NCBI RefSeq assembly: GCF_900091455.1
Contig: NZ_LT607412.1
Location: forward strand, 2,294,001-2,358,000
Direction: 5' to 3'
DNA length: 64,000 nucleotides
Origin: Micromonospora coriariae
Lineage (GTDB): Bacteria; Actinomycetota; Actinomycetes; Mycobacteriales; Micromonosporaceae
Shown here: positions 1 through 64,000 of the stretch, piece after piece
How positions within the stretch are numbered: position 1 is the stretch's first letter
Layout of the letters: each line of letters begins with the position of its first letter
The notes under the pieces: generated by a model
What the model saw: the letters and a program-made list of their open reading frames with translations, nothing else
Database searches by the model: none
What the model was told of the DNA's origin: nothing
Position numbers and translations under genes: made by a program

Positions 1-2
1 TG

Positions 3-617
3 GCCGAGGAGACGCACGGCGGGATCGTGCTGCGTCCGTACCCGAAGAGTCGCGCCGGAGTGCGGAGCGTGCCGCTGCCGGGCTTCCTTCTGGCCGCGCT
101 TCGCGAGCTGCACACCGACGCCGACGACCCGGACCCACGCACGCTCGTCTTCCGCGACCGGGTAGGACGCCCACTACGCCGGTCGAACTTCCGCCGCCGA
201 ATCTGGCTGCCCTCGCTCGTCCGCGCGGGTCTGCTCGGCCAGGTCGCCAACACTGGGCCGCACCGGTACCGCGCGGTCTGGCCCGATCGGGAGGGCATCG
301 AGTGGTCGGCCGAGTTCACCACCGAGCGGGAGGCCGTTGCCTGCGTGGCGGCCAAGGCTGCCGGCGGGATGCGGTTTCACGATCTGCGGCACGCCTACGC
401 CACCTGGCTGGTCACCGACGGCGTCCCGATCAACCTGGTGCAGCGGGTCATGGGCCACGAGCAGGCGTCGACGACACTCAACCGGTACACCCACACCCCG
501 GCCGACTACGCGGCCCGCGTCCTGGATGCGTTCGACGGCTCTGCTGCCTCTCTGCTGCCTCCGGCTGCCGAAACGCCGTCACTGGGCGGCCTGGACGGGC
601 GGGAGAACGACCTGTGA
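3..617 (+). CDS. Tyrosine recombinase (phage-type integrase), 3' part
   Basis: C-terminal catalytic domain of a site-specific tyrosine recombinase; the reading frame is open to the left edge, so the N-terminal DNA-binding part lies outside the window. The conserved box HDLRHAYAT supplies the second catalytic His and Arg, MGHEQASTT carries the third His, and NRYTHT holds the tyrosine that attacks the DNA backbone. The first catalytic Arg is likely in the SRAGVRSVPLP stretch near the left edge. Such enzymes integrate and excise phages and actinobacterial integrative conjugative elements. The gene ends in two strong hairpins, and ordinary chromosomal genes follow, so the mobile element, if there is one, extends leftward. 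No tRNA attachment target is visible on the right. Confidence 0.9.
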   Translation, partial: AEETHGGIVLRPYPKSRAGVRSVPLPGFLLAALRELHTDADDPDPRTLVFRDRVGRPLRRSNFRRRIWLPSLVRAGLLGQVANTGPHRYRAVWPDREGIEWSAEFTTEREAVACVAAKAAGGMRFHDLRHAYATWLVTDGVPINLVQRVMGHEQASTTLNRYTHTPADYAARVLDAFDGSAASLLPPAAETPSLGGLDGRENDL

Positions 618-646
618 CCTGCGGCGGAGCAGCGCTCCCAGAAAGG

Positions 647-712
647 GACGACCCCCGTCGGGGGGAGACGGGGGTCGTCGAAGGTTCGGCTCCGGGGGGG
701 TCGAGCCGAACC
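647..712 (+). terminator. Double hairpin terminator after the integrase
   Basis: Two consecutive perfect inverted repeats: a 13-bp stem (647-659 with 667-679, 7-nt loop) and a 10-bp stem (683-692 with 703-712). There is no T tract, as is common for actinobacterial terminators. The rest of the gap up to position 968 shows no credible gene or tRNA. Confidence 0.75.
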
Positions 713-954
713 ACTCAGCGGTCACGGGGGGTGCAACCGCCGAGGGTCTGTCTGTTTTCCGAGATATGAAAGCTCGTCGTGCGGACAAGTCTGCCTGAGC
801 GGGCCCGTCACGTCGAGTGGTGTCCACTCCACTCACCGCGAAAATCTCCTTGCGGAGTGTGAGTGCGATCACGCTGAGCGGAGGTGGTGGCGCCGGCCCG
901 CAGGTCCGAGGGGTGGCCTGACCCCGGGCACCCGCCGACCATAGACCATCCGGC

Positions 955-960
955 TAGACT
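955..960 (+). promoter_or_regulatory. -10 box (TAGACT), probably leaderless transcript
   Basis: TAGACT fits the actinobacterial TANNNT consensus and ends 8 nt before the GTG start of the HAD-family gene. No Shine-Dalgarno sequence is present, so transcription likely starts at or next to the start codon. Confidence 0.5.
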
Positions 961-968
961 TTCGCGCC

Positions 969-1772
969 GTGGGCCGAAGTGCCGCTTTCTTCGATCTGGA
1001 CAAGACCGTCATCGCCAAGTCGAGCGCCCTGGCGTTCGGTCGGCCGTTCTACCGGGACGGGCTGATCACCCGGCGTGACGTGGTCAAGTCGGCGTACGCG
1101 CAGCTGATGTTCCGGCTGGGCGGCACCGACGAGCAGACCATGGCCCGAACACGGGACTACCTGGCCGCGCTCTGCAAGGGCTGGCCGGTGGAGCAGGTCC
1201 GCCAGATCGTCGCGGAGACGCTCCATGAGCTGATCAACCCCTACGTGTACGCCGAGGCCGCCGCGTTGATCGTGGAGCACCAGGCGGCCGGCCGGGACGT
1301 GGTGCTGGTCTCCGCCTCCGGCGAGGAGATGGTCCGGCCGATCGGTGAACTGCTCGGGGTGACGGATGTGATCGCCACCCGGATGACGGTGCGGGACGGC
1401 CGGTACAGCGGCGAGGTCGAGTTCTACGCGGCCGGCCCGAGCAAGGTCGAGGCGGTCAGCGAGCTGGCCACCGCCCGGGGTTACGACCTGGCCGACTCGT
1501 ACGCCTACTCGGACTCGTACAGTGACCGACCGCTGCTGGAGTGCGTGGGCCACCCGAGTGTGGTCAACCCGGACCGGCAGCTGCGCAAGCTGGCCTCGGA
1601 GAACGCCTGGCCGGTGTTGGAGTTCCGCCACCCGATCCCGCTGGGCCGTCGGCTACGGGAGCGTCCGGCCGTCCCGGTGGCCGCGGCGGCGCTGGGCGTC
1701 GGCGTGGGTGTGGCCATCGGCATCGCCTGGTACGGCCGGCACCGCCGCACCCGCGCCGCCGCCACCGCCTGA
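969..1772 (+). CDS. HAD-IB family phosphatase with C-terminal membrane segment
   Basis: Predicted phosphohydrolase of the haloacid dehalogenase superfamily, subfamily IB (SerB-related). Motif I is DLDKT near residue 10 (nucleophile Asp and general-acid Asp), motif II is the Ser in VLVSASGEE, the conserved Lys is in PSKVEAV, and motif III is SDSYSDRPLLE. A hydrophobic stretch near residues 236-256 (VAAAALGVGVGVAIGIAWYG) followed by basic residues suggests a tail anchor in the membrane. The substrate cannot be told from sequence; relatives act on small phosphorylated metabolites or lysophospholipids. The GTG start is preceded by a -10 box and not by a ribosome binding site. Confidence 0.88.
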   Translation: MGRSAAFFDLDKTVIAKSSALAFGRPFYRDGLITRRDVVKSAYAQLMFRLGGTDEQTMARTRDYLAALCKGWPVEQVRQIVAETLHELINPYVYAEAAALIVEHQAAGRDVVLVSASGEEMVRPIGELLGVTDVIATRMTVRDGRYSGEVEFYAAGPSKVEAVSELATARGYDLADSYAYSDSYSDRPLLECVGHPSVVNPDRQLRKLASENAWPVLEFRHPIPLGRRLRERPAVPVAAAALGVGVGVAIGIAWYGRHRRTRAAATA

Positions 1773-1853
1773 CTCCCCATCCCCGGCCGATGGTGGACCT
1801 GTGCTGGGGGTATTGGCACTCTTCGCGTTCTTTGTGAGGCACCACAAACCGGA

Positions 1854-2600
1854 TCAGGCTGCGGCGAGGATCTCGTCGCCGATGATGGTGAGCTGGTCGG
1901 CGCCGACCTCCACGGCCGCCATGTAGTGGCGCAGCCAGGAACGCAGCCCGTCCGGGGTGCCGGTGGCGAAGGCGCCGGCCGAGCCGACGTACTCGGGTTC
2001 CCGCTCGCGGTGACCGACGTCGACGGCGAGCAGGCCGCGCGGGTCGAGGCCGCTGGCGAGCAGCACCAGGCGCGCGGCGCCCCGGGCCACCACGCCGGAC
2101 GGTCCGGCGAACGGGCGCAGATTCAGCAGCTCCCCGTGGACCACGGCGGCGAGCACCAGCGGAGAGACCTTCGTGCCGCCGGCGACGAGCCCGGCCAGCC
2201 CGTCCAACCGGGCGGCGACCACGGGGTCGGTCACCGGGCGACCCAGCTCGTCCTCGGGCACCAGGTCCCGGGCGGCGAGCACGTGCAGCTTCGCGAGTGC
2301 CTGCCGGGGTGCTCTCGGCCAGAGCTCGCTCAGCCCGGGCAGCGCCCCCGCGACCCGCAGCGCCCCCTGGAGCACCGGGTCGGTGACGGTGCCGGCGCGG
2401 ACCGCCTCGCGCTCGTGGGTGGCTCCCTCGAGGGCGGCGCTGGCCACCGCGGACCGGAGGCTGACCTCGGCTGCGACCTGGCCGCCGTGCCGGCGCAGCG
2501 CGCGGTGCCCGAGCGCCTGGTCGAACCGCTCGCGGGCCCGCTCGACGGCGGGAGCGATGTCGGCGAGCGCGAGCAGCGGGGCGAGCGGGTCGGTGGTCAC
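1854..2600 (-). CDS. Fic-fold protein with degenerate active site
   Basis: 248-residue protein that looks like a Fic (AMP-transferase) family member. Residues 54-59 (SAALEG) match the Fic inhibitory-helix pattern (S/T)xxxE(G/N). Residues 162-173, RPFAGPSGVVAR, align with the catalytic loop HPFx(D/E)GNGRxxR, but the catalytic His is Arg, the acidic residue is Gly, the GN pair is PS and the first Arg is Val; only Pro, Phe, one Gly and the last Arg remain. AMP transfer is therefore unlikely, and a scaffold or regulatory role is possible. Homologues are sometimes labelled oxidoreductase, for which I see no support. It converges on the HAD gene. Confidence 0.6.
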   Translation of the reverse strand: MTTDPLAPLLALADIAPAVERARERFDQALGHRALRRHGGQVAAEVSLRSAVASAALEGATHEREAVRAGTVTDPVLQGALRVAGALPGLSELWPRAPRQALAKLHVLAARDLVPEDELGRPVTDPVVAARLDGLAGLVAGGTKVSPLVLAAVVHGELLNLRPFAGPSGVVARGAARLVLLASGLDPRGLLAVDVGHREREPEYVGSAGAFATGTPDGLRSWLRHYMAAVEVGADQLTIIGDEILAAA

Positions 2601-2721
2601 CCCGCCACGCTAACGACCCGGCCCGACCTCGCGGGTCGCACCCGCCCGTAACGCGACCCGAGCCACCCGACCACGCCCACGCGGCCCGACCACGCCCACT
2701 CGACGAGCCCGATCAGGGCAA

Positions 2722-2796
2722 GGTCAACTCGAGATCGCCGATGTCGGGGCAACCCCGTCGCCCGGATACCGCGATATCGCCGACCTCGTGTCGATC
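2722..2796. repeat. Imperfect inverted repeat, REP-like
   Basis: Two 28-base arms (2722-2749 and 2769-2796) are inverted copies matching at 21 of 28 positions, around a 19-base centre. Each arm contains TCGNCGATRTCG. The 387-base gap between the Fic-like gene and acs is otherwise featureless. The layout resembles repetitive extragenic palindromes; whether other copies exist cannot be tested from this window alone. Confidence 0.5.
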
Positions 2797-2987
2797 AAGC
2801 CCGGCGCGCGAGTCGATCGAGGCCGCCCGACTCAGCCCGCCCGACGCGGGCACGTCCGCGCGGGCCGTCGGGCGCGCGGCGGGGGCCGCTCGGCGCGGGG
2901 GAGCGGGCAGCGGTCGCCTGCTGGAAGCCCCCCGACTACCCTCGTGCCCAGCGAGACGCAGGTCACCCGAGGACGAGGAGTCACGGC

Positions 2988-4952
<1,965 letters not shown>

Positions 4953-4969
4953 CGGCAGGCGTACACATC

Positions 4970-5003
4970 GGAGGGTGGCGGTCCGTGCGGACCGCCACCC
5001 TCC
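4970..5003 (+). terminator. Rho-independent terminator after acsA
   Basis: Perfect 15-bp stem (4970-4984 with 4989-5003) with a 4-nt loop, followed by a T-rich run (GTCATTTCTTA). Confidence 0.9.
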
Positions 5004-5220
5004 GTCATTTCTTACGGGTACGACCCACACCGCCTCACCACTGTCACATCGGTCAGTCGGACGAGTCCGGAGAAGCTGAACGGACATACGCGGCGGGCCG
5101 CCTCTGTCCTTTGGGCCGGTTGTGATTTAGGTTCACGCAGGTTGGGGGAGTTCGACACATGTCACATCGATGGTCGGCCACCCCCACGTCCTCCTCCCCA
5201 TGCCCGAGAAATGGAGCGGC

Positions 5221-8016
5221 ATGAACCACAAACCGCAGTCCGGGTCGCGACGACGACTACTCGTCGCGCTGCCCGCCATCGCCCTCGCGGCCACGTCACT
5301 GACCGTGACCGGCAGCGCGGCAGCTCAGACGTCGTCCGCCACCCCCCGGGCGGTGATCGGGGCCGACGAGCACTACATCAACTACGCCGAGCCCGAGGTG
5401 CAGCCGGACACTTCCGGCCGCGAGGTCAAGGGCAAGGGTGGCGTCTACACCCCCGCCGTCGACGACGCGCGCGCGTTCGATCAGAAGCATGCGCGGGGCA
5501 ACCCGGTGACCGCCCGGCAGCTGGCCAAGATCGAAGCCAAGTCGATCAAGACCGGCAAGAGCCCCCGGAAGATCAAGCAGTCGCCGACCACACAGACGGC
5601 GAAGCTGCTGACGCTGCTGGTGGAGTTCAACGACCAGGCGAACGACGACTTCACCGGGGTGATGGTCCCGAAGACGGTGTTCGAGGACCGGACCTGCGTC
5701 CCCGGCACTGTGCAGAACGGCCCGAAGCACAACAACATCCCGAACCCGGCGACCCTGCCGCACGAGGACAACAACTCGATGTGGGTGCCGGACTTCTCGC
5801 CGGCCCACTTCGACAAGATGCTCTACAGCAAGAAGGGCATCACCGAGCGGGTGCGCAAGGACCTGCGGGGGCCGGACGGCAAGCAGGGCATCGACCTGTC
5901 CGGTCGCACGATGCACAACATGTACCTGGAGATGTCGAAGAACGCGTACACGGTTGCCGGGCAGGCCAGCCCGTGGGTCACAGTGCCGCACTCGGAGGGT
6001 TGGTACGCCGCCAACCGCTGCTTCCAGGACGAGAACGGCAACTGGGTACCGGGCCGTGAGCAGTCGATGAACGGCCACCCGGAGAACCCGGCCGGCGCCG
6101 GCCGGCTGGCGACCGATGCGATCGACGCGCTCGCCACGACGGACCCGAACTTCCCCTGGGCCGACTACGACATCGAGGACCAGGCCGACCGGGACGGGGA
6201 CGGCAACGTCTTCGAGCCGGACGGCGTGATCGACCACCTCGTGCTGGTGCACGCCGGGCAGGGCAAGTCCCGCGGTGGCGGTGCCGAGGGTGTGTACGCC
6301 GTCTGGGCGCACTCCTCCACGGTCGCCGGTGGCTACACCATCCCGGGCACGAACATCAAGGTGTCGAACTACATCGTGCAGCCGGAGGACGCCGGTGTCG
6401 GCGTGTTCGCGCACGAGTTCGGCCACGACCTGGGCCTGCCGGACCTCTACGACACCTCCGGCAACGCCGACTCGGACGTGGACTTCTGGGACCTGATGGC
6501 CTCGGGCTCGCACTCCGGTGAGATCTTCCAGGCGCTGCCGACGCACATGGGCATCTGGGACAAGTGGGTGCTCGGCTGGGCCGACCCGTTGACCATCCGC
6601 CCCGGGTCGAACCCGCGCGAGGTGAAGCTCGGGCAGAGTTCGCGTACGCCGATCGACTCCGAGGACGGCATCAAGGTCGACCTGCCGGACAAGGTGACGA
6701 CGCTGGCCACGCCGCACAGCGGCACGAAGATGTGGCACAGCAACAACGACCAGGAGTGGGCGGACGTCAAGCTGAGCCGCTCGGTCGACGTGCCGGCGGC
6801 CGCGGACGCGAAGTTCTGGATGTGGAACAACTACATCATTGAGGACGACTGGGACTACGGCTTCGTCGAGCTCTCGACCGACGGCGGCACCACCTGGACC
6901 GAGCAGAAGGTGTACGACGAGGGCGGCACGGTGGTCACCACGCCGGACGGCTACCCGGACCCGAACGGCCGGATGAACGACTTCGGCGGCAAGAAGTACG
7001 GCCTGACCGGCAGCACCGACGGCTGGCGTCACGACTACGTCGACCTGTCGGCGTACGCCGGGACGACCGTGCAGTTGCGGCTGCGCCAGGCCACCGACGA
7101 GGCGTTCCAGGAGCGCAACTGGTTCGTCGACGACTTCTCGCTCACCGGCGGCGGTGCCATCACCTGGAGTGACGACGTCGAGGGCGACGCCAACGGCTGG
7201 ACGGCCACCGGCGGCACCTTCGTCGACACCACCGGCGGCGGCTGGAAGGTCTCCAGCGGCACCGAGATCCACGCCCAGTTCTACCTGGCGGAGTGGCGCA
7301 ACTTCGACGGCTTCGACAAGGGCCTGAAGTACGCCTACGACACGATCTACTCGCACGACGCGTGGAAGGTCGACCGCATCTCGTACAACGCCCCGGGCAT
7401 GCTGGTCTGGTACCGGGACACCGCGCTCGGCGACGTCAACCACGTCACCGGGCAGATGACCGCGTTGCCCAGCTACGGCGCGAAGGGCGGGCTGCTCGTC
7501 GTCGACTCGCACTTCGACCCGTACCGGCGCACTGGCGAGGCGGCCGTGAAGGACCCGTCGGTGACGGACAACCTGCCCAGCCGTCCGCAGTCGGCGAACG
7601 CGGCGTTCACGCTGCAGAAGACGTACCCCTTCACGGAGTGCCTGGAGGCGGCGGACGAGCCGTACAGCGCCTACTGCACGAAGTTCAAGGCGCAGGCGGC
7701 TGTGAAGTCCTTCACCGATGCCAAGACCTGGTACCCGGGCATCGAGATGCGGGACGGGGCGGCGTACGCCCGGGACAACGACGCCTCGGTGGTGCTGCCG
7801 TCGCGGAACAACGCGCCGTACACCACCCGGGTGACCCACCCGGACGGCAGCCCGGCGCCGGAGTTCTACGGCGTGACCCTGGGCGGCGGCGCGATCGTGC
7901 TGGGCACCGGTAACCCGGGCGACCAGGGCGTCAACTTCGGGGTCTCGCTCACCATCAAGAAGGCGGCACGGGACAACTCGTCCGCCACGGTGTACGTCAC
8001 CCCGGCGAGGAACTGA
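5221..8016 (+). CDS. Secreted M6 family metalloprotease (immune inhibitor A-like), copy 1
   Basis: 931-residue secreted zinc protease. The N-terminus has a basic region (SGSRRRLL) and a hydrophobic core ending near AAA, typical of a signal peptide, then a propeptide of roughly 100 residues. The catalytic motif HEFGHDLGLPDLYD is at residues 398-411: two His zinc ligands, the catalytic Glu, and the downstream Asp typical of M6 peptidases. A calcium-loop-like DRDGDGNVFEPDG precedes it. The C-terminal half contains beta-rich domains with the recurring NWFVDDFSLTGGG signature. The start at 5221 is preferred over an in-frame ATG at 5170 because GGAG precedes it and the signal peptide then begins properly. 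First of three paralogues in tandem. Confidence 0.92.
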   Translation: MNHKPQSGSRRRLLVALPAIALAATSLTVTGSAAAQTSSATPRAVIGADEHYINYAEPEVQPDTSGREVKGKGGVYTPAVDDARAFDQKHARGNPVTARQLAKIEAKSIKTGKSPRKIKQSPTTQTAKLLTLLVEFNDQANDDFTGVMVPKTVFEDRTCVPGTVQNGPKHNNIPNPATLPHEDNNSMWVPDFSPAHFDKMLYSKKGITERVRKDLRGPDGKQGIDLSGRTMHNMYLEMSKNAYTVAGQASPWVTVPHSEGWYAANRCFQDENGNWVPGREQSMNGHPENPAGAGRLATDAIDALATTDPNFPWADYDIEDQADRDGDGNVFEPDGVIDHLVLVHAGQGKSRGGGAEGVYAVWAHSSTVAGGYTIPGTNIKVSNYIVQPEDAGVGVFAHEFGHDLGLPDLYDTSGNADSDVDFWDLMASGSHSGEIFQALPTHMGIWDKWVLGWADPLTIRPGSNPREVKLGQSSRTPIDSEDGIKVDLPDKVTTLATPHSGTKMWHSNNDQEWADVKLSRSVDVPAAADAKFWMWNNYIIEDDWDYGFVELSTDGGTTWTEQKVYDEGGTVVTTPDGYPDPNGRMNDFGGKKYGLTGSTDGWRHDYVDLSAYAGTTVQLRLRQATDEAFQERNWFVDDFSLTGGGAITWSDDVEGDANGWTATGGTFVDTTGGGWKVSSGTEIHAQFYLAEWRNFDGFDKGLKYAYDTIYSHDAWKVDRISYNAPGMLVWYRDTALGDVNHVTGQMTALPSYGAKGGLLVVDSHFDPYRRTGEAAVKDPSVTDNLPSRPQSANAAFTLQKTYPFTECLEAADEPYSAYCTKFKAQAAVKSFTDAKTWYPGIEMRDGAAYARDNDASVVLPSRNNAPYTTRVTHPDGSPAPEFYGVTLGGGAIVLGTGNPGDQGVNFGVSLTIKKAARDNSSATVYVTPARN

Positions 8017-8049
8017 CCGCAACAGGTCCGTCGTCCGACGGATCAACGG

Positions 8050-8086
8050 ACGGCCCGCTCGGAGCACGACGCTCCGGGCGGGCCGT
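8050..8086 (+). terminator. Hairpin terminator after M6 protease copy 1
   Basis: 16-bp stem (8050-8065 with 8071-8086) with one G-T pair and a 5-nt loop, then TTCCGCGTT. Confidence 0.75.
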
Positions 8087-8099
8087 TCCGCGTTCGGTC

Positions 8100-8326
8100 C
8101 CACCGCGCGGCGTGACGTTTTCGTCGGCTCGGGCGCTGGATATCGGGAACCTCATAATCCCGTGCAGAATTGATGATCTTGATAGAACCGTGATGAAAAT
8201 AGTTGCCTGAGGCCACGACTATCTGGTCATGATTTGTCGTCCCAGAACCCTCCAAAACCACCTTCGGCTCGCTTGATCGACTCGTGACAACCGGCCGGGC
8301 TCTCTGTAAAGGTGTGTGGCGCACAT
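8100..8326. other. AT-rich intergenic promoter region
   Basis: This stretch is clearly lower in GC than its surroundings (for example around 8150-8240) and contains no coding frame. It most likely holds the promoter and upstream elements of the second M6 protease gene. Confidence 0.4.
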
Positions 8327-8360
8327 CATGACAGTGATTGCTTCGACGATGACTGTCATG
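8327..8360. promoter_or_regulatory. Perfect 9-bp inverted repeat upstream of M6 protease copy 2
   Basis: CATGACAGT (8327-8335) and ACTGTCATG (8352-8360) are perfect inverted copies 16 nt apart. The site ends 16 nt before the Shine-Dalgarno sequence, a position suited to a repressor operator or an mRNA hairpin. Confidence 0.5.
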
Positions 8361-8375
8361 TAACACAGGTCCACA

Positions 8376-8382
8376 AAGGAGG
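8376..8382 (+). promoter_or_regulatory. Consensus Shine-Dalgarno fixing a TTG start
   Basis: AAGGAGG matches the 16S anti-Shine-Dalgarno perfectly and lies 6 nt before TTG at 8389. It decides the start of the second M6 protease; no ATG or GTG would give a complete signal peptide here. Confidence 0.8.
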
Positions 8383-8388
8383 AGACCT

Positions 8389-10695
8389 TTGAGGAGACGA
8401 GTCACAGCCGGTCTGGCCACCGCCACGGCCGCGCTGCTGGCGGCGGGAGTCGTGGCGACGCCGGCCTCCGGCGCTCCGGCGGCAGGACCCACCCCCGGTT
8501 CCGACAAGGCGAAGCAGGGCAGCGACAACCGCCCCGATCCGGTCGCGGATCAGCAGCGGGAGATCCGGAAGCGGGCCATCGCCGACCTGCTCGCCGGCAA
8601 GGCCAAGCTCCAGACGCGCAACGGCTCGAAGGTCATCCAGGTCAAGGACGACCTGTTCGTGGAGTACCAGCAGCCCCCGAAGACCGACCCCATCTTCACG
8701 ATGCTGGTCAACTTCGGCACCCGGACCGACCCCCGCACCGGCGGCAACCCCGGCCCGGTGGTCAACCAGATCCAGGAGCCCGACCGCACCTGGGACGGCG
8801 ACGCCACCGACGACAACAGCACGCTCTGGCGGCCCACCTTCGACCGGGCCCACTACCAGGACATGTTCTTCGGCGACGGCGAGTCGATGCGGGACTTCTA
8901 CCTGAAGCAGTCCGGCGGTCGGTACACCGTCAGCGGCGACGTCACCGACTGGGTGACCGTGCCCTTCAACGAGGCGCGGTACGGCAGCAACGCCATCCCG
9001 GAGAGCGACGGCTCCTGGAACTTCGTCAAGGACAGCGCCACCTCCTGGTACGACTCCCAGATCGGTGCGGGCAAGACCCCGGAGCAGATCAAGCAGTACC
9101 TGAGCCAGTTCGACATCTGGGACCGGTACGACTTCGACGGCGACGGCGACTTCAACGAGCCCGACGGGTACATCGACCATTTCCAGGCGGTGCACGCGGG
9201 TGAGGGCGAGGAGGCCGGCGGCGGCGCCGAGGGCGAGGACGCCATCTGGTCCCACCGCTGGGCGGCGTACCCCAACCTGGCCGGCAGCGCCGGACCGGCG
9301 GGCAACAAGGCCGGCGGTGTGCAGATCGGTGACACCGGGATGTGGATCCGCGACTACACCACCGAGCCGGAGAACGGCGGGCTGGGCGTCTTCGCCCACG
9401 AGTACGGCCACGACCTGGGCCTGCCGGACCTCTACGACACGGTCGGCGGCGACAACGGCGTCGGCTTCTGGAGCCTGATGTCCTCGGGCTCGTGGCTGAG
9501 CCACGGCACCGACGACATCGGCTCGACCCCGGGCTACATGGACCCGTGGTCGAAGCTCTTCCTCGGCTGGCTCAACCACTCCACAGTCGAGTACGGCAAG
9601 GGCACCACCCAGGTGACCCTCGGCCCGGCCGGTGACAGTGACGGGCCGAAGGCCCAGGCGGTGGTCGTCAACCTGCCGTCGCAGACGCAGACCACCAGCT
9701 ACAACACGCCGTACGGCGGGTCGAACGAGTGGTGGGGCGGCAGCGCCGACGACCTGAACACCACGCTGACCCGCCAGCTGGATCTGACCGGGACGACCAC
9801 CGCGTCGATCACCGCGAAGGCCTGGTACGACATCGAAGAGGACTACGACTACCTCTACGCGGAGGTGTCGACCGACGGCGGCGCGAGCTGGAAGGCGCTC
9901 ACCAACTCGCTGGTGGACACCGGTGAGACCGGCGTCGACGGCTCCACCAGCGGCAGCTGGGTCGACCTGAGCTACGACCTGTCGGCGTACGCCGGGCAGA
10001 CGGTGCAGTTCCGCTACCGCTACCAGACGGACGGCGGCGTGCACCTCGCCGGCGCGTTCCTGGACGACGTCTCGCTGGTCAAGGGCGGTGCCACCGCCTG
10101 GACCGACGACGCGGAGACCCTGGCCGCGGAGTGGACCGCCAAGGGCTTCACCCGGATGGGTGGCTCGGTGACCGACACGTACCCCCGCTTCTACATCGCG
10201 GAGAACCGCAGCTACGTCGGCTACGACGACACCCTGCGGACCGGCGGGTACAACTACGGCTTCACCAACACCCGGCCGAACTGGGTGGAGCGGTTCGCCA
10301 ACCAGCCCGGCATGCTGGTCTGGTACGTGAACTACGCCTACGGCGACAACAACACCTCGGAGCACCCGGGCTTCGGCCTGAACCTCCCGGTGGACGTCCG
10401 TCCGGGCGCGATCACGGTCAAGGGTCAGGGCACCATCACGAACCGGCGCAACGGGTACGACGGCACCTTCAGCCAGTACGCCAAGCCCGCGCAGACCTTC
10501 CACCTCAACGGGGTCGCGGTCACGGTGCCGAAGTTGAAGGCCAACCGGGTCTTCGACGACAGCGCGGTGAACCGCTACTGGACGGCGGGCAACGAGCAGA
10601 ACTCGGTGCAGGTGGCCGGCAGCGGCACCCGGATCGAGATCGTCAAGCAGGGCAAGAAGCCGACCGATGAGATGGTCGTGCGGATCAGCAACTGA
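8389..10695 (+). CDS. Secreted M6 family metalloprotease, copy 2
   Basis: 768-residue secreted zinc protease starting at TTG. The signal peptide is MRRRVTAGLATATAALLAAG with likely cleavage shortly after. The propeptide is followed by the M6 catalytic domain with HEYGHDLGLPDLYD at residues 337-350 and the acidic loop DFDGDGDFNEPDG about 70 residues earlier. C-terminal beta-sandwich regions include ISTDGGASW-type and FLDDVSLV motifs shared with its neighbours. It is shorter than copy 1 and lacks part of that copy's C-terminal region. It has its own promoter region, strong ribosome binding site and terminator, so it is probably expressed independently of the flanking paralogues. Confidence 0.92.
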   Translation: MRRRVTAGLATATAALLAAGVVATPASGAPAAGPTPGSDKAKQGSDNRPDPVADQQREIRKRAIADLLAGKAKLQTRNGSKVIQVKDDLFVEYQQPPKTDPIFTMLVNFGTRTDPRTGGNPGPVVNQIQEPDRTWDGDATDDNSTLWRPTFDRAHYQDMFFGDGESMRDFYLKQSGGRYTVSGDVTDWVTVPFNEARYGSNAIPESDGSWNFVKDSATSWYDSQIGAGKTPEQIKQYLSQFDIWDRYDFDGDGDFNEPDGYIDHFQAVHAGEGEEAGGGAEGEDAIWSHRWAAYPNLAGSAGPAGNKAGGVQIGDTGMWIRDYTTEPENGGLGVFAHEYGHDLGLPDLYDTVGGDNGVGFWSLMSSGSWLSHGTDDIGSTPGYMDPWSKLFLGWLNHSTVEYGKGTTQVTLGPAGDSDGPKAQAVVVNLPSQTQTTSYNTPYGGSNEWWGGSADDLNTTLTRQLDLTGTTTASITAKAWYDIEEDYDYLYAEVSTDGGASWKALTNSLVDTGETGVDGSTSGSWVDLSYDLSAYAGQTVQFRYRYQTDGGVHLAGAFLDDVSLVKGGATAWTDDAETLAAEWTAKGFTRMGGSVTDTYPRFYIAENRSYVGYDDTLRTGGYNYGFTNTRPNWVERFANQPGMLVWYVNYAYGDNNTSEHPGFGLNLPVDVRPGAITVKGQGTITNRRNGYDGTFSQYAKPAQTFHLNGVAVTVPKLKANRVFDDSAVNRYWTAGNEQNSVQVAGSGTRIEIVKQGKKPTDEMVVRISN

Positions 10696-10712
10696 TCTTC
10701 AGTTGGATGGGT

Positions 10713-10742
10713 GGGGCCGGTGGCGGAGACGCCGCCGGCCCC
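10713..10742 (+). terminator. Hairpin terminator after M6 protease copy 2
   Basis: 13-bp stem (10713-10725 with 10730-10742), GAGA loop, one G-T pair. Confidence 0.75.
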
Positions 10743-10929
10743 GCTGTCGTATGCCCGATCACATTGATCGAAATACGTCACTAAAAGAATCCTCGGCCGA
10801 TCCATGCTGGTCAGCGTCGCTGATGAAGTGCGGGGGTGTGACGGTGAAAAGCATTCCCAACAAAATCTTGCAACAAATCGACGTATGCGTCTTCCCACCC
10901 GTCCCGGCAGTGTCTATGTTCACCATTGG
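10743..10929. other. AT-rich intergenic promoter region
   Basis: Together with the flanking terminator and palindrome this fills a 307-base gap before the third M6 protease. Base composition is lower in GC than the neighbours (runs such as CTAAAAGAATCC and CAACAAAATCTTGC). No convincing gene is present; a TATGTT hexamer near 10914-10919 is a possible -10 box. Confidence 0.4.
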
Positions 10930-10943
10930 TCCCACTAGTGGGA
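10930..10943. promoter_or_regulatory. 14-bp perfect palindrome (candidate operator)
   Basis: TCCCACTAGTGGGA lies 60 nt before the GTG start of the third M6 protease, downstream of a possible -10 box. It is a suitable site for a dimeric regulator. Confidence 0.4.
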
Positions 10944-11002
10944 TCGATCTGTCACCGGCCCGTACCCCCGTTGGGTCGGTTCCCTCACACCGGAGGTACC
11001 AC

Positions 11003-13411
11003 GTGCGCAAAGTCGCAGTGGGTCTGCTCGGGCTCTCACTGACGGCGACAGGCCTGGCGTTCGGACCGTCCGCCAGTGCCGCGCCGCAACCGAAGTTGCC
11101 GACGGCCGCGCCGTCGGTCGCCGAGCCCGCCTATGCGGACCACGACCTGCCGAACCCGCTGGAGGACAAGCGGCGCGCGCTGCGCCAGGAGGGCCTCAGC
11201 GAGGTCCTGTCCGGCAAGTCCAAGGCGGAGAAGGTCAACGGCAGCACGGTCGTCAAGGTCGGCAAGACCCAGGCCGACGGGGCCACCGCCCGCGCGGCCA
11301 AGGCGGGTGCGGCCAAGACGAAGGATCAGTACGTCGAGCTCTCCCGGGAGCGGACCGACAAGATCTTCGTGATCCTCGCCGAGTTCGGTAACGAGCGGCA
11401 CCCGAGTTACCCGGATCAGGACACTGACCCGGACACCGCTGGTCCGACCCGCTTCGATGGGCCGCTCCACAACGAGATCCCGGCCCCCAACCGGGCGGTG
11501 GACAACTCCACCGTCTGGCAGCCGGACTTCAACGCGGACCACTACCGGCAGCTGTACTTCGGCACCAACCCGGGTGACGAGTCGCTGAAGCAGTACTACG
11601 AGGCCCAGTCCTCGGGTCGCTACAGCGTCGAGGGTGAGGTCACCGACTGGGTAAAGGTCCGGTACAACGAGGCCCGCTACGGTCGTTCCGGCGGCTACCC
11701 GTGCGCCTCGAACGTCTGCACCAACACCTGGGCCCTGGTCCGCGACGCCGCCAACCAGTGGGTCGCCGACCAGAAGGCCGCCGGCCGGACCGACGCCCAG
11801 ATCGCCGCCGACGTCAAGTCGATGGACGAGTGGGACCGGTACGACTTCGACTCCGACGGCAACTTCAACGAGCCGGACGGCTACATCGACCACTTCCAGA
11901 TCGTCCACTCCGGCGGTGACGAGGCCGACGGTGACCCGCACCAGGGTGAGGACGCCATCTGGAGCCACCGCTGGTACGCCTTCGCGTCCGACCAGGGCAA
12001 CACCGGTCCGGTCAACTTCCCGGCCGGCGGCACCCAGATCGGCGACACCGGCGTCTGGATCGGTGACTACACGATCCAGCCGGAGAACGGCGGCCGTAGC
12101 GTCTTCTACCACGAGTACGGCCACGACCTCGGTCTGCCGGACGACTACAACGTCGTCAGTGGTGGGGACAACAACAACGAGCACTGGACCCTGATGGCCC
12201 AGAGCCGGCTCGGCGCCAAGAACGACGCCGGCATCGGCGACCGTGGCGGCGACCTCGGCGCGTGGAACAAGCTCCAGCTCGGCTGGCTCGACTACGAGGT
12301 GGTCGTTGCCGGGCAGAAGCGCACCATGACGCTCGGCCCGCAGGAGTACAACTCGCCCGAGGCGCAGGGCGTCGTGGTCGTTCTCCCGCCCCGGGAGTAC
12401 ACCTTCGAGAACGGCGCGCCGTTCGAGGGGACCAAGCAGTTCTTCTCGGGCAACCAGGACGACCTCAACAGCTCGATGACCCGGACCGTGGACCTCACCG
12501 GGAAGTCGACGGCGTCGCTGTCGATGAAGGGCCGCTACAGCATCGAGGCCGGCTTCGACTACATGTTCTTCGAGGCGTCCCTCGACGGCGGTCAGACCTG
12601 GACGCCCCTGCCGGGCACCGTCAACGGCCAGCCGCTCCCGGAGATCTCTCCCGGACGTCCGGCGCTCGACGGCAGCAGCAACGGCCAGTGGGTCGACATC
12701 AACATTCCGCTGAACGTGGCGGCGGGCAAGGTCGCGCAGTTCCGGCTGCGGTACCAGACCGATGGCGGTGTGTCCGAGGGCGGCTTCTACGGTGACGCGA
12801 TCACCGTGACCGCTGACGGTCAGACCGTGCTCTCCGACGGCGCCGAGACCGGCGCGGCCGGTTGGGTGCTCGCCGGTGGCTTCGAGATCGTCGCGGCGAC
12901 CTACACCCGCGAGTTCGACAACTACTACGTCGCGGGCACCCGGTCGTACACCTCGTACGACAAGTACCTGAAGACCGGCCCGTACTTCTTCGGCTACGCG
13001 AACACCCGCCCGGACTGGGTGGACCACTACGCGTACCAGGAGGGTCTGCTGATCTCCTACTGGAACCTGCGGTTCGCGGACAACGACACGTTCGAGCACC
13101 CGGGTGAGGGTCGGAACATGATCATCGACGCGCACCCGCGGCCGATCTACAACCTGACCGGTGCCGCGTGGCGGGCCCGCGTCCAGGTCTACGACGCGCC
13201 GTTCAGCCTGAAGAAGGCGGACTCGTTCACGCTGCACCTCAACAGCCAGCCGCAGTACATCCGCGGCCAGGCGGCGCAGCCGCTGTTCGACGACACCGAC
13301 CAGTACTGGTACCCGGAGCTGCCGAACCACGGTGTCAAGCTCCCGGCCACCGGCACCAAGATCAAGGTGCTGGAGCAGAACGGGATCAACACCAAGATTC
13401 GCATCTCCTGA
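11003..13411 (+). CDS. Secreted M6 family metalloprotease, copy 3
   Basis: 802-residue secreted zinc protease. The GTG start at 11003 is chosen because CGGAGG lies 6 nt upstream and the product then begins with a clean signal peptide (RKVAVGLLGLSLTATGLA, cleavage after ASA). A Lys/Ala-rich propeptide follows. The catalytic motif HEYGHDLGLPDDYN is at residues 370-383, with the calcium-loop-like DFDSDGNFNEPDG upstream. It has the same C-terminal beta-rich architecture as copy 2. An in-frame extension upstream to 10667 exists but crosses the AT-rich promoter region and is rejected. Confidence 0.92.
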   Translation: MRKVAVGLLGLSLTATGLAFGPSASAAPQPKLPTAAPSVAEPAYADHDLPNPLEDKRRALRQEGLSEVLSGKSKAEKVNGSTVVKVGKTQADGATARAAKAGAAKTKDQYVELSRERTDKIFVILAEFGNERHPSYPDQDTDPDTAGPTRFDGPLHNEIPAPNRAVDNSTVWQPDFNADHYRQLYFGTNPGDESLKQYYEAQSSGRYSVEGEVTDWVKVRYNEARYGRSGGYPCASNVCTNTWALVRDAANQWVADQKAAGRTDAQIAADVKSMDEWDRYDFDSDGNFNEPDGYIDHFQIVHSGGDEADGDPHQGEDAIWSHRWYAFASDQGNTGPVNFPAGGTQIGDTGVWIGDYTIQPENGGRSVFYHEYGHDLGLPDDYNVVSGGDNNNEHWTLMAQSRLGAKNDAGIGDRGGDLGAWNKLQLGWLDYEVVVAGQKRTMTLGPQEYNSPEAQGVVVVLPPREYTFENGAPFEGTKQFFSGNQDDLNSSMTRTVDLTGKSTASLSMKGRYSIEAGFDYMFFEASLDGGQTWTPLPGTVNGQPLPEISPGRPALDGSSNGQWVDINIPLNVAAGKVAQFRLRYQTDGGVSEGGFYGDAITVTADGQTVLSDGAETGAAGWVLAGGFEIVAATYTREFDNYYVAGTRSYTSYDKYLKTGPYFFGYANTRPDWVDHYAYQEGLLISYWNLRFADNDTFEHPGEGRNMIIDAHPRPIYNLTGAAWRARVQVYDAPFSLKKADSFTLHLNSQPQYIRGQAAQPLFDDTDQYWYPELPNHGVKLPATGTKIKVLEQNGINTKIRIS

Positions 13412-13440
13412 TCCTCGGTACACGCGACACCCGCACCACA

Positions 13441-13475
13441 GCGATGCCCGGGCAGGTCACCTGCCCGGGCATCGC
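13441..13475 (+). terminator. Rho-independent terminator after M6 protease copy 3
   Basis: Perfect 16-bp stem (13441-13456 with 13460-13475) with a 3-nt loop, followed by CCTTTCC. Confidence 0.88.
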
Positions 13476-13520
13476 CCTTTCCGTGCATATCGCGCGAAAA
13501 CCCGAGAAGGACAGCGACCA

Positions 13521-14081
13521 GTGCAGCCCTGGCGGAACCCCGGCCAGCCCCAGCGCGTCCGATCGCTCGTGCATCCGCGAACCCGCACCACCCTGACCGG
13601 CGCCGGCCTGGCCCTCACCCTGGCGCTGACCGGGTGCGCCGACACCCAGGACGGAGACGCCGTGTCCGCCGAACAGAGCCCCTCTGCCAGCCCGTCCGAT
13701 GGCGCACAATCACCCGCCCCCGCCCCGCCCGCCGCCGCCCCGGCGAGCCCGCCCACCGACCCGACGCCCTCGTCCCCCGCCGGCCGTCCAGCACGACCCC
13801 GTACGCCACTGCCCACCCTGAGCCCGCCCACCGGGCCACCCCGCAATCCGACCGACGTGCGGAAGGCGAACCTGGTGGCCGGCCGGATCAACCGGGGCGG
13901 CGACGGCCCCTGCTACGGGCTGGTCACCGACGACGGCCGGCAGTACGCGCTGCACGGGACGGGCATGGGCAGCTTCGCTGTCGGCACGGTCGTCCGGGTC
14001 ACCATCGGGCCGGCCGATCCGGCGGCCGACTGCGGCCCCGGCACCCCGGCCAGCATCGTAAAGATCAACTCCGTCATCTGA
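13521..14081 (+). CDS. Small Pro/Ser-rich lipoprotein, function unknown
   Basis: About 186 residues. A basic, unusually long N-region is followed by TLTGAGLALTLALTGC, a good lipobox with Cys near residue 43, predicting lipid anchoring on the outer face of the membrane. A Pro/Ser/Ala-rich linker of some 70 residues leads to a compact C-terminal domain (GRINRGGDGPCYGLVTDDGR onward) with two Cys that could form a disulfide. I do not recognise that domain; its size and beta pattern would suit an OB-like fold. The GTG start at 13521 has GAAGGA upstream; a GTG at 13569 would shorten the N-region and is possible. It follows the protease array but is separated from it by a terminator. Confidence 0.7.
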   Translation: MQPWRNPGQPQRVRSLVHPRTRTTLTGAGLALTLALTGCADTQDGDAVSAEQSPSASPSDGAQSPAPAPPAAAPASPPTDPTPSSPAGRPARPRTPLPTLSPPTGPPRNPTDVRKANLVAGRINRGGDGPCYGLVTDDGRQYALHGTGMGSFAVGTVVRVTIGPADPAADCGPGTPASIVKINSVI

Positions 14082-14146
14082 ACCCCCGAGCCGCCGGTCC
14101 CGGCCGCCAGCGGAGTCGGCGAAATGGCCGATCGACACCAGGGCCC

Positions 14147-14152
14147 TAGGCT
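14147..14152 (+). promoter_or_regulatory. -10 box (TAGGCT) 6 nt before start codon
   Basis: TANNNT hexamer followed by exactly six bases and the ATG of the alpha/beta hydrolase gene; no Shine-Dalgarno sequence. This is the arrangement of a leaderless actinobacterial promoter. Confidence 0.6.
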
Positions 14153-14158
14153 GGGCGC

Positions 14159-15091
14159 ATGACCGAACAGCGCGGCGGAGCAGTCGACGAGTCCTGCGTC
14201 CTCACCGAGGGGCCGTGGACGCACCGCTTCGTCGGCGCCAACGGCACCCGTTTCCACGTGGTCGAGGCCGGCACCGGACCGATGGTGCTGTTCCTGCACG
14301 GCTTTCCGGAGCACTGGTGGGCGTGGCACCAGATGCTGCCGGCGGTCGCCGACGCCGGCTTCCGCGCGGTCGCGGTCGACCTGCGCGGCTACGGCGCCAG
14401 CGACAAGCCACCCCGGGGGTACGACGGGTACACCCTCGCTGCCGACATGGCCGGACTGATCCGCGCGCTCGGCGAGCGGTCGGCGACCCTGGTCGGCAGC
14501 GGTGTCGGCGGCATGGTCGCCTGGACGGTGGCCTCGTTCCACCCGTCGCTGGTCCGCCGGCTGGTGGTGCTCGGCGCACCACACCCGCTGCGGCTGCGCG
14601 CCGCCATCTTCGCCGACCCGCGCGGCCAGTTCGCCGCCTCCACCCCGGCGCTGAAGTTCCAACTCCCCCGCTACGAGCACGTGCTGACCCGGGACGGCGC
14701 GGCCGCTGTGGCGGAGATCCTGCACCGGTGGGGTGGGCCACGCTGGGTGGCCGGGCCGGACTTCGACGCGTACGCCGAGCGGTGCCGGGAGGCGATGCGC
14801 ATCCCGCAGGCCGCGTTCTGCGCACTTGAGGGATACCGCTGGGCGTTCCGCTCGCTGCTGCGGCTGCACGGCTACCGGTTCGTCCGCCTGATGCAGAAGC
14901 CGCTTGTCACCCCGACGCTTCAGCTGCACGGCGCGTTGGATGTCGCCGCCCTGCCACGTACCGCCCTGGGCTCCGGTCGGTACGTCGTCGCGCCGTACGA
15001 GTGGCGGCTGCTCGACGGGGTCGGGCACTTCCCGCACCTGGAGGCACCGGAGCTGGTGCTCGGCGAGATCCTGCGGTGGGCCAAGTCCTGA
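14159..15091 (+). CDS. Alpha/beta-hydrolase fold protein (epoxide hydrolase-like) lacking the nucleophile
   Basis: 310-residue protein with the layout of the epoxide hydrolase/haloalkane dehalogenase branch: oxyanion-hole motif HGFPEHWWAWH (residues 47-57), DLRGYGASDKP, and nucleophile elbow near 113-118. That elbow reads GSGVGG where active relatives have GxDxGG or GxSxGG, so the nucleophile position (115) is Gly. The acid (Asp 261 in HGALDVAALP) and the His (His 290 in GVGHFPHLE) are kept. It may be a non-hydrolytic member, or it may use an unusual mechanism. It starts from a leaderless-type promoter and converges on the unknown gene at 15096 with a 4-nt gap. Confidence 0.85.
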   Translation: MTEQRGGAVDESCVLTEGPWTHRFVGANGTRFHVVEAGTGPMVLFLHGFPEHWWAWHQMLPAVADAGFRAVAVDLRGYGASDKPPRGYDGYTLAADMAGLIRALGERSATLVGSGVGGMVAWTVASFHPSLVRRLVVLGAPHPLRLRAAIFADPRGQFAASTPALKFQLPRYEHVLTRDGAAAVAEILHRWGGPRWVAGPDFDAYAERCREAMRIPQAAFCALEGYRWAFRSLLRLHGYRFVRLMQKPLVTPTLQLHGALDVAALPRTALGSGRYVVAPYEWRLLDGVGHFPHLEAPELVLGEILRWAKS

Positions 15092-15095
15092 CCGG

Positions 15096-15458
15096 TCAGA
15101 CCCGCTGCTCCCGCAGGTCGGTGACCTCGGCGGCCGGCGCCCAGCCCTGGTAGACGCCGAAGTCGAACACCTCCAGCCGCATCGCCTCGGCCACCGGCCA
15201 GCGGCCACCGGTGTACTCCACACGCAGCCAGGCGTCGTGTTCACCGAGCACGATGAACGGCTGCCCCTGCCAGGTGCAGGTGGTCCGCACGTACGCCAGA
15301 TCCTCGATCTCGGTCGCCGGCAGCACCCGCACGTACCGGCCGGCGCGGACCTCCTCGAAGCCCTCACCCGGCTCCGGCTGGTAGATCCGGATGTCGTCGC
15401 CGTCGGGGCTGGCCTGGTATTCCCGGCCCTGCCAACGGGCCACGTAGCCGTCCCGCAT
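15096..15458 (-). CDS. Conserved-looking small protein coupled to the SseB-domain gene, unknown
   Basis: 120-residue soluble protein rich in aromatic and acidic residues (YVARWQGREYQASPDGDDIR at the N-terminus, WQGQPFIVLGEHDAWLRVEYTG in the middle). I do not recognise a family. Its ATG overlaps the TGA of the upstream gene as TGATG, so translation is coupled and the two products are probably needed together. Given the ESX island beside it, it could be an immunity protein, a chaperone or an accessory partner; none of these is shown by sequence. Confidence 0.72.
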   Translation of the reverse strand: MRDGYVARWQGREYQASPDGDDIRIYQPEPGEGFEEVRAGRYVRVLPATEIEDLAYVRTTCTWQGQPFIVLGEHDAWLRVEYTGGRWPVAEAMRLEVFDFGVYQGWAPAAEVTDLREQRV

Positions 15459-18373
15459 CACGCCTCACCGACCCGTCGCCACAGCACCGCGTCCGTGTCG
15501 AGCACCGCGACCACCCGCTCGGTGCCATCCGCGCCGATCCGCCAGAGCTGCGCACCGTACGGCAGCCGAGCACTGTCCACCTTGAACTCCGCCACCACGT
15601 CGCTACTCTCGCCCGGCGCGAAGCCGTTGCCTCGGAACGGCGGACGCTCGATGACCCAGCCCTCCATCGCGCGCATCGCCGGCTCGTTCTGCCCCCCGTA
15701 GGGAATCCGGTAGAGGCTCGGCCGGTGCGCCGGCCAGCGCAGCACGTAGATTTCCTCGGCGTCGCGGGCGAACGGCGAGCCCGGGTAGCTGAGGCCCAGC
15801 GCGTCGTACAACTGAGCCGGCGTGGTCAGGTGCGCCAACTCCCCGGCCCGGTGCACGAAGCCGGAGACCCGGTCGTACCCCCGATCCAGGTAGTACGCGA
15901 GCTGGCTGGGCGCGATCGCCTTCTGCATCACTGTCGGTCGGGCCGGGTCGACCGCTGCTGGGGCGTACCGGGGGCGGGCCGCGGGCTCCGCCACGACCGG
16001 CTGCTCCTCCGGGTCCACCTCCAGGTCGTCCCCGAGCCCCACCTCGGCGGCCCAGTTGGCCAGCGCGACGATCTGCTCGCCGGGCAGCTTCGCGCCGACC
16101 GGGGTGCCCGGGTTGACGGCGAACGACCAGTCCTCGTCCGGCCAGCGCCGGATCAGTTGGGCGAACTTCACCCGGACGACGTCGACCTCTCCCTCGGCGT
16201 GGTCGGCGAGACGCTCCGGGGAGGTGTAGACCACCACGTACGTCTCGCCGTCCAACTGCGCGGTACGCCAGACGAAACCCGGGTCGCCCGGGCGGCTGCC
16301 GCGCACCGAGTCCGGCGCCGCCGGCAGCAGCACACGGGCCAGCAGCAGGGTGGACAGGAAGGTGTCCGTGCTGCCCGCGCCCGCGGCGCCGAGCAGGTCC
16401 TCCTCGACCGTGTTGGCGGGCAGGAACTCGACCGGTGCCGGGGCCTCGGCCAACGCGTCCCGCCCGTCGCCATCCGGGACCGCGCGCTCGCCGTCAGCGT
16501 CGGGTCGCGCCGGCGCGGCACCGCTGGCCGTCCGAGATCCAGGCGATTGTCCGCCGAGGTCAGCCGGGTCGGCGGCGTCCGAATGGCCTTCGGCCATCTC
16601 GTCGGCGCGCACGCTGCCCGGAACAGCGCCCGCCGGACCGCCGGACCCGGGACCGAACGGACCCGGGTCGGATGACGCCGGACCGAACGACGGGCTGAAC
16701 GGACCGGGGTCGGATGACGGGCCGGACGTGGCCGGATCGGCCGGCGGCGGACCGTACGGGCGCGAGCCGAATGGGTGCGGGGCTGAAGACGGTGGGCCGG
16801 ACGACGCTGGGGCGGCGGGCCCCGGGCCGGGATTCGGTGGGCCGACCGACGGCGGCGCGGAGGACTCCGGGCCGGGCCGCACGGTCGCGTCGGCCACGCT
16901 GCTCGCCTCGGCCGGTTCGGTGAGGTCGCGGGACTCGATGATGGTGCCCTCGATGACGATGGGCGTGAAGCCGCGGCGCGGCGCGGGTGGGCCGGAGACC
17001 GGTTCCGCGATGGACGGGGGCAACTCCTCCACCGGCTCGAACCGGCCCGGGTCGCCGGGCTGGCCGCGCGGGATGGCCTGCGTCTCGTCGGCCGAGGGAG
17101 CGGGCCGCCCGGCCCGGGCCAGCGGCGGCTCACCGGTGGCCCGACCGGGCGACCGGAAGGCGCGGGTGGGCTCGTCGGCGAGCGGGGCGGGTCGGCGGGG
17201 CGGTAGGGGCTGGGTGGGCTCGTCGTCCGGCGCCGGTGCGCGTACTCCTCTGGGCGCGCCCAGGTCACCGGCCGGCGACCGCAGCGGTCGGGTGGCGTCC
17301 GGATCCGGCATCGGAAAAGCCGTGGTCGCGCCGTCGCCGGCCGGCGCGTCGGCGGGACGGCGGCGTGGAAACGGCTGGCTGCCCCGCGCGAACCGGGACG
17401 GCGGCGCCGCGCGGTCGCCGGCTCGACCGCCACCCGAGGTCGGGACGGCCGCCCGGTCGCGGTCGGACGCAGGTTCGAAGAAGGAGCGCGGGCCGCCCTG
17501 GGCGCTGCCGTTGCCGACGGCCGGGCCGTCGACGTCGGAGCCCGGCCGACTCGGAGCCGGCCAGGCCGCGCCGGGAGCCGGCTGGTCGGCCGGGACGACA
17601 CCGGGGTGGTCGGCGGGCTTCAACGGCGTGAACCGGGACGCGGCGGGCCGGCTCGTGGGTACGGATTCGGCGCCCGGACCGCCGGGTCGGGGCGGGCCGG
17701 TCGGGTATCGCTGACCGGCGGCGGGCATGTCCTCGCCGCGCCGCGACAGCTCACCCGGACCCGGCGTGCGGGACGACGTGCCGGGCACCGTCGGAGCGCC
17801 CATTCGGGGCACCGCGCCCCGCGTCGGTGCGAGCCGCTCGGGCGGGGTCGCCACCGGGTCGGACCCGGGCGACGTGGACCCCGGGGTGGTCGGAACGTCG
17901 CGACCGGTCATACCCGTCCTGGACCGGGCAAGGGTCTCCGCGCGCTCCAGCCGGGCGCGGGCACCCATGGCGCGACCGGGGAGCCGGACGTCACCCCGGG
18001 AGAGCTGGGCGACGAACCAGGCCGGGAGGTAACCCTCGACGGGCAGGCCCGGGTTGACCGCGAGCCACCACTCGTGGTTGGGCCAGCCGACCGCGAGTTC
18101 CGTGAAGGGGACGCGCCGGTTGCTGCCGGAGTGCTCGCCGAGGCAGGTCCGCAGCGCGGCGGTGGAGGTGAAGGCCAGCACGTGCGTCCGGCCACCGGTG
18201 GTCCAGGTGCCCCAGCCGGGGGGTGCCTGACCGGGCGCTGCGGGCGCGGAGACCGGCAACAGCAGATCGGTGCGGGACAGGAGCCGGAAGTACAACTCCT
18301 GGTCGTTGGCGCGCAGCGCGTCCCGCATCGCCACCTCGGCCTCCGTGGCCGGCTCCCATTCGGTCACGGCCAC
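15458..18373 (-). CDS. Large SseB-domain protein with low-complexity linker and unknown C-terminal domain
   Basis: 971 residues in four parts. Residues ~1-130 resemble an SseB N-terminal domain (LLLPVSA, HVLAFTS, WWLAVNPGLPVEGYLP). Residues ~150-640 are a Pro/Gly/Ser/Arg-rich, presumably disordered linker. A second SseB-like domain lies near 655-780 (RVLLPAAP, VVVYTSPERL, SFAVNPGTPVGAKLPG). The last ~180 residues form an unidentified domain containing YDRVSGFVHRAGEL, LYRIPYGGQNEP, EGWVIERPPFRGNGFAPG and FKVDSARLPYGAQLWRI. No signal peptide or membrane segment is present. It is divergent from mycP and coupled to the small gene at 15096, so a role linked to type VII secretion is likely; SseB-like proteins in actinobacteria are often found there. 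Confidence 0.82.
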   Translation of the reverse strand: MAVTEWEPATEAEVAMRDALRANDQELYFRLLSRTDLLLPVSAPAAPGQAPPGWGTWTTGGRTHVLAFTSTAALRTCLGEHSGSNRRVPFTELAVGWPNHEWWLAVNPGLPVEGYLPAWFVAQLSRGDVRLPGRAMGARARLERAETLARSRTGMTGRDVPTTPGSTSPGSDPVATPPERLAPTRGAVPRMGAPTVPGTSSRTPGPGELSRRGEDMPAAGQRYPTGPPRPGGPGAESVPTSRPAASRFTPLKPADHPGVVPADQPAPGAAWPAPSRPGSDVDGPAVGNGSAQGGPRSFFEPASDRDRAAVPTSGGGRAGDRAAPPSRFARGSQPFPRRRPADAPAGDGATTAFPMPDPDATRPLRSPAGDLGAPRGVRAPAPDDEPTQPLPPRRPAPLADEPTRAFRSPGRATGEPPLARAGRPAPSADETQAIPRGQPGDPGRFEPVEELPPSIAEPVSGPPAPRRGFTPIVIEGTIIESRDLTEPAEASSVADATVRPGPESSAPPSVGPPNPGPGPAAPASSGPPSSAPHPFGSRPYGPPPADPATSGPSSDPGPFSPSFGPASSDPGPFGPGSGGPAGAVPGSVRADEMAEGHSDAADPADLGGQSPGSRTASGAAPARPDADGERAVPDGDGRDALAEAPAPVEFLPANTVEEDLLGAAGAGSTDTFLSTLLLARVLLPAAPDSVRGSRPGDPGFVWRTAQLDGETYVVVYTSPERLADHAEGEVDVVRVKFAQLIRRWPDEDWSFAVNPGTPVGAKLPGEQIVALANWAAEVGLGDDLEVDPEEQPVVAEPAARPRYAPAAVDPARPTVMQKAIAPSQLAYYLDRGYDRVSGFVHRAGELAHLTTPAQLYDALGLSYPGSPFARDAEEIYVLRWPAHRPSLYRIPYGGQNEPAMRAMEGWVIERPPFRGNGFAPGESSDVVAEFKVDSARLPYGAQLWRIGADGTERVVAVLDTDAVLWRRVGEA

Positions 18374-18519
18374 CTCTCCTTCCGAGAACAGGCCACAGGT
18401 ATCGCGTACAACCTACAAGGTGGTATCAAGATCACAATGGCTGGCCGTCGGCGGCCTGCCGGGGGGCCGGTGAGGCGATAACATCCCGTCCCGGAGCCGA
18501 CACCATACGGAGGCCGTCG

Positions 18520-19737
18520 ATGTCCCGGTCGATCGCACGCCCGGTCCTGGCGGGGTTGGCGGCCACCCTGCTGACCGGCGCGGCCGCCCCGGCCGTCGCC
18601 GCCGGTGCGACGCTCCCGGAAGCCCCGACCTGCGCCACCCCACTCGCCCCCGTACGGCCGGTCACGGCCCTGCCCTGGCCGCAGCAACGGTACGAGCCCG
18701 CTCGGCTCGCGCCGTTGGCCACCGGCACCGGCGTGACGGTGGCGGTGGTCGACTCCGGGGTCGACCGGGCGCACCCTCAACTGGCCGGGCGGGTGCTGGC
18801 CGGCACCGACCTCCTCGACCCCGGCGGGGACGGCCGCAGGGACTGCGCCGGTCACGGCACCGGCGTGGCGAGCATCATCGCCGCGGCACCCCGACCCGGC
18901 GTCGCCTTCCACGGCCTGGCACCGGGCGCCCGGATTCTGCCGGTGCGGGTGAGTGAGCAGCAGGTGGTGCAGGGGCGGGAGTCGGGGCGTACGGTCAGCG
19001 CCCGCGAGTTCGCCCGGGCCATCCGCTGGGCCGTGGACCATGACGCCGACGTGGTGAACCTTTCCGTGGTGCTGTACGTCGACGACCCGGAGGTCCGCTC
19101 CGCGGTGCGGTACGCGGTCGGCCGGGACGTGGTGCTGGTGGCCGCCGGCGGCAACCTGCACGACAGCGGGAACCCGCGTCCGTTCCCCGCCGCGTACGAC
19201 GGGGTCCTCGGTGTGGGTGCGATCGGGGCGGACGGCGGGCGGGCGGCCTTCTCGCAGACCGGCCCCTATGTCGACCTTGTGGCACCGGGCAGCGAGGTGC
19301 TGGCCGCCGCGCCCGGCCAGGGCCACCACCGGGTCGAGGGCACCAGCTACGCGACGCCGTTCGTGGCGGCCACCGCGGCGCTGCTGCGCCAGTACCGGCC
19401 CGAGCTGACCGCCGCTCAGGTGGTGGAGAGGATCGTCGCCACCACCGATCCGGCACCCGACGCGGGCGGCGGGTACGGCGCCGGTGTGCTGAACCCGTAC
19501 CGGGCGGTCACCGAGACCGGTGGCGGGCGACCGGCCGGCCCTCGGGCGGTCGCCGCGCTCGCCGACGACCGGGCCGATCCGGCGCTGGTCGCGCGCCAGG
19601 CCCGTCGGGCGGCGGCCCGGGACCGGGCCCTGCTGGTCGGCGCGGTGATCGGCACGACGGCGGTCACTGTGGTGCTGCTCGCCGTGGCGCTGCCGCGAGG
19701 TGCCCGCCGACGCTGGCGGCCCGCCGAACCGGTCTGA
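18520..19737 (+). CDS. mycP: Type VII secretion-associated subtilisin-like protease mycosin (MycP)
   Basis: 405-residue membrane-anchored serine protease of the ESX secretion system. It has a signal peptide (residues 1-28), then a subtilase domain with the complete triad: Asp 78 in VAVVDSGVD, His 112 in GHGTGVAS and Ser 276 in GTSYATPF. A single transmembrane segment near the C-terminus (LLVGAVIGTTAVTVVLLAVAL) with a basic tail anchors it. In mycobacteria mycosins stabilise the ESX membrane complex and process substrates. The ATG at 18520 has ACGGAGG 6 nt upstream; longer in-frame readings run into the divergent promoter region. Confidence 0.95.
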   Translation: MSRSIARPVLAGLAATLLTGAAAPAVAAGATLPEAPTCATPLAPVRPVTALPWPQQRYEPARLAPLATGTGVTVAVVDSGVDRAHPQLAGRVLAGTDLLDPGGDGRRDCAGHGTGVASIIAAAPRPGVAFHGLAPGARILPVRVSEQQVVQGRESGRTVSAREFARAIRWAVDHDADVVNLSVVLYVDDPEVRSAVRYAVGRDVVLVAAGGNLHDSGNPRPFPAAYDGVLGVGAIGADGGRAAFSQTGPYVDLVAPGSEVLAAAPGQGHHRVEGTSYATPFVAATAALLRQYRPELTAAQVVERIVATTDPAPDAGGGYGAGVLNPYRAVTETGGGRPAGPRAVAALADDRADPALVARQARRAAARDRALLVGAVIGTTAVTVVLLAVALPRGARRRWRPAEPV

Positions 19738-19774
19738 CCCTCGCACCCGACCGCCCCGCTCCCCGATCAGACGC

Positions 19775-19790
19775 GGCCGGAGCGCCGGCC
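19775..19790. terminator. Short GC hairpin between convergent mycP and WXG100 gene
   Basis: GGCCGG-AGCG-CCGGCC, a 6-bp perfect stem with a 4-nt loop, lying in the 114-base convergent gap; possibly a weak bidirectional terminator. Confidence 0.35.
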
Positions 19791-19851
19791 CACACACGGC
19801 CAGCGCTCGCGGCCCGCCTCCGGCGACCGACACGTCTGAAACACGCCTAGA

Positions 19852-20145
19852 TCACTGGAACAGCCCGGTGTTCTTCTTCTCGGTGTCGAGATAGTCGGCG
19901 GCCGAGTCGTTCACCGCCAGCCTGATGTCGCGCAGCATCGCCTGGAGGTCCTGCGAGGCGGACCGCCACCGTGCCTGGCGCTGCTCATACGCCTGCCTGG
20001 CCTCGCCCGCCCAGCTCGCCACCAGCGGTGCGGCGTCCCGTTCGAGCTGGCCGAGCTGCGAGTCGAGCGTGTTCAGCGCCTTCTGGATGTCCGCGCCGGC
20101 CTGCTGAAGCGCGGCGAAGTTGACGACCAGCACACCGTGGTCCAT
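19852..20145 (-). CDS. WXG100 family type VII secretion target (EsxA/ESAT-6-like)
   Basis: 97-residue helical-hairpin protein. The turn motif is SWAGEARQAY (W-A-G near residue 43), flanked by two long amphipathic helices (ALQQAGADIQKALNTLDSQL and SQDLQAMLRDIRLAVNDSAA). Such proteins form heterodimers with an adjacent partner and are exported by the ESX machinery. The secretion signal YxxxD/E fits YLDTE near the C-terminus (Y-L-D-T-E). The ATG is preceded by GGGAGGGAG. It sits 23 nt downstream of the other WXG100 gene and is surely its dimer partner. Confidence 0.93.
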   Translation of the reverse strand: MDHGVLVVNFAALQQAGADIQKALNTLDSQLGQLERDAAPLVASWAGEARQAYEQRQARWRSASQDLQAMLRDIRLAVNDSAADYLDTEKKNTGLFQ

Positions 20146-20168
20146 CGGATCTCCCTCCCGAGCGGGGG

Positions 20169-20489
20169 TCAGAGCGGCAGTTGGATGCCGCCGCGGTTGG
20201 TGCCGGCCACCCGGCTGGCCGCCTCGTCGTCCGAGACGTCGTACTGCCGGCCGGCGGTGCGGATCGCCCCGGCGGTTTCGCGCAGCGCCCGGTGCAGCGC
20301 CGCCTGGTCCTGTGACCACTGCTGCTTGACCTGCTCGAACGACCGCCCGCCGGAGCCGCGCCAGGCCTGCTGCAACACCTCCAGCTCGGCCAGCAGGCCG
20401 GTCAGCATGGACTGCAACGACTGGTCCACCTGCTCGAACTTCGCGGCGGTCTGCTGCATCACCGCGGCTTCTGCCTGAGTCTGGGACAC
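20169..20489 (-). CDS. WXG100 family type VII secretion target (EsxB/CFP-10-like)
   Basis: 106-residue partner of the downstream WXG100 protein. The motif QAWRGSGGRSF supplies W-R-G between two helices; the first helix begins QTQAEAAVMQQTAAKFEQVD. A Y-x-x-x-D signal is present as YDVSD, followed by a short tail. The GTG start at 20489 is preceded by GAGGTGA about 8 nt upstream; an in-frame extension to 20561 has no ribosome binding site and a basic, non-helical sequence, so it is rejected. Divergent from eccE. Confidence 0.9.
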   Translation of the reverse strand: MSQTQAEAAVMQQTAAKFEQVDQSLQSMLTGLLAELEVLQQAWRGSGGRSFEQVKQQWSQDQAALHRALRETAGAIRTAGRQYDVSDDEAASRVAGTNRGGIQLPL

Positions 20490-20777
20490 CCGGACGTCAC
20501 CTCGTTTCCTCGGTCGTGACTGGCCGTCGACGCGCCCACCGTGGGGGTGCGCCGCTCGCATGACCCGGTCGTTGAGGACTGTGGACGCGGGTCAGCGAAG
20601 AACTTCGTGGCTGACGGTAGCGGCCCGGTAGCCGTTCTGCTACCCCCCGCCTCTCCCCTGTGGACAACCATGGCGAACATCGGTCGCTTACGATGTGCCG
20701 CAGTCACGTCGCGGCGTGTGACGGGCCGCGGGAGCGGCCGGCCGCCCGGCGCGGTCCACACTGCTCGAGGAGGCGCG

Positions 20778-22715
20778 GTGCCGGCGACAACCACCGGAGG
20801 GTCGCACCCGGCGACGCCGGTCGGGCCCGGGCCGGGAGTCGTCGCGCCAGCGACCGGGCCGGGAATTGGCCCGCCGGGGTTCGGGCCGGGCGGGTCCGCC
20901 GACACCGACCCCGGAATCGCCGGGCGGAGCACGCCGCACCGCCCGCCACCGATCGCCCGCCGGGCCTCCGTGGGCCGGCGCGGGGGCACCGGGGTGTACG
21001 CCGGTCAGCTGGTCACCGGGCAGGTCGCCGTGGCGCTCGTCCTCGCCGCCCTGGGCCGGGGCCTTCCGGTCACGGTCGCGGCCCTGCTGGCAGCGGTGCT
21101 GCTGGTGGCGTCCGCCTGGGTCCGGTTCCGCGGTCGGTGGCTCTTCGAATGGCTGGCCACCGCCGCCGGGCACCTGACCCGCCGCCGCGCACTCGCCGGG
21201 CCGGCAGGCCCACGCGAGTTGCTCGGCCTGGTCGCCCCCGGCACCGTGGTGCGCTCGACGGAACTCCCCGGCGGGCCGGCCGCGGTGCTGGAGGACACCG
21301 GCGGCATGGTGGCGCTGCTGGAGCTCGGCGATTCCGGCGACCTGCTCGGCGACGCGCCCCGGGTCGTCCCCGCGCCGTCCGCGCTGCTTCCGCCGACCGG
21401 GCCGGACGTGCCGCCGCTGCGGATCCAGCTGCTGCTCGCGGGGACACCGGCCCCGGTGCCGGCCGTGGGCGGCACCGTCGGCACGTCGTACCGGCAGCTC
21501 ACCGACGGGCGGCTCGCCGGACGGGAGCGGGCGGTGCTCGCGGTCCGGGTGCTGCGGGTGGACGGCTGGTCCGAGGAGGACCTGCGCCGGGTGCTCGCCG
21601 GCACGTTACGCCGGATCGTCCGCCGGATCGGGCCGTTGACCGCCCGGCCGCTCGGTGTGCCGGCGGCGCTGCGCGTCCTGGGCGAACTGGCCCACCACGA
21701 CGGCCATCCGGTACGGGAGTCCTGGCCGGTGCTCCGGTCCGGCGCTCTCGTCCAGGCCACCTTCCGACTGATCCGCTGGCCGAGCGACGGTGCCGGCGCG
21801 CGCCGGCTGGTGCCACGGCTGCTCGCGCTGCCGGCGACCGCGACGACGGTGTCGCTCAGCGCGGGCCCGTCGCCGGTCAGCGGCGTGACGGGTGTGCCGA
21901 TCGAGCTGACCGTACGACTGGCCGCCGGAACGGCGACGGAGCTGACCGAGGCCGCCGAGGCACTGGATCGGCTGGTGACCGGCCTGGGTGGGGAGCTGAG
22001 CCGACTGGACGGCGCGCACCTGACCGGGCTGGCCGGCACGCTACCGCTGGCGCTCGCGACGCCCGGTGCGCAGTCGCGGTCAGCGCTGGACGACTGGGAA
22101 CTGACCCTCGGCGGAGCGGGGCTGATGGTCGGCACGAACCGGCACGGTGGGGCGGTGACCGTCCGGCTTTTCCGGCCGGAGGGCACGCGGGTGCTGCTGG
22201 TCGGCGGGTTGCGTGCCGCCCAGTTGGTGGCCCTGCGCGCGATGGCGCTGGGCGCCCTGGTGGTGGTCCAGACCGGACGCCCCCGCGCCTGGGAGCCGTT
22301 CGTCAGGGGTGTGGGCGCGCCGGGCGGGACGATCCCGCTGATTCCACCGGGTCGGCCGGTCGCCGACGGGGTGGGCACGGCGCTGCGGCCGTTGCTGCTG
22401 GTGGTCGACACCGGGCCGGTGCCGGCCGACGCCGAGCCGGGCCCGCCCTGGCGGGCCATCCTGGTGGTCCGGGACGAATTGACCCCGGCGGACGTGGATG
22501 CCCTGACCCGGGCCGACCTGGCGGTGCTGCAACCGTTGGACGCCACCGAGGCCGCGCTGGCCGGCACCGCGCTGGGGCTGGGCGGCTCGGCCGAGTGGTT
22601 GACGCGGATCCGGGACGACATGGTGGCCGTGGTGAACCGGCGTGCGCTGCGCTGGGCGCTGCTGTCCCCCACTCCGATCGAGGCGCAGCTCATCGGACGA
22701 CCCGCGCGAGGCTGA
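20778..22715 (+). CDS. eccE: Type VII secretion protein EccE
   Basis: 645-residue membrane component of the ESX translocon. An N-terminal Pro/Gly/Arg-rich cytoplasmic segment (residues ~1-75) precedes two adjacent transmembrane helices (TGQVAVALVLAALGRGLPVT and VAALLAAVLLVASAWVRF), then a large C-terminal domain typical of EccE, which sits at the periphery of the hexameric complex. It is longer than mycobacterial EccE, mainly because of the N-terminal extension and the larger C-terminal domain. The GTG start follows GAGGAGG by 4 nt; in-frame sequence upstream lacks ribosome binding sites. EccB, EccC and EccD, its core partners, are not in this window. Confidence 0.85.
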   Translation: MPATTTGGSHPATPVGPGPGVVAPATGPGIGPPGFGPGGSADTDPGIAGRSTPHRPPPIARRASVGRRGGTGVYAGQLVTGQVAVALVLAALGRGLPVTVAALLAAVLLVASAWVRFRGRWLFEWLATAAGHLTRRRALAGPAGPRELLGLVAPGTVVRSTELPGGPAAVLEDTGGMVALLELGDSGDLLGDAPRVVPAPSALLPPTGPDVPPLRIQLLLAGTPAPVPAVGGTVGTSYRQLTDGRLAGRERAVLAVRVLRVDGWSEEDLRRVLAGTLRRIVRRIGPLTARPLGVPAALRVLGELAHHDGHPVRESWPVLRSGALVQATFRLIRWPSDGAGARRLVPRLLALPATATTVSLSAGPSPVSGVTGVPIELTVRLAAGTATELTEAAEALDRLVTGLGGELSRLDGAHLTGLAGTLPLALATPGAQSRSALDDWELTLGGAGLMVGTNRHGGAVTVRLFRPEGTRVLLVGGLRAAQLVALRAMALGALVVVQTGRPRAWEPFVRGVGAPGGTIPLIPPGRPVADGVGTALRPLLLVVDTGPVPADAEPGPPWRAILVVRDELTPADVDALTRADLAVLQPLDATEAALAGTALGLGGSAEWLTRIRDDMVAVVNRRALRWALLSPTPIEAQLIGRPARG

Positions 22716-22763
22716 ACCGTTCCGATCGTCAATCGGCGGGTTACGCCGGTGCCCGGTCCGTGG

Positions 22764-22769
22764 CACGAT
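22764..22769 (+). promoter_or_regulatory. Possible -10 box (CACGAT), leaderless type
   Basis: CACGAT ends 7 nt before the ATG at 22777; the A at position 2 and T at position 6 fit the consensus. TTACGC 17 nt upstream is a possible -35 element. No Shine-Dalgarno sequence. Confidence 0.4.
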
Positions 22770-22776
22770 CCCCGCC

Positions 22777-23163
22777 ATGGGTTTTCTGAAAGGGCTGCTG
22801 ATTCGGCTGGCCACCACGGCGCTGGCCTTCTGGCTGGCCACACTCCTCATTCCGGGCATCACTCTGGAGTCGACCTCCACCGTCGAGACGGTCACCACGC
22901 TGCTCCTGGTGGCAGCGATCTTCGGTGTGGTCAACGCGGTGCTCCAGCCGATCATCAAGACCGTCGGCTGTGGCTTCTACCTCCTGACCCTGGGTCTCAT
23001 CGCGCTGGTGGTGAACGGGCTGCTGTTCCTGCTCACCAGCTGGATCGCCGACCAGGCCGGGCTACCGTTCTCCGTCGACGGGTTCTGGCCCGCCGCCGTG
23101 TTGGGCGCGCTCTTCGTGAGCATCGTGACCTGGGTCCTCGGCGCGATCCTCGACCGGGACTGA
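22777..23163 (+). CDS. Small four-helix membrane protein, phage holin-like family
   Basis: 128-residue integral membrane protein with four predicted transmembrane helices (LATTALAFWLATLLIPGITL, LLLVAAIFGVVNAVLQPII, LLTLGLIALVVNGLLFLLTS and AAVLGALFVSIVTWVLGAI). The NAVLQPIIK and LTLGL segments are typical of the phage holin 4 superfamily member found in most actinobacteria and cyanobacteria as a housekeeping protein. No lysis genes are nearby, so a phage role is unlikely; the real function is unknown. Followed by a strong terminator. Confidence 0.9.
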   Translation: MGFLKGLLIRLATTALAFWLATLLIPGITLESTSTVETVTTLLLVAAIFGVVNAVLQPIIKTVGCGFYLLTLGLIALVVNGLLFLLTSWIADQAGLPFSVDGFWPAAVLGALFVSIVTWVLGAILDRD

Positions 23164-23186
23164 CGGGCGACCGACCAGGATCGACC

Positions 23187-23230
23187 CGGACCGCCCGGGC
23201 CCCGGCCGTGGCCGGAGCCCGGGCGGTCCG
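23187..23230 (+). terminator. Long hairpin terminator after the holin-like gene
   Basis: 20-bp stem (23187-23206 with 23211-23230) with one mismatch and a CGTG loop. Confidence 0.85.
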
Positions 23231-23278
23231 GTGACCAGAGTCCGAGAATTGGCCGGCGTCGGGGCCGGTCCGGACGGC

Positions 23279-23284
23279 TAGCGT
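23279..23284 (+). promoter_or_regulatory. -10 box (TAGCGT) 6 nt before start codon
   Basis: TANNNT hexamer, six bases, then the GTG start of the GNAT gene; no ribosome binding site. Leaderless arrangement. Confidence 0.6.
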
Positions 23285-23290
23285 CGTGGG

Positions 23291-23767
23291 GTGTTCTCGC
23301 TGACCCGCTCCGACGGCCACCTCCTCAGCACCGATCCCGCCCGGCTGGATCTGGACCGGGTGCACCGGTGGCTGTCGACCGACGCGTACTGGGCACTGGG
23401 CCGGGACCGGGAGACGGTCGTCCGGGCGTTCGCCGGGTCGCTGCCGTTCGGCGTCTACCGGCCCGGGGACGGCCGCCAGGTCGCGGTGGCCCGGGCGGTC
23501 ACCGACGGGGCCACCTTCGCCTGGCTCTGCGACGTGTACGTGGACCGCGCGTCCCGGGGTCACGGGTTGGGCGGCTGGTTGGCCGGCGCGGTCCGCGACC
23601 ACCTGGCCGAGCTGGGCGTACGCCGGATCCTGCTGGCCACCAACGACGCGCACGAGGTGTACGCGCGGGTGGGCTTCACCCCCCTGGACGAGCCCACGCG
23701 ATGGATGCAGCTCGACCGACGTCCACCGGTGACCCCGGTCACCGGAAAGGAACAAAGCGCGGTTTGA
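23291..23767 (+). CDS. GNAT family N-acetyltransferase
   Basis: 158-residue acyltransferase. The acetyl-CoA pyrophosphate-binding loop is SRGHGLGGWL near residues 98-107, preceded by the beta-strand WLCDVYVD and followed by the C-terminal RILLATNDAHEVYARVGF element with its Tyr that commonly acts as general acid. The compact form (no second domain) suggests a small-molecule substrate such as an amine or amino acid, which sequence does not identify. The next gene starts 17 nt after its stop from a separate leaderless-type promoter. Confidence 0.88.
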   Translation: MFSLTRSDGHLLSTDPARLDLDRVHRWLSTDAYWALGRDRETVVRAFAGSLPFGVYRPGDGRQVAVARAVTDGATFAWLCDVYVDRASRGHGLGGWLAGAVRDHLAELGVRRILLATNDAHEVYARVGFTPLDEPTRWMQLDRRPPVTPVTGKEQSAV

Positions 23768-23772
23768 CCCCT

Positions 23773-23778
23773 TACGGT
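23773..23778 (+). promoter_or_regulatory. -10 box (TACGGT) 6 nt before start codon
   Basis: TACGGT, six bases, then GTG at 23785. The same hexamer and spacing recur before mqnA. Confidence 0.6.
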
Positions 23779-23784
23779 GGAGCC

Positions 23785-24711
23785 GTGACGCCACTCCGCC
23801 TGGGATACCTCTACGGCCTCGGCGCGTACCTGCTCTGGGGCTTCTTTCCGCTCTACCTCAAGCTGCTGCGACCGGCCGGTCCGCTGGAGATCCTCGCCCA
23901 CCGGATCGTCTGGTCGGTGGTCTTCGTGGCCCTGCTGCTGGGCGCGCTGCGCAACGTCGGCTTCCTGCGGGCGTTGCTGCGCCGGCCCTGGGCAGTGGCC
24001 GGAATCGTCGTCGCCGCGGCCCTGATCGCGATCAACTGGGGCACCTACATCTACGGGGTCAACTCGGACCGGGTGGTGGAGACCGCGCTCGGCTACTTCA
24101 TCAATCCACTGGTGGTGGTGCTGCTCGGGGTGACGGTGCTGCGGGAGCGGCTGCGCCCGGCGCAGTGGGTGGCGCTGGGAATCGGCGCGTCGGCGGTCGC
24201 GGTGCTCACCGTGGACTACGGCCGGCTGCCCTGGCTGGCCCTGACCCTGGCGTTCAGCTTCGCCGGCTACGGCCTGGTCAAGAAGCGGCTCGGGCTGCCC
24301 GCCGCGGAGGGGCTCTTCGTCGAGTCGGCAGTGCTGGCGCTGCCCGCGCTGGGCTACCTGGCCTGGCTGACCCGGCGTGCCGAGTCGACCTTCGGGCACG
24401 TCTCGGCCGGGCACACGGCGCTGCTGGTGCTGGCCGGCGCGGCTACCGCGATCCCGCTGCTGCTCTTCGCCGGAGCCGCCAACCGGCTGCCGCTGAGCAG
24501 CCTCGGGATGATCCAGTACCTGGCACCGATCCTGCAGCTCGGCTGCGGCGTGCTGATCTTCCACGAGCCCATGCCACCGGCCCGCCTCGCCGGCTTCGCG
24601 CTGGTCTGGCTCGCCCTCGTCGTCTTCACCGCCGACGCCGTCCGCCAGTCCCGCCGCACGCGCGCCCGCGCCCGCGCCGCCACCCCCCGCACCCCCGTCC
24701 CCGCACCCTGA
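23785..24711 (+). CDS. rarD: RarD-type EamA family transporter
   Basis: 308-residue inner-membrane transporter of the drug/metabolite transporter superfamily with about ten transmembrane helices in two EamA repeats. The opening YGLGAYLLWGFFPLYLKLL, the early LEILAHRIVWS, NWGTYIYGVNSDRVVETALG and the late SSLGMIQYLAPILQ are signatures of the RarD (chloramphenicol-sensitive protein) group. The substrate is unknown. The C-terminus is a basic Arg/Ala/Pro tail. The GTG start is preferred over a long upstream in-frame reading that overlaps the GNAT gene. Confidence 0.92.
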   Translation: MTPLRLGYLYGLGAYLLWGFFPLYLKLLRPAGPLEILAHRIVWSVVFVALLLGALRNVGFLRALLRRPWAVAGIVVAAALIAINWGTYIYGVNSDRVVETALGYFINPLVVVLLGVTVLRERLRPAQWVALGIGASAVAVLTVDYGRLPWLALTLAFSFAGYGLVKKRLGLPAAEGLFVESAVLALPALGYLAWLTRRAESTFGHVSAGHTALLVLAGAATAIPLLLFAGAANRLPLSSLGMIQYLAPILQLGCGVLIFHEPMPPARLAGFALVWLALVVFTADAVRQSRRTRARARAATPRTPVPAP

Positions 24712-24718
24712 TCCGGGG

Positions 24719-25426
24719 TCAGGGGACGGCGTACGAGAGGACCGGGGTGCCGTCGGCGCGTTGCAGTTCGACGCTGACCAGTTCCGCGTCGGTGAACCGG
24801 GTGGCGCCGGTGAACTGCAGTGCGTCGCCCGGCGCGGCCAGCCAGGAGCCGATCTGCTCGGTCGCGCCGTCGGGTCCACGCGCCACCAACCGGAAGGTGT
24901 ACGCCTTGCCGTAGCCGGTCCGGGGGTCGTACCCGCAGCGCATGGTCACCTCGGTGCCCCAGTCGGTGCCGGTCAGCCCGATCTCGGCGTGCACCGGCCC
25001 GGCGGAGGCCACCGGCCGCATGGCGACCATCGACACCTGCGGCCCGGGAGTGCCCGGGGAGCCCGGGACGCCCGGGGTGCCGCGCAGCACAGTTGCGGTG
25101 CCCACGCCGACCACCAGGGCGAACGCGGCGGCGACCAGCCCGGTCAGCGCGTACCGCCGGCGGATGGCCCACCGCTCGCGCCGCCGGCGGGCTCTGGCCT
25201 CCTCGAGCAGCGCGGGCACCCGGGGTTCGGTCGGCGGTGGCAGGAACTGCTCCAGACCCGCCGGGTCGAGGCGACCGAGCAGCCCGGGCAGGACGGCGAT
25301 CTCGGCGACCGCGTCCCGGCAGGAGGCGCAGCCGGCGAGGTGCCGCTCGTAGGCCGCCCGCTCGGCGGGGGCCAGGGCACCCAGCACGTACGCGCCATCG
25401 TCGTGCGCGAACTCGCACCGGGTCAT
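24719..25426 (-). CDS. Anti-sigma factor with zinc-binding domain (RskA/RslA type)
   Basis: 235-residue single-pass membrane protein. The N-terminal cytoplasmic zinc-anti-sigma domain carries His29-x3-Cys33-x2-Cys36 (HLAGCASC), which wraps around and inactivates the cognate ECF sigma factor. A transmembrane helix (ALTGLVAAAFALVVGVGTATV) follows near residue 100, and the remaining ~110 residues form an extracytoplasmic beta-rich sensor domain. Its ATG overlaps the sigma gene stop (ATGA), the usual arrangement that keeps the two proteins in balance. Release is normally by regulated proteolysis or cysteine oxidation; the signal here is unknown. Confidence 0.92.
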   Translation of the reverse strand: MTRCEFAHDDGAYVLGALAPAERAAYERHLAGCASCRDAVAEIAVLPGLLGRLDPAGLEQFLPPPTEPRVPALLEEARARRRRERWAIRRRYALTGLVAAAFALVVGVGTATVLRGTPGVPGSPGTPGPQVSMVAMRPVASAGPVHAEIGLTGTDWGTEVTMRCGYDPRTGYGKAYTFRLVARGPDGATEQIGSWLAAPGDALQFTGATRFTDAELVSVELQRADGTPVLSYAVP

Positions 25427-26001
25427 CCCGTCACTCCCATCTCAGCCAGGACCAACCGTAGTGACCGCAGCGCGTAGTGGGTGCGGGACTTCACGGTGCC
25501 CGGTGGCACCCCCAGCCGGGACGCCGCCTCGGCCACCGACCGCCCCTGGTAGAAGCACTCGACCAGCACCTCGCGGTGGGTCGCGCTGAGCCGGTTCAGC
25601 GCCTCGGCGACGGTCCACGCCTCCACCGCGCGCTCGGCCTCGTCGACCACCTCCGGCGGTTCCGGGATCTCGTCGGTGAACACCTCACCGACCCGGGTGG
25701 ACCGCCGACGCCAGGCGTCGATGGCGAGGTTGCGGGCGGTGGTGAAGAGCCAGGCCCGCACCGAGCCGCGGCGCGGGTCGAGCGACTCCGGATGCCGCCA
25801 GGCCCGCAGCAGCGTCTCCTGCACCAGGTCCTCAGCCCGCTGCCGGTCCCCGTTGACCAGTCGGAGGGCGTGGGCGTACAGCGCTTCCGCGTGCTCGTCG
25901 TGCAGCGCGCGCAGCAGTTGGGCGTCGTGGTCGCTGATGGCGGTCTCCTCACTCCCGGCGCGCGTCGGGCGGTGCGTCCGCTCGTGAATACGTGCGGTCA
26001 C
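25423..26001 (-). CDS. ECF RNA polymerase sigma factor (SigK/SigL-like)
   Basis: 192-residue extracytoplasmic-function sigma factor. Region 2 covers LYAHALRLVNGDRQRAEDLV and the ETLLRAWRH helix that recognises the -10 element; region 4 covers LSATHREVLVECFYQGRSVA to TVKSRTHYALRSLRLVL, the -35 recognition helix-turn-helix. The YQGRSVAEAA segment resembles the SigK/SigL group. Only a GTG start (26001) is available upstream of region 2; the first ~25 residues may not be translated. Co-transcribed with its anti-sigma factor. No obvious copy of its target promoter was identified. Confidence 0.92.
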   Translation of the reverse strand: MTARIHERTHRPTRAGSEETAISDHDAQLLRALHDEHAEALYAHALRLVNGDRQRAEDLVQETLLRAWRHPESLDPRRGSVRAWLFTTARNLAIDAWRRRSTRVGEVFTDEIPEPPEVVDEAERAVEAWTVAEALNRLSATHREVLVECFYQGRSVAEAASRLGVPPGTVKSRTHYALRSLRLVLAEMGVTG

Positions 26002-26115
26002 GCCGATCGGTTCAGCCCGAGGTCAGACCGGTTGCGTGCGGTCGGTGCCCCCAAGCCGGGCGTGGTGGTCACCTGGCGCCTGGACGGCGGCCCGGTGGGC
26101 AGCTGACGTTGCTCC

Positions 26116-26137
26116 GGCGGTCCGGCGCCGGACCGCC
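26116..26137. promoter_or_regulatory. 22-nt perfect palindrome upstream of the sigma factor gene
   Basis: GGCGGTCCGGC followed immediately by its exact reverse complement. It lies between the IclR terminator and the sigma factor gene, 115 nt before the sigma start. It could be an operator or part of a double terminator. Confidence 0.4.
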
Positions 26138-26139
26138 AC

Positions 26140-26174
26140 GAGAGGCCCTCTCCCAGCCGGGGAGAGGGCCTCTC
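26140..26174 (-). terminator. Terminator of the IclR gene
   Basis: Perfect 15-bp stem (26140-26154 with 26160-26174) with a 5-nt loop, 10 nt beyond the IclR stop. Confidence 0.8.
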
Positions 26175-26183
26175 GGCGTCCGG

Positions 26184-26966
26184 TCAGTGGTCGGCGGCGA
26201 TGCCGTCGGCGACGGCGCGGGCCACCGTGAGCAGCTTGGCCCGGACCACCCGGGCGGAGGTCATCATCTCGCCGGCGGGCAGCGCGCAGGCCAGCACGAC
26301 CCGGCGTTCCATGTCCTTGTCCGGCGTGACCAGCACGGCCGCGCAGGCCACCCCCTGGCGGAACTGACCCAGCTCCAACTGCATCCCCCGCCGGTCGCCG
26401 GCGGCCAGGTCGGCCTCGAACGTCTCGGTGCTGGTCAACGTGGCTGTGGTGAACGGGCGCATGCCGTATTCCCGCAGGTAGCGGAAGCGTTGTTCGGCGG
26501 TGAGCGTGGCGAGCAGGGACTTGCCGAGTGCGGTGGCGTGCGCCCCCTCGTCGAAGCCGGGGACGAGGTCCTCCAGGTAGGGCGACCGGGGCCCCTCGGC
26601 GACCGCAGTGAGGGCGACCTGGCCACCGACGAAGCGGCCGAGGTAGTGGCTGTAGCCGGTGTCCGCGGCGGCCCGCCGGAGCGTCTCACCGACCGCCGGC
26701 GGCCCCCGGAACGCGGTCACCAGCTCCCGGTAGCGGTCGGCCACCTCCAACCCCACGATGTACGTGCCGTCCTCCCGACGGATCACGTAGCCCTCGTAGG
26801 CCAGGGTGCGGACCAGGTGGTACGTGGTGGCCACGGTCAGCTCGCACCGCCGGGCGATCTGCTTGACGGTCAGGCCCTTCGGGGCGCGACCGACCGACTC
26901 GAGCACCCGCAGCGCTCGGGACACGCTGCGGATCAGGTCCGAAGGTTCTGCCAAGGGGTCGCGCAC
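26184..26966 (-). CDS. IclR family transcriptional regulator
   Basis: 260-residue dimeric DNA-binding regulator. The N-terminal winged helix-turn-helix spans roughly residues 10-70 (SVSRALRVLESVG, LTVKQIARRCELTVATTYHL). The C-terminal effector-binding domain includes the conserved ATALGKSLLA segment and a CAAVLV strand that lines the small-molecule pocket in this family. The GTG at 26966 is chosen because GGAGG lies 5 nt upstream; a GTG two codons earlier touches the Shine-Dalgarno sequence. It is divergent from the MFS transporter gene, the obvious regulatory target. AACAGGC and GCCTGTT (27004-27010, 27023-27029) form an inverted repeat in the shared promoter region. Confidence 0.92.
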   Translation of the reverse strand: MRDPLAEPSDLIRSVSRALRVLESVGRAPKGLTVKQIARRCELTVATTYHLVRTLAYEGYVIRREDGTYIVGLEVADRYRELVTAFRGPPAVGETLRRAAADTGYSHYLGRFVGGQVALTAVAEGPRSPYLEDLVPGFDEGAHATALGKSLLATLTAEQRFRYLREYGMRPFTTATLTSTETFEADLAAGDRRGMQLELGQFRQGVACAAVLVTPDKDMERRVVLACALPAGEMMTSARVVRAKLLTVARAVADGIAADH

Positions 26967-27003
26967 AACCACCTCCGCCGCCGGGGACTTACACCATATG
27001 AAA

Positions 27004-27029
27004 AACAGGCCCGGTGCGAAATGCCTGTT
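27004..27029. promoter_or_regulatory. Inverted repeat between iclR-type and MFS genes
   Basis: AACAGGC and GCCTGTT, 12 nt apart, in the divergent promoter region; candidate operator for the IclR-type regulator. Confidence 0.35.
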
Positions 27030-27120
27030 CGGGTCGAGGATGCCAGATCACCATCCACGCCTTGTGCACCGCCGGTCACCGGGAGTGGTCCGAGCGCGAC
27101 TCGCGTAGGTTTGCCGGACG

Positions 27121-28350
27121 ATGAACGACACCACCCGCACCCCCGCCCCCGACAGCGCCCGCACCAGCCCGATCCGGGCCGGCGCCGGCGCTGTGCTCAC
27201 CACCGTGGCCTGCGTGCTGCCCGTCTTCCTGCTCGGCGGCCTCGCCGTGCAGATGGGCGCCGACCTCGGGTTCTCGCCGGCCGGTCTGGGCCTGGCAGTG
27301 GCCGTCTACTTCGGGGTCAGCGCGCTGGCCTCGGTGCCCTCCGGTCGTCTGGTCGAGCGGTACGGGCCGGCAATGGTGGCCCGCTGCGGCATCGTGCTGG
27401 CCGCCGGGTCGATGCTTGCCGTGGCGGTGTTCGCCCGGTCGTACCCGGCGCTGGTCGCGCTGCTGGCGCTCAGCGCCACCGCGAACGCCCTCGGCCAGTT
27501 GGCCAGCAACGCCGTTCTGGCGCAGCACGTCCCGGCCCGTCGGCAGGGGCTGTCGTTCGGCGTCAAGCAGTCGGCCATCCCGGTCTCCACCCTGCTGGCC
27601 GGGGCGGCGGTGCCCACCATCGCGCTCACCGCCGGCTGGCGCTGGGCGTTCGTGGCCGCCGCCGGTGCGGCGCTGACCACGCTGCCCGCCGTACCCCGGC
27701 AGATGCCCGACCGCGCCCGGCGGGCCGACGCCAAGCGTGCTGGCCGTGCCACGGTGGCGCTGGTGGTGATCGGTGTGGCGGCGACACTGGCCGCGGCCGC
27801 CGCCAACGCGCTTGGCACGTTCCTGGTGGACTCAGCGGCCGCCCGTGGGCTCTCACCGGGCCTCGCCGGTCTCACGCTGACCCTGGGCAGCGCGGTCTGC
27901 GTGGTGGCCCGTGTCGGTGCCGGCTGGCTGGCCGACCGCCGTACCGGCGGTCACGTCGCGCTCATCGCCGCGATGCTGGTGGTCGGTGCCGGCGGGTTGG
28001 GCCTGCTCGCGTTGACCGGCGCGGTGCCGCTGGTGGCCGGCGTGGTACTCGGCTTCGGCCTGGGCTGGGCCTGGCCCGGTCTGATGAACTTCGCGGTGGT
28101 CCGGCTCCACCCGCAGGCCCCGGCCGCCGCCACCTCGATCACCCAGACCGGGGTGTACGCGGGCGGCTGTCTCGGCCCACTGAGCCTCGGCCCGCTCGCC
28201 GCCCACCTCGGCTACCCGGCGATGTGGACCACCGCGGCGGTGTCCATGCTGCTCGCCGCCGCTCTGATGCTCGTCGGCAGTCGCCTGCTGACCCGCATCG
28301 CCGCCGGGGCGAACCGAACCGGAGATCAGCTGGTGCGGTCGGCGATGTAG
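27121..28350 (+). CDS. MFS transporter (cyanate/nitrate-type CynX-like branch)
   Basis: 409-residue major facilitator superfamily protein with twelve predicted transmembrane helices. The loop between helices 2 and 3 contains the family motif as SVPSGRLVERYGP, and its repeat in the second half reads GAGWLADRRTG. The second half has the pattern LGWAWPGLMNFAVVRLHPQA followed by ITQTGVYAGGCLGPL, which resembles the CynX/NimT-like branch. The substrate is unknown, perhaps a carboxylate, given the divergent IclR regulator. TAGGTT ends 9 nt upstream of the ATG. Its last 25 bases overlap the end of the convergent polyprenyl synthase gene. Confidence 0.88.
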   Translation: MNDTTRTPAPDSARTSPIRAGAGAVLTTVACVLPVFLLGGLAVQMGADLGFSPAGLGLAVAVYFGVSALASVPSGRLVERYGPAMVARCGIVLAAGSMLAVAVFARSYPALVALLALSATANALGQLASNAVLAQHVPARRQGLSFGVKQSAIPVSTLLAGAAVPTIALTAGWRWAFVAAAGAALTTLPAVPRQMPDRARRADAKRAGRATVALVVIGVAATLAAAAANALGTFLVDSAAARGLSPGLAGLTLTLGSAVCVVARVGAGWLADRRTGGHVALIAAMLVVGAGGLGLLALTGAVPLVAGVVLGFGLGWAWPGLMNFAVVRLHPQAPAAATSITQTGVYAGGCLGPLSLGPLAAHLGYPAMWTTAAVSMLLAAALMLVGSRLLTRIAAGANRTGDQLVRSAM

Positions 28351-29399
28351 TCGCAGAGCGATTCGAGGGCGCGGCGGGACGGGCTGGCCGGAAGCGGAGC
28401 CAGGCGCTCGCGAGCGTCCTCGGCGTAGCTGCGCACGGTCTCCCGGGCACGCTTGAGCGCCGGGCTCTCCCGGAGCAGCCCCAGCGCCTCGGCGTGCAGC
28501 GCGTCGTCGGTCAGCGGGCCGGTGGCCAGGATCTCCCGCAGCCGCACCGAGGACGCGTCGAAGTCGTCCGCCGCCTGGGCGTAGAGCACCGGCAGCGTGG
28601 GGACGCCCTCGCGCAGGTCCGTGCCGGGCGTCTTGCCGGACTGCACCGACTCGGAGGCGATGTCCAGCAGGTCGTCGGAGAGTTGGAAGGCGACGCCGAT
28701 CGTCTCGCCGTATCCGGCCAGCGCCTCGATGTGCTCGGCGGAGGCGCCACCGAACATGCCGCCGAACTGGGCCGACGTGGCGATCAGGGAGCCCGTCTTC
28801 TCGGCGATCACGCTCAGGTAGTGCGCGACCGGGTCGTCGCCGGCGCGCGGCCCGACGGTCTCGGCGATCTGGCCGTGCACCAGGCGGGCAAAGGTCCGCG
28901 CCTGCAACCGGACCGCCTCCGGACCCAGCTCGGCCGCGATGTCGGCGGCCCGGGCGAAGAGGTAGTCACCGACCAGGATGGCCACCGAGTTGGTCCAGCG
29001 GGAGTTCGCGCTCGGCGCGCCCCGGCGCACGTCCGCCTCGTCCATCACGTCGTCGTGGTACAGCGTGGCCAGGTGGGTGAGCTCCATCACCACCGCCGCG
29101 GAGACCACCCTCGGGCTGGTGGCGTCACCGAACTGGGCGCCCAGCGCCACCAGCAACGGCCGGAACCGCTTCCCGCCGGCCTCGAGGAGATGCCGGGCGG
29201 CCTCGGTGACGAACGGGTCGGCGCTGGCCACACTGGCCCGCAGCTCGACCTCGACCGCGTCCAGCAGCCTCAGCACGGACGCCTCGACGCGGGGATCGGC
29301 GAGATGAAGGCCGAGCGCGCCGAACTGACTCGTGCTCGCCCGACCCCGGCGACCGCCGGAGCCGGTGGCACCTGAACGCTCGCCAGCCGGAATCACCAC
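28326..29399 (-). CDS. Long-chain polyprenyl diphosphate synthase (menaquinone side chain)
   Basis: 357-residue trans-isoprenyl diphosphate synthase. It condenses isopentenyl diphosphate units onto an allylic primer. The first Asp-rich motif is DDVMDEADVRRG, the second is DDLLDIASES; both bind magnesium and diphosphate. The residues upstream of the first motif are small to medium (LATLYH), consistent with a long-chain product such as the C40-C45 chain of menaquinone. Its position directly after the nuo operon and near menG, menJ, mqnC and mqnA supports a menaquinone role (inference). A CATGGT hexamer lies 6 nt before the GTG start; a GTG one codon later is equally possible. Confidence 0.9.
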   Translation of the reverse strand: MVIPAGERSGATGSGGRRGRASTSQFGALGLHLADPRVEASVLRLLDAVEVELRASVASADPFVTEAARHLLEAGGKRFRPLLVALGAQFGDATSPRVVSAAVVMELTHLATLYHDDVMDEADVRRGAPSANSRWTNSVAILVGDYLFARAADIAAELGPEAVRLQARTFARLVHGQIAETVGPRAGDDPVAHYLSVIAEKTGSLIATSAQFGGMFGGASAEHIEALAGYGETIGVAFQLSDDLLDIASESVQSGKTPGTDLREGVPTLPVLYAQAADDFDASSVRLREILATGPLTDDALHAEALGLLRESPALKRARETVRSYAEDARERLAPLPASPSRRALESLCDYIADRTS

Positions 29400-29448
29400 G
29401 CATCAACCATGCCACACCCGTTCTACCTGCTCCGGGCCGGGGATACGC

Positions 29449-29486
29449 ACCGGGGGCCGGCACGCGAACGCGTGCCGGCCCCCGGT
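29449..29486 (-). terminator. Terminator of the nuo operon
   Basis: Perfect 18-bp stem (29449-29466 with 29469-29486) beginning 15 nt beyond the nuoN stop. It separates nuo from the polyprenyl synthase gene. Confidence 0.88.
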
Positions 29487-29500
29487 TGCCGATGCTCTGG

Positions 29501-31054
29501 TCATCGGACGAAGTCGGCGGCTCCCGTCGCCAGGTCGAGCAGCGGCGCCGGGGCGATGCCCAGCACCAGGGTGGCCAGCACGCCGATCATCAGCGCGGCG
29601 GAGGTGAGGCCGCCGGGCACGGTGACGGTCGGCGTGGACTCGCCCGGCTCGGACAGCCACATCATCACCACGACCCGCAGGTACGGGAAGGCCAGCACCA
29701 TGCTGGTCAGCACACCGGCGATCACCAGCCACGCCTGACCGCCGTCCAGCGCCGCCCCGAAGACCGCGAACTTGCTCATGAAGCCGCTGGTCAGCGGGAT
29801 GCCGGCGAAGGCCAGCAGGATGAACGTGAACAGTCCGGCGAAGAACGGCGAGCGCCGGCCCAGCCCGGCCCAGCGGGACAGGTGGGTGGCCTCCCCGTCG
29901 TCGTCCCGGACCAGGGTCACCACCGCGAACGCGGCCAGCACCGAGAAGCCGTACGCGACCAGGTAGAACATCGTGCCGGCGAGGCCTTCACGACTCGGCG
30001 CCAGCACGCCGACCAGCAGGTAGCCGGCGTTGGCGATCGAGGAGTACGCGAGCAGCCGCTTGATGTCGGTCTGGGTGACCGCGAGCACCGCGCCGACCAG
30101 CATGGTCAGCACCGCCACCGCGCCGAGCACCGGAGTGAAGTCCCAGGCGGCGCCGGCGAACGCGACGTGGAAGACGCGCAGCAGCGCGCCGAACGCGGCG
30201 ACCTTGGTGCAGGCGGCCATGAACCCGGTGACCGGGGTCGGCGCACCCTGGTAGACGTCCGGCGTCCACACGTGGAACGGGGCCGCCCCGGCCTTGAAGA
30301 GCAGACCGATGGCGAGCAGCGCCATGCCGGCGAAGAGCAGCACCGGGCTGGCCGGCGACTCGGTCACCGCCGCGTTGATGGTGGCGAAGTCGACCCCGGC
30401 CACGCGGCCCGGGATGCCGGCGGTGAAGCCGTAGATCAGGGCCACACCGAACAGGAAGAACGCCGAGGCGTACGCGCCGAGCAGGAAGTACTTCATCGCC
30501 GCCTCCTGGCTCAGCAGCCGCCGGCGACGAGCCAGCGCGCAGAGCAGGTACAGCGGGAGCGAGAAGACCTCCAGCGCGATGAACATGGTCAGCAGGTCGT
30601 TCGCCGCCACGAAGATCAGCATGCCGCCGATCGCGAACGTGGTGAGCGGGTAGACCTCGGTGAGGCCGTTGCGCCCCTCGGCCTGCCGCCGGTCGTCGGC
30701 CGACTCCGCGGTCACCGCAGCCTGGGCGACGAACGCCCCGCCGCGCTCCACCGAGCGGTCACCGATCAGCAGCAGCGCCATCGCGGCCAGCACCAGGATC
30801 GCGCCCTGGAGGAAGAGCGTCGGCCCGTCCACCGCGAGGGCCTGACCGGCGGTGATGATCCGGTCGTCGGCGTTGAGGACCACCATGGTCAGCGCGGCGA
30901 GGACGGCCAGCAGGGCCAGCGTCAGCTGCACGACGTGCCGCAGGCGCCGGGGAACGAAGGCCTCGACCAGCACGCCGAGCAGAGCGACGCCCAGCATGAT
31001 CATGATCGGGGCGAGCGCCGCGTAGTTGAGCGACGGCAGTTTCAACTCGGTCAT
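29501..31054 (-). CDS. nuoN: NADH-quinone oxidoreductase subunit N
   Basis: 517-residue polytopic membrane subunit of respiratory complex I, one of three antiporter-like proton-pumping subunits. About 14 transmembrane helices; the antiporter core includes LLTMFIALEVFSLPLYLL (with the conserved Glu), LLFKAGAAPFHVWTPDVYQG (conserved Lys and a broken helix) and LLAYSSIANAGYLLVG. Last gene of the nuoA-N operon, 52 nt after nuoM, and followed by a strong terminator. Confidence 0.97.
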   Translation of the reverse strand: MTELKLPSLNYAALAPIMIMLGVALLGVLVEAFVPRRLRHVVQLTLALLAVLAALTMVVLNADDRIITAGQALAVDGPTLFLQGAILVLAAMALLLIGDRSVERGGAFVAQAAVTAESADDRRQAEGRNGLTEVYPLTTFAIGGMLIFVAANDLLTMFIALEVFSLPLYLLCALARRRRLLSQEAAMKYFLLGAYASAFFLFGVALIYGFTAGIPGRVAGVDFATINAAVTESPASPVLLFAGMALLAIGLLFKAGAAPFHVWTPDVYQGAPTPVTGFMAACTKVAAFGALLRVFHVAFAGAAWDFTPVLGAVAVLTMLVGAVLAVTQTDIKRLLAYSSIANAGYLLVGVLAPSREGLAGTMFYLVAYGFSVLAAFAVVTLVRDDDGEATHLSRWAGLGRRSPFFAGLFTFILLAFAGIPLTSGFMSKFAVFGAALDGGQAWLVIAGVLTSMVLAFPYLRVVVMMWLSEPGESTPTVTVPGGLTSAALMIGVLATLVLGIAPAPLLDLATGAADFVR

Positions 31055-31064
31055 CGGGCCGGCC

Positions 31065-31105
31065 TTTCGTTCACGACTGCGGGGCTCGCAAGCTCACTCC
31101 TCGCG
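31065..31105. repeat. Possible dispersed repeat in the nuoM-nuoN gap
   Basis: Read on the minus strand, the 52-base gap holds CGCGAGGAGTGAGCTTGCGA followed by GCCCCGCAGTCGTGAACGAA. From memory, near-identical sequences are scattered through Micromonospora and Salinispora genomes; this is unverified here. It is unusual filler for an operon whose other joints mostly overlap, and GAGGAG within it could not serve nuoN at this distance. Confidence 0.35.
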
Positions 31106-31106
31106 T

Positions 31107-32642
31107 TCACCGGCGCGCCTCCTGGACGGTGCCACCCACCGACGGGGCGGGGTCGGTCCTGCCGATGTCGTCCATGGTCGCCTGGACGGCGGGGTTGATC
31201 ACATCAGTGACCGGCTTGGGGTAGAAGCCGAGCAGCACGATCAGCGCGATCAGCGGGGCGACCACGACCTTCTCGCGCAGGTTGAGGTCCCGACGCATGC
31301 CGTCGACCTCGGTCAGTGCCGGGTTGAGCGTGCCCTGGGTGGTGCGCTGCACCATCCACAACACGTAGGCGGCGGCCAGGATGATGCCGAGCGTGGCGAT
31401 GACCGCGACCGGCTTGTTCACCGTGAAGGTGCCGATCAGCACCAGGAACTCGGAGATGAACGGCGCGGTGCCCGGCAGCGCGAGCGAGGCGAGACCAGCG
31501 AAGAAGAACACCCCGGCGAGCACCGGAACCAGCTTGCCGGCACCGCCGAAGTCACTGATCAGGGCCGAGCCACGTCGGGCGACCAGCATGCCCACCACCA
31601 GGAAGAGCAGGCCGGTGGCCAGACCGTGGTTGAGCATGTAGAGCACCGCGCCGGTGCCGGCCTGGGTGGTGAAGGCGAAGATGCCCACCCCGATGAACCC
31701 GAAGTGCGCGATCGAGGTGTACGACACCAGCCGCTTGAGGTCGTTCTGGCCGACCGCCAACAGCGCGGCGTAGATGATGCCGATCACGCCCAGCGCCAGC
31801 GCCCACGGCGCGAACCACTTCGACGCCTCGGGGAACAGCGGCAGGCAGTAGCGCAGGATGCCGAACGTGCCGACCTTGTCCAGCACGCCGACCAGCAGCG
31901 CCGCGGCGCCCGCCGGTGCGGCGCCACCGGCGTCCGGCAGCCAGGTGTGGAACGGGAAGAACGGTGCCTTGATGGCGAACGCGAGGAAGAAGCCCAGGAA
32001 CAGCCAGCGCTCGGTGCCGGTGCTGATGTCGACCTGCGACAGCGCCTGCCAGTCGAAGGTCTTCCCGCCGACCACCCACAGCCCGATCACCGCGGCCAGC
32101 ATGAACAGGCCGCCGACGAGCGAGTAGAGGAAGAACTTCACAGCCGCGTACTGCCGCTGGTGGCCGCCGTAGCTGCCGATCAGGAAGTACATCGGTACCA
32201 GCATGACCTCGAAGAACACGTAGAACAGGAAGACGTCGGCGGCGGCGAAGACGCCGATCATCGTGCACTCGAGGACCAGCAGCAGCGCGAAGTAGACGGG
32301 CACCGACCGCTTCGACGACTCCGCGTCGTGCCAGGACGCCAGGATCACCAGCGGAACCAGCACCGCGATCAGCATCAGCATCACCAGCGCGATGCCGTCG
32401 GCGGCGAAGGTGAAGCTGACGCCCCAGTCCGGGATCCACGAGTACGACTCGCGGAACTGGAACCGGTCACCGCCGGCGTTGAAGCTGACCCACATCACCA
32501 CCGAGAGCACCAGCACCAGCAGCGACCAGGCGAACGCCACCTGCTTGGCCAGCTCCGGCCGGTGGCGCGGCAGGAACGCCACCACCAGGGCGCCGACCAG
32601 CGGCGCCACGGTGAGCACCGAGAGGAACGGGAAGTTGGACAT
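31107..32642 (-). CDS. nuoM: NADH-quinone oxidoreductase subunit M
   Basis: 511-residue antiporter-like membrane subunit of complex I. Characteristic segments are FFEVMLVPMYFLIG (conserved Glu), AFAIKAPFFPFHTWLPDAGG (conserved Lys and His) and KRLVSYTSIAHFGFIGVG. About 14 transmembrane helices. It follows nuoL after 64 nt and precedes nuoN; the extra spacing on both sides contrasts with the overlapping joints elsewhere in the operon. Confidence 0.97.
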   Translation of the reverse strand: MSNFPFLSVLTVAPLVGALVVAFLPRHRPELAKQVAFAWSLLVLVLSVVMWVSFNAGGDRFQFRESYSWIPDWGVSFTFAADGIALVMLMLIAVLVPLVILASWHDAESSKRSVPVYFALLLVLECTMIGVFAAADVFLFYVFFEVMLVPMYFLIGSYGGHQRQYAAVKFFLYSLVGGLFMLAAVIGLWVVGGKTFDWQALSQVDISTGTERWLFLGFFLAFAIKAPFFPFHTWLPDAGGAAPAGAAALLVGVLDKVGTFGILRYCLPLFPEASKWFAPWALALGVIGIIYAALLAVGQNDLKRLVSYTSIAHFGFIGVGIFAFTTQAGTGAVLYMLNHGLATGLLFLVVGMLVARRGSALISDFGGAGKLVPVLAGVFFFAGLASLALPGTAPFISEFLVLIGTFTVNKPVAVIATLGIILAAAYVLWMVQRTTQGTLNPALTEVDGMRRDLNLREKVVVAPLIALIVLLGFYPKPVTDVINPAVQATMDDIGRTDPAPSVGGTVQEARR

Positions 32643-32706
32643 TATGCGGCCTTACCTCCGTCGTCACTGCGTGGTCCGCCGGCGGGGGCGGCCGGAAAGA
32701 GGTCGA

Positions 32707-34632
32707 TCACGCCAACCACCCGGCCTGCACCGCCAGGAACGCCGCCATCACCAGCAGCGCACCGGCCAGGATCGAGGTGGCGTACGAGCGGACGAAGCCG
32801 GTCTGCAGCCGCCGGAGCCGGCCCGAGCCGCCGCCTACCGCGGCGGCGAGCCCGTTGACCAGCCCGTCGACGCCCCGGTTGTCGAGGAAGACCAGCGCCC
32901 GGGTGAGGAAGATGCCGGGCTTCTCGAAGACCGCCTCGTTCACCGCATCGGTGTAGAGGTTGCGCCGGGCGGCGGTGACCAGCACGCCGGCCGGCTGCGG
33001 CGCGGTGGCCGTACCGGCCCGGAAGAGGAACCAGGCCAGCCCGGCGCCGAGCACGGTGACGAGCAGCGACAGCGTGGTGATGACGGCGTGCGAGAGGACC
33101 GCCTCGTGCTCGGCATGCTCGCCGCCCAACCCGGCGGTCGCCGTCAGCCAGTCCGGCACCGACGTCGCGAGCAGGAAACCGGCGCCGACCGAGCCGACCG
33201 CCAGCAGGACCAGCGGGATGGTCATCAGTGCCGGCGACTCGTGCGGGTGCTCGATGTCCTCGGTCCACCGCTTCGGGCCGTGGAAGGTGAGCACGAAGAG
33301 CCGGGTCATGTAGAACGCGGTCAGCCCGGCGCCGAGCAGCGCCGCCCCGCCGAAGAGCCAGGCGGTCCAGTCCGCCCGCTCGAAGGCGGCCACGATGATC
33401 GGCTCCTTGGAGAAGAAGCCGGAGAACGGGAACATGCCGATGATGGCCAGCCAGCCCATCATGAAGGTCAACCAGGTGATCTTCATGTACTTCGACAGCC
33501 CGCCGAAGCGGCGGATGTCCACCTGGTCCTTCATCCCGTGCATGACCGAGCCGGCGCCCAGGAACATGTTGGCCTTGAAGAAGCCGTGCGCCAGCAGGTG
33601 CACGATGGCCAGCGCGTACGCGCCGCCACCCAGGCCGACGCCGACGAACATGTAACCGATCTGACTCACCGTCGACCAGGCGAGCACCCGCTTGATGTCG
33701 TCCTTGGCCGCGCCGATGATGCAGCCGATCAACAGGGTGAGCGCACCGACGCTGACCACCACGAGCTGGAGCGTCGAGTTGGCGGAGAAGATCGGGTTGG
33801 ACCGGGCGATCAGGTAGACGCCCGCGGTGACCATGGTGGCGGCGTGGATGAGCGCCGACACCGGAGTGGGGCCCTCCATCGCGTCCGGCAGCCACGCCTG
33901 CAGCGGGAACTGGCCGGACTTGCCGGTCGCGCCGAGCAGCAGCAGCAGGCCGAGCACAAGCACGGTCGAGCCGGCCAGCGCGCCGACGCCGTTGAACACC
34001 TCGTCGTACTGGGTGGTGCCCAGGGTGGCGAACATGATGAAGATGCCGATGGCCAGGCCGGCGTCGCCGACCCGGTTCATCAGGAACGCCTTCTTGCCGG
34101 CGGTGGCGGCGCTCGGCCGCCCGTACCAGAAGGAGATCAGCAGGTACGACGCCAGACCGACGCCCTCCCAGCCGAAGTACAGCATCACGTAGTTGTTGCC
34201 GAGCACCAGCAGCAGCATGGCCGCGACGAACAGGTTGAAGTACGCGAAGAACCGGCGGCGGCCCGCGTCGTGCGCCATGTACTCCACTGCGTACAGGTGG
34301 ATCAGGAAACCCACGCCGGTGATCAGGAGGACGAAGACGGCGGCCAGCGGGTCGAACAGCAGGCCGAAGTCGACCCGCAGATCACCGACCGCGATGAAGT
34401 CCCAGAGGCTCAGCTCGACCGACTTGTTCTCCAGGCCACGCAGCTGGAAGAAGGAGGCCAGGCCGAGCACGAACGCGGCACCGATGGCGGCGACGCCCAA
34501 CCAGTGCCCCCAGCGATCGGCCCGCCGGCCGAGCAGCAGCAGGATGGCCGCGCTGACCAGCGGGATCGCCACGAGCAGCCAGACGCTGCCGAGCAAGCCC
34601 GTGGCACCGGCGTACTGCACAGTCTCTTCCAC
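32707..34632 (-). CDS. nuoL: NADH-quinone oxidoreductase subunit L
   Basis: 641-residue membrane subunit at the distal end of the complex I arm. The antiporter core includes YFGWEGVGLASYLLI (conserved Glu), KSGQFPLQAWLPDAMEGPTPV (conserved Lys) and KRVLAWSTVSQIGYMFVG. The C-terminal part has the long amphipathic lateral helix region and final membrane anchor expected of NuoL (residues ~540-640). Starts 11 nt downstream of nuoK. Confidence 0.97.
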   Translation of the reverse strand: MEETVQYAGATGLLGSVWLLVAIPLVSAAILLLLGRRADRWGHWLGVAAIGAAFVLGLASFFQLRGLENKSVELSLWDFIAVGDLRVDFGLLFDPLAAVFVLLITGVGFLIHLYAVEYMAHDAGRRRFFAYFNLFVAAMLLLVLGNNYVMLYFGWEGVGLASYLLISFWYGRPSAATAGKKAFLMNRVGDAGLAIGIFIMFATLGTTQYDEVFNGVGALAGSTVLVLGLLLLLGATGKSGQFPLQAWLPDAMEGPTPVSALIHAATMVTAGVYLIARSNPIFSANSTLQLVVVSVGALTLLIGCIIGAAKDDIKRVLAWSTVSQIGYMFVGVGLGGGAYALAIVHLLAHGFFKANMFLGAGSVMHGMKDQVDIRRFGGLSKYMKITWLTFMMGWLAIIGMFPFSGFFSKEPIIVAAFERADWTAWLFGGAALLGAGLTAFYMTRLFVLTFHGPKRWTEDIEHPHESPALMTIPLVLLAVGSVGAGFLLATSVPDWLTATAGLGGEHAEHEAVLSHAVITTLSLLVTVLGAGLAWFLFRAGTATAPQPAGVLVTAARRNLYTDAVNEAVFEKPGIFLTRALVFLDNRGVDGLVNGLAAAVGGGSGRLRRLQTGFVRSYATSILAGALLVMAAFLAVQAGWLA

Positions 34633-34643
34633 TTGCTTGCCCC

Positions 34644-34961
34644 TTAGTACTTGAGCAGGTTGGCGTCGTCGACGCTCGCGGAGCGTCGAGTCCGGAAGAT
34701 CGACATGATGATCGCGAGACCGACCACGACCTCAGCCGCCGCCACCACCATCACGAAGAACGCCATGATCTGACCGTTGAGGTCACCGTTGATCCGGCTG
34801 AAGGTGACCAGCGTCAGGTTGGCCGCGTTGAGCATCAGCTCCACGCACATGAACAGCACTATCGCGTTGCGCCGGACGAGCACCCCGGCGGCGCCGATGG
34901 TGAACAGCACCGCGGCGAGTACCAGGTAGTAGTTCGGCTCGACCGAGAAGAACCCGTCCAT
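34644..34961 (-). CDS. nuoK: NADH-quinone oxidoreductase subunit K
   Basis: 105-residue membrane subunit with three helices. [17 protein letters not shown] carries the buried Glu near residue 36 and [12 protein letters not shown] the second Glu near 72, both part of the proton path. The ATG overlaps the nuoJ stop (TAATG), implying coupled translation. Confidence 0.97.
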
Positions 34962-35731
34962 TACTTGTCCGTCCCCTTCAGCGAGGTCTCCTCGGCGGTC
35001 AGCTCGCGCTGCGGAAGGATCGCCGGGGTGCTGCGGTCGGTCAGGCGGCCGTCGGGCAGCCGGGCCGGGGTGGCCACCGAGGAAGAGGTCGCGAAGACTC
35101 CGGGGCCCGGCTTGGGGCCGGGATAGTTACCCGGAGCGAAGCGCGCCCGCATGGTGGCCGGCTGGTCCATCTTGTCCTGCTTGCGCCGCTCGACGTGCGC
35201 CAGCACCATGGCGCCGACCGCCGCGGTGATCAGCAGCGCCGAGGTCAGCTCGAACGCGAAGACGTACTTGGTGAACAGCAGACGGGCGATGCCTTGCACG
35301 TTCCCCTCCGCGTTGGCCTGCTCCAGGCCGACCGCGGTGGTCTCGTCCAGCGCCTGGTAGACGCCGCTGCCGATCAGGCCGGCGAAGCCCAGCCCGAGCG
35401 CGATCGCGGCGACCCGCTGGCCGCGTAGCGTCTCGATCAGTGAGTCCGAGGAGTCCCGGCCGACCAGCATCAGCACGAACAGGAAGAGCATCATGATCGC
35501 GCCGGTGTAGACGATGATCTGCACCATGCCGATGAACGGACCGGCCTGGAGCACGTAGAACACGCCCAGGCAGAGCATCGTCAGCACCAGCCAGAGCGCC
35601 GAGTGCACGGCGTTGCGCGCCGCCACCATGCCGATCGCCCCGATCAACGCCAGCGGGGCGAGGATCCAGAAGGTGACCGCCTCGCCGCCGGGCACCGAAC
35701 CCGCCGCGGCGAGCACCGTCTCCGTGGTCAT
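34961..35731 (-). CDS. nuoJ: NADH-quinone oxidoreductase subunit J, extended C-terminus
   Basis: 256-residue membrane subunit with five helices; [21 protein letters not shown] is the family's helix 3, known to rotate during turnover. After the last helix ([19 protein letters not shown], ending near residue 180) comes a ~75-residue hydrophilic tail rich in Pro, Thr and Arg, longer than in E. coli NuoJ and usual in actinobacteria. Overlaps nuoI by 4 nt (ATGA). Confidence 0.96.
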
Positions 35732-36369
35732 GCTCCGTCTCCCTTACCCGCGCCGGCTCGCTGGGCCGCCTGCTCGGCGCCCGGGAACGTCACGCCGGGG
35801 TGCTCCTCGACCTGGTAGCGGCCGGGGCCCATCGGGGACTTCTCCGCACCGGCGGAGGTGCCCGGGTTGTCCAACGCGCCCACGTAGTAGTCCTTCTCGC
35901 TGTCACCCAGACGCATCGGGTGCGGCGGCTGCTCCATGCCTTCGAGCAGCGGTGCGAGCAGCTGCTCCTTGGTGAAGATCAGATCCTGCCGGTTGTCCCG
36001 GGCCAGCTCGTACTCGTTGCTCATGGTGAGCGAACGGGTCGGGCAGGCCTCGATGCACAACCCGCAGAAGATGCACCGGGCGTAGTTGATCTGGTAGACG
36101 CTGGCGTACCGCTCGCCCGGCGAGAAACGCTGCTCGTCGGTGTTGTCGCCACCCTCGACGAAGATCGCGTCCGCCGGGCAGGCCCAGGCGCACAGCTCAC
36201 AGCCGATGCACTTCTCCAGCCCGTCCGGGTGCCGGTTGAGGATGTGCCGCCCGTGGTAGCGCGGCGCCGACACCGGCGGCTTGAACGGGTAGTCGGTGGT
36301 GACGACCTTCCTGAACATGTGCGAGAAGGTGACCCCGAAGCCCTTGAACGTTCCGGTGATCGTGCCCAC
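35728..36369 (-). CDS. nuoI: NADH-quinone oxidoreductase subunit I (two 4Fe-4S clusters)
   Basis: 213-residue peripheral subunit that holds clusters N6a and N6b on the path to the quinone. The two ferredoxin motifs are [16 protein letters not shown] and [16 protein letters not shown]. The N-terminal helix ([17 protein letters not shown]) lies on the membrane. GTG start one base after the nuoH stop. The C-terminal tail after residue ~160 is Gly/Pro-rich. Confidence 0.97.
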
Positions 36370-36370
36370 G

Positions 36371-37723
36371 TCACACCTCCCTGGAGTCCGAGCCGGTGGC
36401 GATGTTGGCCGGCTCCCGCTCGGCGACCACGCGCGTGATACGCGGGCTCGGTGGTACCTGAAGATCCATCGGTGGCAGCGGGAAGCTCCCGTACGGCCGG
36501 CTGTCCACCTTTTCCTGCGTCGTCGGCTTCGGCTGCGGTCGGCGGCTGGGCCAGAACAGCGTGGCGATCAGCAGGATGCCGGCCGGGATGCCGACGGCGA
36601 TCATCTTGCCGCGCGTGTCCCAGTCCTCGATGGAGCGCAGGCCCGACAGGACCAGGATCCAGACCAGGTTGATCGGCAGCAGCACCTTCCAGCCGAAGCG
36701 CATGAACTGGTCGTAACGCAGCCGAGGCAGCGTGCCGCGCAGCCACACGAAGACGAAGACCAGCGCGATCACCTTGCCGAAGAACCAGAGCATCGGCCAC
36801 CAACCGGAGTTGGCGCCCTCCCAGATGGTGATCGGCCACGGCGCACGCCAACCGCCGAGGAACAGCGTGGTGGTGACCGCCGACATGGTCACCATCGCGA
36901 CGTACTCGCTGAGCATGAAGAGCGCGAACTTCAGCGAGCTGTACTCGGTCATGAAGCCGGCGACCAGCTCGGACTCGGCCTCGGGCAGGTCGAACGGCGC
37001 CCGGTTGGTCTCGCCCACTGTGGCGATGAAGAAGATGATGAAGCTGGGCAGCAGCAGGATCGCGTACCAGCCGGGGGCGGGCAGGTCGAAACCGCCGATG
37101 CTCAGCTGCGTCCCGTGCGCCTGCTTGGCGACGATCCCGCTTGTGCTCATCGTGCCGGCGGTCATGAACACCGCCACGATGGAGAGCCCCATGGCGACCT
37201 CGTAGGAGATCATCTGGGCGCTCGACCGCAGGCCGCCGAGGAGCGGGTACGTCGAGCCGGACGCCCAGCCGCCCAGCACGATGCCGTAGACGCCCATCGA
37301 GGAGCAGGCCAGCAGCAACAGGACCGCCACCGGCACGTCGGTGACCTGCAGCGGCGTGTGGTGGCCGAAGATGCTCACCATCGGGCCGAACGGCACCACC
37401 GCCAGCGCGGTGACCGCGCAGATCACCGAGATGGTCGGGGCGAAGAAGTAGACGACCTTGTCGGCCGCCTTCGGCAGGATGTCCTCCTTGAAGGCCATCT
37501 TCAAACCGTCGGCGAGGGTCTGCAGCAGGCCGAACGGGCCGACCTGGTTGGGGCCGGGCCGCACCTGCATGTAGCCCACGACGCGCCGCTCGAACCAGAC
37601 GCCGAGCAGGGTGGCCACCAGACCGAAGGCGAACGCAAAGACGATCTTGATGAGAACCAGCCACCACGGATCGCGACCGAAGTCGGCCAGCGTCGGGTCC
37701 TGGGCCAGGTATGACGGAGTCAC
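36371..37723 (-). CDS. nuoH: NADH-quinone oxidoreductase subunit H
   Basis: 450-residue membrane subunit that forms much of the quinone chamber. Conserved parts are [20 protein letters not shown] (loop with several charged residues), [30 protein letters not shown] (the acidic loop that lines the quinone channel) and [15 protein letters not shown]. An actinobacterial C-terminal hydrophilic extension of about 60 residues follows the last helix. Overlaps nuoG by 4 nt. Confidence 0.97.
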
Positions 37724-40227
37724 TGGTTACCCCCGGTGTTGAGGAGCGGACCCGGGAGACCGGCCTCGTCCGCCGCCACCCGCCCGGCCGGAACGACCGC
37801 GCTCGGTGCGGGAACGGAGATCCGCACGACCGCGCCGGACGTCGCACCGAGGCTGCGTCGCACGGTCGAACCCGGTGAGTTGGTCGGCAGCCAGACCACG
37901 CCGTCCGGCATCTCGGTGAGCTCCGCCGGCAGGGTCAGCGCCCCCCGGTCCGTGCCCACCGTGACCGGGTCGCCATCGGCGACCCCGAGCGCCTCGGCGG
38001 TGCCCTTGCCCAGCCGCACCACCGGCGGGCGGGCGGTGCCGGCGAGGTGCTCGTCGCCGTCGGTCAGGGTGCCCAGGTCGACAAGCTGGTGCCAGGTGGC
38101 CAGCACGGCCTCCCCGGCGCCCGGGTGCGGCACAGTGCCCGGCGCCACCGACGGCGGGGCCGGCCGACGGGTGCGGGTCGCCGGCAGCGAGCCCAGCTCA
38201 CGGCGCACGCTCGGCACGTCAGCGGTGCCGAGCCGCACGTCGAGCAGCGCGGCAAGCGCGTCGAGCACCCGCCCGTCGTTCATCGCCGCGGTCTGCAGCA
38301 CCGCCTCGAACGGACGCAGCCGACCCTCCCAGTCCAGGAAGCTGCCGGCCTTCTCGACCACCGGGGCGATCGGGAGCACCACGTTGGCCCGCCGGGTCAC
38401 CGCGCTGCCGCGCAGCTCCAGGCTGACCAGGAAGGGCACCGCGTCCAGGGCGGTCTCGGCGAGCCGCGGGTCGGCCAGGTCGGCCGGGTCGACCCCGCCG
38501 ACCACCAGCGCGCCGAGCTGCCCGTTCGCCGCAGCCGCCAGGATCTGGTCGGTGTCCCGACCGGCCTGGCTCGGGATCACCCCGGCCGGGATGTCCCACG
38601 CCTCGCCCAGCTCGGCGCGGGCGGCCGGCTCGGTGACCAGCCGGCCACCGGGGAGCAGGTTGGGCAGGCAGCCCGCGTCGACCGCGCCGCGGTCACCCGC
38701 GCGCCGCGGCACCCAGGCCAGCTTCGCGCCGGTACGCCGAGCCACGTCCGCCGCGGCGGAGAGCCCGCCCGGCACGCTGGCCAGCCGCTCGCCGACGATC
38801 AGGATCGCGCCCGGCGCGCTCAGCGCCTCGGCGACCGTGGCGTGCTCGGCGAGCACGCTGGCCTCCTCGCCCGGCACCACCCGGGCCAGCTTGGCACCGA
38901 GCTTCTCCAGGCCCCGGGTGGCGAACGGCGCCAGCGCGTACACCGTCAGGGTCTTCTTCAGGTACGCCTTGCGCAGCCGCAGGAAGAGGATCGGGCACTC
39001 CTCCTCCGGCTCCAGGCCGACCAGCACCACCGCCGGCGCGTTCTCCACGTCGGTGTAGGTGACGTCGGTGACCCCGGCGACCGAGCTGGCCAGGAAGTCG
39101 GCCTCCTCGCGGGAGACCGGCCGGGCCCGGAAGTCGATGTCGTTGGTGTTCAGCGCCACCCGGGCGAACTTCGCGTACGCGTAGGCGTCCTCGACGGTCA
39201 GCCGACCGCCGGTGAGCACCGCAGTGCCCTGCCCGCTCTCGCGCGCCGCGTGCAGCCCCTCGGCAGCCACGGTGAGCGCCTCACTCCAGGACGCCTCGCG
39301 CAGCTCACCGGTCTGCTCGTCGCGGACCAGCGGAGTGGTCAGCCGGTCGGCGGCCCGGGTGTACTGGAAGCCCCACCGGCCCTTGTCGCAGTTCCACTCC
39401 TCGTTCACCGCCGGCTCGTCGCCGGCCAGCCGGCGCAGCACCTTGCCGCGCCGCCAGTCGGTGCGCTGCCCGCAACCAGCGGAGCAGTGCTCGCAGACGC
39501 TCGGGCTGGAGACCAGGTCGAACGGCCGGGCACGGAACCGGTACTGGGCACCGGTCAGCGCGCCCACCGGGCAGATCTGCACGGTGTTGCCGGAGAAGTA
39601 GGAGTTGAACGGCACGTCACCCGCGTCGCCCTCCTCGCCGTACGCGTCGTCCCGGTAGATGTTGATCTCCTCGGCGGACGACCGGCCCATCAGGTCGATG
39701 AACTTGTCGCCGGCGATCTCCTCGGAGAACCGGGTGCAGCGCTGGCAGAGCACGCAGCGCTCGCGGTCCAGCAGCACCTGGCTGCTGATCGCCACCGGCT
39801 TCTCGTACTCCCGCTTGTGTTCGTGGAAGCGCGAGTCGGTGCGGCCGGTGGACATCGCCTGGTTCTGCAGGGGGCACTCGCCGCCCTTGTCACACATCGG
39901 GCAGTCCAGGGGATGGTTGAGGAGCAGCAGCTCCATCACCCCCTCCTGCGCCTTCTTGGCCACCGGGGAGGTGAGCTGGGTGCGGACCACCATGCCGTCG
40001 GCGACGGCCTGGGTGCAGGAGGCGACCGGCTTACGCTGGCCCTCCACCTCGACCAGGCACTGCCGGCAGGCGCCGGCCGGTGCCAGCAGCGGGTGGTCGC
40101 AGAACCGGGGGATCTCGGTGCCCATCTGCTCGGCGACCCGGATCAGCAGCGTCCCCTTGGGGGCGGTGACCTCGACGCCGTCGATGGTGAGCGTGACGGT
40201 CTCGGTCTGCTTGGCTACGTCGGTCAT
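37720..40227 (-). CDS. nuoG: NADH-quinone oxidoreductase subunit G (iron-sulfur, molybdopterin-like)
   Basis: 835-residue subunit of the peripheral arm. The N-terminal ferredoxin-like domain has [15 protein letters not shown] (2Fe-2S), [17 protein letters not shown] (His-ligated 4Fe-4S) and [11 protein letters not shown] further CEHCSAGC plus Cys in WNCDKGRW about 27 residues on supply the ligands for the extra N7 cluster found in some bacteria. The rest is the molybdopterin-oxidoreductase-like fold, without cofactor-binding expectation. Its ATG overlaps the nuoF stop (TAATG). Confidence 0.96.
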
Positions 40228-41543
40228 TAGTGGGCTCCCACCAGCTGCTTGTCCGACAGCTTCGGCGCGGTACGTCCCTCGATGTAGTCGAGGTAGTCCT
40301 GCTTGAAGTACTTCAGTGACGAGGTCACCGAGCTGGTCGCACCGTCACCCAGACCGCAGAACGAGCGGCCGAGGATGTTGTCGCAGGTGTCCAGCAGGGT
40401 GTCCAGGTCCTCGTGGGTGCCCTGGCCGGCGAGGATCCGCCGGTAGACCCGGACCATCCAGTAGTTGCCCTCGCGGCACGGGGTGCACTTGCCGCACGAC
40501 TCGTGGTGGTAGAAATCCAGCCACCGGTACGTCGCGTAGACCGGGCAGTCCTGGTCGGAGAAGATCTGCGTGGCCGTGGTGCCGAGGATCGAGCCGGCCG
40601 CCGCCACCCCCTCGAAGTCCAGTGGCACGTCCAGGTGCTCGGCGGCGAGCAGCGGGGTGGACGAGCCGCCCGGGGTCCAGAACCGCAGGTTGTGGCCGGG
40701 CTGCATCCCGCCGGCCAGCTCCAGCAGCTCGCGCAGCGTGACACCCATCGAGCACTCGTACTGGCCCGGGTTGGCGACCCGGCCGGAGAGCGAGTAGATC
40801 ATCGGTCCGGAGGACTTCTCGGTGCCCATGCTCTTCCACCAGTCGGCCCCACCGAGCACGATCGGCGGCACGCTGGCGATCGTGCCGACGTTGTTCACCA
40901 CCGTCGGGCTCGCGTACAGGCCGTGGGTGGCCGGGAACGGCGGGCGCAGCCGGGGCTGACCCCGGAACCCCTCCAGCGAGTCCAGCAGCGCCGTCTCCTC
41001 GCCGCAGATGTACGCCCCGGCGCCGGAGTGCACCACCAGCTCCAGGTCGTAGCCGCTGCCCAGGATGTTCCGGCCCAGGTAACCCTTGTCGTACGCCTCC
41101 TGGACCGCGTTGCGCAGCCGGCGCGCGGCGTGCACCGCCTCGCCCCGGATGTAGATGTAGGCGCGGGCGGCCCGGATCGCGTACGACGCGATGATGACGC
41201 CCTCGACCAGCGAGTGCGGGTCGTGGGTCATCAGCGGCAGGTCCTTGCAGGTGCCCGGCTCGCCCTCGTCGGCGTTGACCACCAGGTAGTGCGGCTTGCC
41301 GTCGCCCTGCGGGATGAAGCCCCACTTGAGACCGGTGGGGAAGCCCGCGCCGCCCCGGCCGCGCAGCCCGGAGTCCTTGATGAGCTGGATCAGGTCGTCC
41401 GGGTGGGCCTTGAGCGCCTTGCGCAGCGCGGCGTAGCCGTCCAGCTGCTCGTACGTGCCGATCCGCCAGGCGTCCGGCGACAGCCAGCGCTTGGTCAGCA
41501 CCGGCGTCAGCTTGGCCAGCGTCTCCGGGCGGGGAGTGGTCAC
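40227..41543 (-). CDS. nuoF: NADH-quinone oxidoreductase subunit F (NADH and FMN binding)
   Basis: 438-residue catalytic subunit that oxidises NADH. The dinucleotide/FMN site is seen in [18 protein letters not shown] and [28 protein letters not shown] follows. Cluster N3 ligands are [12 protein letters not shown] and the downstream Cys in [12 protein letters not shown] start overlapping the nuoE stop (GTGA). Confidence 0.97.
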
Positions 41544-42706
41544 TTCTGGGCCCCCGTTTCGCTCGCGACGGTGGAGGTCGCGCCATCGGCGCTCGCCGAC
41601 GCTTCGTTGAGGTTGCGCTCCTGCGCGCCGGTGGAGTCACCGGCCGGCTTGCCGTCACCGGCCGGCGCGTTGGTCGCCACGCCGGCGGCCTCCGCCTCCT
41701 GCGCGTCGCGCGGGGCCGGCGGCGAGGTCTCCGCCGGAACCTTGGTGCCGGGTGCGTCGGGCACTGCGGTCGCCGCGTCCGGCTGGCGGGTCTCGGCGGT
41801 ACGTACCTGCGGCGACTTGTCGTCCGGCGCCTTCACGTCCGGCGCGGTGCTGCCGGTCGCCGCCGCGGCGGGAGCCGGCTGGCCGGCGCCGGCGTTGCCG
41901 GGCGTACCCGTCGGAGCGGACGCCCCGTCGCCACCCTTCACCGGGCTGACCTGCGGGGCGGGCGCCTCGGCCGGCTTCGCGGCGGCCTCGGCGGCCTTCG
42001 CCTTGGCGGCCGCCTTGTCCGCCTCGGCCTTGCTGCGGATCGGGGTGTTCGGGTCGAAGCCCGGCACCGAGACCCCGTGCTGCTGTGCCAGCCGCAACCC
42101 GCGCAGGGTGGGCTCGCCCGGCCCGCCGTCGGCGACCGCGCCGTCCCGCTCGTCGGCGAAACCGGCGAGCTGGACCGCCATCTCCTTGAGCGTGCAGAGC
42201 CGGGCGCCCCGGGTCGGCATCGGCCGGCCGCCGGCGCGCAGCTCATCGACCACACCGACCGCTGTGGACGAGTCCACGCCGTCGAAGAAGTCGTAGTTGA
42301 CGGTCATCACCGGGCCGTAGTCGCAGGCCGCCAGGCACTCGGCGTGCTCCAGGGTGATCTTCCCGTCGGCGGTGGTCTCGTCGTGCCCGACACCGAGGTG
42401 CTCGGCGAGGGTGTCGTAGACCTCCTGGCCGCCGAGCACGTTGCACATGGTGTTGGTGCAGACGCTGACCAGGAAGTCGCCGGTCGGCTTGCGCTTGTAC
42501 ATGGTGTAGAAGGTGGCCACCGCGCCGACCTGGGCCTTGTTCAGCCCGAGCACCTCGGCGCAGAACGCGACACCGGCCGGAGAGACGTACCCCTCCTCCG
42601 ACTGGACCAGGTGCAGCAGCGGCAGCAGCGCCGAGCGGGACCGGTCCGCCGGGTAGCGGGCGATGATCTCGCGCGCCCGCTCGCGAGTCGTTTCAGTGAA
42701 AGTCAT
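41540..42706 (-). CDS. nuoE: NADH-quinone oxidoreductase subunit E with long C-terminal extension
   Basis: 388 residues, versus about 165 in E. coli. Residues 1-~175 are the thioredoxin-like 2Fe-2S domain: the four Cys lie in CTNTMC and ECLAAC. Residues ~200-388 are a low-complexity tail of Ala, Pro, Gly, Lys, Asp and Thr, with an Ala/Lys-rich start ([20 protein letters not shown]) that could be helical and a disordered rest. Tails occur in other actinobacterial NuoE proteins but this one is long. It overlaps nuoD by 4 nt and nuoF by 4 nt, so the tail is clearly translated in register with its neighbours. Confidence 0.95.
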
Positions 42707-44028
42707 CGGTCACAACCACCCATCACGGGGTCCAGCGAGGCGCCGCCGGCGATCACGTCGGCGATCAGGCCGCCCTCGGCCATCGCCGGGAGAGCCTGGA
42801 GGTTGACGAAGCTCGGTTCCCGGTAGTGCACCCGGTACGGCCGGGTGCCACCGTCGGAGACCGCGTGCACGCCCAACTCGCCGCGGGGCGACTCGATGCC
42901 GACGTACACCTGGCCCGGCGGGACCCGGAAGCCCTCGGTGACCAGCTTGAAGTGGTGGATCAGCGACTCCATCGACTGACCCATGATCTTCGCGACGTGC
43001 TCCAGCGAGTTGCCCATGCCGTCGACGCCGATGGCCAGCTGCGCCGGCCAGGCGATCTTGCGGTCGGCGACCATCACCGGCCCCGGCCGCAGCCGGTCCA
43101 GCGCCTGCTCGACCAGCTTCAACGACTCCCGGATCTCGGCGAGCCGGACCAGGTAGCGGCCCCACACGTCACCGTCCGGGTGCGTCGGCACGTCGAACTC
43201 GTACGTCTCGTAACCGCAGTACGGCATGGTCTTGCGCAGGTCCCAGGCCAACCCGGCGGAGCGCAGCACCGGCCCGGTGATGCCGAGCGCCACGCAGCCG
43301 GTCACGTCCAGCACAGCGACGTTCTTCGTCCGCTCGGTCCAGATCGGCTGGCCGGAGAGGAGGTCCTCGTACTCCTTGAGCTTCTTCGGCATCATCTTCA
43401 GGAACTCGCGGATCTTGACGATCGCCTCGTCCGGCACGTCCTGCGCCACGCCGCCCGGCCGGACGTACGCGTGGTTCATCCGCAGGCCGGTGATGGTCTC
43501 GAAGATGTCGAGGATGTACTCCCGCTCGCGGAAGCCGTAGAGCATGATCGAGATCGCGCCCAGCTCCATGCCGGTGGTCGCCAGCCAGACCAGGTGCGAC
43601 GAGATCCGGTTGAGCTCCATCATCAGCACGCGGATGGTGGTGGCGCGCTCGGTGATGTCATCGGTGATGCCGAGCAGCTTCTCGACGGCGAGGGCGTACG
43701 CCGTCTCGTTGAACAGCGGCGCGAGGTAGTCCATCCGGGTCACGAACGTCGAGCCCTGGACCCAGTTGCGGTATTCGAGGTTCTTCTCGATGCCGGTGTG
43801 CAGGTAGCCGACGACCGAGCGGGCCTCGCGGACCGTCTCGCCCTCCAGCTCCAGGATCAGCCGCAGCACCCCGTGCGTGGACGGGTGCTGCGGACCCATG
43901 TTGACGACGATCCGCTCGTCGTTGATCGGGTCGGTGCTCGAGACGACCGTGTCCCAGTCCCCACCGGTGACGGTGAAGACCCTGCCCTCGGTGGTCTCGC
44001 GTTCGGTCGCGTAGTTCGACGTGGTCAC
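42703..44028 (-). CDS. nuoD: NADH-quinone oxidoreductase subunit D
   Basis: 441-residue 49-kDa-type subunit at the quinone site, related to the large subunit of NiFe hydrogenases. Signature [15 protein letters not shown] near residue 44, then [14 protein letters not shown], the loop with [10 protein letters not shown], and the C-terminal [18 protein letters not shown] start overlapping the nuoC stop. Immediately followed by nuoE (ATGA overlap). Confidence 0.97.
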
Positions 44029-44762
44029 TGGTAGGACCTCCTCCGGTCCGGCGGCGGGATCTCAGCGCCCTTGTACTCGACCGCCACGCCACCGAGCGGG
44101 TAGTCCTTGCGCTGCGGGTGGCCCTCCCAGTCGTCCGGCATGAGGATCCGGGTCAGGTTGGGGTGGCCGTCGAAGACGATGCCGAACATGTCGTACGCCT
44201 CCCGCTCCTGCCAGTCGGCGGTCGGGTAGATCGCCGTCACGCTGGGCAGGTGCGGGCTCTCCACGGAGACGGCGGCCTCCAGGCGAACCCGACGCCGGTA
44301 GGTCATCGAGGTGAGCAGGTAGACCACGTGCAGCCGACGCTCGTCGGCGCCGAGGTAGTCCACACCGGACACCGATGAGCACAGCTCGAAGCGCAGCGCC
44401 AGGTCGTCCCGCATCACCTGGCAGACCTCGGCGATCCGCTCGGGGCGTACGTGCAGGGTCAGCTCGCCGCGGTCGACCACGACCTTCTCGATCGCGTCGC
44501 CGAAGGCCGGGTACGCCTCCTCCAGCGCGTCGCGGACCTCGTCGAAGTAGCCGCCGTACGGCCGGGCGGCCTCCTCGATCGGCTGGCGCGGGCGGACCAG
44601 GCCGCCGTAGCCGGACACGTCGCCGGTGCCCTGGTTGCCGAACATCCCGCGGCCGGCCGGGCTGGCCGGCGGGTACTCGGCGGGGGCGGTGCCGCTGGCA
44701 CCGGCCGGGGTGACCGGTACCGGCACGCCGCCGTCGTTGTTCCTGTCGTTCGGTGCGGTCAC
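44025..44762 (-). CDS. nuoC: NADH-quinone oxidoreductase subunit C
   Basis: 245-residue 30-kDa-type subunit that packs against NuoD. The first ~70 residues are a Gly/Pro-rich extension ([17 protein letters not shown] onward) seen in actinobacteria. The conserved domain includes [17 protein letters not shown]-like basic strand [11 protein letters not shown] and the signature [17 protein letters not shown] with [20 protein letters not shown]. The GTG at 44762 overlaps the nuoB stop by 4 nt; a longer in-frame reading upstream runs through nuoB and is rejected. Confidence 0.96.
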
Positions 44763-45436
44763 TTCGGGCCCCTGTGAGCGTGGAGGTGGTTCTGCGCGTT
44801 CATCCAGTTCTCGATTCGCAGCTGCTCCTCGCGCCCCTCGCGGACCGCCCGGGTCCACTCGGCACGCCGGGCCTTGTCGTTGCGGTACGAGGACGGCATG
44901 GAGCCGTAGGGCACGACCGGTACGTCGCCACGCTCCTGGCGGGCCGCCAGCATCTTGCGGCCGTTCGGGCCCAGCGGCTCGTACATGATCTTCTCGCGGA
45001 GCTTGAGGATCGCGTCGATCAGCATCTCCGGCCGCGGCGGGCAACCGGGCAGGTACATGTCGACAGGTACGACGTGGTCGACGCCCTGCACGATCGCGTA
45101 GTTGTTGAACATGCCGCCGCTGCTCGCGCAGACGCCCATGGAGAGCACCCAGCGGGGCTCCGCCATCTGGTCGTAGATCTGGCGCAGCACGGGCGCCATC
45201 TTCTGACTCACCCGGCCGGCGACGATCATCAGGTCGGCCTGCCGGGGCGAGGCCCGGAAGACCTCCATGCCCCAACGACCCATGTCGTAGTGCGGGCCAC
45301 CGGCGGCCATCATCTCGATGGCACAGCAGGCCAGGCCGAAGGTGGCGCCCCACACGGACGACTTCCGGGACCAGTTGACCAGCTTCTCCACCGAGGTGAG
45401 CAGGACGCCGGCGGGAAGCTTCTCCTCGATGCCCAT
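44759..45436 (-). CDS. nuoB: NADH-quinone oxidoreductase subunit B
   Basis: 225-residue PSST-type subunit carrying cluster N2, the last iron-sulfur cluster before the quinone. Ligands: the tandem Cys in [11 protein letters not shown], Cys in [13 protein letters not shown], and Cys in LPGCPPRPE. The C-terminal part after residue ~165 is an actinobacterial extension that ends close to nuoC. ATG chosen at 45436, 15 nt after the nuoA stop region, where GGAACG precedes it. Confidence 0.97.
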
Positions 45437-45450
45437 CTGACGTTCCTTCC

Positions 45451-45816
45451 TCAGTCCCAGTCCAGGCCGCCGCGCCGCCACACATAGGCGTACGCGACGA
45501 AGACCGCGACGATGAACAGGACCATCTCCACGAAGCCGAAGATCGGCAGGGCGTCGAACGAGACCGCCCAGGGGTAGAGGAAGATGATCTCGATGTCGAA
45601 GACGATGAAGAGCATCGCCGTCAGGTAGAACTTGATCGGGAACCGCCCGCCGCCTACCGGCTGGGGGCTGGGCTCGATGCCGCACTCGTAAGCCTCGAGT
45701 TTGGCCTTGTTGTAACGACGGGGACCAGCGAAGCGGGCGGCGCCAACGGAGAACAGCGAAAACGCCGCGGCGAGGGCAAACAGCCCGATGATCGGTGCGT
45801 AAGGCGAGAGCGACAT
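45451..45816 (-). CDS. nuoA: NADH-quinone oxidoreductase subunit A
   Basis: 121-residue membrane subunit with three helices, first gene of the operon. The loop [23 protein letters not shown] is the family signature near the quinone entrance (Cys in the mobile loop), followed by [16 protein letters not shown]. The ATG has AGGAG 7 nt upstream. TAGTGT (45865-45870, minus strand) is a possible -10 box, so nuo may have its own promoter as well as reading through from the menJ-like gene. Confidence 0.97.
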
Positions 45817-45919
45817 CGTTTTCTCCTGCTCGTCCTTCCCTGCCCTCGGTGCTTGACGAAAATCACACTATTCACGTCCCTCGCGGGGGCTGCCGGCGGG
45901 GGTCGATCTCTGTCCGGTC

Positions 45920-45939
45920 CGGGGCTGTGACCAGCCCCG
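45920..45939 (-). terminator. Short hairpin between menJ-like gene and nuoA
   Basis: 8-bp perfect stem (CGGGGCTG with CAGCCCCG), TGAC loop, starting 11 nt beyond the menJ-like stop; weak terminator or attenuator, no T tract. Confidence 0.45.
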
Positions 45940-45950
45940 ACACGGTCCAT

Positions 45951-47228
45951 CTACACCGCTGGCGCTACCTTCGTCATCGCGTTGATGACCCGGTCCATCG
46001 CGTCCCCGCCACGCGGGTCGGTCAGGTTGGCCAGCAGCTTGAGTACGAAGCGCATCAGCGTCGGGTGCGGCATTCCGTGCTTGGTGGCGATCCGCATGAT
46101 TTCCGGACGGCCGATCAGCTTCACGAAGATGCCGCCCAGCCGGTAGTAACCACCGAGCCGGGCCTTCAGCTCGTTCGGGTACGCCATCAGCGCCCGCTCC
46201 CGCTCGGGGCCGGCGGGCCGCGCGAGGGCCTGCAACGCGGCCTCCGCGGCCAGCTCGCCGGATTCCATGGCGTAGGCGATGCCCTCACCGTTGAACGGGT
46301 TGACCATGCCGCCGGAGTCGCCGACCAGCATCACGCCACGGGTGTAGTGCGGCACCCGGTTGAAGCCCATCGGCAGCGCGGCACCGAGGATCGGGCCGTC
46401 GGCGTTGGTCTCGTCGGTCATCCCCCAGTCTTCCGGGGTGTTGGCGAGCCAGTCGGTGAGCAGCCGGCGGTAGTTGGTCTTGCCGAACGCGGAGGACGAG
46501 TTGAGCACGCCGAGTCCGACGTTTACCCGCCCGTCACCGAGCCCGAAGATCCAGCCGTACCCGGGCAGCAGGTTGTCGCCGCTGTCCTTGCTGCGCAGCT
46601 CCAGCCAGGACTCCAGGTAGTTGTCGTCGTGCTTGACCGGGGAACGGTAGTAGCGGCGGACGGCCACGCCGATCGGCCGGTCCTCCCGCTTGGCCAGCCC
46701 GAGCGCGAGCGGGAACCGGCCGGAGACCCCGTCCGCCGCCACGACCAGCGGTGCGTGGAAGGTCGCGGGCTCCTTGCCCGGGCCCACCTCCGCCTCGACG
46801 CCGGCCACCCGACCGTCGCCGTCGAGCACCGGGCCCAGCACGTTGACGTTGGTCCGCAGCTTGGCGCCGGCGGCCACCGCCCGCTGGGCGAGCAGGTCGT
46901 CGAAGTCGAGTCTGGTGCGCACCAGGCCGTAGTTGGGGAAGCTGGCGAGCTCCGGCCAGTCCAGTTCCAGGCGTACCCCGCCGCCGATCACCCGCAGGCC
47001 CCGGTTGTGCAGCCAGCCGGCCTCGGGCGAGGTGTCCACGCCCATCCGGACGAGCTGGCGCACCGCGCGCGGGGTCAGTCCATCGCCGCAGACCTTCTCC
47101 CGGGGGAACTCGGTCTTCTCCAGCAGCAGCACCCGTACGCCGTGCCGCGCCAGGTGGTAAGCCGTCGCCGATCCACCGGGACCGGCGCCCACGACGATGA
47201 CGTCGGCATCGTGTTCCACCGCGGTCAT
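45951..47228 (-). CDS. FAD-dependent prenyl reductase, MenJ-like (geranylgeranyl reductase family)
   Basis: 425-residue flavoprotein. The N-terminal dinucleotide-binding motif is VVGAGPGGSATAYHLA, and the second FAD motif is GVMLVGDSGGMVNPFNGEGI. The family includes MenJ of mycobacteria, which saturates one isoprene unit of menaquinone, and archaeal/plant geranylgeranyl reductases. Location just upstream of nuoA and downstream of menG favours menaquinone reduction. The ATG at 47228 is chosen because GGGAGGAG lies 6 nt upstream; an earlier in-frame ATG would sit inside the candidate Rex operator. Expression is probably redox controlled through that site. Confidence 0.88.
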   Translation of the reverse strand: MTAVEHDADVIVVGAGPGGSATAYHLARHGVRVLLLEKTEFPREKVCGDGLTPRAVRQLVRMGVDTSPEAGWLHNRGLRVIGGGVRLELDWPELASFPNYGLVRTRLDFDDLLAQRAVAAGAKLRTNVNVLGPVLDGDGRVAGVEAEVGPGKEPATFHAPLVVAADGVSGRFPLALGLAKREDRPIGVAVRRYYRSPVKHDDNYLESWLELRSKDSGDNLLPGYGWIFGLGDGRVNVGLGVLNSSSAFGKTNYRRLLTDWLANTPEDWGMTDETNADGPILGAALPMGFNRVPHYTRGVMLVGDSGGMVNPFNGEGIAYAMESGELAAEAALQALARPAGPERERALMAYPNELKARLGGYYRLGGIFVKLIGRPEIMRIATKHGMPHPTLMRFVLKLLANLTDPRGGDAMDRVINAMTKVAPAV

Positions 47229-47248
47229 CCGCGCCTCCTCCCGCACGC

Positions 47249-47266
47249 TCGTGAAATGCTTCACAA
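47249..47266 (-). promoter_or_regulatory. Candidate Rex operator (NADH/NAD+ sensor site) before menJ-like gene
   Basis: On the minus strand the site reads TTGTGAAGCATTTCACGA, matching the Rex operator TTGTGAA-N4-TTCACAA at all but one conserved base. It lies just downstream of a -10-like TACACT (47280-47285) and 20 nt before the start codon, a repressing position. Rex is known to control nuo in Streptomyces. Confidence 0.7.
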
Positions 47267-47282
47267 GCCAGACGGGACGAGT

Positions 47283-47300
47283 GTATGACCGGCGTCATAC
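47283..47300. promoter_or_regulatory. Inverted repeat GTATGAC-N4-GTCATAC over the menJ-like promoter
   Basis: Perfect 7-bp inverted repeat with a CGGC centre, overlapping the -10-like TACACT. It is a second candidate operator, of a kind used by TetR- or GntR-type dimers. Confidence 0.45.
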
Positions 47301-47366
47301 CTGCCCAGGATCAGGGGTACCTAACTCGCCGATGTGACAGTCGATGACCGTCCACAGCAGCAGGTG

Positions 47367-47591
47367 TCAGGCCGGACTGGGCGCGTCCAGACCCGCATCG
47401 ACCCGGATGGTCTCCGGCAGGTGCTCGCGTAGCGCGCCGCCGGCCGCCCGGTCCAGCGCGGCCAACACCTCGGCGACGACCTGCCGGACGTCCGCCGGAT
47501 CGGCGCCCGCCAGCGCGCGCAGCTGCGCGATGAGTTCGGCCGCGTCGTCGTCGGTGGCGGCCACCGGGTCCGCCGGCTCTGCTCGGGTCAT
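47367..47591 (-). CDS. Small acidic hypothetical protein
   Basis: 74-residue protein, mostly predicted helical (DDAAELIAQLRALAG, VRQVVAEVLAALDRAAG), with no Cys, signal peptide or membrane segment. I do not recognise a family. Support for being real: strong GC bias at third positions, an ATG with TACGCT 7 nt upstream in leaderless arrangement, and a location in an otherwise empty gap between menG and the menJ-like gene. Two further in-frame codons with ATG upstream (to 47612) have no ribosome binding site. Confidence 0.55.
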   Translation of the reverse strand: MTRAEPADPVAATDDDAAELIAQLRALAGADPADVRQVVAEVLAALDRAAGGALREHLPETIRVDAGLDAPSPA

Positions 47592-47598
47592 GCGGACG

Positions 47599-47604
47599 AG
47601 CGTA
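47599..47604 (-). promoter_or_regulatory. -10 box (TACGCT) 7 nt before the small gene
   Basis: TANNNT hexamer on the minus strand with 7 nt to the ATG at 47591; leaderless type. Confidence 0.5.
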
Positions 47605-47679
47605 CGGCGCAAAGTGGACTAAAGACCGATATTCACGAAACCTGAATATTGTCGGTGTCGGGCAGCTGCGAGGGCAGGG

Positions 47680-48390
47680 CTACTCCCGGATGCCCCGGTG
47701 CAGGGCCACCACGCCACCGGTCAGGTTGCGCCACGCCACCCGTCCCCAGCCCGCCGCGGCGACCCGCCCGGCCAGCGCGGCCTGGTCCGGCCAGGCCCGG
47801 ATCGACTCGGCGAGGTACACGTACGCCTCGGGGTTGCTGGACACCGTGCGGGCCACCGCCGGCAGCGACCGCATCAGGTACGACAGGTAGACCGTCCGGA
47901 AGGCGGGGTTGACCGGGGTGCTGAACTCACAGACCACCAGCCGCCCACCGGGCCGGGTCACCCGGGCCAACTCGCGCAGGGCCGCGTCGGTGTCGTTCAC
48001 GTTGCGCAGCGCGAAGGAAATGGTCACCGCGTCGAAGCTGGCGTCGGCGAACGGCAGCCGCAGCGCGTCTCCCGCCAGCAACGGCACCTCGGGCCGGGCC
48101 CGCTTGCCGGCGTGCAGCATGCCCAGGGACAGGTCCGCGCCGACCGCGTACGCCCCGGACTGCGCCAGCTCCCGGGTCGAGACGCCGGTGCCCGCGCCGA
48201 CGTCCAGCACCCGCTCGCCCGGTCGCAGCCCCAGCGCCGCCCGGGTGGACCGACGCCAGGACCGGTCCTGGCCGAAGGAGAGCACCGTGTTGGTCAGGTC
48301 GTATCGCTCGGCCACGCCATCGAACATCGCGGCGACCTCGTGCGGCTGCTTGTCCAGGCTGGCGCGCTGGCCCTGAGGGGTACGGCTCAC
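47680..48390 (-). CDS. menG: Demethylmenaquinone methyltransferase (MenG/UbiE)
   Basis: 236-residue SAM-dependent methyltransferase that methylates demethylmenaquinone in the last ring step of menaquinone synthesis. UbiE signatures: [20 protein letters not shown] near residue 24, the SAM loop [34 protein letters not shown] and [14 protein letters not shown], then [14 protein letters not shown] at the C-terminus. The GTG at 48390 has a CAGAGT hexamer six bases upstream and GGAGGG too close to serve as ribosome site, so a leaderless start is likely. A longer in-frame reading (to 48480) adds a Pro-rich stretch and enters the upstream terminator. Confidence 0.93.
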
Positions 48391-48460
48391 CCCTCCACTC
48401 TGCCAGCCGTCCGCCGCCGGACGGTCGCTGGGTGGCGTGGCAGGGGTCCCGGCACACGAA

Positions 48461-48489
48461 GAGGGCGGGGGGTCGCCCACCCCGCCCTC
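48461..48489 (-). terminator. Terminator of the LPXTG protein gene
   Basis: 10-bp GC stem (48461-48470 with 48480-48489), 9-nt loop, 15 nt beyond the stop. Confidence 0.7.
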
Positions 48490-48503
48490 ACGTCGTGCCC
48501 GCG

Positions 48504-49814
48504 TCAGTCGGTCGACTTCTCGTCGCCCGGAGCGACCAGGACGACCTTGCGTCGGCGGGAGAGCACCAGCAGCGCCCCGCCCGCGAGCAGGATCATCCCG
48601 CCGATGCCGCCGATCAGGCCGACCTGCACACCGGTTACCGGCAGCCCACCGTCGCCGTCGCCGTCGCCGCCGCCGCCGCCACCCGCGCCCGGAGACGTGG
48701 TCGCACCCGGCGTCGTCGTACCGCCCGGGGTCGTCGTGCCGCCCGGGGTCGGCGTCGCCGTCACCGTTGGCGTGGGGGTCGGGGTGAGCGTCGGCGTCGG
48801 GGTCGGGGTGGGGCTCGGGGTGGGCTGCGCGGTCAGGTCGACGAACACGTCGAACTGCGCGAGGTTGTCCCCGTGGTCGGTCTCGGTGAACGCCCGGCGC
48901 TGCACGCTGGTCGCCGCCTGCGGCTGCTCCTCAGGGCTGCCCGCAACGGCGTCCAGGCCGGCGGCGAAGAGGAACCCGGGCCGGAGCACCGGCTCGGTCA
49001 CGTCCGCGCCGACCTTCACCCGGACGTCGGCGGTGTAGAACTGACCCGGCTTCAGCACCACGCCGGAGTCCTCGCAGTACGCGTTCGCCAGACCGTTCAG
49101 CGGCTGCTCCACGCAACCCTCCGGCAGCTCGGCGAAGGTGACGCCCGCCGGCAGCGTGAAGCCGTACGCCAGGCCCGTGGCCTTGCGGCTGCCGTCGTTG
49201 TAGACCGCCCAGTCCAGCGGGGCGGTTTCGCCGAGCCGGACCGGCTCGCGGCCGGCCTCGCCCGTCTCGTCACCGTCCACCACGACGTCGGCATGGACGT
49301 CCTGCACCCAGGTGGTCAGGTCGTAGCCGGGCTTGGCGACGGTGATCTGGTGCTCGACGGTGTTGTCGTCGGTGACGGGATCGGCGGTGGCCGAGCTGAC
49401 GGTGACCACCAGCGTGCCGGCCGCGCCGCGACCACCCGTCGAGAACAGCGGGATGCCGAAGTCCTCGGTGGTGCCGGCGGCCAGGTCGCCGAGGAGGCAG
49501 CTGAAGGTGGTGCCGGCGACCTCGCAGCCGTCCCAGGCGAGCACACCGACCTTGCGGTCCTTCAGGCCCTTGGTCTCAACCGTGACCCGGACGTCCTTGG
49601 CGTCGACCGTGCTCCTGGTGTTGTCCACCTGGAACTTGAACGGCTTGGCCTTGGCTTCCTTGACGCCCTTGGCCAACTCGTAGCTGAGCGGCTTGAGGGC
49701 CAGGTCGGCCTGGTCGGCGGCCTGGGCCGGGGCGGCCACGGTGGCCAGGCCACCGGCCGCGAGCAGGGCCACGACGCCGGCGCGGGCCAGGGCCGAGCGG
49801 TGGAACGGTGTCAT
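48504..49814 (-). CDS. Sortase-type (LPXTG) cell-surface protein
   Basis: 436-residue secreted protein. Signal peptide ([26 protein letters not shown]), then about 290 residues of beta-rich, repeat-like domain ([30 protein letters not shown]), with Cys pairs that may form disulfides. A Pro/Thr stalk ([15 protein letters not shown], then two GGTTTP copies and a Gly/Asp run) leads to LPVTG at 391-395, a hydrophobic helix and RRRK, the sortase sorting signal. A 13-residue tail beyond RRRK is longer than usual. It would be displayed on the cell wall; no sortase gene is in the window. Function unknown. Confidence 0.85.
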
Positions 49815-50303
49815 CGGTCCCCCGGGGGTAGGGAAGAAAGAATGGTTGCAGACCGAGCGGACGCTATCGAAGGTCGATCTTTCGCGCCAGCAGGCGGGGC
49901 CGCTTTCATCCGTCCGGCCGAAAGCGAGCAGACGGTACGGGCGGAATGGTCACCCATCCCGCCCGTACCGCCGTGCGTTATGTGAACGGCCCGCACGGGC
50001 CGATGGAGGACCGTCTCGCGCCGTCGCGCGACCCGCACCATCAGACCATCCGCCACCAGCACTGTCGTACCGATTCCACCGATCCGCACCCATCGACGCT
50101 GGCGAGCGGTCGCCGGTGTGGATCGTGCACCGATCATGCACCGTGGCGAAGGATATGAGGCGGCACGCTAGCCGCGCACGATGAACTCCACCACCCCGGG
50201 CCGGCAGCTTGGCCGCCGCAGCGGCCGGGACCACCCGGACCGCCGAGGCGGCCGGGCGGGAGCACGAGCCACGATCAGCCGAACGGCCGGGCTTCGACCA
50301 GGA
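49815..50303. other. 489-base intergenic region without a convincing gene
   Basis: It holds the promoter region of the LPXTG gene, a strong isolated hairpin (listed separately), and a GTGCA-N7-TGCAC inverted repeat at 50125-50141. Short reading frames exist on both strands but lack ribosome sites and show no family features. Confidence 0.6.
49933..49970. terminator. Isolated strong hairpin upstream of the LPXTG gene
   Basis: Perfect 12-bp stem (49933-49944 with 49959-49970); the loop itself can pair ATGG with CCAT. It is 334 nt beyond the mqnC stop and 119 nt before the LPXTG start, so it could insulate that gene or terminate an unseen small RNA. Confidence 0.55.
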
Positions 50304-51494
50304 TCAGTTGACCTCGACCAGCGGCAGGGACCGGCCGGCACCGCCGCCGGGCAGCGCGATCGAGGAGAAGTGCGAGACCACCCGGTCGTCGGTCGGGTCG
50401 TCGGCCGGCGTGAGGTGCACGGCGAGCCGGTTGTAGAGGGTGTCCCGCTGCGCCGGGATCCGGTCCGCCGAGCGGATCATGCCGATCAGCTCGTGCAGGT
50501 TGGAGCGGTGCCGCGCGCCGGCCGAGGAGATGACGTTCTCCTCCAGCATGATCGAGCCGAGGTCGTCGACGCCCATGTGCAGCGCGAGCTGCCCGACGTC
50601 CTTGCCGGTGGTCAGCCAGGACGCCTGCAGGTGCGGCACGGTCTCGAAGAAGAGCCGGGCCACCGCGATCAGCCGCAGGTACTCCAGGGTGGTCGCCTGG
50701 GTGCGGCCCTTGAGGTGGTTGTTCTCCGGCTGGTACGTCCACGGAATGAAGGACCGGAAACCGCGGGTGCGGTCCTGCACGTCGCGGATCATGCGCAGGT
50801 GCTCGATCCGCTCCGCGTGCGTCTCACCGGTGCCCATCATCATGGTCGCGGTCGACTCGATGCCCTGCCGGTGGGCCAGCTCCATGACCTCCAGCCAGCG
50901 CTCGCCCGACTCCTTGAGCGGCGCGATGGCCCTGCGCGGCCGCTCGGGCAGCATCTCCGCGCCGGCACCGGCGATCGAGTCGAGGCCGGCGGCCTTGATC
51001 CGGGCGATGGCCTCGTCCAGGCTCACCCCGGAGACCTTGGCCATGTGCAGGATCTCGCTCGGCCCGATGGAGTGGATGACCAGCTGCGGGTACGCCTGCT
51101 TGACCGAGGCGAACAGCTCCTCGTAGTACTCGACGCCGTAGTCCGGGTGGTGCCCGCCCTGGAGCATCACCTGGGTCGCGCCCAGCTCGACCGCCTCGCC
51201 GCAGCGGCGCAGGATCTCCTCGGTCGGGTGCGTCCAACCCTCAGCGTGCTTCGGCGCCCGGTAGAACGCGCAGAACTTGCACGCCGTCACGCAGACGTTG
51301 GTGTAGTTGATGTTGCGATCGATCAGGTAGGTGACGACGTTGTCCGGGTAGCGCCGCCGGCGCACCGCGTCCGCCGCCTCGCCCAGCGGGTGGAAGGGCG
51401 CCTCGGTGTAGAGCAGCAGTGCCTCCTCGGGCGTGATCCGCCCGCCGTCCGCGCCACGCTGCAGGATGTCGTCGATCTCCCGGCTCACCGTCAC
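50304..51494 (-). CDS. mqnC: Cyclic dehypoxanthinyl futalosine synthase (radical SAM)
   Basis: 396-residue radical-SAM enzyme of the futalosine route to menaquinone; it cyclises dehypoxanthine futalosine. The 4Fe-4S/SAM motif is CVTACKFCAF near residue 68. Family segments: YLIDRNINYTNVC, LQGGHHPDYGVEYYEELF, SGVSLDEAIARIKAAGLDSI (preceded by HSIGPSEI) and FIPWTYQPENNHL. GTG start (51494), with another GTG two codons later. Presence of MqnC and MqnA implies that the organism makes menaquinone through futalosine and not by the o-succinylbenzoate route. MqnB, MqnD and MqnE are outside the window. Confidence 0.96.
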   Translation of the reverse strand: MTVSREIDDILQRGADGGRITPEEALLLYTEAPFHPLGEAADAVRRRRYPDNVVTYLIDRNINYTNVCVTACKFCAFYRAPKHAEGWTHPTEEILRRCGEAVELGATQVMLQGGHHPDYGVEYYEELFASVKQAYPQLVIHSIGPSEILHMAKVSGVSLDEAIARIKAAGLDSIAGAGAEMLPERPRRAIAPLKESGERWLEVMELAHRQGIESTATMMMGTGETHAERIEHLRMIRDVQDRTRGFRSFIPWTYQPENNHLKGRTQATTLEYLRLIAVARLFFETVPHLQASWLTTGKDVGQLALHMGVDDLGSIMLEENVISSAGARHRSNLHELIGMIRSADRIPAQRDTLYNRLAVHLTPADDPTDDRVVSHFSSIALPGGGAGRSLPLVEVN

Positions 51495-51668
51495 ACCCCG
51501 AGCCTACGTCGCCCGTTCACGGGCCCACACGCCACTCCGGCTCCGGTGACGAGCGCCCCAGCCTCGGGCTCGGTCCATCCCCGGACTCGCCACCGGCAGC
51601 CCCACACGGCACGCACCCGGGCCAGCACCCTACTGCTGTGCTGGTTCAGCTCCCGAGCAGCGGCGCGC

Positions 51669-52778
51669 TCATGCGTCGTAGTCGACCGTGAGCTTGTCGG
51701 TGGTCGGGCTGGACTGGCAGGTCAGGACGTAGCCGGCGGCGAGCTCGTCGGGCTCCAGGGCGTAGTTGCGGGCCATCGTGACCGCGCCGTCGACGACCTT
51801 CGCCTTGCAGGTCGAACAGACACCACCCTTGCAGGCGTACGGCAACTCACCGCGCACCTTCAGCGCGGCGTCCAGCACCCGCTCCTCGCGGCCCATGGTG
51901 AAACTCGACGACCGGCCGTCCAGCACGATGGTGACCTCGGACCCGGCGCCCGCCTGGTCCGTGGGACGGCGCACCGGCTCCGGTGGCTCGTCGACGTGGA
52001 ACAGCTCCGTGTGCACCGCCGACTCGGGCAGCCCCCGCGCGGACAGCACGGCCCGGACGTCGACCACCATGCCGTACGGGCCGCAGAGGAACCACTCCTC
52101 GATCGCGTCGCCCGGCACGATCGTGCCCAGCAACCGCCCCAGCCGCTCGGCGTCGATCCGCCCGGAGAGCAGCGGCGACTCGCCCTGCTCCCGGGAGAGC
52201 ACGTGCACCAGGTGCAGGCGGGTGGGATACCGGTCCTTCAGGTCCGCCAACTCCTCGGCGAACATCACAGTGTTCGCCGTGCGGTTGCCGTACACCAGGG
52301 TGAAGGTGCTGGCCGGCTCGACGGCCAGGGCGGTCGCGACCAGCGCGAGCACCGGGGTGATGCCGGAACCGGCGACGACCGCGCCGTAGTGCCGCACCCG
52401 GTCCGGGGCGAAGGCCGTGGTGAAGGTGCCCAGCGGCGGCAGCACCTCGACGGTGTCGCCACCGCGCAGCGCGCCGCAGGCGAACGCCGAGAAGGCGCCG
52501 CCGGGGACCTCCCGCACCCCGATCCGCAGCCGGCCGTGCCGGGCCAGGTCGTCCGGTCTGGAGCAGATGGAGTACGAGCGGCGCACGTCCGTGCCGTCCT
52601 CGGTCACCCGTCGCACGGTGAGGTGCTGACCGGCGCGGAACGCGAAGGTGTCCCGCAGCTCCTCCGGTACGGCGAAGGTGACCGCCACTGCGTCGTCGGT
52701 GAGCCGGTCGACGGCGGCGACCGGCAGCGGGTGGAAGACCGGCCGGCGGCGGACCGGCCGGGTGATGGTGACTGTCAC
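51669..52778 (-). CDS. paaE: Phenylacetyl-CoA epoxidase reductase subunit
   Basis: 369-residue ferredoxin-NADP reductase-type electron donor to the PaaABC oxygenase. FAD domain with RRSYSICS near residue 66; NAD(P)H-binding VVAGSGITPVLAL; FLCGPYGMV; and a C-terminal plant-type 2Fe-2S domain with CKGGVCSTC and the last Cys in LTCQSSP. GTG start overlapping the paaD stop by 3 nt. Last gene of the paaABCDE operon; only a weak hairpin lies after it. Confidence 0.95.
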   Translation of the reverse strand: MTVTITRPVRRRPVFHPLPVAAVDRLTDDAVAVTFAVPEELRDTFAFRAGQHLTVRRVTEDGTDVRRSYSICSRPDDLARHGRLRIGVREVPGGAFSAFACGALRGGDTVEVLPPLGTFTTAFAPDRVRHYGAVVAGSGITPVLALVATALAVEPASTFTLVYGNRTANTVMFAEELADLKDRYPTRLHLVHVLSREQGESPLLSGRIDAERLGRLLGTIVPGDAIEEWFLCGPYGMVVDVRAVLSARGLPESAVHTELFHVDEPPEPVRRPTDQAGAGSEVTIVLDGRSSSFTMGREERVLDAALKVRGELPYACKGGVCSTCKAKVVDGAVTMARNYALEPDELAAGYVLTCQSSPTTDKLTVDYDA

Positions 52779-53248
52779 AGCGCCTTCAGGTGGTCGAAGG
52801 GTTCGGAGCAGGAACGGCAGCGCCACAGCGCCTTGCACGCGGTGGAGCCGAACCGGCTGACCTGCTCGGTCTCCGGCGAGCCGCAGTGCGGGCAGCGGAC
52901 CGCGAGGGTCAGCGGCACCACGCCGGCCGCGGGCACCGGGGCCGGCGGGGCGATCCCGGCGGCGGCGAGTTTCGTCCGCCCGCTGTCGGAGATCCAGTCG
53001 GTGCTCCACGATGGGCTGTAGACCGTGCGGACCTCGGCGTCCGGGTGACCGGCGACCGCCAGCGCACGCCGGATGTCGGCCCGGATCACGTCCATCGCCG
53101 GGCAGCCGGTGTACGTCGGGGTGATGGTGACGGTGACCCGGCCAGTGGCCGGATCCTCCTCGACCGCCCGCAGGATGCCCAGCTCGTCGATGGTGATGAC
53201 CCGGATCTCCGGGTCCACGACGCTGGCCGCGGCGGCCCGCGCGCTCAC
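52775..53248 (-). CDS. paaD: Phenylacetyl-CoA epoxidase assembly subunit
   Basis: 157-residue protein with an N-terminal DUF59/MIP18-like domain (VVDPEIRVITIDELGILR, YTGCPAMDVI) and a C-terminal four-Cys cluster-like region (CPHCGS and CRSCSEP). PaaD is needed for maturation of the epoxidase, probably in iron-sulfur delivery. GTG start overlaps the paaC stop; much longer in-frame readings run through paaC and are rejected. Confidence 0.95.
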   Translation of the reverse strand: MSARAAAASVVDPEIRVITIDELGILRAVEEDPATGRVTVTITPTYTGCPAMDVIRADIRRALAVAGHPDAEVRTVYSPSWSTDWISDSGRTKLAAAGIAPPAPVPAAGVVPLTLAVRCPHCGSPETEQVSRFGSTACKALWRCRSCSEPFDHLKAL

Positions 53249-53970
53249 CAGTTCGCTCCGGGATGCGCGCGGTGCAGCACCTGCATCTCGGCGAGCAGGT
53301 ACGACAGGTGCTCGGTGTGCACGCCGGTCCGCCCGCCGGCGGGCGCCCAGCCGCCCTCGGGCCGGGTGAGCGTCGCCTCGACCAGCACCGGGTTGACGGT
53401 GTCGTCGAACGCCGACCGCAGGGTGGCCGGGTCGACCGGCGCCGCCGGGTCGGCGGCGAACAGCTCGTGGGTGTACGGCCAGACCTGGTCGACGGCCGCC
53501 TGCATCCGGCGGTGCGACTCCTCGGTGCCGTCGCCGAGCCGCTTCACCCACAAGGCGCCATGGTCCAGGTGGTACGCCGACTCCTTGCGTGCCTTGGCGC
53601 CGATCGCGGCCAGCCGCTCGTCCCGGCACCCGGCCAGCGCGGTGTACAGCGGCAGTTGGTACGCCGCCAGGAAGAACAGCTTCGCCATGGTCACCGCGAA
53701 GTCGCCGTTCGGCAGCTCGACCAGGAGCGCGTTGCGGAACTGGCGGTCGTCGCGCAGGTAGGCCAGCGCGTCCTCGTCCCGGCCGGCGCCCTCCAGCTCG
53801 CCCGCGTACGACAGCAGCAGGCGGGCTGCGCCGAGCTGGTCGAGGGCGATGTTGGCCAGCGCGATGTCCTCTTCCATCTCCGGCGCGCGAGTGGTCCACT
53901 CGGCCAGCCGTTGCGCGGCGATCAGCGCGTCGTCGCCGAGGGCGAGCGTGAAGTCGACAGGCCCGTTCAC
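53245..53970 (-). CDS. paaC: Phenylacetyl-CoA epoxidase structural subunit
   Basis: 241-residue ferritin-like, catalytically inactive partner of PaaA. Helical signatures: DDALIAAQRLAEWTTRAPEM, IALANIALDQLGAARLLL and KARKESAYHLDHGALWVKRL. It forms the heterodimer with PaaA that binds phenylacetyl-CoA. GTG start overlapping the paaB stop. Confidence 0.95.
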   Translation of the reverse strand: MNGPVDFTLALGDDALIAAQRLAEWTTRAPEMEEDIALANIALDQLGAARLLLSYAGELEGAGRDEDALAYLRDDRQFRNALLVELPNGDFAVTMAKLFFLAAYQLPLYTALAGCRDERLAAIGAKARKESAYHLDHGALWVKRLGDGTEESHRRMQAAVDQVWPYTHELFAADPAAPVDPATLRSAFDDTVNPVLVEATLTRPEGGWAPAGGRTGVHTEHLSYLLAEMQVLHRAHPGANW

Positions 53971-54254
53971 AGGTGGGCCACCCCGTCCGGCACCTCGTAG
54001 AAGGTGGGGTGGCGGTAGACCTTGTCGGCGGCCGGGTCGAAGAACGCGTCCTTCTCGTCCGGGCTGGACGCGGTGATGGCACTGGCCGGCACCACCCAGA
54101 TCGACACGCCCTCCTGCCGCCGGGTGTAGAGGTCCCGGGCGTTGCGCAGGGCCAGCTCGGCGTCGGGGGCGTGCAGGCTGCCGACGTGGGTGTGCGACAG
54201 CCCGCGCCGGGCCCGCACGAAGACCTCCCACAACGGGGTGTTCTCGGTATTCAC
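53967..54254 (-). CDS. paaB: Phenylacetyl-CoA epoxidase subunit B
   Basis: 95-residue small subunit that bridges PaaAC dimers. Signature: [20 protein letters not shown] and [22 protein letters not shown] start overlapping the paaA stop, with GAGGGAGAAGG upstream. Length is typical. Confidence 0.95.
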
Positions 54255-55318
54255 GCCGCCACCTTCTCCCTCTGTCCAGCCCGCTTGGCGGCGTACGCCG
54301 CGGCGGCCTCGCGCACCCAGGTGCCCTCGGCGTGCGCGGCCCGCCGGCGCGCCATCCGCTCCCGGTTGCACGGCCCGTCGCCGGAGATCACCCGCATCAA
54401 CTCGTCATAGTCCGGCTGCGTGTAGTCGTACGCCTGCCGCTCCTCGTTCCAGCGCAGGTCCGCATCGGGGATGCGCAGCCCGAGAACCTCCGCCTGCTGG
54501 ACGCACATGTCCACGAAGCGCTGGCGCAGATCGTCGTTGGAGAAGCGCTTGATCTTCCAGGCCATCGACTGCGCGGAGTGCGTGGAGTTGCCGTCCGGCG
54601 GACCGAACATGGCCAGCGACGGGTACCACCAGCGGTCCACCGCGTCCTGGGCCATCGCCTGCTGCGCCGGGGTGCCGTGGGCCAGGGTGTGCAGGATCTC
54701 GTAGCCCTGGCGCTGGTGGAACGACTCCTCCTTGCAGACCCGGATCATCGCCCGCGCGTACGGGCCGTAGGAGCAGCGGCACAGGGGCACCTGGTTGACG
54801 ATTGCCGCGCCGTCCACGAGCCACCCGATCGCGCCCATGTCAGCCCAGGTCAGCGTGGGGTAGTTGAAGATCGAGCTGTACTTCTGCCGCCCGTCGAGCA
54901 GCAGCCGGACCAGCTCGTCCCGGCTGATGCCGAGGGTCTCGGCGGCGGCGTACAGGTAGAGGCCGTGGCCCGCCTCGTCCTGCACCTTGGCCAGCAGGAT
55001 GGCCTTGCGCTTGAGCGAGGGCGCCCGGCTGATCCAGTTCCCCTCCGGCTGCATGCCGATGATCTCGGAGTGGGCGTGCTGGGCGATCTGCCGGATCAAC
55101 GTCTTGCGGTACGCGTCCGGCATCCAGTCCCGCGGCTCGATCTTCTGCTCCGCGTCGACCACCGCGGTGAAGTACGCCGCCAGGTCCTCGTCCGGCGCGG
55201 GCCCGTCGCGCCGCTGCCGCGCGGCGGCCGCGCGTAGCTCCGCCTCGGCTGCCTCGACCTCGCCGAGCAGGCCGCCGCCGGTTGCGTCGTCCGGGGCGGA
55301 GAAGTCATTGCCATACAT
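54251..55318 (-). CDS. paaA: Phenylacetyl-CoA epoxidase catalytic di-iron subunit
   Basis: 355-residue oxygenase subunit that forms ring-1,2-epoxyphenylacetyl-CoA, committing phenylacetate to aerobic degradation. Di-iron ligands come from [13 protein letters not shown] (ExxH) and [13 protein letters not shown] (ExxH), with other Glu upstream. The ATG at 55318 begins [10 protein letters not shown]; an upstream in-frame extension has no ribosome site and crosses the operator-like repeat. First gene of paaABCDE, whose joints all overlap. Ligase PaaK and the downstream ring-opening enzymes are not in this window. Confidence 0.95.
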
Positions 55319-55327
55319 GAGGACAAG

Positions 55328-55366
55328 TGTTACAGCTTGCGCCGCGATGCACCAGGGGGTGTAACA
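55328..55366. promoter_or_regulatory. Inverted repeat TGTTACA-N25-TGTAACA at the paa promoter
   Basis: Two 7-bp half-sites (55328-55334, 55360-55366) flank the likely promoter; the proximal one overlaps a possible -10 (AACACT, 7 nt before the ATG). Candidate site for a TetR-type PaaR repressor, whose gene is not in the window. Confidence 0.5.
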
Positions 55367-55690
55367 GGAAACCCGAGTCACGTTCGGTCACCCATGGGCG
55401 CTTCCTTCTCACCCAGGGCGACCGGGTCGGCTATGACCTGGCTCACTCGGCAAAGGTGAATCCGCCTAGAAGCCTCATACCGGCGCGACATCCCCCCTTT
55501 ATCGCGCTTTGCCAGGTGTCGAGCTCTGGCGGTCGACCGGTCCGGACGTAGACTTCTGCCGGTCACACGATCGGCTGCCCAGAATCGCCATCTCCACAGA
55601 GGCCACCTCCCCCGGCCTCGGCGATCGCACCGGTCGACCCGGACAACAAGCCGGTCCCCCCGGCCCTGACATCTGGAGCTCACCCAACTC
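55367..55690. other. Intergenic region before the serine hydrolase pair
   Basis: No convincing gene on either strand; short frames lack ribosome sites and family features. It must contain the promoter for the hydrolase pair on the plus strand. Confidence 0.5.
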
Positions 55691-56677
55691 ATGCGATCCC
55701 GCGTGATCATGGTGTTCGCCGTCGTGGCGGTCCTGCTCGGTGGCGTCCTACTGGTCCCCGCCGCCTACGCCCGGCTCGCCGGCGACGACAGCGGCGGTGG
55801 TGGAGGCGGCGCCGGTAGCGTCGCCGCGCCCGCACCGACCCCGCCGCCACCGCCCACACTCGCCGCCGGCCCGGTGTCGGTGACCTTCAAGGGCGAGTTC
55901 TTCTCGTGGGCCCTGATGGACCGGCGGACCGGCAAGATCTCCGGGTCGTCGAACATGGCCTCGACCAGCTCCACCGAGTCGATGATCAAAGCCTGGATCG
56001 TCTCCGACTACCTGCGGCAGCTCAAGGACAAGGAGCCGACCGCGGCGCTGAAGGAAGCGGCCCGGCTCGCGATCATCGACAGCAACGACACCGCGGCCAA
56101 CAAGGTCCATGCCGCCGCGGGCGGCTCGTACAAGCCGTCAAAGAGCAGCAAACCCGACGCGGTGATCCAACGCGCGATCACAATCTGCGGGCTGACCGAC
56201 ACCAAGCGCGGCAACGTCGAGCCCTACACCGGCTACTGGAGCTTCACCCGAATGTCCCCCCGCGACGCGGTCCGGCTCGGTGACTGCATCGCCGACGGCA
56301 AGGCCGCCGGCCCGAAGTGGACCAAATGGGTGCTGGATCAGATGAGCAAGGTCCAGGGCACCACCGCCAAAAAGGACCAGAAGCGTGAGTCCGGCGGTGG
56401 CCGCTGGGGCATCATCAACGGCCTGCCAAAGTCGATCACCGCCCAGGGCCCGGTCAGCATCAAGAACGGCTGGACGCCGATCAACTACGACGGCAACTGG
56501 CACGTCAACTGCCTCGCCGTCAACGGCAAGTGGAGCCTCGCGGTGATGCTGCGCTACCCGATCAAGAGCGGGCTGGACTACGGCGCCCAGGTCTGCGCGA
56601 GCGTGGCCACCCAGCTCGTCACCCCGCAGCCCGGCGCCGCGTTGAAGGTGCCGCAGCAGCCGGTCGGGAAGCTCTGA
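55691..56677 (+). CDS. Secreted or membrane-anchored serine hydrolase, beta-lactamase-like, copy 1
   Basis: 328-residue protein. An uncleaved or cleaved signal segment (VIMVFAVVAVLLGGVLLVPAA) is followed by a Gly/Pro/Ala-rich linker to residue ~60. The penicillin-binding fold then shows the SxxK nucleophile as S97-MIK100, a DSNDTAAN segment in place of the SDN motif, and KNGW for the KTG motif. No class-A Glu166-type ExxLN motif is evident, so true beta-lactamase activity is doubtful; a cell-wall or regulatory role is plausible. The next gene, a paralogue, is coupled through TGATG. Confidence 0.85.
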   Translation: MRSRVIMVFAVVAVLLGGVLLVPAAYARLAGDDSGGGGGGAGSVAAPAPTPPPPPTLAAGPVSVTFKGEFFSWALMDRRTGKISGSSNMASTSSTESMIKAWIVSDYLRQLKDKEPTAALKEAARLAIIDSNDTAANKVHAAAGGSYKPSKSSKPDAVIQRAITICGLTDTKRGNVEPYTGYWSFTRMSPRDAVRLGDCIADGKAAGPKWTKWVLDQMSKVQGTTAKKDQKRESGGGRWGIINGLPKSITAQGPVSIKNGWTPINYDGNWHVNCLAVNGKWSLAVMLRYPIKSGLDYGAQVCASVATQLVTPQPGAALKVPQQPVGKL

Positions 56678-57639
56678 TGGCCGGTAACCGTCGGGCCGAC
56701 CGGCGCGGCGGCCGCGATGCATCCCCTCTGCGGCTGATCGCGATCGCGGTCATCCTGATCGGACTGGTCCTGGTGTCGCTGCGGCTGCTGCCCGGGTCAC
56801 CGTTCGAGTCGGCTGCCGCCGTCCGGTGGGGCGACGCCGACACGACCGGCGACCGGTCCAGCGGCGCGGCCACCAACCGCAGCGCCCGTCAGGCTGCCAC
56901 GCCGCCGAGCGCCAGCCCGAGCCCCTCGCTGGAGCCGCTGCCGTTCCAGGCCAAGGACCTCAAGCTCGACATCGAGGGCTGGTACTCCTGGAGCGTGCTC
57001 GACCGCCGCACCGGGAAGATCATCGGCTCCAAGAACATGGACGAGACCAGCACCACCGCGTCCATGATCAAATCCTGGATCGTCGCCGACTACCTGCGCC
57101 GCACGGCCGACGCCGGCGACACCCCGAGCGACGCGAAGCTCGCCGACGCGACACGGATCATCCGGGACAGCGACAACACCCGAGCCGAGCAGTTCTACAA
57201 CTCGGTCGGCCGCGCCGCCTCCATCCGGCGGCTGCTCTCCATGTGCAAGCTGACCGACAGCAGCGCCGCACCCGACGGCGGCTGGAGCCGCACGGCGCTC
57301 TCCCCCCGGGACACCGCCCGCCTGGGCAACTGCATCGCCGACGGCACCGCCGCCGGGCCGAAGTGGACCAAGTGGCTGCTCAACGAGATGAAGCTGGTGC
57401 GCGGCGCCGGTGACTTCGGCATCCGCAAGGCGTTCCCGGCCGCCCAGCAGAAGCAGATCGCCATCAAGAACGGGTGGATCGACCGGACCAGGGAGCAGGA
57501 GATGCACATCAACTGCCTGGCCATCGGCGCCACCTGGACGATGGGCGTGATGGTCAAGTACCCGATCAACATGGGCTACGACTACGGCATGAAGAACTGC
57601 GAGAAGATCACCGAGGCGCTGCTCCTCCCCGGCGTCTGA
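56677..57639 (+). CDS. Membrane-anchored serine hydrolase, beta-lactamase-like, copy 2
   Basis: 320-residue paralogue of the preceding gene. A basic N-terminus and one transmembrane helix (LIAIAVILIGLVLVSLRLL) anchor it; a disordered Ser/Pro/Ala linker reaches residue ~88. Active-site motifs are S129-MIK132, SDN in RDSDNTRAE, and KNGW. It shares with copy 1 the signatures DRRTGKI, SMIK-W-IV-DYLR, LSPRD-ARLG-CIADG-AAGPKWTKW. The ATG overlaps the copy 1 stop. The canonical SDN here versus SND in copy 1 suggests that the pair may have divided roles. Confidence 0.86.
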   Translation: MAGNRRADRRGGRDASPLRLIAIAVILIGLVLVSLRLLPGSPFESAAAVRWGDADTTGDRSSGAATNRSARQAATPPSASPSPSLEPLPFQAKDLKLDIEGWYSWSVLDRRTGKIIGSKNMDETSTTASMIKSWIVADYLRRTADAGDTPSDAKLADATRIIRDSDNTRAEQFYNSVGRAASIRRLLSMCKLTDSSAAPDGGWSRTALSPRDTARLGNCIADGTAAGPKWTKWLLNEMKLVRGAGDFGIRKAFPAAQQKQIAIKNGWIDRTREQEMHINCLAIGATWTMGVMVKYPINMGYDYGMKNCEKITEALLLPGV

Positions 57640-57656
57640 CCCACGCCCACCGCCGC

Positions 57657-57685
57657 GCCGGGCGGGCTGACCCAACCCGCTCGGC
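57657..57685. terminator. Hairpin between convergent hydrolase and mqnA genes
   Basis: 10-bp stem with one mismatch (57657-57666 with 57676-57685), 9-nt loop; usable from both sides. Confidence 0.6.
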
Positions 57686-57688
57686 GGC

Positions 57689-59865
<2,177 letters not shown>

Positions 59866-59867
59866 AC

Positions 59868-59892
59868 TTCGAAAATATTCCTTCACATCGAA
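59868..59892. promoter_or_regulatory. Candidate ArsR-type operator over the MFS promoter
   Basis: TTCGA (59868-59872) and TCGAA (59888-59892) form an inverted repeat around an AT-rich core that contains the -10 box TATTTT (59872-59877, minus strand). Binding here would block the promoter. Confidence 0.5.
59872..59877 (-). promoter_or_regulatory. -10 box (TATTTT) 6 nt before MFS start
   Basis: TANNNT on the minus strand, six bases before the ATG at 59865, inside the candidate ArsR operator. Confidence 0.6.
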
Positions 59893-59904
59893 CGGCACAA
59901 GCCC

Positions 59905-60489
59905 CTATGGCAGCGGCACCACGTGGTACTGCACCGAGACAGCTCGCGCACCCGACGGCGGATCGGTCCGACGGTTCCGCTGGCGGTACGGCTCCAGCAC
60001 CGCCGAGACCGCCTCGTTCACCCCAGCCATCTCCTCCGCGGTGAGCAGCAGCAGGGTGTCGCTGAAGCGCGCCACGTCGTACCACTCGGCCGGCTCGTCC
60101 CCGGCGCGCCGCATCCAGTCCCGGGTCCGTTCCATGTCCCGAACCGCATGCGCCTCCACCAGCGCCTGCTCGGCCGCACGTGCGTCCGGACCGGCATCGC
60201 GACCCGCGTCAACCATCAAGTTGGAGCTGAACGTGCGCCACACCCGCTCGCGCGCGTCCCCCCGACTCGGCGCCTGCTCCACCAGGCCGAACTTCGCCAG
60301 CGCCCGCAGGTGGTAGCTGGTGGCGCTCGGTGACAGCCCGGCGATCTCGGCGCACTCGGTGGCGGTCCCGCCACCCTCCCGGCTGCTCAGATACTCCATG
60401 ATCGCGATCCGGGCCGGATGGGCCAGCGCCCGCATCACCTGCGGGTCACTGATCGTCATCCGGCGCGGCTCGGGGCGGGCCTCGGTCAT
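59905..60489 (-). CDS. ArsR family winged-helix regulator
   Basis: 194-residue DNA-binding protein. The N-terminal winged helix-turn-helix is seen in MRALAHPARIAIMEYLSSRE, AEIAGLSPSATSYHLRALAK and FGLVEQAPSRGDARERVW. A C-terminal helical domain of ~100 residues (AEQALVEAHAVRDMERTRDW) is longer than in metal-sensing ArsR proteins, and no Cys-based metal motif is seen, so it probably senses something else. ATG at 60489 with GGAGG too close for a normal ribosome site; GATCAT lies six bases upstream. Immediately upstream of the MFS gene, which it likely represses. Confidence 0.88.
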   Translation of the reverse strand: MTEARPEPRRMTISDPQVMRALAHPARIAIMEYLSSREGGGTATECAEIAGLSPSATSYHLRALAKFGLVEQAPSRGDARERVWRTFSSNLMVDAGRDAGPDARAAEQALVEAHAVRDMERTRDWMRRAGDEPAEWYDVARFSDTLLLLTAEEMAGVNEAVSAVLEPYRQRNRRTDPPSGARAVSVQYHVVPLP

Positions 60490-60642
60490 GCCTCCATGAT
60501 CCCGGCCGTCGGCGCGTGCCGCCATCACCCCCCACAGGCCGTGCAAGCGTGCCCGCGTCGTCGGCGTTCAGCCGCTTCCGGAGCGCGGGTCACTGCGGCG
60601 CAGCGGCATTGCGCAGATCAAGGATCAGGGCAGGCGAAAGTG

Positions 60643-60658
60643 TCGTACACCTGTTCTA
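60643..60658 (+). promoter_or_regulatory. Candidate SOS box (LexA site) before the DUF222 gene
   Basis: TCGTAC-ACCT-GTTCTA matches the mycobacterial-type LexA site TCGAAC-N4-GTTCGA at 10 of 12 fixed positions and overlaps the -10 box TATTGT (60657-60662), which is six bases before the ATG. Confidence 0.55.
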
Positions 60659-60662
60659 TTGT
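60657..60662 (+). promoter_or_regulatory. -10 box (TATTGT) 6 nt before DUF222 start
   Basis: TANNNT, six bases, then ATG at 60669; leaderless arrangement, overlapping the candidate LexA site. Confidence 0.6.
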
Positions 60663-60668
60663 CTCGTC

Positions 60669-61733
60669 ATGTTGGGGGCGTTGGCGCAGGCGGGCGGGGC
60701 CGTCGACGACTGCGCCGAGGCAGCCCCGTGGGCGCTCTCCGACGCCGAGTTGCTCGCGTCGCTCGACGCGACGCACACCGTGGCGCAGCGGCTGGCCAGC
60801 ATCCAGCTCGGGCTCGTGCGTGAGCTCGACGCCCGCGGCCTCGCGGTCGCTCAGGGCGCCTCGTCCACCGCCGTCTGGTTGCGCGAGCGGCTTCGGCTCT
60901 CCGGTCGATCCGCCCGCGACCTGGTCCAGCTCGCCGACACCGTCAACGCCGCGCCGCCCGCGGTGCGCGACGCCATGCGCACCGGCACCATCACCGTCGA
61001 GCAGGGCCGGGTGATGGCGGAGACGATCCCGGCCCTTCCGGTCGAGGCGGGGCCGGAGGTCGCCGACAAGGCCACCCAGCTGCTCATCGCGTGGGCCGAC
61101 CGGTTCGATTCGGCCACGCTGAGCCGCCTCGCGGCCCGTGTCCTCACCCACGTCGCACCGGACCTGGCCGACCAGGCCGAGCTGGCAGCGCTCGAAAGGG
61201 CCGCCGAGCGGGCCGAGGCCCGCCGGCACGTCACCCTCTCCGAGCAACACGACGGGCAGGTACGCGTCAGCGGCAGCCTCGACACCGAGACAGCGAGCCT
61301 GCTCCGCGAGGCCATCGATCCGCTGTGCGCCCCAGCAGGCGCGCACGACGACCGCAGCCCCGGTCAGCGCCGGGCGGACGCGCTCGGCGAGATCTGCCGG
61401 CTGGCGCTGCTGACGCGGAGGAGCACAACGCCTCCGCCGTGCGCGGCGAGACCGAACCCACCGTCACCGCAGCGCCGCAGCGCCGCACCCTCACCGCCGC
61501 GCCTTGTCGCCCGCCCTCCGCCACGCCGCGTCGCCGCCGCCCTCAACCACGCCGCCGCGGCGCCACGCCGTCTCTATCGGGTGGTCGCGTCGGTAATTCG
61601 GTGGAAGGGTCGGGCGCGGGAGCGTAGGGTTGCAGGCCGCTTGACGGCCGAGGTGAGCTGCACCGGAACGGACGTCCACGCGCCGGGTGGCCGGCCATCC
61701 GCCCCCGGACACGCGAGCGCGCAGCAGATGTGA
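60669..61733 (+). pseudogene. Truncated DUF222 / 13E12-family gene (HNH domain missing)
   Basis: The first ~250 residues are a normal DUF222 domain as found in actinobacterial HNH endonuclease-like proteins (SDAELLASLDATHTVAQRLA, WLRERLRLSGRSARDLV, RDAMRTGTITVEQGRVMAET, VSGSLDTETASLLREAIDPL, SPGQRRADALGEICRLAL). After about position 61413 homology stops: in place of the usual RPQVVVT and HNH regions the frame continues as Arg/Pro/Ala-rich sequence of no recognisable family to 61733. The gene thus appears broken by a deletion or frameshift. The promoter and SOS-like box are intact, so the DUF222 part may still be made. Confidence 0.7.
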
Positions 61734-61749
61734 ACGATGGGACGTCAGC

Positions 61750-63930
61750 ATGCCCGCACTCGACCTCGACACCCACCTCGACACGGATCTCGCCGCCGAG
61801 CGCGCACACCTGGCCACCTCGCGGGAGGCGCTACGGCGGATGCGGGAGCGGGCCGAGGCCCTCTTCGCCACCGGCGACCAGGTTGCCGGCGACGCGTACG
61901 CCGCGGAGACGCTCGGCCGCACGCTGTCCCGCCGGGTCGCCGAACTGGCCGACGACCCGACCACTCCACTCTTCTTCGGCCGCCTCGATTTCTCCGGGAG
62001 CCTGGACAGCGGAGTCGGCGACGATGCCTCGGACACGAGCACGAGCGCCGGGTTGGGCACGACCGGCGGGGCGGCCAGGACCGCAGCCGACACGACCGGC
62101 GGGGCGGCCAGCAGCGGCAGCATTGGCGATCATGACGGCCGGCGGTACCACGTGGGGCGGCGGCATGTCACCGACGAGCTGGGCGAGCCGTTGGTGCTGG
62201 ACTGGCGGGCGCCGGTCTCCCGGTCGTTCTACCGGGCCAGCGCGCGCGATCCGCAGGGGGTGGCGGTCCGGCGCCGGTTCGGGTTCAGCAACGGGGTGCT
62301 GACCAGCTTCGAGGACGAGCGACTGGACCGGGGCGAGGAGCTGGGTACGACCAGCCGGATCCTCACCGCGGAGATCGAGCGGCCGCGCGTCGGGCCGATG
62401 CGGGACATCGTCGCGACCATCCAGCCGGAGCAGGACGAGCTGGTCCGGGCCGACCTGGCTGACTCGATCTGCGTGCAGGGCGCGCCGGGCACCGGGAAGA
62501 CGGCGGTGGGCCTGCACCGGGCGGCGTACCTGCTCTATCTGCACCGGGAGCGGTTGCGGCGGGCGGGTGTGCTGATCGTCGGGCCGAACCGGGCGTTCCT
62601 GTCGTACATCGCGGCGGTGTTGCCGGCACTCGGTGAGGTCGAGGTCGAGCAGGCCACCGTGGAGGAGTTGATCTCGCGGGTGCCGGTCCGGGCGGTCGAG
62701 CCACCGGCGGTCGCCGCGCTCAAGCACGATGTCCGGATGGCCAACGTGCTGCGCCGCGCGGTGCAGGCACAGATTGGCACGCCGACCGAGTCGATCACCG
62801 TGTCGGACGGCTCGTTCCGCTGGCGGATCGGGCTGGAGCCGTTGCACCGGATCGTCGAGGAGACCCGTCGGGAAGGTCTGCCGTACGGCACTGGCCGGGA
62901 GCGGGTCCGGGCGCGGGTGGTGAGCCTGCTGCAGCGGCAGGCCGAGGCGCGACGGGCGGAGTCGCCCGGCGACGCCTGGCTGCGCCGGATGGGTCGGTGC
63001 CGGCCGGTGACCGATTTCCTGGACGCGGTCTGGCCGGCGCTCACTCCCGAGGGCCTCGTACACGGCCTGCTGGCCGACCCGGCGCGGCTCGCCGCCGCGG
63101 CGGACGGATTGCTCAGCGACACCGAACAGGCGCTGCTGACCTGGGCGAAGCCGGCCCGTACGGCGAAGGCCACCCGCTGGACCGCCGCCGACGCGGTGCT
63201 GATCGATGAGGCGACCGGGTTGCTGGAACGGCTCTCCGGGTTCGGGCACGTGGTGGTGGACGAGGCGCAGGACCTGTCGCCGATGCAGTGCCGGGCCATC
63301 GCTCGCCGTAGCGAGCACGGCTCGGTCACGCTCCTCGGTGACCTCGCGCAGGGCACCGCGCCGTGGGCGGCGACGGACTGGCGCGAGTCACTCGCCCACC
63401 TGGGCAAGCCCGACGCGGTGGTGGTCCCGCTGACGGTCGGCTTCCGGGTGCCCGCCGCGGTGGTCGCGTTCGCGAACCGGCTGCTGCCGGCGCTCGCGGT
63501 GGACGTACCCCCGGCCGAGTCGCTGCGCCGCGACGGCGGCCTGGACGTGCGTACCGTGACCGACCTGACCGCCGCGACGGTGGCGGAGGTGCACGCGGCG
63601 CTCGCGCACGACGGCTCGGTCGGTGTGATCGCCGCGGACGACGCGGTCGACGGGCTGCGCGCGGCGCTGGCCGCCGCCGGCGTCCCGACCGCGACCGCCG
63701 ACGACGTGACCGACGCGGAGCGGGTCACGGTGGTGCCCGCGACGCTGGTCAAGGGCCTGGAGTACGACCACGTGGTGGTGGTCGAGCCGGCCGCGATCGT
63801 CGCGGCCGAGGCGCGGGGGCTGCACCGGCTGTACGTGGTGCTCACCCGGGCGGTGTCCCGGCTCGCGGTGTTGCACCACGAGCCGCTGCCCGCGCCGCTG
63901 TTGACCTGGTCAGCGACCGGAGAGCGCTGA
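61750..63930 (+). CDS. HelD-family RNA polymerase recycling helicase (HelR-like)
   Basis: 726-residue superfamily 1 ATPase. N-terminal coiled-coil (residues ~1-75, ERAHLATSREALRRMRERAE), which in HelD inserts into the RNA polymerase secondary channel. A Ser/Thr/Gly-rich insertion (residues ~95-135) interrupts the early domain. Walker A is GAPGTGKT at 244-251; Walker B is VVVDEAQDLSPMQCR; later helicase motifs include LLGDLAQGTAPWA, LTVGFRVPAAV and VKGLEYDHVVVVEP. HelD/HelR proteins free stalled polymerase, and some give rifamycin tolerance. ATG at 61750 is chosen because the coiled coil begins there; the ribosome site is weak. Confidence 0.88.
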   Translation: MPALDLDTHLDTDLAAERAHLATSREALRRMRERAEALFATGDQVAGDAYAAETLGRTLSRRVAELADDPTTPLFFGRLDFSGSLDSGVGDDASDTSTSAGLGTTGGAARTAADTTGGAASSGSIGDHDGRRYHVGRRHVTDELGEPLVLDWRAPVSRSFYRASARDPQGVAVRRRFGFSNGVLTSFEDERLDRGEELGTTSRILTAEIERPRVGPMRDIVATIQPEQDELVRADLADSICVQGAPGTGKTAVGLHRAAYLLYLHRERLRRAGVLIVGPNRAFLSYIAAVLPALGEVEVEQATVEELISRVPVRAVEPPAVAALKHDVRMANVLRRAVQAQIGTPTESITVSDGSFRWRIGLEPLHRIVEETRREGLPYGTGRERVRARVVSLLQRQAEARRAESPGDAWLRRMGRCRPVTDFLDAVWPALTPEGLVHGLLADPARLAAAADGLLSDTEQALLTWAKPARTAKATRWTAADAVLIDEATGLLERLSGFGHVVVDEAQDLSPMQCRAIARRSEHGSVTLLGDLAQGTAPWAATDWRESLAHLGKPDAVVVPLTVGFRVPAAVVAFANRLLPALAVDVPPAESLRRDGGLDVRTVTDLTAATVAEVHAALAHDGSVGVIAADDAVDGLRAALAAAGVPTATADDVTDAERVTVVPATLVKGLEYDHVVVVEPAAIVAAEARGLHRLYVVLTRAVSRLAVLHHEPLPAPLLTWSATGER

Positions 63931-64000
63931 GGCGATCTCACGCAGCGGCTTGCCGGGCTCGGCGATCGGCACCGTGAACGCCAACCACGAGCCGTCGGTG
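63910..64000 (-). CDS. 3' end of an unidentified gene
   Basis: Last 29 codons of a minus-strand reading frame that continues past the right edge: TDGSWLAFTVPIAEPGKPLR followed by EIASALSGR and TGA. Third positions are almost all G or C, as in the neighbours. It overlaps the end of the helicase gene by 21 nt in convergent orientation. The family cannot be identified from this fragment. Confidence 0.5.
   Translation of the reverse strand, partial: TDGSWLAFTVPIAEPGKPLREIASALSGR

Follow-up and report, generated by a model that had tools for sequence, protein, structure and literature searches.

A predicted Rex operator and an IdeR half-site-like element in the predicted promoter of a presumed prenyl reductase-nuo operon of Micromonospora coriariae

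The window, a stretch of 64,000 nucleotides of the Micromonospora coriariae genome, carries on its minus strand a gene for a geranylgeranyl reductase family protein (GGR, 45951-47228; "menJ-like" in the preliminary description of this DNA), the first gene of a presumed operon. It is followed by nuoA (45451-45816; NF005922, 209.2 bits, cut-off 155) and, farther down the row, by a nuoK-type gene (34644-34961; PF00420, 102.3 bits). The order described earlier, a prenyl reductase gene and then nuo on the same strand, is borne out by these three genes, which are the ones our annotation covers. The GGR protein scores 249.9 bits with TIGR02032 (cut-off 158.8), which places it in the geranylgeranyl reductase family (GG-red-SF); of the solved structures, digeranylgeranylglycerophospholipid reductase (3oz2) matches it best. 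With the MenJ equivalog model NF045655 it reaches 242.2 bits against a cut-off of 700, and quinone tailoring is therefore still a guess. The position of GGR between menG (47680-48480, NF001241) and nuo is consistent with a menaquinone role, without proving it. A reading frame of 74 amino acids lies between menG and GGR (47367-47591, minus strand). It has a DUF2267 match under the cut-off, and 67 tblastn match stretches (E up to 1) in the 200 fetched loci.

The claimed Rex operator (ROP) is found in front of GGR, where the minus strand reads TTGTGAAGCATTTCACGA from 47266 to 47249, a single base off the Rex consensus TTGTGAA-N4-TTCACAA. Its placement is also as claimed, between a -10-like hexamer TACACT (minus strand, 47285 to 47280), 13 nt away, and the GGR start codon (ATG at 47228), 20 nt on. 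At up to three mismatches, the window contains two matches to the ROP pattern compared with 0.17 expected from shuffles. Across the whole genome (6,929,687 bp, one contig), four sites with at most one mismatch were found, against 0.028 expected from base composition at the GC content of the window. A reversed control pattern gave 16 genome matches at up to three mismatches, half of the 32 obtained with the true pattern, and three-mismatch matches to the ROP are thus untrustworthy. We class the site before GGR as a near-consensus promoter site above the chance level.

Rex itself is encoded in the genome (PF06971, 69.9 bits; NF003992, 369.9 bits, cut-off 226). One-mismatch ROPs also lie ahead of rex-hemA (L005; hemA was assigned by eye) and about 100 nt upstream of a WhiB-family gene (L006, PF02467), which, judging by resemblance, may be wblE. 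Both are already known sorts of Rex target. A further one-mismatch ROP is located upstream of a gene for a GTP-type PEP carboxykinase (L262:6038-6055, also in L003; genome positions 1865537-1865554; NF003253, 1007.6 bits). The longest open reading frame of this gene overlaps the ROP, and the family match starts only at residue 61. PEP carboxykinase is absent from the list of S. avermitilis Rex targets in the abstract of PMC5355995.

Relatives of the locus were found by a scan with the GGR protein; of the 572 stretches that it confirmed, the best 80 were kept, and nuoA was located in them by tblastn. These loci are related by descent and nearly all come from Micromonosporaceae, with four metagenome-assembled genomes placed to higher rank only. 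Locus L127 apparently belongs to family f38, its promoter sequence being the same as that of G201. All of the best 80 of 572 carry an ROP before GGR (78 with one mismatch, 1 with none and 1 with two), and no second ROP with up to two mismatches occurs elsewhere in their 570,200 nt. The -10 of these 80 loci reads TAGACT in 64 cases and TACACT in the other 16, with 12-16 nt between its end and the ROP. A perfect 7-4-7 palindrome, GTATGACGCCGGTCATAC, overlaps the -10 of the window (47283-47300, minus strand). Being present in only 13 of the best 80 of 572 loci, it was rejected as a general operator; it is possible that it serves as the site of a lineage-specific third regulator.

To cover the class, we sampled 128 genomes, of which 122 have nuoA and 106 have rex above the Pfam cut-off; G103, with a sub-threshold rex match, was counted as rex-less. 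The analysis took in 120 regions around nuoA, which stem from 119 of these 122 genomes (G063 is represented twice), leaving out G000 itself, G120 (contig edge) and G170 (weak match). Among the regions from rex-containing genomes with the GGR-nuoA layout, 66 have an ROP (up to two mismatches) at the head of the operon, 1 has none and 3 are cut by contig ends. Where nuoA comes first, the ROP precedes nuoA in 27 of 31 regions and is missing from 4. In the rex-less genomes, it is absent from 18 of 19 regions and present in 1. Thus, the ROP is found in 93/98 regions with rex vs 1/19 without (Fisher p 9e-16, with the 3 cut regions excluded and the genomes being related rather than independent). The sole ROP region without a detected rex comes from G119, an assembly of about 380 contigs that is 94% complete; since the assembly is fragmented and two genomes of the same genus have rex, the gene was probably overlooked. 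The 4 nuoA-first regions with rex and no ROP all belong to f2, a family of the window's own order (in L194, L231, L235 and L239, rex is present and nuo has no ROP at up to two mismatches), and the fifth is from G129 (f29). As the ROP stands before GGR when GGR leads and before nuoA otherwise, it marks the front of the nuo operon throughout the class, which would bring the prenyl reductase under Rex together with complex I in many families.

The Streptomyces-type genomes (f17) illustrate the second layout. In 7 of 10 genomes, the ROP is identical to the footprinted S. avermitilis operator and lies directly before nuoA, and GGR is situated 1.7-4.3 kb upstream of nuoA in 8 of 10 (cut in 1 of 10). 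No ROP with up to two mismatches precedes GGR in the 8 f17 loci that contain the GGR start. With GGR below the MenJ cut-off and the Streptomyces-type GGR lacking an ROP, the earlier suggestion that quinone tailoring is under redox control is not established. The reading of 47249-47266 as a Rex operator is well supported by the rex gene, the conservation of the site, its co-occurrence with rex and its position at the operon head, and we consider the site very probably functional.

The preliminary description overlooked a second element in the same promoter. The minus strand at 47311-47324 reads TTAGGTACCCCTGA, with one mismatch to TTAGG-N4-CCTAA, the core of an IdeR half-site consensus given in the available passages of PMC8464063. 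The core starts 58 nt upstream of the ROP, and the -10 follows 25 nt after it. Among the best 80 of 572 promoters, the core is perfect in 36, has one mismatch in 33 (hence at most one in 69/80) and two in 6. Elsewhere in the DNA of these 80 loci there is no match with up to one mismatch, compared with 3.5 expected from composition, and 19 with two; the reversed core gave none at up to one mismatch and 54 at two, which indicates that two-mismatch cores alone carry little weight. Only 2 of 1600 shuffled promoters scored 9/10 on the core. In a dereplicated set of 33 windows less than 75% identical, the core is perfect in 19, has one mismatch in 7, two in 4 and four in 3, these last 3 of 33 promoters being without a core; L097 has a weak two-mismatch core off position. 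Core and -10 are separated by 25 nt in 69 of the best 80 of 572 loci and by 26 nt in another 6, with 2 more matches placed elsewhere, 43 nt away. The stretch between the two is poorly conserved, except near the -10.

A full iron box at the nuo promoter was rejected. Over the 110 nt before the ROP in the best 80 of 572 promoters, the best scores against the 19-bp IdeR/DtxR box TTAGGTTAGGCTAACCTAA range from 9 to 16 of 19 (mostly 10-14), and the promoter of the window is not among the genome matches with up to three mismatches. This poor agreement led us to class the element as a half-site. Exact copies of TTAGG-N4-CCTAA occur four times in the genome, and three of the four are near iron-uptake genes: one lies 5 nt ahead of a gene for a siderophore-interacting protein (L248), one precedes a periplasmic binding protein gene by about 50 nt (L250) and one precedes a second gene for a siderophore-interacting protein by about 300 nt (L251). 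The fourth (L249) precedes an open reading frame with a marginal DUF2470 match under the cut-off. The genome encodes an IdeR/DtxR regulator (PF01325; NF053665, 322.3 bits, cut-off 290), whose best match in the PDB is 1fx7 and whose recognition-helix residues are the same as in 1fx7. Judged from these sequence features, the half-site is probably bound by IdeR.

To determine how far the paired arrangement extends, we defined a module as core-(24 to 27 nt)-TANACT-(9 to 18 nt)-ROP and scanned the 120 class regions together with 60 regions fetched from an order sample of 91 genomes (nuoA in 91/91, rex over the cut-off in 83/91). The module is present in f1 (4/4), f36 (4/5), f43 (4/4) and f37 (1/7), and absent from all other 160 regions of the order and class set. 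Its core-to--10 spacing is 25 nt in 9 cases and 26 nt in 4. When the spacing was left free, 11 of 12 order-level loci with a core of at most one mismatch and a scored -10 again had 25-26 nt; the exception, L282, has 76. The reversed core, allowing one mismatch, has no match in the DNA of the order and class regions. Cores with at most one mismatch are also seen outside the module, in f35 (8/8), f44 (12/12), f38 (1/2), f23 (1/9) and f29 (1/2), whereas f2 has neither ROP nor core in 10/10 regions. In f35 (L302-L309), the half-site is near nuoA in 8/8 and the ROP of 6 is far upstream, before GGR; here, Rex and IdeR inputs may act at separate promoters. In 10 of 12 f44 regions (e.g. L315, L317, L319), two ROPs sit exactly 32 nt apart before nuoA and the half-site positions vary, which would constitute another combination of the same two inputs, Rex and IdeR. 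The differently positioned half-sites of f35 and f44 indicate that the fixed activator geometry is not universal.

We propose that 47249-47324 is the promoter of the GGR-nuo operon. Since the ROP begins 13 nt past the -10, it would cover the first transcribed bases, taking the start site that the hexamer predicts. Rex without NADH would occupy the ROP and block transcription just behind the -10, at initiation or escape; when NADH rises, Rex would come off and GGR and complex I would be made. If the -10 begins at -12, the half-site is centred at about -44.5 and would extend from about -51 to about -38. This places it immediately ahead of a -35, a position at which class-II activators contact RNA polymerase. 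The likeliest role of a single Fe-loaded IdeR dimer at the half-site would be to aid RNA polymerase. Iron-rich complex I would then be built only with iron available, and the gate as a whole would need both an iron supply and high NADH to open. We infer that both Rex and IdeR bind in this Micromonospora, and consider the explanation as a whole, Rex repression and Fe-IdeR activation at the GGR-nuo promoter, to be likely. That IdeR activates from the half-site is for us an evenly balanced question, the sign of the effect being deduced from position. A fixed-geometry two-input gate shared by Micromonosporaceae and at least two more families, with single-dimer Fe-IdeR activating near -44.5 and Rex repressing, is a tentative extension that we hold at somewhat less than even. 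We do not rest the case for activation on a weak -35. In Micromonosporaceae representatives, the match to TTGACA averages 2.2/6, no better than the 2.55 of shuffles, while other families average 3.0; f36 carries the module and reaches 3-4 of 6 (f43, 2-3), and a missing -35 was therefore dropped as proof of activator dependence.

Several other explanations bear on one or the other element. The ROP being one base off the consensus leaves room for a chance match without function, a reading that is very improbable given the genome-wide expectation, the presence of the site in all of the best 80 of 572 loci and its absence from nearly all rex-less regions; it was rejected on the shuffle, genome and composition counts. 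Alternatively, the ROP might serve GGR alone, with nuo transcribed independently of Rex from a separate promoter within the 134 nt between GGR and nuoA. This gap is long enough, and f44 genomes do have ROPs and promoter-like elements near nuoA. Against this, TA[GC]ACT is absent from the GGR-nuoA gap in 80/80 of the best 80 of 572 loci, on which ground a nuoA-proximal promoter was rejected for these loci, no promoter-like or terminator-like site was called within 45400-47700, and the ROP moves to nuoA in most rex regions in which GGR does not lead. We regard a separate nuo promoter as rather improbable, and co-transcription of GGR and nuo as indirectly supported. A second ROP in the gap was found in 2 of 152 loci, with none at up to two mismatches in the other 150, and was rejected as a general feature of these 152; the order sample does have nuoA-proximal ROPs, in f44. 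Just past the GGR stop, the minus strand has a perfect hairpin, GGGGCTG-GTCA-CAGCCCC (45921-45938), without a T run; the corresponding gap of a close relative (L048) has no hairpin with a stem of at least 6.

The remaining alternatives concern the half-site. With the ROP accepted as real, TTAGG-N4-CCTAA could be bound by a regulator other than IdeR that recognises a similar palindrome, or could play a structural part in the promoter with no IdeR involved. The fixed distance to the -10 and the FNR-like 5-N4-5 symmetry would suit any class-II activator, and the N4 and flanks are unlike those of the genome's full iron boxes. However, the exact cores of the genome are mostly at iron-uptake genes, and the 14-bp core is identical to the half-site consensus in print for IdeR, which the available text of PMC8464063 places at nuo in S. 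erythraea; we find this alternative unlikely. Repression is what DtxR-family proteins are best known for, and Fe-IdeR on the half-site might instead lower complex I, for example to limit oxidative damage. As far as the accessible part of PMC10317159 goes, the majority of IdeR targets are indeed repressed, but the repressing boxes overlap the -10 or the start, whereas the element here lies upstream of the -10, at a distance of 25-26 nt. The induction of nuo by iron in other bacteria, cited in the passages available from PMC8464063, also speaks against repression, which we likewise consider unlikely. Activation by IdeR from the half-site, combined with repression by Rex, is the reading we carry forward.

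Parts of this arrangement have precedents. In S. avermitilis, Rex targets include nuoA1-N1, rex-hem, wblE, cydA1B1CD, atp, hppA and ndh2 according to the abstract of PMC5355995, which agrees with the earlier statement that Rex represses nuo in Streptomyces. In that study, the nuoA1 operator was footprinted at -42 to -16, directly before nuoA1, and the cydA1 site lies at -3 to +25. The Micromonospora promoter is like nuoA1-N1 in regulator family, consensus and operon, and the known targets rex-hem and a WhiB gene have predicted counterparts here; unlike nuoA1, its ROP stands before GGR and past the -10, nearer to the cydA1 arrangement. Within 2.4 kb upstream of nuoA, none of the 10 Streptomyces-type genomes has a half-site core with up to one mismatch. 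In Saccharopolyspora erythraea, IdeR binds a nuo-gene site as one dimer with an apparent KD of 102 nM, and a 14-bp half-site consensus, TTAGGNNNNCCTAA, was proposed, its function being left open by the authors (available passages of PMC8464063, 2021); half-sites in further species are named as a point still to investigate in those of PMC10317159. The element before GGR shares the consensus, the operon and the single-dimer type with that site. It differs in its constant distance of 25-26 nt to the -10 and in having an ROP as a partner, whereas the S. erythraea passages at hand describe neither a geometry nor a Rex site. In the open-licence literature, we found no paper joining IdeR, Rex and nuo, and none on Rex and nuo in Micromonospora. 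Already known, from these partly accessible sources, are thus Rex at nuo and, from one in-vitro case in S. erythraea, IdeR at nuo. What is added here is the occurrence of the half-site across many species, at a fixed distance from the -10 and alongside an ROP, which makes the open half-site question testable. If the proposal is true, single-dimer IdeR half-sites would gain a function, in that a DtxR-family protein would activate directly from them in a class-II-like manner, and complex I and the leading prenyl reductase would be made only with iron available and NADH high. Within the same genome, the nuo element has the TTAGG-N4-CCTAA core in common with the full IdeR/DtxR boxes at siderophore genes; unlike these, which have most of the 19-bp box, it consists of the half-site only, at a constant place before the -10.
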